Part shown: one piece after another, positions 1 through 32,311 of the stretch | How the letters are laid out: each line of letters opens with the position of its first letter | How positions within the stretch are numbered: the stretch's first letter is position 1 | From: Methanoregula sp. | Lineage (GTDB): Archaea > Halobacteriota > Methanomicrobia > Methanomicrobiales > Methanospirillaceae | NCBI GenBank assembly: GCA_028679185.1 | Contig: JAJRBZ010000088.1 | Location: forward strand, 1-32,311 | DNA length: 32,311 bases | Direction of reading: 5' to 3' | Program-made: the position numbers and the translations under genes | The notes under the pieces: generated by a model | What the model was told of the DNA's origin: nothing | Databases searched by the model: none | Seen by the model: only the letters and a program-made list of their open reading frames with translations

Positions 1-289
1 AGTTAAGCCGGCAAACGTATCATGTTGTACTGAGGTACGCGAGTCCTCGGGAAGCATGGTGAGCTGCTATCACCTTTCTTCCTTACACGGTATCTGTTTT
101 AATGAAATTATATCAAAGGTCGAATGCCCTGATCACTTTACATCCTCATGTGAGTACTGTAATAGAAAAGAACAGGTTATCTGGTGATCTACGACATTAC
201 AATCTATCTGTTGTTTCCTTTTTACTGAATTCGCGCTAAGACGATACGATGGTATCTGCGACAGTTACATGGCAGGATCATCAATTTTC
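1..289. other. Gene-free left edge
   Basis: No credible reading frame, RNA gene or clear repeat was recognised here. It is the 3' flank of the minus-strand methyltransferase ending at 290. A short GAGG...CCTC pairing near 32-48 is too weak to call a terminator. Confidence 0.5.
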
Positions 290-1105
290 TCAACCTCTCT
301 TTATCCCCACTGCCTTAAAAAACGTGTAGCAGAATGATCCATCCTGTTCCGTTGTCCGGTACAGGTCCCGTATCCCTTTTTCCCACGTCTCTTTGTCCGC
401 AAGACCTCTTTTGATCGCCGGTTCACGTACACCTTCAACCATGGCGATGAAGATATTTTTTACCGCTTCAATGGATTCAGGGTGGCTCTGATCAGCATAC
501 ACCTGCCTTGGAGAGACTGTGACGTCCATGAAACCAGCGTCGGTCAGGAGGTGCCATAGTTCCCTGCCGATGAGGGCATTCCCCCCGGTCTGCCGCTGGA
601 GTTGTACAAGACAGTCAATAACGCGATGGGCATCCGGGTTGTCGGGGTAAAACAGCGCTGAGCCATGGTCCCCCTCGATTACCGTAATGGTGCCTTTTGG
701 CCGGAGAATCCCTTTGAGGTTGATGAGTGCGAGGATGGGATCAGGGATGTGCTCCAGAAGGAAGCAGACGAATATATGGTCAAAGGTTTCAGACGCAAAC
801 GGCAGGTCGTAAATGTCTGCCTGACAGAAAGTGACGTTGGGGATTCCCACCTGTAAAATACGATCTTTTGCTTTTGTGAGTGATTCGGGTGAGATATCGA
901 CAGACATAAATTCCGCCCCCGGGCTGTTCTGCGCAAGGATTACTGTCTGGGCCCCGACACCGCATGCAACTTCAAGCACCCCGCTTTTGGGAGGATAGCG
1001 GGTGCCATTATGGAGGAGCCTTGCCAATTTCGATGCCTGGTATTGCAGTCGTTCCGACTCACGATCCGAATGCCCGTGGACATATGGGTGGGAATTATCT
1101 CTCAT
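290..1105 (-). CDS. Class I SAM-dependent methyltransferase
   Basis: A 271-residue cytosolic methyltransferase of the UbiE/Methyltransf_11 type. Motif I (EVACGVGAQT) lies at about residues 45-54, the acidic end of beta strand 2 is Asp70 (SVDIS), and a QADIYDLPF stretch follows near residue 94, as in small-molecule methyltransferases. The C-terminal 100 residues are a lid region that I cannot match to a substrate class, so the acceptor is unknown. The ATG at 1105 is preceded by a weak GGAAC ribosome site, and an AT-rich TATA-like stretch lies on the minus strand near 1160-1170. It stands alone, divergent from the membrane protein at 1388. The fold call is firm; the substrate is not assigned. 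Confidence 0.85.
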   Translation of the reverse strand: MRDNSHPYVHGHSDRESERLQYQASKLARLLHNGTRYPPKSGVLEVACGVGAQTVILAQNSPGAEFMSVDISPESLTKAKDRILQVGIPNVTFCQADIYDLPFASETFDHIFVCFLLEHIPDPILALINLKGILRPKGTITVIEGDHGSALFYPDNPDAHRVIDCLVQLQRQTGGNALIGRELWHLLTDAGFMDVTVSPRQVYADQSHPESIEAVKNIFIAMVEGVREPAIKRGLADKETWEKGIRDLYRTTEQDGSFCYTFFKAVGIKRG

Positions 1106-1387
1106 AATAATTGTTCCTGGTCCTTGCGTGTGCCCGATAATAGTCTGAATTTTTTCCGGTACAATTAAATATCAATATTATGGTACTATCAGCAGCTTAT
1201 TTTAAAAAACAGATAGCACCATGACATGGTCCTCCTTGCATCTTCACCAGTAAAAGATCTGGGTATCAAGGAAAACCCGGTGAGTTATTCTCTGTTGATG
1301 ATTTTTTATTTTAGATCGTTATTTTAATTTTATCCCAACTATTAAGTATATCTGCATACCCATTCTTCTGCTGAGGTGGAGGTTGAA

Positions 1388-1744
1388 ATGATCCCGACAC
1401 TCCTGGCATCGGGCTTGATAATTTATGGATTTTTTCAGGCAACTGTCGCATTTACTGCGGTCGTCCTTTCAGTGAAATGGAATAAATACGAATTTCTGGC
1501 TGGTTTGTCCTTCCTCCTCATATATGCAATCCTCTACCTGTTTGATACGTTCTTCTTCACGATTTTGTATGGTGTGTTCCTTGATATCGCCCAGTTCGGA
1601 TTTATCCTGCTTGCCATTGTCTTTTTTATTATCGGAATGCACCCTAAATGGGCTCCTAAGATGGCATCAGATATGAGACAGCGATACACAGGGCATAAAT
1701 TCCGCCGTGATGAATCTCTTATTTCAATTCTCAAAAAGTTGTGA
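1388..1744 (+). CDS. Small integral membrane protein, unknown function
   Basis: A 118-residue protein with three to four predicted hydrophobic helices filling the first 90 residues, followed by a basic cytoplasmic tail (KMASDMRQRYTGHKFRR). I chose the ATG at 1388 because a GAGGTGG ribosome site lies just upstream at 1373-1379; a GTG at 1376 is in frame but overlaps that site. A TATA-like stretch (TTAAGTATAT) is at about 1343-1352. I recognise no family. It may be a lineage-specific protein of Methanomicrobiales, and nothing in the neighbours points to a role. Confidence 0.65.
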   Translation: MIPTLLASGLIIYGFFQATVAFTAVVLSVKWNKYEFLAGLSFLLIYAILYLFDTFFFTILYGVFLDIAQFGFILLAIVFFIIGMHPKWAPKMASDMRQRYTGHKFRRDESLISILKKL

Positions 1745-2112
1745 TTATTCCTTCCCGGCAGGAACTTCCAATGAATATAAATGGATACATCTGTCGAGAT
1801 TACCTGTTATCTTTTTACAGGATGTCTTCTTTTTTGTTTTGGAAGGATTTTCACAAAACGTGGATGATTTCGATAATGCTGTAAAATCCTATCCGTTATG
1901 CGACAGAATAATCCATATCCGGCATGAGCGGTGACAAGTGTGCATTCTGAAAAGAGCAGCATTAAACAGAAGGTTATTCCCGGATGCTTTCCGGTGAAAA
2001 CGAAAGGTTGAACCGACCCCGGGCATGGTCCGGCTCGTAAAAGATTAAACACGGCCGGCAAATGACTTACCCCAGAATATCAGGATTTGATTTTGTAAAA
2101 AAAATGGAAAAA
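1745..2112. other. Intergenic stretch without recognised gene
   Basis: About 370 bases between two convergent genes. Frames present on both strands have unnatural composition and no ribosome site, and I see no RNA gene or long repeat. Confidence 0.5.
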
Positions 2113-2493
2113 TCACTGGACCTTAATCTCCTTTTTGCCGGACCAGAGTCCATGGAGGTTGCAGTACTCGACAGCATGGATAACCCCGCCTTTCTGCAAT
2201 TTCATTTTGAGAATAATTTCCGGCAGGGCAGAAACAGGTGTTAAAGAGACTTTTACCAGAACAACCGGGTTAAAAGCCCGCCCCTCCTCTTCAAGCGTTA
2301 CCATAATCCACCGTATCGAGTGTTCGACCGTGTTTGGGTGCGGGCCTACAGTGACTCTGAGATCAAAGGCTTCATCCGGCTTTACTTTTGCAGGAGCATC
2401 TATCTTTGGCGTGTGACTTTCCCGTTTGCCAAGTGCTTCCCCGGCAGCGGTATCGTAGGTATAAATCAGGTTTCCGAATGTATGTTCAACCAT
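2113..2493 (-). CDS. sor: Superoxide reductase (neelaredoxin/desulfoferrodoxin family)
   Basis: A 126-residue protein that should reduce superoxide to hydrogen peroxide in the cytoplasm at a square-pyramidal Fe(His)4(Cys) centre, taking electrons from rubredoxin-like donors. The expected ligands are visible: His27 (ESHTP), His52 and His58 (PHPNTVEHSIRW), Cys111 and His114 (CNLHG). The N-terminal rubredoxin-like iron domain of two-domain desulfoferrodoxin is absent, so this is the one-iron form. The usual Glu-Lys-His loop reads Glu25-Ser26-His27: the superoxide-guiding lysine is replaced by serine. The ATG at 2493 is preceded by a good GAGGTGG site; the in-frame TTG at 2505 would sit on that site. 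It is a single gene with its own promoter region, consistent with oxygen defence in a strict anaerobe. Confidence 0.92.
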   Translation of the reverse strand: MVEHTFGNLIYTYDTAAGEALGKRESHTPKIDAPAKVKPDEAFDLRVTVGPHPNTVEHSIRWIMVTLEEEGRAFNPVVLVKVSLTPVSALPEIILKMKLQKGGVIHAVEYCNLHGLWSGKKEIKVQ

Positions 2494-2532
2494 ACTCCAC
2501 CTCAATAAAAATTTATTTCAGGTCATTCGATC

Positions 2533-2573
2533 ATCACAGTTAACCCCTTCTTTATCCCTCTGGGAACTGTGAT
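2533..2573. promoter_or_regulatory. 9-bp inverted repeat in the superoxide reductase leader
   Basis: ATCACAGTT at 2533-2541 is the exact reverse complement of AACTGTGAT at 2565-2573, separated by 23 bases. It lies 40-80 nt upstream of the sor ATG and downstream of the likely transcription start, so it could form a stem in the mRNA leader or bind a dimeric regulator. Confidence 0.45.
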
Positions 2574-2580
2574 AAGATTG

Positions 2581-2600
2581 TTGCGCACCCTTTTGCGCAC
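2581..2600. promoter_or_regulatory. Direct octamer repeat TTGCGCAC x2 near the sor transcription start
   Basis: TTGCGCAC occurs at 2581-2588 and again at 2593-2600, a 12-bp spacing. A minus-strand TATA-like element lies 22 bases further upstream, so the repeats straddle the expected start of the superoxide reductase transcript, where an archaeal repressor would act. Confidence 0.35.
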
Positions 2601-2621
2601 TGTTAGGATCACTCACACCGG

Positions 2622-2629
2622 TATATAAC
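2622..2629 (-). promoter_or_regulatory. TATA box of the superoxide reductase gene
   Basis: TTATATA on the minus strand, in front of sor. A start 22-27 nt downstream would fall near 2597-2603 and give a leader of about 105 nt. Confidence 0.4.
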
Positions 2630-2948
2630 AATTCTGACGGAGGTATCTGAGGATGGGGGGTGTATTTGAGCAGCGATCTGTATTCTTTTCCCTTTGCATG
2701 GCATCGTCTGTTGTATATAATGAATGAATATTTGTCCAGAAGCCGGAATATTGATTGCTGAAAACATTCAGGGCTGAGCGATGCCCTTATGGATTCTACT
2801 AAAAAAAATTTAAAAAATAACGGGTCTCCTGAGAAAAATCCACAGGGACTTCCAGGTCAATTTTCTTCTTCCGGTTTTTATCACCAAGGATGATAATGAC
2901 CGGAATTATTCTGATACTATCAATAAAAAAGATGAAATAGGGTTTTTG
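2630..2948. other. Intergenic stretch without recognised gene
   Basis: AT-rich DNA between the sor promoter and the stop of the lipoprotein gene. No credible coding frame or RNA gene was seen. A poly-A tract at about 2800-2820 is the only simple-sequence feature. Confidence 0.45.
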
Positions 2949-3635
2949 TTATCCCCAGCCCACAAGCTCCTGTGTTATATCACCATCAGTTGACTTAATC
3001 ACCATCTTGACGAACATTGGAACATTTGGAGCTGTCCAGTACGTGGAAGTCATTCCTTGAATGGTTGCAGTATATTTCATTGCAGCCGGATAAGTGCCAG
3101 CCGGAACGGTAACGGGTTCAACACCAACAAAGGTATACTGCACAGTCTTGTCCGTATTCGGATCCTTTGGTGCCTTAGTTGTGTCTCCAGGCGGAATGTC
3201 CTGGTCAATGACTGTTTGTCCATTCGAGATCATTTTCATGTGACCTCCCAATGAGACTCCTGAAGCATCCACGTACATATCGGTAATTGTTGTAGCAGAC
3301 ATCGGTGTTGTCATGGTACTTGTCATCTTCATGTGTGTCGCAGCCTTGCCCTGGTAGGTATCCTGGGAGACTTCAGTTTTAATATTCGATGACATGTCCT
3401 TTGAAGTCATCTTATATTCATACCATTTGTAATTGGCGTTCCCGAAAATACTCGCCCCACTGACGATGGATCCTGCCGACGGTGCTGAGCCACCTGCCGC
3501 AGAGCCCCCTGCTGTCGTGGCTGCCGGGGTTGCGCCGGTTGCCGTTGACGATGGGGCAGTGCTCGAACATCCTGCAATTGCAACGGCAATTACAACAAGC
3601 ATGATTGCAATGATACTGATACGCGAAATTTTCAT
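2949..3635 (-). CDS. Secreted lipoprotein, unknown function
   Basis: A 228-residue protein with a basic N-terminus (MKISR), a hydrophobic segment and a lipobox-like IAGC, so Cys22 or a nearby residue is the probable lipid anchor. A Ser/Thr/Ala/Gly-rich linker follows to about residue 60, as in many methanogen surface proteins. The remaining domain is rich in Thr and beta-forming residues and ends with a VTVPAGTYP turn, similar in style to DUF3108-like lipoproteins. The ATG at 3635 is chosen because GGAGG at 3644-3648 lies 8 nt upstream; the ATG at 3650 overlaps it. It acts outside the cytoplasmic membrane; ligand or partner is unknown. Confidence 0.75.
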   Translation of the reverse strand: MKISRISIIAIMLVVIAVAIAGCSSTAPSSTATGATPAATTAGGSAAGGSAPSAGSIVSGASIFGNANYKWYEYKMTSKDMSSNIKTEVSQDTYQGKAATHMKMTSTMTTPMSATTITDMYVDASGVSLGGHMKMISNGQTVIDQDIPPGDTTKAPKDPNTDKTVQYTFVGVEPVTVPAGTYPAAMKYTATIQGMTSTYWTAPNVPMFVKMVIKSTDGDITQELVGWG

Positions 3636-3674
3636 TTTTATTTCCTCCATATATAATGGAAATACCTGACAACG

Positions 3675-3692
3675 TCCCTGCTGATACAGGGA
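3675..3692. promoter_or_regulatory. Short hairpin in the lipoprotein 5' leader
   Basis: TCCCTG (3675-3680) and CAGGGA (3687-3692) form a 6-bp stem with a 6-base loop, upstream of the lipoprotein ribosome site and downstream of an AT-rich TATA-like stretch at about 3727-3742. It may be a leader structure or chance. Confidence 0.25.
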
Positions 3693-3924
3693 TTGCTGAT
3701 GCCGGGATTATGGGGGTAATTTATGTATTATTATATTAAAGAATTTCGAAAAGCCTCTTGCCGTGGTGATTATTATTTCGTTAAACACTTTTCCAGTCCC
3801 TTGAGAACAAGGCCGCTTTTCCGGCAACACCCTGTACAGACCAGGAACGAAAAGAACGATATATTTTCAATACGCAGCAACGCACCCTCTTCCTTTATCT
3901 TCCACCGTTACCATAACCAATTTA

Positions 3925-4824
3925 ATGATAAGCGATTCTACCGCCGACCTCCTGACCCTTATCAAATCCCACATTTCGGATCAAAAGAAGCCAATCTCTA
4001 TGGTGCGTAAGGATTTTTCTGCATTCTACGAGAATATGCAGGATGATCCAGGAGAATATATGATTACCGAACGCGTGGAGCTCACTAATGGTGCCTATGG
4101 CTACTGGATCGACGTTCCGGAAGCGGTTCCTGATTGCACGATTCTCTTTTTTCATGGTGGAGGTTTCACGTGTGGGTCAACAAAAGACCATATGGGATTG
4201 TGTACACGGTTAGCCCGGGCTGCACGGGCACAGGTTTTCTCTGTGGATTACCGGTTAGCCCCGGAATTTGTTTTTCCTGCAGCAGTTGAAGATTCGATTG
4301 CTGCCTACCGCTACCTGATCAGTCACAATTATCTTCCGCACCGGATTATTCCGGTAGGTATTTCAGCCGGGGGGACTCTTGTACTCGATCTTCTCATATC
4401 TGCACGTGACCTGGGATTACCTCTACCCCCGGCCGGAATCTGCATGTCCCCTGCTGTAGACCTGCTTTTTGAAGGTGAGTCGGTGGAAAAGAATATGGAC
4501 AATGACTGGATCACCCCTGCACGACTCAATGAAATCCGAACTATGTACCTTACCGGGCAAGACCCAAAAAATCCCCTCGCATCGCCAATCCATGCTCGTC
4601 TTAACAGTCTCCCGCGGCTCTATATTCAGGCCGGCACGCACGAACTGCTCCTGTCAGGGATCGCATCATTCGTCGACAAGGCACGGTGGGCAGGAGTGCC
4701 TGTCCAGTTCGAGCTCTGGGAGGGGATGTTCCACAGCTGGCAGGTGTTTGCCAGGCAGGTGGCTGAAGGAGAGCGGGCAATAAACAATATCGGGGCATAT
4801 GCCCAGGATGTACTTCTCAGATGA
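3925..4824 (+). CDS. Alpha/beta hydrolase of the hormone-sensitive lipase family (esterase)
   Basis: A 299-residue carboxylesterase-type hydrolase. The oxyanion-hole motif HGGG is at residues 77-80, the nucleophile Ser147 sits in GISAGG, the catalytic acid is probably Glu240 (GTHELL) and the base is His270 (FHSW). This is the complete HSL-family triad and the length is normal for it. Expected substrates are short-chain acyl esters, though the natural one cannot be read from sequence. The ATG at 3925 lacks a clear ribosome site and may be leaderless or use a weak signal. There is no signal peptide, so it is cytosolic. No functional link to the neighbours is evident. Confidence 0.88.
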   Translation: MISDSTADLLTLIKSHISDQKKPISMVRKDFSAFYENMQDDPGEYMITERVELTNGAYGYWIDVPEAVPDCTILFFHGGGFTCGSTKDHMGLCTRLARAARAQVFSVDYRLAPEFVFPAAVEDSIAAYRYLISHNYLPHRIIPVGISAGGTLVLDLLISARDLGLPLPPAGICMSPAVDLLFEGESVEKNMDNDWITPARLNEIRTMYLTGQDPKNPLASPIHARLNSLPRLYIQAGTHELLLSGIASFVDKARWAGVPVQFELWEGMFHSWQVFARQVAEGERAINNIGAYAQDVLLR

Positions 4825-4901
4825 TACAAGTTAACATCCTGGGATTTTTGCTAAAGATGTAAAATCCATACCTTTACACTCATTAACTACCCATCCCTTT
4901 T

Positions 4902-5333
4902 ATGGAAAACACAGGGGCATGGGAAGCCCTTCCGGGGAAAACACCTGCGGAGAAACTTGGATCTCTTGGTGTACTGAGCGGTACGATGCTCGACATCCGT
5001 ATGCTGGATGAGATCGGCCGCACGTATGGCATCAAGGTCTTCTTATTTTTTGAAGAAGATCTCGCCCGAACCCGGACACTGGAATCCGTTCTGGAGGAAT
5101 TTGACATTTTCCCGGAGTATAGTCGCCCTTACATCAGCAGTGAAGGTTTCCTCCGTTTCACCCGGGAAAACGACCCGTCATTTGAGCAGACAATGCGGGA
5201 GTTCCCGCTCATGATCGAGGTTATGACTATCGGTGAAACGCAGTCACCAGAATATGGAACAGTATTCCGGTATATTACCGGGCTGATGCCTTTTCTGGAC
5301 GAATTTGATGTTGATGCGGATCCGGCACGGTGA
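4902..5333 (+). CDS. Conserved-looking hypothetical protein
   Basis: A 143-residue acidic soluble protein without cysteines, signal peptide or membrane segment. It starts at an ATG 77 nt after the hydrolase and shows normal codon use, so it is probably real. I do not recognise a family. Mixed alpha/beta composition with long acidic helical stretches is all that can be seen. It precedes the APC permease by about 80 nt and could be transcribed with the hydrolase. Confidence 0.65.
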   Translation: MENTGAWEALPGKTPAEKLGSLGVLSGTMLDIRMLDEIGRTYGIKVFLFFEEDLARTRTLESVLEEFDIFPEYSRPYISSEGFLRFTRENDPSFEQTMREFPLMIEVMTIGETQSPEYGTVFRYITGLMPFLDEFDVDADPAR

Positions 5334-5413
5334 TCGATGCACCTTTTTATCGCCCCTGAGCAAACCCTTCCTTTTTAGTATCAGTGAAAAGAATGTAGAA
5401 CAGTACGATTATT

Positions 5414-6715
5414 ATGGACCAGCGCTCCTCCCCCCGTCATTCACTCAAGCGGGAACTTGGCCTTTTTGAAGTAACGCTGTCAGGTGTTGGGATTATCCTC
5501 GGGGCTGGCATATATGTTCTCATTGGGCAGGCTGCCGGACTTGCAGGCAATGCAATCTGGTTCGCGTTTGGTTTTTCAGCGATAATGGCACTGCTAACCG
5601 GGTTGAGCTATGCAGAACTATCCTCCATGTTCCCAAAAGCCGGGGCAGAGTATGATTATGTCACGAACGCTTTCAATTCACGGATTGCATTTGTTATCGG
5701 CTGGCTGGTTTTCCTTTCGGGTGTCTTTGCAGCTGCCACGGTTGCACTCGGTTTTGCAGGGTATTTCTCTGCTCTGACCAGATTCCCGATGCTCATTTCC
5801 GCCATTGTTCTTATTATAGTGCTTACGGCTATCCTTGCTTATGGTGTTAAGCAGACCGCATGGGTAGCAGTTATCTCGACACTCATCGAAGCTTCGGGCC
5901 TTGTTATTATCATTGCAATAGGATTGCCTCATTTTGGGAGTGTCAACTATTTGGAAATGCCTCAGGGTTATTCCGGGCTCTTTGCTGCATCAGCCCTGAT
6001 CTTTTTTGCATATCAGGGATTCGAATCCATGGTGAAATTTTCCGAGGAAACAAAAAAACCTGAAACGACGGTCCCAAAAGCTCTAATGCTAGCTATTGCC
6101 ATAAGCGTAATTCTTTATGTACTGGTTGCACTTTCGGTAGTATCCGTTCTGGGGTGGCAGCAGCTGGCGGTTTCAAATGCCCCGTTTGTCGATATCGTAT
6201 CCGGTACGCTGGGCCCTGATGCCGCAGTGATAATTGCAATTGTCGCCCTCTTTGCCACGGCTAATACCGCACTGATGTCCATGTATGCTTCATCAAGGAT
6301 TCTTTACGGAATGGCCGGATCGTCTTCCTTAACGGCCGGACTTGCATGGGTTCACCCGGCTCAGCGAACACCGTGGATAGCCATTATTATCTGTGGATTC
6401 ATGTCCGTTGTGTTTATTTTTGCCGGTGACATTGCCTTTGTGGCAGGCGTGACCAACTTCACCCTTTTTATAACTTTCATAGTGATCAATGCAGCAGTTA
6501 TTGCCTTGCGGTACAATTCCCCCCATACCCCCCGTGCTTTTCGTGTTCCATACTCCATCGGCAGAATACCGTTGATTCCCGTTGCCGGGATTTTTTTCTG
6601 TATCTTCCTTCTCGCCGCGCAGGAGCCGGCAGTGCTTGCACTCGGTGTGGTTCTCACGGGAGTCGGGATAGTGCTCATGGTCATTACAGGACACTATGTT
6701 TCGAGGGGTGCCTGA
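5414..6715 (+). CDS. APC-superfamily amino acid permease
   Basis: A 433-residue membrane protein with about 12 hydrophobic helices. TM1 carries the broken-helix glycine signature (GVGIILGAGIY) that forms the amine-binding site in APC/LeuT-fold carriers, followed by GLSYAELSSMFPKAGAEYDYV, a hallmark of the amino acid-polyamine-organocation family. The KPETTVPKA loop after TM6 is also typical. It should move amino acids or polyamines across the membrane with protons or by exchange; the exact substrate cannot be read. A TATA-like TTTTTAGTA is about 35-40 nt before the ATG. It lacks the C-terminal USP domain of some archaeal relatives. Confidence 0.9.
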   Translation: MDQRSSPRHSLKRELGLFEVTLSGVGIILGAGIYVLIGQAAGLAGNAIWFAFGFSAIMALLTGLSYAELSSMFPKAGAEYDYVTNAFNSRIAFVIGWLVFLSGVFAAATVALGFAGYFSALTRFPMLISAIVLIIVLTAILAYGVKQTAWVAVISTLIEASGLVIIIAIGLPHFGSVNYLEMPQGYSGLFAASALIFFAYQGFESMVKFSEETKKPETTVPKALMLAIAISVILYVLVALSVVSVLGWQQLAVSNAPFVDIVSGTLGPDAAVIIAIVALFATANTALMSMYASSRILYGMAGSSSLTAGLAWVHPAQRTPWIAIIICGFMSVVFIFAGDIAFVAGVTNFTLFITFIVINAAVIALRYNSPHTPRAFRVPYSIGRIPLIPVAGIFFCIFLLAAQEPAVLALGVVLTGVGIVLMVITGHYVSRGA

Positions 6716-6811
6716 CATCACATAGTGCGAACCTCTTATGAGCAAAACTTCCAAATACGTACAGTATCAGACAAAGCCGGTACTGCATCCAGAAATTACC
6801 GGACATCTTCC

Positions 6812-7177
6812 ATGGCAAAAATATCAAAAACGTATATCTGGCAGTTTGTCATAGGGCTGGGTTTTATTTCCGGGCTCTGCACGGCGATAGGTATCGATCC
6901 GCAGGATGTTATCATCAATACACTGGGAAATGTAGTGTATACTTTCTATTCTGATCCGGCTGTACGGTCGATTTTTATTATCCTGCCAATGATCCTCCTT
7001 GTTATCTCCATCCACAGGGCATATAAGAAGGGAAGATTTCCCGGGCTTATTTCCGTCATCATTGCCTATCTCGCGGGAGTATTACTATTTGTCTCGACTG
7101 CAACTGCATTTGTCCTTCTTGGTATCGCCATTTTCATCGGGTATCTGGCTGTCGGCAGACGAGCGATTAAATTCTGA
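6812..7177 (+). CDS. Small four-helix membrane protein, unknown
   Basis: A 121-residue protein with four hydrophobic segments (about residues 8-25, 35-60, 62-80 and 85-115), a basic loop HRAYKKGRFPG and a basic C-terminus. I set the start at the ATG at 6812 because the codons from 6725 onwards encode a polar leader with no sign of conservation. It follows the permease by about 100 nt on the same strand. No family is recognised. Confidence 0.6.
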   Translation: MAKISKTYIWQFVIGLGFISGLCTAIGIDPQDVIINTLGNVVYTFYSDPAVRSIFIILPMILLVISIHRAYKKGRFPGLISVIIAYLAGVLLFVSTATAFVLLGIAIFIGYLAVGRRAIKF

Positions 7178-7196
7178 CCGGTACCAGACCTTCACC

Positions 7197-7204
7197 CTAT
7201 AAAT
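7197..7204 (+). promoter_or_regulatory. TATA box of the TylF-like gene
   Basis: CTATAAAT lies 26-33 nt before the ATG at 7230. No ribosome site precedes the ATG, which suggests a leaderless transcript. Confidence 0.55.
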
Positions 7205-7229
7205 TCAAGAAAGATTAACCTGTTAAAGC

Positions 7230-7973
7230 ATGAGCATGTTCCCGAAGAAGAATTTTTTTTCCGTAGTTGATTCCCTCCTTCCCAGCAAATACCTTATCAA
7301 ATTCCGCAAATTCGTTTTTTTTGAGCCATTCCTGGGCAACGATATTGCAAACCGGGGCAGGCTCTCCCATTACGGAAATGCAGAACGGAAGGAATTTGCA
7401 AAACAATTAAAAAAAATCCGCGATGAGACTGAAATCCTTTTGGAAGATATCGAGGCATACCATATTTTTATGGCTGTGAAACGGACCCAGAAAGTGCCGG
7501 GGGATATCGCGGAAGTTGGCGTGTATAAAGGTGGTTCGGCAAAGATCATCTGCTCAGCAAAGGGCGAAAAGCATCTCCATCTCTTCGATACATTCGAGGG
7601 CCTGCCAAAAGTGGAAGATATTGATATGGTATGGCCCTTCTATGAAGGGAAGTTTGCTGCATCGTATGATGGTGTTAAGGAATACCTGAAAAACGATTGT
7701 AACGTCTTTCTCTATAAGGGGGTATTCCCCGGCACATCCGGGCCGGTAAAAGAAAAAATGTTCTCCATGGTAAATCTCGATGTCGATACGTACGAGAGTA
7801 CGAAGCAGTGCCTTGAGTTCTTCTACAACCGAATGAGCCCGGGAGGTATCCTTCTCTCTCACGATTACATGACTGCACCAGGTGTGAAAAAAGCCTTTGA
7901 TGACTTTTTTTTTGGAAAGTCAGAACCAGTTCTTGAAACAGCCGGTTCGCAGTGCCTTGTGGTCAAAGTGTAA
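7230..7973 (+). CDS. TylF/MycF-type O-methyltransferase
   Basis: A 247-residue SAM-dependent methyltransferase of the macrocin O-methyltransferase family. Motif I (GDIAEVGVYKGGS) is near residues 91-103 and HLHLFDTFEGLP follows, with Phe-Asp contacting the ribose. A metal-binding Asp pair (NLDVDTYEST) near residue 185 and the downstream SHDY match the Mg-dependent TylF sugar methyltransferases. Archaeal members are often tied to surface polysaccharide or sugar modification, but no glycan cluster is adjacent here, so the acceptor is open. The TATA box at 7197-7204 and lack of a ribosome site indicate a leaderless start at 7230; a second ATG is at 7236. Confidence 0.85.
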   Translation: MSMFPKKNFFSVVDSLLPSKYLIKFRKFVFFEPFLGNDIANRGRLSHYGNAERKEFAKQLKKIRDETEILLEDIEAYHIFMAVKRTQKVPGDIAEVGVYKGGSAKIICSAKGEKHLHLFDTFEGLPKVEDIDMVWPFYEGKFAASYDGVKEYLKNDCNVFLYKGVFPGTSGPVKEKMFSMVNLDVDTYESTKQCLEFFYNRMSPGGILLSHDYMTAPGVKKAFDDFFFGKSEPVLETAGSQCLVVKV

Positions 7974-8000
7974 ACCAGAAAAAAAGGTAAAAACAGGTCG

Positions 8001-8180
8001 TCAGTCGTTCATGATCAATACGCCGAAGATGACCAGCATAAGACCGGCAAGCACCACAATAATGCCCACCAGTCCTTTTACTGCTACGATTACCTCAGGA
8101 AGAAAAGCCCAGATTGCATAACCCCCCGCAACACATAGAACAAGTCCGATGACCAATGCAATAATTCCCATTTTATCCAT
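8001..8180 (-). CDS. 59-residue two-helix membrane protein
   Basis: A short frame with two strongly hydrophobic helices (residues about 4-27 and 32-56) and small polar ends (MDKM...MND). A GAGGGA ribosome site lies a few bases upstream of the ATG at 8180. Hydrophobicity, codon use and ribosome site together make it a likely real gene. It starts 64 nt after the MFS stop on the same strand and could be the last gene of that operon. No family is recognised; similar tiny membrane proteins are frequent and poorly annotated in archaea. Confidence 0.65.
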   Translation of the reverse strand: MDKMGIIALVIGLVLCVAGGYAIWAFLPEVIVAVKGLVGIIVVLAGLMLVIFGVLIMND

Positions 8181-8244
8181 AGTAGTCCCTCAATCTCTCT
8201 TGTTTTGTGAAATGTCCATTTAATTGTATTGAATAAAAACGGAG

Positions 8245-9363
8245 TCACCCCTGTCCGGAGGATGGCTTTTTAATAAAAGACTTCCATGGGTAAGGAAGTA
8301 TAGCCATAAGCAGCAGCGCTCCTGCTATCGGGACAGGTATTGTTCCCAGTGCGGCAGCGAGCGAGTAATGGTCAGCAATCATCCCATTGACCGCGACACC
8401 CAACCCCCCGAATCCTATTGCAAGACCAAGCATCATGCCTGAAGCAAGCCCTACGTTCTGGGGAAGGAGCTCATGTGACATGGCGACTGCAACAGCAAAT
8501 GTTGACCAGAGACATAAACCGAAGAGAAGGATTGCGATGACTGCAATGATACCCGAGCTTGCAAAGAACAGGTAAAAGAATGGAATTGTTCCGGCAAGGC
8601 CGAGTATCATGAACTCTTTTCTCCCGATCCTGTCAGAAATGTGGCCTCCGAAGACCTGGCCTGCAACACCTGCAAGGAGCATCAGGGTCATAATTATATT
8701 TGCTGTCATAAGGTCGTAGCCACGGGTAACCAGGTACATCGGCAGGAATGTAATCGCGGCAAATACTGCCCAAGCCCGCAGTACGGATGCGATCATGAGG
8801 ATTATAAAGGGTTTTTTTGATTGCTCTGCCCCTTTTTGGGATACCGGTCTGGCATGGGACTCACACGCGCCGGCAATTCCTCCCGGGAGAAGGTATCTGA
8901 GAGCTACTACCATGAGGAGAGCCGGAAAGATGAGGAACAGGAGCCCGGGTAGTCCCAGCCAGAAGACAAGGACACCGGCCAGAACCGGCCCGATTGCATA
9001 GCCAAAATTGCCACCCACGACGAAGTATGAAGTAATCCGGCCCCGGTTCTCCTGCATGCAGAGCCGGTTCACGAGGCTTAGTGCAGTCGGGTGGAAGCAG
9101 GCATGCCCAAGGGCTGCAAGGATGGCAAAGGCCATTATAAGGTAATAATTATGAGCGATCCCCATAAGTGCAACAAAAAGTGCACTTACCAACAAACTGA
9201 TACTGATGCTGACAGAGAAACCTTTTTTGTCCGAGAACCACCCTACGAGCGGCTGGGTGAATGAAGACGTGATATTATATGCAGTTACAAGCAGCCCGGC
9301 CGTGAAGTAGGAATAACCATTATCCGCTATAAGAAGAGGGAGAATGGCAGGTAGCACCGGCAT
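8245..9363 (-). CDS. MFS efflux transporter, fosmidomycin-resistance (Fsr)-like
   Basis: A major facilitator with 11-12 hydrophobic helices over 372 residues counted from the internal ATG at 9363. The loop between TM2 and TM3 has the GWFSDKKG motif A, and LGHACFHPTALSL in TM4 resembles Fsr-type drug exporters. A second motif A-like loop (GHISDRIGRKE) opens the second half. The ATG at 9363 falls inside TM1: upstream codons back to about 9405 still encode a good helix start (GLAAAHLVTDIY), yet no ATG, GTG or TTG occurs in frame before the stop at 9460-9462. An ATT at 9403-9405 is the most plausible non-canonical start. It follows the METTL5-like gene without room for a promoter. Confidence 0.85.
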   Translation of the reverse strand: MPVLPAILPLLIADNGYSYFTAGLLVTAYNITSSFTQPLVGWFSDKKGFSVSISISLLVSALFVALMGIAHNYYLIMAFAILAALGHACFHPTALSLVNRLCMQENRGRITSYFVVGGNFGYAIGPVLAGVLVFWLGLPGLLFLIFPALLMVVALRYLLPGGIAGACESHARPVSQKGAEQSKKPFIILMIASVLRAWAVFAAITFLPMYLVTRGYDLMTANIIMTLMLLAGVAGQVFGGHISDRIGRKEFMILGLAGTIPFFYLFFASSGIIAVIAILLFGLCLWSTFAVAVAMSHELLPQNVGLASGMMLGLAIGFGGLGVAVNGMIADHYSLAAALGTIPVPIAGALLLMAILPYPWKSFIKKPSSGQG

Positions 9364-9431
9364 ATAGATATCGGTGACAAGGTGTGCTGCTGCAAGTCCG
9401 GTAATCGTATTATTGACGCTGGTTTTTGGGG

Positions 9432-10046
9432 CTAGTTTTTCCGTATCAGCCGTAGGATCTCAACCTCAATTTCCCGGACATCATGCGAGTGGAAGAAAAA
9501 GGTGCGTTTTATGGCAAATACTCCCCCGACTCTTTCGTCGATCTCCGCCCGTCCCGCAGTGTAGGTTTCTACAAATTGGGCAGAACCTGCATTAAAGATA
9601 CTGTACGTGACTGGCGCAACAGCCAATGCGAGGTCGATAAATGGACGATCGGCATGTACGTTCTGCGCCCCGAATGGCGGGTTCATAATTACAGTATCGC
9701 AGGAGCCGAGATTCCCGGGAAGTGTTGCACTTCGCACGTCAGCAACGATGAATTCAACATCAGCACCGAGCAGTCCCGCATTTGCCTTTGCTCCATCAAT
9801 TGCGTGCGGATCGATATCGATACCTCTCACGCATGTTGCACCAAGCAGGGCAGCACCGATTGCCAGCACTCCGGTACCGCACCCGAGATCGCACACCGTT
9901 TTTCCTGAAATATCCCCCTTCATAAGTGCATGATAGAGCAAACGGGCCGCGAGGGGGGCAGGTGTCTGGTATTGTTCGAGTGCAGCACGCGGTCTGTCAT
10001 AACCGGCAAGCCGCTGGAGTGCCATCTCAAGGCGTCTGAGTCTCAT
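9432..10046 (-). CDS. METTL5-like RNA N6-adenine methyltransferase (COG2263)
   Basis: A 204-residue predicted RNA methyltransferase. EQYQTP (residues 24-29) is the Q-like motif, DLGCGTG (53-59) is SAM motif I, DIDPHAI follows, and NPPFG (122-126) is the catalytic (N/D)PP(F/Y) motif of N6-adenine methyltransferases. In eukaryotes METTL5 makes m6A in 18S rRNA; archaeal relatives are predicted to act on the equivalent 16S site. The first 4 bases overlap the dph2 stop region (ATGA), implying translational coupling. Pairing with dph2 joins two modifiers of the translation machinery. The substrate here is inferred from family only. Confidence 0.85.
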
Positions 10047-10990
10047 ACAATTTCATCAATCGCGTACGCATCCCATGTACGGACACCGCACAGGATCTCA
10101 AATTCCTGTGGCGAAAGGACCGGCACCGGAAAGCGTACCTGATCATCGTATGCGAGGCGTGGGCAGGCTGTATTTACGTAACAGGCAAAACCAAGGTTCA
10201 GCAACTCATCCGGTGTTACCTCCCTCATGGTAACGATAAACGCAGCAGGGGAGAGCGATGCCAGCCGGCAGGCAAGATCCATCCTCTGCTGGCCACTCTT
10301 GGTGCTGACAATAATACCCACACTCCGTGCCCCTCTGGCTTTCTCCATAACTGCAAAACGACGGCGCATGAGTGCGTCACCGCTTACCTCCTGCGCAGTT
10401 CCGGCAATAGGATCAAGTGCAATCACCCGGGCACGGGTAGCAAGTGCTATACCGACAGGATGAAAGAGTCCTGTACCCACAAAAAGAATCTCTTCTGCAC
10501 CGGTCATTGTAGCTGCGGAAAAACTGCACCCTAACACCTGTCCACGGTTCGGTGTGCGTTTTCGACCTTCTGAAACAATACAGGTGATGCCTTTTGACTG
10601 CAGGAATGTTTCGATTGCAGGGATAACGTGGACGTGCTGGATCGTGGTGACAAGACCAATAGTCTTCCCTTTAATGAAGGGGAGTGCTTTTTCCATGACC
10701 GCGATATCAAAACCTATCTGCCAGGGCTGGAAGATGACCTGTGGCTGGTCATCAACAGGTGCATGCCCGAAATGGACGAGTACATCAGAAAATATGAGAG
10801 TATCAAGCGCAAGATCACAGGCACCATAACAGGGATCACCGCTCACGATCACTTCAAAACCGGCATCTTTCAGAGTAGCGGCCACGGATGCTGACTGCCG
10901 TTTCAAGCCCTCGGGGAACTGGAGTGCGACGCGTTTCGCTCCCTTCTTTTTTAAGTGTTCTATAAGATCAGAGGTGTCGTTCAACCACAT
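10043..10990 (-). CDS. dph2: Diphthamide synthase subunit Dph2
   Basis: A 315-residue 2-(3-amino-3-carboxypropyl)histidine synthase. It transfers the aminocarboxypropyl group of SAM to a histidine of elongation factor 2, the first step of diphthamide formation, using an unusual [4Fe-4S] radical SAM chemistry. The three cluster cysteines from the three repeated domains are visible: Cys58 (CYGACD), Cys155 (LGCSFSA) and Cys276 (NTACPR). The N-terminal FPEGLKRQ is also typical. In archaea a homodimer does this job. The ATG at 10990 lies within the end of hpt, a 23-nt overlap, with AAGGTG just upstream. Length matches the archaeal family. Confidence 0.95.
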
Positions 10991-11516
10991 ACACCTTGTC
11001 CGTCACTTCGATCTTGACGAGTGACTTATACGGGCGTCCGATATCGGGGTCACCACGCTGTACTGCAATGCAGACATCTGCCACTTCAGCACCGGCAATT
11101 TTGAGGGCTTGTAAGAGGGCTCTCATCGTGCCACCTGTACTGACGACATCGTCAATGATCACGACACGGTCTCCTTTATAGACACCGTTGAGGTAGAGCT
11201 CACCTTTTGAATAGCCGGTAGTCTGGTGAACGGCTATCTCACCAGGCAATTTGTACGTCCTCTTACGCATGATGGTCATGGGGATATCGGTCATTGATGA
11301 CAGGATTGAACCGATATGAATGCCCATCGCCTCAACAACAACGATCTTGTCTACGCCCGTTAAATCGAGCATCTTTACCATTCCGGTGCAGACTTCGCGG
11401 AGGAGAGCGGGGTCAATGATGGGTACGCCATCGGTGAGCGGGTGAATAAAATAATTATAGTCTCCCCTTTTTATCATTGGGCAGGTCTCAAGAGAGGTTA
11501 CCAGTCTGTCAAGCAT
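10968..11516 (-). CDS. hpt: Archaeal hypoxanthine/guanine phosphoribosyltransferase
   Basis: A 182-residue purine salvage enzyme that joins hypoxanthine or guanine to PRPP to give IMP or GMP. The PRPP-binding loop VVIIDDVVSTGGT is at residues 118-130, and VEAMGIHIGS (61-70) and the flexible-loop MRKRTYKLPGE (83-93) match archaeal Hpt rather than bacterial enzymes. An adenine-type relative is the main alternative. I chose the ATG at 11516, which has GGAG upstream; a TTG at 11528 is in frame but overlaps that site. The gene overlaps mfnA by 8 nt and dph2 by 23 nt, so it sits in the middle of a coupled operon. Confidence 0.9.
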   Translation of the reverse strand: MLDRLVTSLETCPMIKRGDYNYFIHPLTDGVPIIDPALLREVCTGMVKMLDLTGVDKIVVVEAMGIHIGSILSSMTDIPMTIMRKRTYKLPGEIAVHQTTGYSKGELYLNGVYKGDRVVIIDDVVSTGGTMRALLQALKIAGAEVADVCIAVQRGDPDIGRPYKSLVKIEVTDKVYVVERHL

Positions 11517-12609
11517 GCATTTCTCCAATATCTTTTAAGAATGCCTCAATCCGGTCTAGGTGAACGTGCGGCATGCAGACGATCCGCAGGTGCCCATGCC
11601 GTGTCCACGAGACCTTCCACGGTTCGGGTACTTCCCTGCAGGTAAATGTCGCCACATTTACGTCAGGCGTGACAGCCCGTGGGAAACCGAATATTTCCAT
11701 ACCGGCGATCAGGCGCTCTGTATTCTTCATGCATCCTGCAATGATTGCTCTCATTCCCTGAACACCAAGATAGTCCAGTACAGCAAGCGCTCCGACAACG
11801 GGAGCACCCGGACGGGTTCCGGCAAGAGTGTACTCCTGTTTCACTGATAGGTAGGGAGTTTCAATATTAAGCGAGTTGAGCATGTCCGGTCTTCGGGTGA
11901 GCAGGCAACCGGCAGGAATTGTGCTCATACCCATCTTGTGCGGGTCAACTGCGATAGTCGTTACACCTGGAAGGGAAAAGTCAAAGGGCTTGGAATGGTT
12001 CAGGAATGGAAGTACCAGACCACCAAAGGCTGCATCCACATGGAAAAAAACATCATGTGAATCTGCGATCTTTGCGAGATCTGCAATTGGGTCAACCATC
12101 CCATACTCGGTAGAACCAGCGATACCCACGAGACAGACCGTGTTTTTGTCAATCTGTTCTGCAGCTTCTCCTGTGTCCATCCGGAAATCTTTTCCAAGGG
12201 GAACAGTCCGCATCTCAAGGCAGAGAAGATCGCAGGCTTTCCTGAATGAAAAGTGAGCTGATTCAGGTACGACAACGTTGGGATACGTAATTTCTTTTTT
12301 TGAGACTTGTGCAAGACGAAGTGCCTGGATATTGGACTCGGTCCCTCCTGTTGTAGCATATCCACCTGCTTCCGGAAGGTGGAAAAGTGTGCCCAGTCGC
12401 ATGATGAGGAGCTTTTCAAGTGATGCGGTACCGAGGAATAGTCCGGGATCACCGAGATTGGTTTCCATGAACATGCAATGCGCCCGCACAGCTACGGGAT
12501 GCGGGATAGTGCACATAGAGCTCAAAATATAGTTATAGTCCATGTCCTCCCTTTTTTTTTGAGAGAAAAAAGTGAAGAGTTCTTCTTCAGAACAACCCTT
12601 ATTCAGCAT
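11509..12609 (-). CDS. mfnA: L-tyrosine decarboxylase MfnA
   Basis: A 366-residue pyridoxal phosphate enzyme of the group II decarboxylases. In methanogens MfnA turns tyrosine into tyramine for methanofuran; some archaeal relatives act on aspartate to give beta-alanine for coenzyme A. The Schiff-base lysine is Lys225 in VDPHKMGMS, His190 and Asp192 lie in FFHVDAAFGG, and TGGTESN (87-93) binds the cofactor phosphate. The ATG at 12609 begins the conserved region; the longer frame upstream runs inside ppsA and encodes an arginine-rich stretch that I discount. The gene overlaps the ppsA end by 11 nt and hpt by 8 nt. Confidence 0.93.
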   Translation of the reverse strand: MLNKGCSEEELFTFFSQKKREDMDYNYILSSMCTIPHPVAVRAHCMFMETNLGDPGLFLGTASLEKLLIMRLGTLFHLPEAGGYATTGGTESNIQALRLAQVSKKEITYPNVVVPESAHFSFRKACDLLCLEMRTVPLGKDFRMDTGEAAEQIDKNTVCLVGIAGSTEYGMVDPIADLAKIADSHDVFFHVDAAFGGLVLPFLNHSKPFDFSLPGVTTIAVDPHKMGMSTIPAGCLLTRRPDMLNSLNIETPYLSVKQEYTLAGTRPGAPVVGALAVLDYLGVQGMRAIIAGCMKNTERLIAGMEIFGFPRAVTPDVNVATFTCREVPEPWKVSWTRHGHLRIVCMPHVHLDRIEAFLKDIGEMHA

Positions 12610-14881
12610 CGCGGGTTCTCGCAGCCTCAAGTATGATCTGCTTCTCCGTACGGGCAACCGCCTCGCGGATCTTGGCGATTGCGTCAATGTTTGCCGATAT
12701 ACTTGCTATACCATGCTCAACGAGCCAGCTTGCCATCTTCGGGTCAGAACCGGCCTGCCCGCAGATAGAGCACTCAACATTATATGCCCTGCACATCTGG
12801 ATTGCATTATGGATCAGGTGAAGCACGGCAGGATGTTGCGGCTGATACATGTCAGCAACATTTTCATTGTTCCGATCAATAGCCAGCGTGTACTGGACGA
12901 GATCATTGGTCCCGAATGATGCGAACCTGATGCCAGATTTGATGAAGTCCTCGATCATGATCGCGCTTGACGGTATCTCGATCATAATTCCCAGCGTAAC
13001 CTTCTCGACATCGACCCCGAATGTTTTCATCATTGCTTTCGCAGTGATAAACTCATCCGGGTGGGAGACCATGGGGAACATGATACCGAGGTTCTCATAT
13101 CCTTCCTTCCAGAGGCGTTTGAAGGATTCTACCTGAAGACGGAACTGATCCGGGCTCTGGAGATCGCGCCGGATGCCACGCCAGCCGAGCATAGGATTAT
13201 GCTCATGAGGCTCATTCTCCCCACCCATCATGTTCCGGAACTCGTCAGTCGGGGCATCAAGCGTCCGCACCCATACCGGTTTGCCCGGGAATGCATCGAG
13301 CACGATTTTAATGCCATCGTGGAGTTCACTGACAAAATCCTCTTCCCTGTTGTTTGCAATGAACCAGCCCGGTGTCTTGTTGAGCCCAAGGATCAGGTGC
13401 TCGATCCGGAGTAATCCGACACCATCAGCACCGGTAGCTGCAGCACGGGCTGCTGCTTCGGGAATGGAGACATTCACCTTTACACTTGTCGCGGTGATAA
13501 TATGAGAGGCGGCAGCTGCCATCTGCACTACCTGGGCCGGTTTTGCCGGAATCGCGATCTCCCCTTCATATACATGTCCCTTCTCACCATCAACGGTGAC
13601 CAGTTGTCCGTTTTTCAGCACACTGGTCGCAGTCTTCGTGCCAACAACTGCCGGAGTCCCCAGTTCACGGCTTACGATCGCTGCGTGGCAGGTCAGGCCC
13701 CCTTCATCTGTCACAATTGCAGCAACCTTCCGCATCGCTGGCACCATGTCGGGATTTGTCATCTTCGTGACCAGAATGTCTCCCTCTTTTACCTTTCCGG
13801 TATCTTTGACGTCCCGGATAATTACAACATTACCGGAAGCAATTCCGGGGGCAGCACCCTGGCCCTGAATGAGTATCTTTGCGTTCTGTTTTTGACCTGG
13901 CATACCTTTTACCTCTTTCCTGTTCCCAATCGTTGTAATCGGACGGGACTGGAGAATATAAATAGTCCCGTTCACAATTCCCCATTCCACATCCTGGGGG
14001 ATACCATAATGGTCTTCAGCGATCTTGCCATACATGGCCAGCTTGGTTATTTCCGCGGATGATAACACCTGTGCGTCCTGCCGGGCACCTGTCACATCAA
14101 CAATCTTGGTGCCGTGGTCGCCGTCAGCTATAATCTCCACTTTCTTATTCGAAATGAGTATGTCGTCAACTTTCTCCAACCGCTGGTCGAAGATATATTT
14201 ATCCGGTGAAACCGAACCGGAAACAACGGCTTCGCCCAGTCCCCACGACCCCTCAATAATCGTGAGCGGTTCACCGGTAATCGGGTGGGAAGTAAACATC
14301 ACCCCGGCTTTTTCTGAATGAACAAGCTGCTGTACGACAACAGCGATATTTACCGTATGATCATCAAATCCCTGCTTTGCGCGGTAATAGATCGCACGCG
14401 CCCCGTAGAGGGATGCCCAGCATTTCTGGACAGCTTCGAGGAGGGCTGCTTCCCCTTTGATATTAAGATAGGTCTCCTGCTGCCCGGCAAAACTGGCATC
14501 CGGAAGATCCTCGGCAGTAGCGCTTGATCTGACCGCTACAATCAGGTCATCCGGTGAAATCTTTTTGTAAGCCTTACGGATCTCCTCTTTTATAATTGCC
14601 GGCATCTTTGCTTTGAGCACCATGGTTTTTGCACCCTCGGCAGCTTTTTCCAGAGCCTCATTATTTTCGACATCAAGCCGTTCGTATGATGCAAAAATCT
14701 TCTTTTCAAGACCGGTCTCAACCAAAAACCTTCGGAAGGCCTGAGCAGTTACCACGAAGGCTTTCGGAACGGGGAGACCGATGGATGCCATCTCACCAAG
14801 AGAAGCTCCTTTACCCCCGACCGATATGATATCTTCCTTCCTGATCTCCTCGAGCCACAGAATATTAGGCACATCCTTCAT
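12599..14881 (-). CDS. ppsA: Phosphoenolpyruvate synthase
   Basis: A 760-residue pyruvate, water dikinase that makes PEP from pyruvate and ATP, the gluconeogenic exit from acetyl-CoA-derived pyruvate in methanogens. Order: N-terminal ATP-grasp domain (GGKGASLGEMA near residue 25; SSATAEDLPDASFAGQQETY around 115-135), the swivelling phosphohistidine domain (GGLTCHAAIVSRELGTP, His near 399), and a C-terminal TIM barrel with MIEIPSSAI and CSICGQAGSDP, whose Cys near 705 is the acid-base residue. I place the start at ATG 14881 (MKDVPNILWLEE), where homologues begin. Upstream ATG codons, for example at 14929, would add an unusual leader. It is the first gene of the long minus-strand operon and is divergent from serA. 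Confidence 0.94.
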   Translation of the reverse strand: MKDVPNILWLEEIRKEDIISVGGKGASLGEMASIGLPVPKAFVVTAQAFRRFLVETGLEKKIFASYERLDVENNEALEKAAEGAKTMVLKAKMPAIIKEEIRKAYKKISPDDLIVAVRSSATAEDLPDASFAGQQETYLNIKGEAALLEAVQKCWASLYGARAIYYRAKQGFDDHTVNIAVVVQQLVHSEKAGVMFTSHPITGEPLTIIEGSWGLGEAVVSGSVSPDKYIFDQRLEKVDDILISNKKVEIIADGDHGTKIVDVTGARQDAQVLSSAEITKLAMYGKIAEDHYGIPQDVEWGIVNGTIYILQSRPITTIGNRKEVKGMPGQKQNAKILIQGQGAAPGIASGNVVIIRDVKDTGKVKEGDILVTKMTNPDMVPAMRKVAAIVTDEGGLTCHAAIVSRELGTPAVVGTKTATSVLKNGQLVTVDGEKGHVYEGEIAIPAKPAQVVQMAAAASHIITATSVKVNVSIPEAAARAAATGADGVGLLRIEHLILGLNKTPGWFIANNREEDFVSELHDGIKIVLDAFPGKPVWVRTLDAPTDEFRNMMGGENEPHEHNPMLGWRGIRRDLQSPDQFRLQVESFKRLWKEGYENLGIMFPMVSHPDEFITAKAMMKTFGVDVEKVTLGIMIEIPSSAIMIEDFIKSGIRFASFGTNDLVQYTLAIDRNNENVADMYQPQHPAVLHLIHNAIQMCRAYNVECSICGQAGSDPKMASWLVEHGIASISANIDAIAKIREAVARTEKQIILEAARTRDAE

Positions 14882-15057
14882 GCTCGCACCACTTATGATC
14901 TTAATTCCCTCTTGTTTAATAATTATCATTAGCCTTTTTTTGCCGTAAATAAGGACGCGCAGGAACGGTCGGCTTTTTATTGTGCACGGGAAGGCATTTT
15001 CCATCGGTTAAAGAATAATCCTCTTTAAGTATGGTGCATATAGTATATGGGTTTTTT

Positions 15058-16662
15058 ATGGCAAACGGAAGGGTGCTCGTCAGCGATCCGCTGGCTGAAG
15101 AGGGGCTCGAGATCCTGAAAAAGGCGTTCGACGTTGACGTCAAAACCGACCTCAAAGAGGATGAGCTCTGCAGGATTATCGGGGATTATGATGCTCTGCT
15201 GGTGAGGAGCGGTACCGAAGTGACCGCAAAGGTGATCGAAGCGGGGAAGCGACTCCGATTTATCGGACGTGCCGGTGCCGGTGTGGATAATATTGATACG
15301 GACGCGGCAACCCGCAAAGGGATTATTGTCGCAAATGCACCTGAAGGCAATACTCTTGCGGCAACCGAGCATACGATGGCAATGATGCTCTCTTTAGCAA
15401 GGAACATCCCTCAGGCGACAGCCAGCCTGAAGAAAAAGGAATGGAAGCGCTCGAAGTTCATGGGTGTCGAACTCAATGATAAAGTTCTGGGTATTGTGGG
15501 TTTCGGACGGATCGGTCGCGAAGTGGCAAAACGGGCAAACGCACTGGATATGCGATGCATTGCCTACGACCCCTTCATCTCCAAAGAGAGGGCTGCACAG
15601 CTTGGGGTGGAGATGATGTCAGTTGAAGACCTGTTCAGAATCGCTGATGTCATCACTGTTCATACGCCGCTGATCAAGGAAACAAAGCACCTCATCAATG
15701 CAAAGAGCATCGCAACCATGAAAGACGGAGTGCGTATTATCAACTGTGCCCGTGGCGGTATTATTGATGAAAAAGCGCTCTACGACGCAATCAGGAGCGG
15801 CAAGGTTGCGGGGGCGGCGCTTGACGTCTTTGAGTCTGAGCCCCCGCTGGAGTCCCCTCTTCTCTCACTTGACCAGGTGATTGTAACACCGCACCTTGGG
15901 GCAAGTACTGTTGAGGCACAGCAGAATGTCGCAATCTCGGTTGCACGGCAGTGCATTGAAGTACTGCACGGCGGTGCCGCGAAATATGTGGTGAATGCCC
16001 CGATGGTACCACCCGAACTGGCAGAAGTGCTGGAACCTTACGCCCAGCTAGCCGAGAAGATGGGGAGGTTTGCGATCCAGATTGCTCCAGGGAGGCTCGA
16101 GGCTGTTGAATGCATTTATGGCGGCGAACTCTCGGCATACGCCGGCAGCATGAAGTTTGTCACCCGGCTCGCGCTGAAAGGACTTCTCGATCCAATTCTA
16201 CAGCAACCGGTAAATATCGTAAATGCGGAATTTATCGCAAAGGAACGCGGCATTACGGTGAGCGAGACGGTCACGCAGGAATCCCGTGGATTTAAAAACT
16301 TAATAACGATACGGATCAGTACCGATAAGACGAAAGAAACCGTGAGCGGTACAGTTTTTTTCAAAGGAAGGAGCCGGATTGTAGCAGTTGGCGGCTATAC
16401 AATGGACATGATCCCCGAAGGCTACGTTATTGTCTCGCGGCACCTGGATAAGCCGGGGGTCATAGGACGTGCCTCCACAATTCTCGGGAAATGCAATATC
16501 AATATCGCCGGCATGCAGGTCGGGCGGATCAATCCTGGCGAAGAAGCGATCATGGTGCTGAATGTGGACAGCGAAGTACCCGAAGAAGTGATGGACGAGA
16601 TTCGTTCAATGCCGGGAATCTTTACAGCGACATTTGCAAAAATTACATCAGAAAAGATCTGA
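15058..16662 (+). CDS. serA: D-3-phosphoglycerate dehydrogenase
   Basis: A 534-residue long-form SerA that oxidises 3-phosphoglycerate to 3-phosphohydroxypyruvate with NAD, the first step of serine synthesis. Visible parts: substrate domain with VRSGTEVT, Rossmann motif GFGRIGREVA near residue 149, the catalytic Arg in NCARGGIIDE, and the His in TPHLGAST. An intervening allosteric substrate-binding domain follows, then a C-terminal ACT domain (HLDKPGVIGRASTILG), which senses serine in this family. ATG 15058 (MANGRVLVSD) is preferred to 15031. TTTAAGTA at 15024-15031 is a possible TATA box giving a leaderless mRNA. A T-rich run follows the stop. Confidence 0.94.
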   Translation: MANGRVLVSDPLAEEGLEILKKAFDVDVKTDLKEDELCRIIGDYDALLVRSGTEVTAKVIEAGKRLRFIGRAGAGVDNIDTDAATRKGIIVANAPEGNTLAATEHTMAMMLSLARNIPQATASLKKKEWKRSKFMGVELNDKVLGIVGFGRIGREVAKRANALDMRCIAYDPFISKERAAQLGVEMMSVEDLFRIADVITVHTPLIKETKHLINAKSIATMKDGVRIINCARGGIIDEKALYDAIRSGKVAGAALDVFESEPPLESPLLSLDQVIVTPHLGASTVEAQQNVAISVARQCIEVLHGGAAKYVVNAPMVPPELAEVLEPYAQLAEKMGRFAIQIAPGRLEAVECIYGGELSAYAGSMKFVTRLALKGLLDPILQQPVNIVNAEFIAKERGITVSETVTQESRGFKNLITIRISTDKTKETVSGTVFFKGRSRIVAVGGYTMDMIPEGYVIVSRHLDKPGVIGRASTILGKCNINIAGMQVGRINPGEEAIMVLNVDSEVPEEVMDEIRSMPGIFTATFAKITSEKI

Positions 16663-16683
16663 ATTCTTTTTTTTAATAAAAAA
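16663..16683 (+). terminator. T-rich 3' end of serA
   Basis: A run of eight T followed by TAATAAAAAAA directly after the serA stop and before the convergent DUF4389 gene. Oligo-T tracts of this kind are sufficient for archaeal termination and this one could serve both strands. Confidence 0.4.
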
Positions 16684-16700
16684 ATGCTGGCCGGTACCGG

Positions 16701-17027
16701 TCATTTATTTACTGATCCCTCTTCATAAATCTTCACCGGTACCGGCAGGATGTCCGGGCGCTTGTCGGTCATGATGTAGGTGTACCCCATAACATGGACC
16801 AGATACTCCAGATACCCTTTAGCAATGTCTGATAATGCCTGGTTCCGCCGCCCGAGGATAAGGATGTGGAACCACTGGACAAACAGGCAGATGAACGCAA
16901 TGATTCCATACACCCAGAGGACAATGCCGATGAGAATCCAGTAGGCAATCCGGATAAGCAGTTCAAGACGACCAGCATCAGGCTCGAACACGAAAAGTTG
17001 TCTGGGAAAACCCGTTGTATCTGTCAT
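16701..17027 (-). CDS. DUF4389 family membrane protein
   Basis: A 108-residue protein with two hydrophobic helices (about residues 24-44 and 45-58) followed by the amphipathic LGRRNQALSDIAKGYLEYLV region and a tyrosine-containing VMGYTYIMTDKRP stretch, the layout of the DUF4389 family. The ATG at 17027 is preferred over a TTG at 17036. A minus-strand TATA-like TTTATAG near 17061-17068 lies about 35 nt upstream, suggesting a short or absent leader. Function is unknown; family members are membrane proteins often near lipid or envelope genes, but no such context is present here. Confidence 0.7.
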   Translation of the reverse strand: MTDTTGFPRQLFVFEPDAGRLELLIRIAYWILIGIVLWVYGIIAFICLFVQWFHILILGRRNQALSDIAKGYLEYLVHVMGYTYIMTDKRPDILPVPVKIYEEGSVNK

Positions 17028-17179
17028 TATTATCAATTTACCTGTAGATCGTTGCTGGCTATAAATCCCTGCGTCTGTTTCTGACAGGGATTATCGATAC
17101 CGTCCGGATATATCTCAAAAGCAGGTACACTATTTTTTAATAATAAGATGACAGATGTTATAGAGCATCAGACATCAGC

Positions 17180-17253
17180 GGGCTCGTGGTCTAGTTGGTT
17201 ATGACGTCGCCTTGACATGGCGGAGGTCCTGAGTTCAAATCTCAGCGGGCCCA
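17180..17253 (+). tRNA. tRNA-Val (anticodon GAC)
   Basis: A complete cloverleaf. Acceptor GGGCTCG pairs with CGGGCCC (one G-T pair), discriminator A at 17253. The anticodon stem TCGCC/GGCGG encloses the loop TTGACAT, with anticodon GAC reading GUC/GUU valine codons. The T stem CTGAG/CTCAG encloses TTCAAAT. There is no intron, and CCA is not encoded. A TTTTTAATAATA stretch about 40 nt upstream could be its TATA box, and an oligo-T run follows directly. Confidence 0.96.
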
Positions 17254-17431
17254 TATTTTTTCGCTATTTTTAGGGTATTTCCAATTATACAAAACTAAAA
17301 AATCCATGAATGTATGGTATGCCCGGGCAGAATCCGGAGAGAAAATCAAAAAAGATACCCAAACGTTATCATGGAACATCGCCGGATGCATTCTTTCTTT
17401 TTGGTCATCCTAAAATTTTTATAAATAAATT

Positions 17432-17440
17432 CTATATAAT
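17432..17440 (+). promoter_or_regulatory. TATA box of the PLD-like gene
   Basis: CTATATAAT lies about 30-37 nt before the ATG at 17469, next to a second candidate TTTATAAAT at 17418-17426. No ribosome site is apparent, so the mRNA may be leaderless. Confidence 0.5.
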
Positions 17441-17468
17441 CATAAACCATTATTTTCCCTGATCACGT

Positions 17469-19190
17469 ATGGGGATTTACCATGGGAAAAAAGACGGACT
17501 GAAACTCACCGCTTATACCGGGGATCGAGCTGTCCTGCTTGCATTCGATCTGGACAAGGAACATATCGATCGTCTTGCAGGTTTTGCAATTGCAGCCACG
17601 CTACCTGATACGGAAAGGAAAAAAGGCAGCGACTATTTCCTGAAGAACCGGCTGAATTTCAATAAACCGGTAACTGCAAAAAAGCCGTTCGGTGCTGAAC
17701 AGTGGACTGCGTCAGATAGCGCACCTTTCCAGACCTTTCACTGGACGCATTATCCCTCCACTGGCCCGGGACGGTACATCTATACCCTTTTTGCCATGTA
17801 TTTCGAAACAGGAACGACAGTCCTGCCCGGACCATCCGTAAGCGTTGAGGTTGATCTTGTTCCTGAACATAAGGGCAACCTGGATATCGGGTTTACCCGT
17901 ACCATGGTCTCCTCCCAGGCATATGTCAACAGATTTAAAAACGCTGACCTGTACCCGGAACCGCAGACCATCGACTATGACACGACGCCTTTCCAGGTGC
18001 AGTATGCATGGCTGGGTGCACATGCCCGGGAGATGCTCGTTGCATTCCTGGAAAAATGCAGGACTGATCCGGATGTCACTGTTGACGTTTTCGCGTTCGA
18101 TCTCGATGAGGCGGATACTATCCGAACCCTCTGCTCCATGGGATCCCGTGTCCGTGTCTACCAGGACAACTCAGGCGATCATACCAGTGAGGACAGCGAG
18201 GAGCCGGACATGAAATGCCTGCCGAAACCAGAAAAGCGAAGGGTTGCCGTGCACGAACCAATGGCCGTCCATGCACTGAGGCAAGCCGGTGTACAGGTGA
18301 AGACCGGTCACTTTTCAGGACTCTCCCACAACAAGGTGATCATCCGGCGCCGAAACAATCTGCCGGAAGCAATCCTCACGGGTTCGGCGAATTTCACCAT
18401 CAGGGGCCTGTATGTACAGGCAAACAGTATTCTTGTTTTTGAAGACAAATCAGTCGCTGACCTGTACGCACAGGCGTTTGACCAGGCATGGAACGATCCC
18501 AGAAAATTTAAAGCGTCAAAGATCGCGCTCGGATGGTATGACAGATCAGTCGGTAAAAGCCGTTTCTCCTTTTCCTTTGCACCCCATACAACTGCCTTCC
18601 CTCTTGACCGGATCGCTGATGCAGTCCGTGACGCGAACCAATCTGTGCTGTTTGCCATGATGCGGATGAGGTCTTCCGGTAAAAGCATTGATGCGATTAC
18701 CGGTCTCCCTGAACGCGAAGATCTCTATTCCATGGGAATTTTACAAAAAAAAGGCGAACTCGAACTGTTCAAACCTGACGTCGGGAAACCCAATTTTACT
18801 GTGGCCTCCACTGCCCATCTTGCAAAGGATGTGCCATATCCATTTTCCAAGGAGATCGGCGGCGGATCCGGTCAGGTGATCCATCACAAGTTTGTCGTAT
18901 GCGACTTCAACAGCGACAACCCCGTGGTCTTCTGCGGGTCATCAAACCTTGCAGCCAGTGGCGAGACTAGCAACAGTGATAATCTCATTGCTATATATGA
19001 CCGGGATATAGCCGTGCGTTATGCTGTAGAAGCAGTCCGTCTCTACGACCATTTCCGGTTCCGCAGTCTGCGGGAAGGCAGCACCAGTGCACAACCGCTG
19101 CAACTCAAAACATCGTCAGACTGGGCCAAAACCTATTATGACCCCGGCAGTATCCGGTACCGGGAGAGAATTGCGCTTGTGGGAGGGTAG
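17469..19190 (+). CDS. Phospholipase D-like (HKD) domain protein
   Basis: A 573-residue soluble protein with two PLD half-domains in the C-terminal two thirds. The second motif is complete: His472, Lys474, Asp479, followed by FCGSSNLA. The first has His287 and Lys289, but the Asp position is Arg294, followed by LTGSANFT. PLD fold enzymes cut phosphodiester bonds through a His of each motif; members include phospholipases and nucleases. The N-terminal 190 residues (a possible beta-rich domain) are unrecognised and could set the target. No signal peptide is seen, so a cytosolic nuclease-like role is more likely than lipid hydrolysis. It stands alone after tRNA-Val, with only AT-rich DNA between. 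Confidence 0.82.
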   Translation: MGIYHGKKDGLKLTAYTGDRAVLLAFDLDKEHIDRLAGFAIAATLPDTERKKGSDYFLKNRLNFNKPVTAKKPFGAEQWTASDSAPFQTFHWTHYPSTGPGRYIYTLFAMYFETGTTVLPGPSVSVEVDLVPEHKGNLDIGFTRTMVSSQAYVNRFKNADLYPEPQTIDYDTTPFQVQYAWLGAHAREMLVAFLEKCRTDPDVTVDVFAFDLDEADTIRTLCSMGSRVRVYQDNSGDHTSEDSEEPDMKCLPKPEKRRVAVHEPMAVHALRQAGVQVKTGHFSGLSHNKVIIRRRNNLPEAILTGSANFTIRGLYVQANSILVFEDKSVADLYAQAFDQAWNDPRKFKASKIALGWYDRSVGKSRFSFSFAPHTTAFPLDRIADAVRDANQSVLFAMMRMRSSGKSIDAITGLPEREDLYSMGILQKKGELELFKPDVGKPNFTVASTAHLAKDVPYPFSKEIGGGSGQVIHHKFVVCDFNSDNPVVFCGSSNLAASGETSNSDNLIAIYDRDIAVRYAVEAVRLYDHFRFRSLREGSTSAQPLQLKTSSDWAKTYYDPGSIRYRERIALVGG

Positions 19191-19230
19191 GGTAGGTGAG
19201 GAGATGGTAAAAGTATTTCGATACTGATCC

Positions 19231-19518
19231 TCAAAGGCATCGCAGCTCGTCGATAACTTTTGCCGCAACAGGAGTCAATCTGTAACGGACATTCCTCCCC
19301 TCCTTCGCTGATATAATAAGCCGGGCCTCACAGAGCCGGCGCGTATGCCACGATACCGTGGAACCGGTAATCGGGATAGAGTCAGGACCACAGGTACCGA
19401 AAGAAAAACTATTCCCCGGATTGATAACAATAATCGCAATACCGGAAATTATGATAGCACAGCAGACTGCAGGCAGGATCCCACGCCATGGTTGCCTGGG
19501 TAGGAACCGAAAAAGCAA
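19231..19518 (-). pseudogene. Remnant of a winged-helix regulator
   Basis: The last 55 codons encode the second half of an ArsR/MarR-like winged helix: recognition helix (STVSWHTRRLCEARLI) and wing (EGRNVRYRLTPVAAKVIDEL). The first DNA-binding helices that should precede it are missing. Instead there is one hydrophobic segment (LPAVCCAIIISGIAIIVI) and a short linker. No ATG start or ribosome site is seen; a TTG at 19518 is the best candidate, 5 nt past the stop of the upstream regulator. I read it as a deleted gene. A small membrane-anchored regulator that is still expressed is possible. Confidence 0.45.
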
Positions 19519-19522
19519 AAAA

Positions 19523-19897
19523 TCAATGGAGGCAGTTTCGTAGTTTCTGAACGAGCGTGAGCTGGTTGTTGGCTTCCTTCTGCTTCTTCTTCTCGATGCT
19601 GTCCAAAATCTCGGTAATCGGTTTTGCAAGTTCGTAGATCTTGACCGGTCTCCCTTTGTTCTCAGCCTTGTTCTCTCTGCTCCTGATCCAGCCCTGCTCC
19701 ATCAGGTAAGACATTGCAATGCTGACCTCAGGCTGGCGGAGATCCGTGCCGCGTTCGATCTCACGCGATGTTGCTTCTGGAATGTTGGCAAGAAAAACCA
19801 GCACTATGGCTACATTTCTTTTTGTCCCAATCTCGATAAGGAGGTTTGCAAACTCCTCCTCCTTCTCCGTGAAATACATCACCTTCTCAGTTCTCAT
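19523..19897 (-). CDS. Winged-helix transcriptional regulator
   Basis: A 124-residue DNA-binding protein. Residues about 10-90 form a MarR/ArsR-like winged helix: helix 1 with NVAIVLVFL, ATSREIERGTDLRQPEVSIAMSYL as the helix-turn-helix, and a basic wing (SRENKAENKGRPVKIYEL). The C-terminal helix (SIEKKKQKEANNQ) is a coiled coil that probably makes the dimer. Methanogens have several paralogues of this kind and the ligand is usually unknown. No metal-binding cysteine pair is present, so an ArsR metal sensor is unlikely. It lies 130 nt downstream of the receiver-PAS gene on the same strand. A TATA-like TTGATATATG directly precedes the ATG region at 19897. Confidence 0.82.
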   Translation of the reverse strand: MRTEKVMYFTEKEEEFANLLIEIGTKRNVAIVLVFLANIPEATSREIERGTDLRQPEVSIAMSYLMEQGWIRSRENKAENKGRPVKIYELAKPITEILDSIEKKKQKEANNQLTLVQKLRNCLH

Positions 19898-20027
19898 ATA
19901 TCAAATCCATACTATTTCGGAAGATTCTGATGCGTTAGCAGTTTTTTTTGAAATCTCAATGAGGTGAGGCATCAACCTTAAACGCACCAGCACCCAACAA
20001 TTCGTAATAGTGGTGTCGGAGTTCTTC

Positions 20028-22265
20028 TTAACGTAAACTACGTTGTTCATACACCCTGCGAAGTTCATCATTCTTTTTCATCAGGTCCAGTTCTACAGTT
20101 TTCCAGTCAGTAATGTCGCGGCCGACTGACTGGTATTCAACAAGAGCGCCAGATTCATCAAAAATAGCCCGGTCACTCCATTGGTGCCATCGGATAGAAC
20201 CATCGGGCATAATAATCCGGTGCTCTACAGTCCCGACGGGATGTTCACTTGTCAGCGTTGCGAAATGCGAGCGGATTAAACCTCTATCTTCTTCTGGTAT
20301 TTTTGGAATGAACCTTTGACCGATGATTTCCTCTCTCTGCAATCCGAAATACCGGCAATATGCGTCGTTCACAAAATTGTGAGTTCCATCCGGTTTGAAG
20401 CGGCAGATGAATTCAGTCTGGTCCTCGACAACGTTCCGGTAGCGCTGCTCGCTCTTCGCCAGCGCCAGTTCAACAGTTTTGACATCGGTAATATCCCTGC
20501 CCACGGATTGGTATTCCACAAGGGCTCCGCTTTTATCATAGATCACCCGGTCGACCCAGCGCTGCCAGCGGATGCTCCCATCAGGGAATATGACCCGCTG
20601 ACGGATGAATCCCACGGGATTTTCCGGCGTGAGGGATGCGAACATCTCCCGCACATGCTTTCGGTCTTCCAAAAAGAGTTCCGGCTGGAAGTTGTACCCG
20701 ATGATCTCCTCCCGTGTCTTATTGAAATACCTGCAGTAGGCGTCATTGACAAAGACATGGGTGCCGTCAGGGCGGAACCTGCAGATGAATTCAGTCTGGT
20801 CCTCGACAACATTCCGGTACCGTTCCTCACTTTGCTGGAGCGCGTGCTGGCTTTTTATAAGATCTTTATAATTTGTCCGTAGTTCTTCTTCTACTGCAGT
20901 CAGCTGTTCATATGCAGCGTTAAGTTCATCATTCTTTTTCCTCAGGTCCAGTTCTGCAGTTTTTCTGTCAGTGATATCTTCCAGCGACTCGACGGCTCCG
21001 ATGATATCCCCGTTCCGGTTTTTGATGAGCCCTGCCGTGAAGTGGAGCCATTTCCCTTCATTTCCTATCTTGGGGAAGAAATCCGTTGCTTCATATGCAT
21101 CGGTGATAAGGTCGGATTTCGCATACTTGTCCACGTACCATTCCGGAATCTTATCCAATGCGTTTTCGACAAGAAGATCAGCCAGACATGGACGTTTGGA
21201 GGGATAGAAAGCCCTCCATTGTTGATCGGAACCTACCATCTCATCTGCCGCTATTCCACTGTACACAGCAAGCGCATGGTTCCAATAGAGGATTTTATGA
21301 TTGCGGTCAATCACGAATTGCGGTATGGGAGATTCCTGAATGATTGCATCCAGGGTTATCTCCTTGTCTTCAAGAGTACGCTGACTTTTTGCAAGATCAT
21401 CGTAACTGGTCCTAAGGTCTTCCTCTACTGCAGTCAGCTGTTCATACGCAGCGTGAAGTTCTTCATTTTTTTTCCTCAGCTCCAGTTCTGCAGTTTTCCT
21501 GTGGGTGATGTCGTGGCCGACCGACTGGTATTCGATAAGAGCGCCAGATTCATCAAAAATAGCACGGTCAATCCACTGGTGCCATCGGATAGAGTCGTCC
21601 GGCAAAATAATCCGGTGCTCTACCGTACCTATTGGATTGTTCCGGGTCAGTGATGCGAAATGCGAGCGGATTAATCCCCTGTCCTCTTCTGGTATTTTTG
21701 GAATGAACCTTTGACCAATAATTTCCTCTCTCTGCATACCGAAATACCGGCAATATGCGTCGTTCACAAAATTGTGGTTTCCATCCGGTCTGAACCGGCA
21801 GATGAACTCTGTCTGGTCCTCGACAACATTACGGTACCGTTCCTTACTGGCCTTCAACGCTTTCTCGACTTGACGTTTTTCAACCGCCAATTTGATTTTA
21901 TGACTCAGTTCCCGGAATTGTGAACGGATTTCACCCCCTTTCTGCACATAATAATCTGCACCGGCATCTATTGCCTGTATAACAACTTCTTCCCGCCCTT
22001 TACCGGTAAAAATAATGAACGGGAGATCCGGATACCGGGAACGGATACTTTTAAGCAGCTCGATGCCATCCATTTCCGGCATCTGGTAATCGGAAATGAT
22101 ACCCTCATAATCTCTCTTTTTCAGGATATTGAGTGCTTCCACAGCAGAATGTGCGATATCGACATCAAACACATCACTTTGCTCAAGAAATTCTTTTGCC
22201 AGATCCAAGAGGGCGGGTTCATCGTCAACGTAGAGAAGGGAAATGCGATTGCAGGGCACAGACAC
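20028..22265 (-). CDS. Response-regulator receiver + four PAS domain protein, no kinase
   Basis: A 745-residue cytosolic signalling protein. An N-terminal receiver domain (residues about 8-125) has the acidic pair in YVDDE, the phospho-acceptor Asp in ISDYQMPEMDG, the switch Thr in IFTGKG and the conserved Lys in YVQKGG. PAS domains follow at about 145-265, 310-435, 480-605 and 610-730, linked by heptad-like coils (KKNEEL, YEQLTAVEE). No HisKA or HATPase domain follows. The frame stops in the middle of what should be another coil: the 23 codons after the stop still read in phase as EELRHHYYELL, matching EEELRTNYKDL of the earlier linker. Start: AGGTG ends at 22273, favouring GTG 22265; GTG 22274 is also in frame. 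Confidence 0.85.
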   Translation of the reverse strand: MSVPCNRISLLYVDDEPALLDLAKEFLEQSDVFDVDIAHSAVEALNILKKRDYEGIISDYQMPEMDGIELLKSIRSRYPDLPFIIFTGKGREEVVIQAIDAGADYYVQKGGEIRSQFRELSHKIKLAVEKRQVEKALKASKERYRNVVEDQTEFICRFRPDGNHNFVNDAYCRYFGMQREEIIGQRFIPKIPEEDRGLIRSHFASLTRNNPIGTVEHRIILPDDSIRWHQWIDRAIFDESGALIEYQSVGHDITHRKTAELELRKKNEELHAAYEQLTAVEEDLRTSYDDLAKSQRTLEDKEITLDAIIQESPIPQFVIDRNHKILYWNHALAVYSGIAADEMVGSDQQWRAFYPSKRPCLADLLVENALDKIPEWYVDKYAKSDLITDAYEATDFFPKIGNEGKWLHFTAGLIKNRNGDIIGAVESLEDITDRKTAELDLRKKNDELNAAYEQLTAVEEELRTNYKDLIKSQHALQQSEERYRNVVEDQTEFICRFRPDGTHVFVNDAYCRYFNKTREEIIGYNFQPELFLEDRKHVREMFASLTPENPVGFIRQRVIFPDGSIRWQRWVDRVIYDKSGALVEYQSVGRDITDVKTVELALAKSEQRYRNVVEDQTEFICRFKPDGTHNFVNDAYCRYFGLQREEIIGQRFIPKIPEEDRGLIRSHFATLTSEHPVGTVEHRIIMPDGSIRWHQWSDRAIFDESGALVEYQSVGRDITDWKTVELDLMKKNDELRRVYEQRSLR
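20113..20440. repeat. Intragenic duplication, PAS4 copy
   Basis: This stretch aligns without any gap to 21508-21835 at an offset of exactly 1395 bp (465 codons). Runs of about 30 identical bases occur, for example around 20290-20321. The encoded PAS4 and PAS1 domains are nearly the same, whereas PAS3 (about 20505-20830) is clearly more divergent. Confidence 0.8.
21508..21835. repeat. Intragenic duplication, PAS1 copy
   Basis: Partner of 20113-20440 in the same gene. The near-identity at the DNA level points to recent duplication or gene conversion between the first and last PAS domains. Confidence 0.8.
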
Positions 22266-22420
22266 GTTGAACACCTAGGAAAAAGCAGGAACCGGCAAAT
22301 TCACCCCGTACCGATCTCGATGCCCGGATGATTTGAAATCTGATTATTCATCATAATCTTCGCATGATTCGTCGAATATTGATCGAAGGATGTGGATTTT
22401 ATCGTATATAACAAAACCTG

Positions 22421-22440
22421 TTTATATACTATATATATTT
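22421..22440 (+). promoter_or_regulatory. TATA region of the wHTH-PAS-GAF gene
   Basis: A long TATA-rich run (TTTATATACTATATATATTT) in the 300-bp divergent region. Transcription from it would start near 22450-22470, which excludes the GTG at 22392 as translation start and leaves about 100 nt of leader before the ribosome site at 22557. Confidence 0.55.
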
Positions 22441-22568
22441 TTTTACTTTTAGTTATCAAAAGTCCATTCAATTTATGTCCGGGTCACAATGATTATTTCC
22501 AGAAAGAAAGATTATTCCTATTATATATCCTGCATCAACCGAACAGGACCATTGATGGAGGGAGTATT

Positions 22569-25235
22569 CTGAACGAGAACTACTACCAGAACATAATTGG
22601 CCTTTTGAGTGATGCGCAAAAAGGGCTGACTATTGAAGAAATTTCAAAAAACCTGAACCTGAGCAGAATAACAACGACAAAATATCTTAATTCCCTCTTC
22701 GTTTCCGGTCAGGTGAATATGAGAAAAGTCGGCCCGGCGAAATTATATACACTCTCGACAAGACTCCCGTTCGACCAGATCCTCAGCCAATCGTCGGATC
22801 TCATCCTTGTTCTTGATGAAACTTATACCGTTCGTAATGTAAGCGATTCACTTCTGCTGACATTTGGAATCAGTAAAGATCGTATTAAAAACCTGGATAT
22901 CAATGCAACGTTCATCGGCCCCGTTCTGATCGATCGGATCCGCGATCCCGTAAGACAGGGAATGGCAGGGAAAGCGTCTGTCGTGAATGCATGGATTCCG
23001 GTACAGAAGGAGTGGAGGGCATTCCGAATCCGTATAATCCCTCTTGTATTTGGCTGGGGAGACAAGGGAATAGTTATCATGCTTGAAGATCGGACTGGGG
23101 AGATAATGGCCCAGGAAGAAAATGCTCTTCTTGCCGATCTGGTCAATGCCTCGCCGGCTGCCATTACCGTTCACGATTTTGAGGGGAATTTTTTATATTC
23201 GAACAAAAAAAATCTCGATTTTCATGGATATTCACTCAGCGAGTTCCTTGATCTGAATCTTTCCCACCTCAACAATCCAGAGTCTGCAAAATGCATTGCC
23301 GAACATATGAAGGGCCTCAAAAAAACCGGTGAGGCAACATTTGACGTCATTCATTTCCGAAAAGATGGCCAGCAAATTCCGCTTGAGGTCCACGCAAAGA
23401 TCGCCCGGTGGGGAGACAGGGACGTAATCATCAGTATTGCAACAGATATATCTGAGCGAAAACGGGCAGAAAGAGAATTGCGTGAATCCGAACACAAATT
23501 TGCTACCGTTTTTCAGAGTAATCCGGTTTCTCTTACAGTCGTTTCGGCAACCAATGGTGTATTTGTCGATGTCAATGACACTTTTTCGATACATACCGGG
23601 TATTCGCGGGAAGAAGTGATCGGTAAAACATCAGAGGAACTGGGAATTTTTGCTGATAATACTGCATATGCACAAATGGTCTCTCTGCTCCTGGACCAGC
23701 GTCAGGTACAGGGCATGGAATTACGGTGCCGGATAAAAACCGGTGAAGTCCGGACCTGCCGGTTTTCATCCGGTGTTATTATGATGGGCGATAAGCCTCA
23801 CATCCTCTCTACGGTAGAAGATATTACGGAACGCAAGAATACGGAGTCGGCGTTCCAGGCCATGGTCACGAGCATGGTGGGAACGACCGGCATAGATTCG
23901 CTGGACCGGATAACGGAGAGTATCAGCACCTGGCTGGAGGCGGACTGTATCATTATCGGGGAAATCACCCCGGATCGGAAACGCGTGCAGGTGCTCTCCA
24001 TGCTCCTTGACGGCAAAAGAATTACGGATTATTCCTACACCCTGAAAGGGACACCCTGTGAAAATACCGCGGAGAAAGGATTCTGTATGTATCCGGACAA
24101 TGTCCGCAAGCTCTTTCCAAAAAGCAGGGACCTTCGCGAGTTCAATATCCGGGGCTATGCCGGGACACCGCTGCGCAATTTTGAAGGGCAGGTAGTAGGG
24201 GTCCTCTGTATTTTGACGCGAAAACCTCTCAATCTGCCGCCTTCTGCCCGGGAGATCATCGACATCATCGCCGTAAAAGCGGCTGCCGAGATCGGGCGCA
24301 GGAATGCCCTGGAAGCCTTGCACGAGAGCGAGAGAAAGTTCCGGACTATCTTCGAGAACAGCCCATACCCCATCGTGATCAACAGTTACCCGGATAATAA
24401 ATTCCTGGAGGTCAATGCAGCGTTCTTAAAGAGCAGCGGGTATACGGAAACAGAAATCCTGGGAAAGAACCCCGTAGAGCTGGGATTGCTTTCCCTTATG
24501 GACTCAGCCAGTCTCGCCGCACGCATGTTAACGGTGGGCAAACTTGAGAATGTACCTCTGGCCTTGACGGGGAAGGGGAGCAGACGTTTACATGTCCAGT
24601 TCTCTGCCATCCCGGTTACGATCAACAACCGGCCTGCCATCGTGACCGTGACAGCGGAAGTAACAAAACTGAAACGGGTTGAGGAAGCGCTGCACCAACA
24701 GAACCTGGTGCTTGAGACGATAAACCAGCTCGCCCTTGAATTCGCATCCCTGCCCAAGGGCAAATCCGTTCCGCAACAGGCAGTAAAAAAGCTCATGAAG
24801 TTGTCCGGGGCAGCCATGACCCTGTTCTCCGTCTATGATCCCTCTGACCGCACGCTGCAGGTAACCAATTTCGAGATTGCACCGGGTAAACTTGAGAAGA
24901 TCATCCGGCTGCTGGGGAAACAGCCGGGAGATGTGAAAACACCCGTCAGTACAGATATGTATCAGGAGATGGTCAGCACTATTATAGGAAGAAGAAAGAC
25001 ACTGACGGAAGCCAGTTTTGGCCAAATCCCCCCGTTAGTCAGCATGAGGATCCAGAAGATGATGAGTATCGATCGTTTCATTGGTATTGCATACGTCATT
25101 GAGGGGAAGCTTTATGGTACATCTCTGCTTGCAATGAAACCCGGTCAGCCCAATCCGTCAACAGAACTTCTGGAATCGTTTGCCCATATCGTAGCGATAT
25201 CGCTCCGTAGGGATCGTGATGAGCTTGGTACCTGA
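22569..25235 (+). CDS. Winged-helix + PAS/GAF sensor regulator, no kinase
   Basis: About 888 residues from the proposed start. Residues 5-65 form a winged helix (GLTIEEISKNLNLSRITTTKYLNSL, then KVGPAKLYTLS). Sensor domains follow: a PAS-like domain at about 70-180, PAS at 190-310 and 315-435 (each ending in a DISER/DITER signature), a GAF domain at 440-590 with Cys-containing GTPCENTAEKGFCMYP, PAS at 600-725 and a C-terminal GAF-like domain to the end. No histidine kinase or output domain other than the N-terminal DNA-binding one is present, so it should act as a one-component cytosolic regulator. There is no ATG, GTG or TTG in frame near the conserved start; GGAGGGAG at 22557-22564 sits 7 nt before a CTG at 22569. 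Confidence 0.82.
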   Translation: MNENYYQNIIGLLSDAQKGLTIEEISKNLNLSRITTTKYLNSLFVSGQVNMRKVGPAKLYTLSTRLPFDQILSQSSDLILVLDETYTVRNVSDSLLLTFGISKDRIKNLDINATFIGPVLIDRIRDPVRQGMAGKASVVNAWIPVQKEWRAFRIRIIPLVFGWGDKGIVIMLEDRTGEIMAQEENALLADLVNASPAAITVHDFEGNFLYSNKKNLDFHGYSLSEFLDLNLSHLNNPESAKCIAEHMKGLKKTGEATFDVIHFRKDGQQIPLEVHAKIARWGDRDVIISIATDISERKRAERELRESEHKFATVFQSNPVSLTVVSATNGVFVDVNDTFSIHTGYSREEVIGKTSEELGIFADNTAYAQMVSLLLDQRQVQGMELRCRIKTGEVRTCRFSSGVIMMGDKPHILSTVEDITERKNTESAFQAMVTSMVGTTGIDSLDRITESISTWLEADCIIIGEITPDRKRVQVLSMLLDGKRITDYSYTLKGTPCENTAEKGFCMYPDNVRKLFPKSRDLREFNIRGYAGTPLRNFEGQVVGVLCILTRKPLNLPPSAREIIDIIAVKAAAEIGRRNALEALHESERKFRTIFENSPYPIVINSYPDNKFLEVNAAFLKSSGYTETEILGKNPVELGLLSLMDSASLAARMLTVGKLENVPLALTGKGSRRLHVQFSAIPVTINNRPAIVTVTAEVTKLKRVEEALHQQNLVLETINQLALEFASLPKGKSVPQQAVKKLMKLSGAAMTLFSVYDPSDRTLQVTNFEIAPGKLEKIIRLLGKQPGDVKTPVSTDMYQEMVSTIIGRRKTLTEASFGQIPPLVSMRIQKMMSIDRFIGIAYVIEGKLYGTSLLAMKPGQPNPSTELLESFAHIVAISLRRDRDELGT

Positions 25236-25390
25236 AGGACAGGAATATTTTATACGGTGATGTTGTCATCAACAAGCGGAGGATCAACAATTAAGAGGTT
25301 CCAGCAAAAGAGTTCCTCTTCCAGCCCACTAAAAAAGGATTTCGGCGAACTAAAAAAAGGAGACTGGCAGATGGCTTCATTAAAATCAAG

Positions 25391-25410
25391 ATAGGTAATG
25401 GTATACCTAT
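25391..25410 (+). terminator. AT-rich hairpin followed by T run
   Basis: ATAGGTA (25391-25397) and TACCTAT (25404-25410) form a perfect 7-bp stem with a 6-base loop, followed by TTTTAATCT. It may end the sensor transcript about 160 nt after its stop. Confidence 0.4.
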
Positions 25411-25585
25411 TTTAATCTCCTATAGTGAAACTGAGTAAAATAAGCCCTATACGGGCTCCGTTTCTTATCCTCCTCCACCCTTCTCATATTAAAAAACCCG
25501 TAAAACCGTTTTTTTCAGTTCGTGTGGAGAATATGCTCAATAATTGCTCTGTTTACCAAAATACGGCAGATTTGCACCCTCGCCC

Positions 25586-25605
25586 AAGGGCCATCAAAGG
25601 CCCTT
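25586..25605. other. GC-rich hairpin
   Basis: AAGGGCC (25586-25592) pairs perfectly with GGCCCTT (25599-25605) around a 6-base loop. No T run follows, so it may be an RNA structure or protein-binding site rather than a terminator. Confidence 0.35.
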
Positions 25606-25748
25606 AAATCGTGCCGGTTTTTGCCACTTATTTTACCCCATCCGGACCCTCAAAACCCTGCCAGAACGTGAATATGAGGTTCGTTTTCTCCGACGAAGGG
25701 CTAAAAAAAAGAGTTCCCTGCTCGATCCCGAACCCACCTTGCAACACT

Positions 25749-25757
25749 TGATATACC
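25749..25757 (+). promoter_or_regulatory. TATA box of the DUF4013 gene
   Basis: TGATATACC lies 22-30 nt before the ATG at 25779, with no ribosome site between, indicating a leaderless transcript. Confidence 0.45.
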
Positions 25758-25778
25758 ATAATCTCACGTGATCTTTCT

Positions 25779-26579
25779 ATGGATATCGGAGCACTACTCT
25801 CGGACTCATTTACCTATGCACAGGAAGCGCTCGTAGGAAAATGGACACGGTGGGCGATCTTCATCCTCTTCGCCCTCCCGGTCTCTCTCATCCAGTTCAC
25901 CTTCGATCCGAAGACTATCATGACTGGCACCGCGATGAACTGGGACGCAATCCCGTGGGGCCGGATCGCTCTCGTTGCCGGCCTCGGTTTCATCCTCTCG
26001 TTCTTCATCTCGGGTTATGTTGTCCGGATATACCGGGGAGTAAAACCGGCTCCCGACTTCACCGGGTGGACAGACCTTTTTGTCGATGGCGTCAAGCTCG
26101 CTGTCGTCTGGCTCCTCTGGTTCCTGCCCCTCGTCATCGTGATGGCAGCGGTAGTTGCCATAGCGGTCATAAGTTTCCTTTCAGCTCCGGCAGCCGGGCC
26201 GAATATCACCCTCCTGCTCCTTGTGCTTCTGCTCCTTCTCGTGGAGTTCGTCCTCATGGTGATCGTCATACTCTTTGGGATCCTCGGTGCAGTCCGGTTT
26301 GCCCGGACGGGAAGCATCCGGGAAGGGATCCGGTTCTCGGCGATCCTTACAACGATCAGGACCATGGGATGGCTGTCGTATATCCTTCTCCTCATCGGGT
26401 TTGTCATTGCCTCGGTTATCTATATGATTATAACGGGTATCCTGTCGTTTATCCCTTTCATCGGCTGGATCCTCGTCCTCATCATAAACCCGGTCTTCAT
26501 GATCTTTACCGCCCGGTACTTCGCGCTCGTGTACGACCAGGGAGAACCGCAACCGGTCCCACCGGCACCGGTAGTATAA
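25779..26579 (+). CDS. DUF4013 family membrane protein
   Basis: A 266-residue polytopic membrane protein with about six hydrophobic helices. Features of the archaeal DUF4013 family are the amphipathic N-terminus (SDSFTYAQEALVGKWTRWAIF), GYVVRIYRGVKPAPDF after the second helix, the polar TDLFVDGVKLAV stretch, and a C-terminal ARYFALVYDQG. The function of the family is unknown. Base composition is clearly more GC-rich than the flanking intergenic DNA, as normal for coding sequence here. The ATG at 25779 fits a leaderless start. Confidence 0.85.
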   Translation: MDIGALLSDSFTYAQEALVGKWTRWAIFILFALPVSLIQFTFDPKTIMTGTAMNWDAIPWGRIALVAGLGFILSFFISGYVVRIYRGVKPAPDFTGWTDLFVDGVKLAVVWLLWFLPLVIVMAAVVAIAVISFLSAPAAGPNITLLLLVLLLLLVEFVLMVIVILFGILGAVRFARTGSIREGIRFSAILTTIRTMGWLSYILLLIGFVIASVIYMIITGILSFIPFIGWILVLIINPVFMIFTARYFALVYDQGEPQPVPPAPVV

Positions 26580-26695
26580 TCAACTCATTTTTTTCCACCA
26601 GCAGGAGGGCAAAAAAACATGATAACAGCCCACCACCCCCGCCATGCCCTGCTTAGGAAAGCGAACCTGGTCTCCTTTGGTGTTATCTGCATCAG

Positions 26696-26908
26696 GTGCG
26701 AGAATCCTATTCAGAGGAGAACAGTGAAAATACTACCGTTCCGGATCCAGACCATCTCACGACCGATCTCAAACGCGTGTATGCACAGCTGATACGTGAA
26801 TGGCTCACCTACATGGAATATCTCCGGAACCATTACCCATACCTCTTCAGCCTTGCGATGCGAAAAAATCCGTTCGATGTTACGGCTTGTGTGGTCATAA
26901 AGGACTAA
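26696..26908 (+). CDS. Short hypothetical protein
   Basis: A 70-residue soluble protein starting at GTG 26696. The first 25 residues are acidic and disordered-looking; the rest is a helical, aromatic-rich segment (REWLTYMEYLRNHYPYLFSLAMRKNPFD) that looks like a conserved core. Such WLxYMEYLxxxYPYLF proteins seem familiar from methanogen genomes, but I cannot name a family. Start choice is uncertain because the ribosome site is weak. Confidence 0.55.
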   Translation: MRESYSEENSENTTVPDPDHLTTDLKRVYAQLIREWLTYMEYLRNHYPYLFSLAMRKNPFDVTACVVIKD

Positions 26909-26956
26909 GAGGATACCGGAACAATCAATTTCAGCAGGAACCGGAACGCGGTTAAA

Positions 26957-27005
26957 CTACAGGAAGGCGTATCCATTAATTCCTGTAGCCATTTCTGGCT
27001 TTTTT
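26957..27005 (+). terminator. Double hairpin with oligo-T tail
   Basis: CTACAGGAA (26957-26965) pairs perfectly with TTCCTGTAG (26980-26988). Directly after it GCCA-TTTC-TGGC (26988-26999) forms a small stem followed by six T (27000-27005), an intrinsic-terminator shape. It ends the 70-residue gene and faces the convergent membrane protein. Confidence 0.6.
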
Positions 27006-27045
27006 AAAATTGCTGTGCATCATCTCCCCTGATCACACCCTGTCC

Positions 27046-27663
27046 CTACGTCAGGTTGCAGATGATTACACTGATCTCGGCCGGCAGGACGCCGTTTGCA
27101 CAAAGATATCCGATAATTACATCTGATCCGAGTGCGATTCCAAGACACCCGATAAGGGTTCCTGCCAGTATCCCGAAAAATACAAGATGATCCTCAAGGC
27201 CGAGCAGTTTTCCTGCAATTGAACCCCTGATCCCGCCGCTCCCGAAAAAAGGGACCATTACCATCAGAGCAATCGCAAGAAAATCCAGACCGGCGAGCCA
27301 GCGATGGCGGGTTATTACCAGTTTCATTTTTTCTGTCGTGCTCACGAGAATGCCGCCAAGATAAGGGATTTTGTATGCAAGATCAAAATTCAGGGCCATG
27401 AAAATGCCGGTTTCAATATCGATCATCGCTATGGCGAGTGCCATATAGTACCAGGGAACACCAAGTGCAATCCCCAGAGGAATGACCGTTTCTTTCCCTG
27501 CAGGAGGAAGAATGTACGTGACCATGAGCGCGGTCACCGTCAGAAAAAGATTATACGGCAGCGTTGTATACATCACCGCCAGATGGAGGATAAGCACAAA
27601 AACGGGAATGAGGACAGCTATCACCCGATACGGTACATTTTTTAGTAAACTTACTATATTCAT
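27046..27663 (-). CDS. Small multidrug export family membrane protein (COG2426-like)
   Basis: A 205-residue membrane protein with about five to six hydrophobic helices. The signature KETVIPLGIALGVPW (about residues 57-71) resembles the E-x-IPLG(I/L)ALG motif of the Sm_multidrug_ex family, and GSGGIRGSIAGKLLGL near the middle is a conserved glycine-rich re-entrant-like stretch. Despite the family name, transport of drugs is not well shown. The ATG at 27663 is near the convergent terminator side's far end, and the gene points away from the hgc operon, leaving a 520-bp divergent control region between them. Confidence 0.7.
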   Translation of the reverse strand: MNIVSLLKNVPYRVIAVLIPVFVLILHLAVMYTTLPYNLFLTVTALMVTYILPPAGKETVIPLGIALGVPWYYMALAIAMIDIETGIFMALNFDLAYKIPYLGGILVSTTEKMKLVITRHRWLAGLDFLAIALMVMVPFFGSGGIRGSIAGKLLGLEDHLVFFGILAGTLIGCLGIALGSDVIIGYLCANGVLPAEISVIICNLT

Positions 27664-28122
27664 TTCTCTTCACGCCTGATTCGGGATTTCTTTGGATATG
27701 AAGGTTATGTGTTCTGTTCTTTCGATTCATCCCTTGTCTGTGATCCTGGATATGATCTGCTTGTACTTCTGCTCTTATTAAGGGAACCTGGTATAAACGC
27801 CGGTCTCAGATTTCAATCAGTGTCTTGGTGAGGCAATCCATAAAAATTCTTTCGGAACGATTGAAGTTACTTTTGGGACGGAGGAATTTTAAAAAACGAA
27901 CCTTCCTCTTTTTCGGTTATCAATGAATACACGTTGACCTAAAAGAGGTCGTGAGATTGTTCATGTGAAATGGGCAGCAGGAAGAGACGCACAGGCGGAG
28001 GATTGGAAATATCCCGCCGGTTATCAGGACCGGACACTGGAACCCTGATCCTGTCTGTTTTATTAAGAGCAGGGCATTGATGGCCAAACATTAGTATTAT
28101 ATCATAGCTCGTGTAAACAGAA

Positions 28123-28140
28123 TTTTCTGATTTTTCTGAT
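28123..28140 (+). promoter_or_regulatory. Tandem 9-bp repeat upstream of the hgc TATA box
   Basis: Two back-to-back exact copies of TTTTCTGAT, at 28123-28131 and 28132-28140, end two bases before the TATA box. The position covers the BRE/TFB region, so a bound protein would block or help TFB/TBP loading. This is a candidate operator of the mercury-methylation genes. Confidence 0.5.
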
Positions 28141-28142
28141 AA

Positions 28143-28150
28143 TTATAAAT
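28143..28150 (+). promoter_or_regulatory. TATA box of the hgc operon
   Basis: TTATAAAT, a good archaeal TATA element 35-42 nt before the ATG at 28185. The predicted start is near 28170-28175, giving a very short leader. Confidence 0.65.
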
Positions 28151-28184
28151 ATGAAGAAAATTTAACATTATTATAAGAATTGAA

Positions 28185-28475
28185 ATGACGAAAAAGAAAT
28201 CAGTTGGAGAATGGGGTAATCAGGAGGAGTCAGCCTGTGGCTGCAGCACGGACACGGGGTGTAAGGTAGAAGCGGTATTGAGCATAGACGATCGCGGTCA
28301 GATGGTGCTCCCAAAGGATGTGCGTGAAAAAGCCGGTATCCGAACCGGAGACAAGCTTGCCCTGATCAGCTGGGAAAAGGGCGGTTCGATCTGTTGCCTT
28401 GCACTCATGAAAGTCGAGAACCTCAACGATCTGGTCAGGGACGTTCTCGCCCCGGTACTCGAGCACCAGGGTTAG
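28185..28475 (+). CDS. hgcC: HgcAB-associated AbrB-type protein (HgcC)
   Basis: A 96-residue protein. Residues 27-75 are an AbrB/SpoVT swapped-hairpin DNA-binding domain (VLSIDDRGQMVLPKDVREKAGIR), which normally dimerises and binds DNA. The N-terminus holds Cys18, Cys20 and Cys26 (ACGCSTDTGC) and the domain itself has Cys70-Cys71. Genes of this kind are known as HgcAB-associated proteins because they precede hgcA in many mercury methylators. A regulatory role, possibly metal-responsive through its cysteines, is plausible but unproven. The gene is first in the unit, 19 nt before hgcA, directly behind its TATA box. Confidence 0.88.
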   Translation: MTKKKSVGEWGNQEESACGCSTDTGCKVEAVLSIDDRGQMVLPKDVREKAGIRTGDKLALISWEKGGSICCLALMKVENLNDLVRDVLAPVLEHQG

Positions 28476-28494
28476 AGGGGGTCAAAAGCAGACT

Positions 28495-29544
28495 ATGACA
28501 GATACTATCTCGTCAGGAAGATCCTGTTGTGGACCTTCCTGCTGCAGGGCAGAAAACACATCAGAACCTGAAATCCGCACTACCACCAGTATAATTACGC
28601 CCGCAAACCGTCTTGAACACTTTCTTGCCCGGTGGGGAGTGAACCGGATGGGCCACCGGGTGGAACCAGGGCTGTACCGGCTCGGCGACCCGACACCGGA
28701 TTCGGAAGTCTTTGCATCGGCAAACTACACCCTGAGTTTTGATGCGCTCAGGTCAGCGCTCGATGGCAGGAATGCATGGATCCTTGTACTGGACACCAAA
28801 GGAATCAATGTCTGGTGTGCTGCAGGAAAGGGAACATTCGGGACTGACGAACTTATCCGGCGTATCGAATCCACGGGTCTTGCAGGTGTCGTCCGGCACC
28901 GGAAGATTATCCTCCCCCAGCTGGGAGCGCCAGGGGTTTCATGGCAAGAAGTGGTCCGGAGATCAGGGTTTATGGTTGAATATGGACCGGTGCAGGCACG
29001 TGATCTCCCGGCATTTCTTACAACCCACTCAGCTACTGCGGAAATGCGGAAGGTCGAGTTCCCGCTCCGTGACCGGCTTGTGCTTATACCTGTAGAGCTG
29101 GTACATGTTGTTCTCCCGGCAATCGCAGCAGCGATTGTCCTCTTCTTCCTTGCCGGCCCGACCAGTTCACTGGCAGCGATCGCCGCTGTTTTAGCGGGCA
29201 CCGTACTTTTCCCTGCCTTGCTGCCGTTTATTCCTACGAGTGATTTTTCCACGAAAGGGTTCATCATGGGAACAATTGTTGCTGTTCCGTTTGCGGTTTC
29301 ATTTTCAACAGAACCTGTACTTCCCTTCTGGGCAAAAATACTCGCAGCGACAGCACCGCTTCTTATCATTCCGGCCGTGACTGCATACCTTGCCCTCAAT
29401 TTTACCGGCGCAACTACCAGCACTTCAAGGACCGGGGTAAAAAAAGAAATCTTCAGGTATATCCCGGTCATGGCACTCATGGCAGGGTCCGGGATCACTA
29501 TCGGAATTCTTCTTGGGGCAAGCCGTTTTATGGGGTTGATCTGA
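28495..29544 (+). CDS. hgcA: Mercury methylation corrinoid protein HgcA
   Basis: A 349-residue membrane-bound corrinoid protein that carries the methyl group transferred to Hg(II), producing methylmercury. The diagnostic cap-helix motif NVWCAAGK is at residues 105-112, with Cys108 as lower ligand of the cobalt. The corrinoid domain (about 35-185) is followed by a C-terminal region with about five membrane helices (from about 195 to the end), exactly the HgcA layout. The extreme N-terminus has a cysteine patch, Cys11, 12, 16 and 17 (CCGPSCC), before the corrinoid domain. GAGGGGG at about 28475-28481 is a rather distant ribosome site for ATG 28495. The stop overlaps the hgcB ATG by one base (TGATG). 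Confidence 0.97.
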   Translation: MTDTISSGRSCCGPSCCRAENTSEPEIRTTTSIITPANRLEHFLARWGVNRMGHRVEPGLYRLGDPTPDSEVFASANYTLSFDALRSALDGRNAWILVLDTKGINVWCAAGKGTFGTDELIRRIESTGLAGVVRHRKIILPQLGAPGVSWQEVVRRSGFMVEYGPVQARDLPAFLTTHSATAEMRKVEFPLRDRLVLIPVELVHVVLPAIAAAIVLFFLAGPTSSLAAIAAVLAGTVLFPALLPFIPTSDFSTKGFIMGTIVAVPFAVSFSTEPVLPFWAKILAATAPLLIIPAVTAYLALNFTGATTSTSRTGVKKEIFRYIPVMALMAGSGITIGILLGASRFMGLI

Positions 29545-29876
29545 TGTTTGATTCCTATACTGATACTACACTGAAGTTTTATCCTGACCGGTGTATCAAC
29601 TGCCTGCGCTGCACCCAGGTCTGCCCTCATGGGGTCTTTACTCAGGGAAATGACCATGCAGAACTCGCTTACCCGGCATCATGCATGGAGTGCGGTGCCT
29701 GTGCCCTCAACTGCCCGGTTCAGGCGATTACTGTACAAAGCGGAGTGGGGTGTGCGTGGGCAATGATCTCGGCTGCGCTCAGGGGTAAGAATATGGACAG
29801 CTGTGAATGCAGCTGTGGTGGAGGAGAGGATTCCTGTTGCGGACAACAGGAAAAAAAAGCTCCTCCCTGCTGCTGA
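29544..29876 (+). CDS. hgcB: Mercury methylation ferredoxin HgcB
   Basis: A 110-residue 2[4Fe-4S] ferredoxin that reduces the HgcA corrinoid to Co(I) for methyl transfer. The two clusters are ligated by Cys17, 20, 23, 57 and Cys47, 50, 53, 27 in the usual crossed pattern. Cys70 in GVGCAWAM is the family-specific cysteine shown to matter for methylation, and the C-terminal Cys109-Cys110 pair is the mercury-binding tail known from HgcB. Extra cysteines at 87, 89, 91, 98 and 99 make the tail unusually rich. The gene is translationally coupled to hgcA through TGATG. Confidence 0.97.
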   Translation: MFDSYTDTTLKFYPDRCINCLRCTQVCPHGVFTQGNDHAELAYPASCMECGACALNCPVQAITVQSGVGCAWAMISAALRGKNMDSCECSCGGGEDSCCGQQEKKAPPCC

Positions 29877-29967
29877 CATCAGGAAGCAGAAAAGAGCTAC
29901 AATAATCCGGCAGAGTAAATACCATTTTTTTATTGTTACTCATTCTTATCTTTAAAGCAGGAGAGGT
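29877..29967. terminator. Convergent hgcB/msrA 3' region
   Basis: AT-rich DNA between convergent stops with a run of seven T in CCATTTTTTTATT at about 29922-29934; T runs of this kind end archaeal transcripts of hgcB. Confidence 0.4.
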
Positions 29968-30459
29968 TTATATCCTGCATGAACCGCCATGCTTTTGGTG
30001 ATAGTGCTGGTGGTACTCTTCTGCGCGGTAAAATTCCGGAGCCGGCAGGATTACAGTCATTATTTTGCCAAACCTGAATACACCTGACACTTCCATTACC
30101 TCCTTTGATTTTCTCGCGATTTTTCCCTGTTCTGCATCGTGATAGAAGATCACGGAGCGATAATTTGTGCCGATATCCGGGCCCTGGCGGTTCAGTTGTG
30201 TCGGGTCATGTACCGACCAGAATATATCGAGCAGTTGTTCGTAGCTGACCATTTGTGGATCATAGGTTACCTGGACAACCTCTGCATGCCCGGTCTTACC
30301 TGTGCAGACGTCTTTGTATGTTGGATTTTTAAGCGTTCCGCCCATGTACCCGACCTCCGTTGAGATAACACCTTTTACGGTGCTGAATGCAGCCTCAACA
30401 CCCCAGAAGCACCCCGCACCAAAGGTCGCTTTTTTATAGGTATCCGCGTTTCCTGCCAT
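29968..30459 (-). CDS. msrA: Peptide methionine sulfoxide reductase MsrA
   Basis: A 163-residue cytosolic enzyme that reduces the S-epimer of methionine sulfoxide in proteins with thioredoxin-type electron supply. The catalytic Cys17 sits in GAGCFWGVE, and [40 protein letters not shown] and the C-terminal YHQHY region are all canonical. The C-terminal GGSC supplies a probable resolving cysteine. The ATG at 30459 is preferred; the TTG at 30474 overlaps the GGAAG ribosome site. With the superoxide reductase at 2113 it indicates oxidative-stress repair. It is convergent to hgcB. Confidence 0.95.
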
Positions 30460-30568
30460 TCTTTTTTCTTCCAATATGCCTTTGAATCTCAGGCTCTTTT
30501 AGATTCTTTGTTTCCTGGCACCCTTTACTGCAATTACCTCTTTATTGGTAAAAACCACTATTTTTAGT

Positions 30569-30784
30569 ATGAAACGATTGTACCGCCCAAAAAATGAACG
30601 AATGCTTGGGGGCGTTTGTGCGGGTCTCGGTGAATATCTTGATGTTGACCCCATGGTTATCCGGTTGATCTGGGTGGTAGTAACCGTCCTGTCTGTTGGG
30701 ACGGGTATTATTATTTATATTCTTGCATGGATTATCATCCCCGAAGAAAACACGGGCGGAGATTCACCCACCTCAGTACATTGA
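30569..30784 (+). CDS. PspC domain membrane protein
   Basis: A 71-residue protein with the PspC domain: the N-terminal KRLYRPKNERMLGGVCAGLGEYLDVDPMVIRL segment is diagnostic (YRS-x-xxxMIxGVCxGLAxYF in bacteria), then one hydrophobic helix ending in IIIPEE. In bacteria PspC is a membrane partner of the phage-shock stress response; stand-alone archaeal copies have no known partner. The ATG at 30569 begins the conserved part; upstream codons from 30545 are not typical. TTTATTGG about 28 nt upstream may be a weak TATA box. Confidence 0.9.
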   Translation: MKRLYRPKNERMLGGVCAGLGEYLDVDPMVIRLIWVVVTVLSVGTGIIIYILAWIIIPEENTGGDSPTSVH

Positions 30785-30843
30785 GAGGATCCGGGTAAAA
30801 TTTCATCAGTAATCAGTTCATATCTTTTTAAACAGGAACCAGG

Positions 30844-31947
30844 ATGAAGATACTTTTTGTTGTCTGTGGTGAAGGGCTCGGGCATGCGTCCCGGTGTCTC
30901 CATCTTGGTCATTACCTGCAGCAGCAGGGTCACACCGTCCATTTTGCCGGATACGGGAAATCATATACATTCATGGAACAGCACATGTGTGGTAACCTGC
31001 ACCGGGCATACCGCGAAGTGTGTCTGGAAGGAGAGAACGGATTTTTCAGTCTGAAAAAGACCCTCTGGTGTTCAAAGTGGATCCTTTTTGCTATGCTGCG
31101 ATCTGCCCTGACTGTCCGGCGCCTCATTCACGAATATCATTTCGACTGTGTGGTGTGCGACACCATGTACGGCGGCGTGCTTGCGGCAAGAATCGAGAAA
31201 ACGCCGGTTGTTTTCATTACAAACCAGAACCACTTCAACGGGCCTCATGGGGCAATCAACCCGGTCTGGCAGGTTTTAAATGGTATTATCGGCAGGTATA
31301 TCAGATTATCCGACCAGATAATCGTCCCCGATTACCCAGCGCCGGATACTGTCAGTGAATATAATATTGTTGTGCCAAAGGGAGAAGAAAACCTGTACGC
31401 ATTCACCGGGCCATTTATCGAAATTGATACGGAACGGTATACCTGTGCGCAGGAAACTATTTTCACCAGTTTTGGGGGGGAACCATATAAACTCCCTATG
31501 TACGAGATGTTAAAAACCGTCGCTGATCGGCGTAAAGATCTCCTTTTTGAGGTTTTTTATACCGGGCCGGTCTTGCCGGATTCTTCGGAAAATTTTGTAT
31601 CTCATGGGTATGTCCCGAACCTTTACGTGCACCTCGCAAGAGCAAAAATTGCGATTGTGCACGGCGGACTTACCACGCTGCACGAAGCACTGATCTTTGG
31701 AAAACCGGTCCTGATCATCATGGATCCGAATCACCCGGAACAGCAGAACAATGCAAAAAAGATCATGGATATGGGAGCAGGTACATCTGTCGATGGGAGA
31801 AATGTTACACCGGACGAGCTGGAGAAAAAAATTGCCGAGACGATGAAATGCTGTCCCTTACCCTTCCATATAGTTCACCGTGCGATCAATGGCAGGAAAA
31901 ATGCTACCAAAATCATCATAAAGGCTGCAAACCGCAGGCAAACTTAA
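30844..31947 (+). CDS. Glycosyltransferase, MJ1255/MurG-like (GT-B fold)
   Basis: A 367-residue GT-B enzyme. The N-terminus MKILFVVCGEGLGHASRC is the glycine-rich acceptor-side motif typical of archaeal MJ1255-type transferases. The C-terminal half holds the nucleotide-sugar site: HGGLTTLHEALIFGKPVLII with PNHPEQQNNA, as in MurG and UDP-glucosyltransferases. It probably adds a UDP-linked sugar to a lipid or surface glycan at the inner membrane face; donor and acceptor are not readable. The overlapping AGGAACCAGG before ATG 30844 is a ribosome site, and TTTTTAAAC about 15 nt before is AT-rich. It follows PspC by 59 nt on the same strand. Confidence 0.88.
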   Translation: MKILFVVCGEGLGHASRCLHLGHYLQQQGHTVHFAGYGKSYTFMEQHMCGNLHRAYREVCLEGENGFFSLKKTLWCSKWILFAMLRSALTVRRLIHEYHFDCVVCDTMYGGVLAARIEKTPVVFITNQNHFNGPHGAINPVWQVLNGIIGRYIRLSDQIIVPDYPAPDTVSEYNIVVPKGEENLYAFTGPFIEIDTERYTCAQETIFTSFGGEPYKLPMYEMLKTVADRRKDLLFEVFYTGPVLPDSSENFVSHGYVPNLYVHLARAKIAIVHGGLTTLHEALIFGKPVLIIMDPNHPEQQNNAKKIMDMGAGTSVDGRNVTPDELEKKIAETMKCCPLPFHIVHRAINGRKNATKIIIKAANRRQT

Positions 31948-31985
31948 TGTTCTCAATCTGATGTACTGTTCATACGGTGTGTACT

Positions 31986-32255
31986 ATGCCGGCTCTAGGC
32001 GAAATAAAAATCATAAAAATCGAAGACGAACTCCGGATATGCCCCGGCTGCGGATATGAATACGGTTTCCATACTTCGTTTATCAGCGCAAATGCAAACA
32101 AAGAAGATCCCGTAAAATCCACACGCGAACTCTACCGTGTGATTCTGATCTGTCCTGAATGCGGTGCCCGCTATGATATAGGCTGGAAGATCCCTGCATC
32201 TGAATGGGGAAACCGTATTGTAAAGACTCCGGCCATTCAGTTAACGAAACTGTAA
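31986..32255 (+). CDS. Zinc-ribbon hypothetical protein
   Basis: An 89-residue soluble protein with two CPxCG knuckles, CPGCGYEYGF near residue 19 and CPECGARYDIGW near residue 56, which together should hold one zinc ion. The region between has mixed polar residues. I take the ATG at 31986 because a GGTGTG site lies just upstream; the GTG at 31977 overlaps it. It follows the glycosyltransferase by 38 nt on the same strand, but I see no functional link. The specific family is not recognised. Confidence 0.7.
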   Translation: MPALGEIKIIKIEDELRICPGCGYEYGFHTSFISANANKEDPVKSTRELYRVILICPECGARYDIGWKIPASEWGNRIVKTPAIQLTKL

Positions 32256-32311
32256 ACCACTACACATATCATCGCATGAATGCGCCAATACATACCTATT
32301 TTGCTGAACAG

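Follow-up and report, generated by a model that had tools for sequence, protein, structure and literature searches.

HgcC, an AbrB-fold protein encoded beside mercury- and arsenic-methylation genes, as a candidate metal(loid)-responsive regulator with a common predicted operator

Introduction

The hgcAB genes of Methanoregula, Methanosphaerula and Methanospirillum have been described, several relatives methylate mercury in culture, and methylmercury was made by eight of the nine hgcAB-positive methanogens that were assayed (PMC5893877). SAM is the demonstrated methyl donor of HgcAB (PMC11588087). The inducer of hgcAB and the native role of these genes are questions of mercury biogeochemistry. 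Concerning regulation, an AbrB/PrlF-like gene located 5' of archaeal hgcA was reported in 2023, when it was read as a toxin-antitoxin gene and as mainly a trait of archaeal hgcAB (PMC10349881). In Pseudodesulfovibrio mercurii ND132, as cited in the same paper, an ArsR-like regulator is co-transcribed with hgcAB and controls them.

The window analysed here is a stretch of 32,311 nucleotides from Methanoregula sp. (assembly GCA_028679185.1, contig JAJRBZ010000088.1). It is alike to the hgcAB loci of the three genera above (PMC5893877) in its genes, the hgcA-hgcB order, the NVWCAAGK motif and the two ferredoxin clusters; there is no essential difference. The gene preceding hgcA, hgcC (NF040962), is the same gene at the same position as the AbrB/PrlF-like gene of PMC10349881. 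Unlike the reading given there, the family proved to be equally linked to arsM, to occur also in bacteria, and to have conserved cysteines and a defined predicted operator. HgcC and the P. mercurii regulator, as far as the latter is portrayed in the citing paper, would be alike as arsenic-type regulators at hgcAB, yet they are unrelated, the P. mercurii protein being a winged helix and HgcC an AbrB fold; the same task would thus have been solved independently by HgcC. In the literature searched, which left most subscription papers outside its scope, the AbrB-hgcA link was already present, whereas we found neither AbrB linked with arsM or arsenite methyltransferase in the sense proposed here nor the name hgcC used alongside hgcAB, and novelty is claimed provisionally.

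Results

A complete hgcC-hgcA-hgcB unit in Methanoregula

An earlier note, made from the letters of the sequence, had claimed a complete hgcC-hgcA-hgcB unit with its own TATA box, and had proposed a profile search with HgcA and HgcB models. All three open reading frames are present on the forward strand: hgcC (28185..28475, 96 aa), hgcA (28495..29544, 349 aa) and hgcB (29544..29876, 110 aa). A gap of 19 nt separates hgcC from hgcA, and the hgcA stop and hgcB start share 1 nt (TGATG). Applying the curated equivalog cutoffs of the NCBIfam models, each product scored above its threshold: HgcC with 118.5 bits against 70 (NF040962), HgcA, a corrinoid methyltransferase with a membrane domain, with 442.2 against 275 (NF040863), and HgcB, a dicluster ferredoxin, with 114.9 against 99 (NF040864). 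The TATA box, TATAAATA, was located at 28144..28151 on the forward strand, 33 nt before the hgcC start codon at 28185. By its sequence, the locus thus reads as a full mercury-methylation operon of three genes under an archaeal promoter of its own.

The note had named a better match of HgcA to a CdhD/CFeSP corrinoid protein as grounds for refutation. There was none: the best CFeSP/CdhE-type model (PRK04165) scored just 62.6 bits where its cutoff is 306, so that a CdhD/CdhE paralogue is out by score. CFeSP chains in the PDB cover only residues 55-175 of HgcA. A second HgcA-like match in the same genome is a separate locus with 28% identity. The cap helix and five membrane helices attributed to HgcA were recovered as NVWCAAGK at residues 105-112, with Cys108, and as five hydrophobic peaks at about 205, 226, 255, 282 and 325. 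As for HgcB, the two ferredoxin clusters (CxxCxxCxxxCP motifs at C17-C27 and C47-C57) and C70 are as claimed; the cysteine pair kept among relatives, however, is C98-C99 ('SCCG') and not C109-C110 at the very end, which is more variable.

The corrinoid domain of HgcA is preceded by an N-terminal leader rich in cysteine (CCGPSCC, encoded at 28495-28560), and leaders of other members of the order are also cysteine-rich (CCSCS...CxC). In one congener (L060, G170:C4), hgcA is broken into two frames, reflecting a frameshift or an assembly error.

The host is represented by a metagenome-assembled genome (MAG) of 104 contigs, 97% complete. The earlier note had placed the unit in a methanogen; no match to mcrA or mcrG was found in this MAG, whereas mtrA is present, beginning at base 10 of contig C48. 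mcrA was detected in 28 of 39 congener genomes, the other 11, host included, giving no match. Because mtrA begins at a contig edge and most congeners carry mcrA, the missing genes most likely fall into a gap of the assembly and the host is most likely a methanogen; we rejected a non-methanogenic host. At G000:C47:3901-4380 (L099), an ORF for an AbrB-like antitoxin of 159 aa lies immediately 5' of a PIN-like toxin ORF, and its N-terminal segment is similar to the McrA N-terminus (25.5 bits, E 8e-6), in a MAG that lacks mcrA.

The view that few archaea carry this gene set did not hold: within the genus HgcA scored above the cutoff in 30 of 39 genomes, and across the order in 83 of 232. The prediction that the organism makes methylmercury is a fair one, given the eight producers among nine assayed hgcAB-positive methanogens (PMC5893877). 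The hgcCAB gene set in this organism is known biology, ordinary for the genus. What is new concerns HgcC, namely its linkage to arsM, its cysteines and a predicted operator common to both operon types, which the earlier reader had missed 5' of the TATA box.

HgcC is encoded next to hgcA or arsM

HgcC had been described as an AbrB-type, HgcAB-associated protein. The AbrB-type assignment and the position ahead of hgcA stand. HgcC scored above the cutoff in 106 genomes of the order, 62 of which also have HgcA above the cutoff; since the other 44 do not, 'HgcAB-associated' overstates the relation. In these HgcA-less genomes HgcC is found together with arsM where neighbourhoods were read. Conversely, 21 of the 83 HgcA-positive genomes have no HgcC above the cutoff.

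We assembled 139 distinct HgcC proteins, with duplicates removed, drawing on HgcA-less genomes of the order and on named genomes of other groups. The archaea include other Methanomicrobiales families, Methanosarcina, Methanothrix, Methanoperedens and Bathyarchaeota, and the bacteria Chloroflexota, Nitrospirota, Thermodesulfobacteriota and Actinomycetota. Immediately downstream lies hgcA in 67 cases and arsM in 60, mostly within 30 nt; in the remainder arsM (5) or hgcA (1) is nearby, the contig ends (4), or neither is found (2). The identity of ArsM was confirmed in three representatives (NF008823, 348-363 bits against 263). As controls we took 20 AbrB paralogues that fell short of the HgcC cutoff, from the genomes already sampled or from related ones. 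None of the 20 adjoins hgcA or a true arsM; two have distant SAM-methyltransferase-like genes in their vicinity (30.9 and 53.5 bits). The host genome itself has no arsM above the cutoff, and the arsenic link in this organism is therefore one of homology only.

At L087:4989-5198 and L101:1834-2109, HgcC-like proteins are encoded with neither hgcA nor arsM next to them, and no operator was found there. Both loci have two conserved downstream genes in common, which in L101 encode a 156-aa protein of unknown function and a DsbD-like membrane protein. In an uncultured archaeon (L180:251-2382), a SAM-dependent methyltransferase gene sits between hgcC and hgcA; its product scored 75 bits with the ArsM model, whose cutoff is 263. 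The arrangement is noteworthy since HgcAB takes its methyl group from SAM.

These neighbourhoods bear on the published proposal that hgcAB is appended to a toxin-antitoxin module whose PrlF/MazE-like antitoxin is HgcC (Zhang et al. 2023, PMC10349881). HgcC and MazE do have the AbrB fold in common, and the Pfam call on HgcC is MazE_antitoxin. Beside HgcC in the window, however, no cognate toxin was found; the next gene is hgcA, and the upstream neighbour encodes an unrelated membrane protein on the opposite strand. In the 127 of 139 cases with hgcA or arsM as the next gene, a toxin gene would mostly not fit into the space between. Nor does an antitoxin account for the operator common to metal(loid)-methylation genes and for the conserved cysteines, both described below. 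With no adjoining toxin and with methylases as the linked genes, we rejected this reading, whose probability we regard as very low.

A repeated TCWGA operator at hgcC promoters

The hgcC promoters contain TCTGA or TCAGA half-sites at a spacing of 9 bp, usually three consecutive ones. Two perfect half-sites at this spacing were found in 83 of 126 promoters, compared with a mean of 0.15 in dinucleotide shuffles of the promoters, and other spacings (6-8 and 10-15) occurred in 0 or 1 of the 126. Triple sites matching at 13 or more of 15 positions are present in 64 of 66 hgcA-linked and 49 of 60 arsM-linked promoters (113 of 126 together; 0.4 per 126 in shuffles). Across 0.8 Mb of HgcC and hgcA loci, the sites matching at 14 or more positions all lie at hgcC promoters (84 by strict distance and 4 where the called ORF overran the hgcC start). 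Perfect triples occur at 31 places in 231 genomes, 11 of them at hgcC promoters. Upstream of hgcA at nine loci without HgcC the operator was absent (0/9), two weak 13/15 chance matches occurring elsewhere. ArsR regulators are encoded at several of these nine loci, and the ArsR-like genes tested all belonged to the ArsR family (4/4). On this pattern, the hgcA and arsM operon types appear to have one previously undescribed operator in common. At one ArsR-linked hgcA (L019, G158), an ORF with Met/Cys-rich repeats (MMMMSECME, SMCDC) lies about 0.9 kb upstream, at 3427-3933, and may encode a metal-binding protein or be a spurious frame.

In the window, the predicted HgcC operator is found at 28117..28139 on the forward strand (ACAGAATTTTCTGATTTTTCTGA; ACAGA-ATTT-TCTGA-TTTT-TCTGA), with three TCWGA-type half-sites at the 9-bp period and a match at 14 of 15 positions. 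The 2.1-Mb host genome contains just one other site with no more than one mismatch (C45:18420, one mismatch), which lies in no clear promoter. The window site stops 4 nt short of the TATA box, where BRE would be expected, and an operator abutting or overlapping the promoter is what one expects of a metal(loid)-responsive repressor. Its placement just 5' of BRE, a position open to archaeal activators, could also mark an activation site from which HgcC, as an activator or dual regulator, recruits TBP/TFB. In several bacterial hgcC promoters (for example L163 and L165), however, the repeats, as judged by eye, cross the likely -10 region; this arrangement fits repression and is why we favour it, and we rate activation as quite unlikely.

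Fold and conserved cysteines of HgcC

The AbrB domain of HgcC was recognized by TIGR01439 (34.2 against a cutoff of 28.3). An AlphaFold model of moderate confidence (pLDDT 74.6, pTM 0.52) gave SpoVT/AbrB proteins as best Foldseek matches, with probabilities of 0.98-1.00 for the top matches and weak E values (0.02-0.1). The model supports an AbrB/SpoVT fold for HgcC, while it does not back distances between cysteines. The swapped-hairpin fold is common to HgcC and the AbrB/SpoVT DNA-binding family; what sets HgcC apart is its cysteines. One cysteine just ahead of strand 1 is present in 121 of 127 linked HgcCs, and a CC pair in strand 4 in 124 of 127; the equivalents in the window protein are C26 and C70-C71. 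None of the 20 control paralogues has the CC pair. The first cysteine is missing in a few HgcCs (for example L084, L092, L114 and L134), and the archaeal hgcA-linked branch carries an extra CxC (C18 and C20 in the window protein). Found in a small protein encoded near As(III) and Hg(II) methylases, the three conserved cysteines suggest a soft-metal site.

If HgcC were a nonfunctional AbrB gene that hitchhikes with an ordinary hgcAB operon and confers no special regulation, the commonness of hgcAB in the genus and the HgcA-positive genomes that lack HgcC would be readily understood. Against this, the near-strict linkage, the conserved cysteines and the operator persist across phyla, and we consider such a gene very improbable.

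A further candidate signal is some other factor common to these operons, such as SAM, corrinoid status or thiol redox/sulfide, with HgcC tuning operons for methyl transfer. ArsM uses SAM, and the HgcC thiol site could act as a redox switch; as HgcAB too draws its methyl group from SAM (PMC11588087), a SAM- or methyl-linked signal stays a rival. Nearly all HgcC loci, however, are linked to metal(loid) methylation only, the cysteine pair with the third cysteine resembles the soft-metal sites of ArsR-type sensors, and at some hgcA loci ArsR regulators occupy the place of HgcC. We therefore regard a signal of this kind as unlikely.

Discussion

Taken together, these results make HgcC, rather than an antitoxin, a probable autorepressor that responds to metal(loid)s through its cysteines and serves mercury- and arsenic-methylation operons alike. 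We infer that HgcC binds the TCWGA repeats with their 9-bp spacing, abutting or overlapping the core promoter; bound at 28117-28139 beside BRE/TATA, it would keep expression of hgcCAB low. The proposed ligand is a soft metal or metalloid, As(III) and/or Hg(II)/MeHg, which would be bound by C26 and C70-C71 and, in the archaeal hgcA-linked branch, additionally by C18 and C20. Metal(loid) binding to these cysteines would release HgcC from the operator and relieve repression. Of the two enzyme components, HgcA would transfer a corrinoid-bound methyl group to Hg(II), while HgcB would donate electrons and carry the mercury. Since the ArsR-like regulator cited for P. mercurii hgcAB parallels HgcC, arsenite is a good first candidate for the ligand. 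The arsM operons of other archaea and bacteria would be run by the same regulator-operator module, and its presence there argues for a metal(loid)-methylation switch and not for part of a toxin-antitoxin system.

On a tree of 136 HgcC rows, built from few alignment columns, the hgcA and arsM labels require at least 6 changes by parsimony, compared with a mean of 44.5 for shuffled labels, and the well-supported branches of this few-column tree force two of these changes. The label changes therefore indicate that the regulator has moved between the two operon types. In our estimation the chances are even that HgcC is the first member of a new class of soft-metal sensors, in which an AbrB-fold repressor combines cysteines for metal(loid) binding with a TCWGA operator of 9-bp period, and that arsM and hgcAB operons of archaea and bacteria have repeatedly exchanged it.

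For annotation, the 44 HgcC-positive genomes of the order without HgcA above the cutoff mean that the label 'HgcC' is no marker of mercury methylators. The occurrence of the HgcC module at both operon types suggests that toxic metal(loid)s provide one kind of signal for switching both. If regulator and operator are indeed common to arsM operons and to the hgcAB operons of archaea and some bacteria, arsenic, and not mercury alone, could influence how much methylmercury wetlands and paddies produce, and the native role of hgcAB would point to metal(loid) defence. Should the new sensor class prove true, arsenite-type signals would induce mercury methylation in many methanogens, and the idea that hgcAB arose from the detoxification of arsenic or soft metals would gain support.
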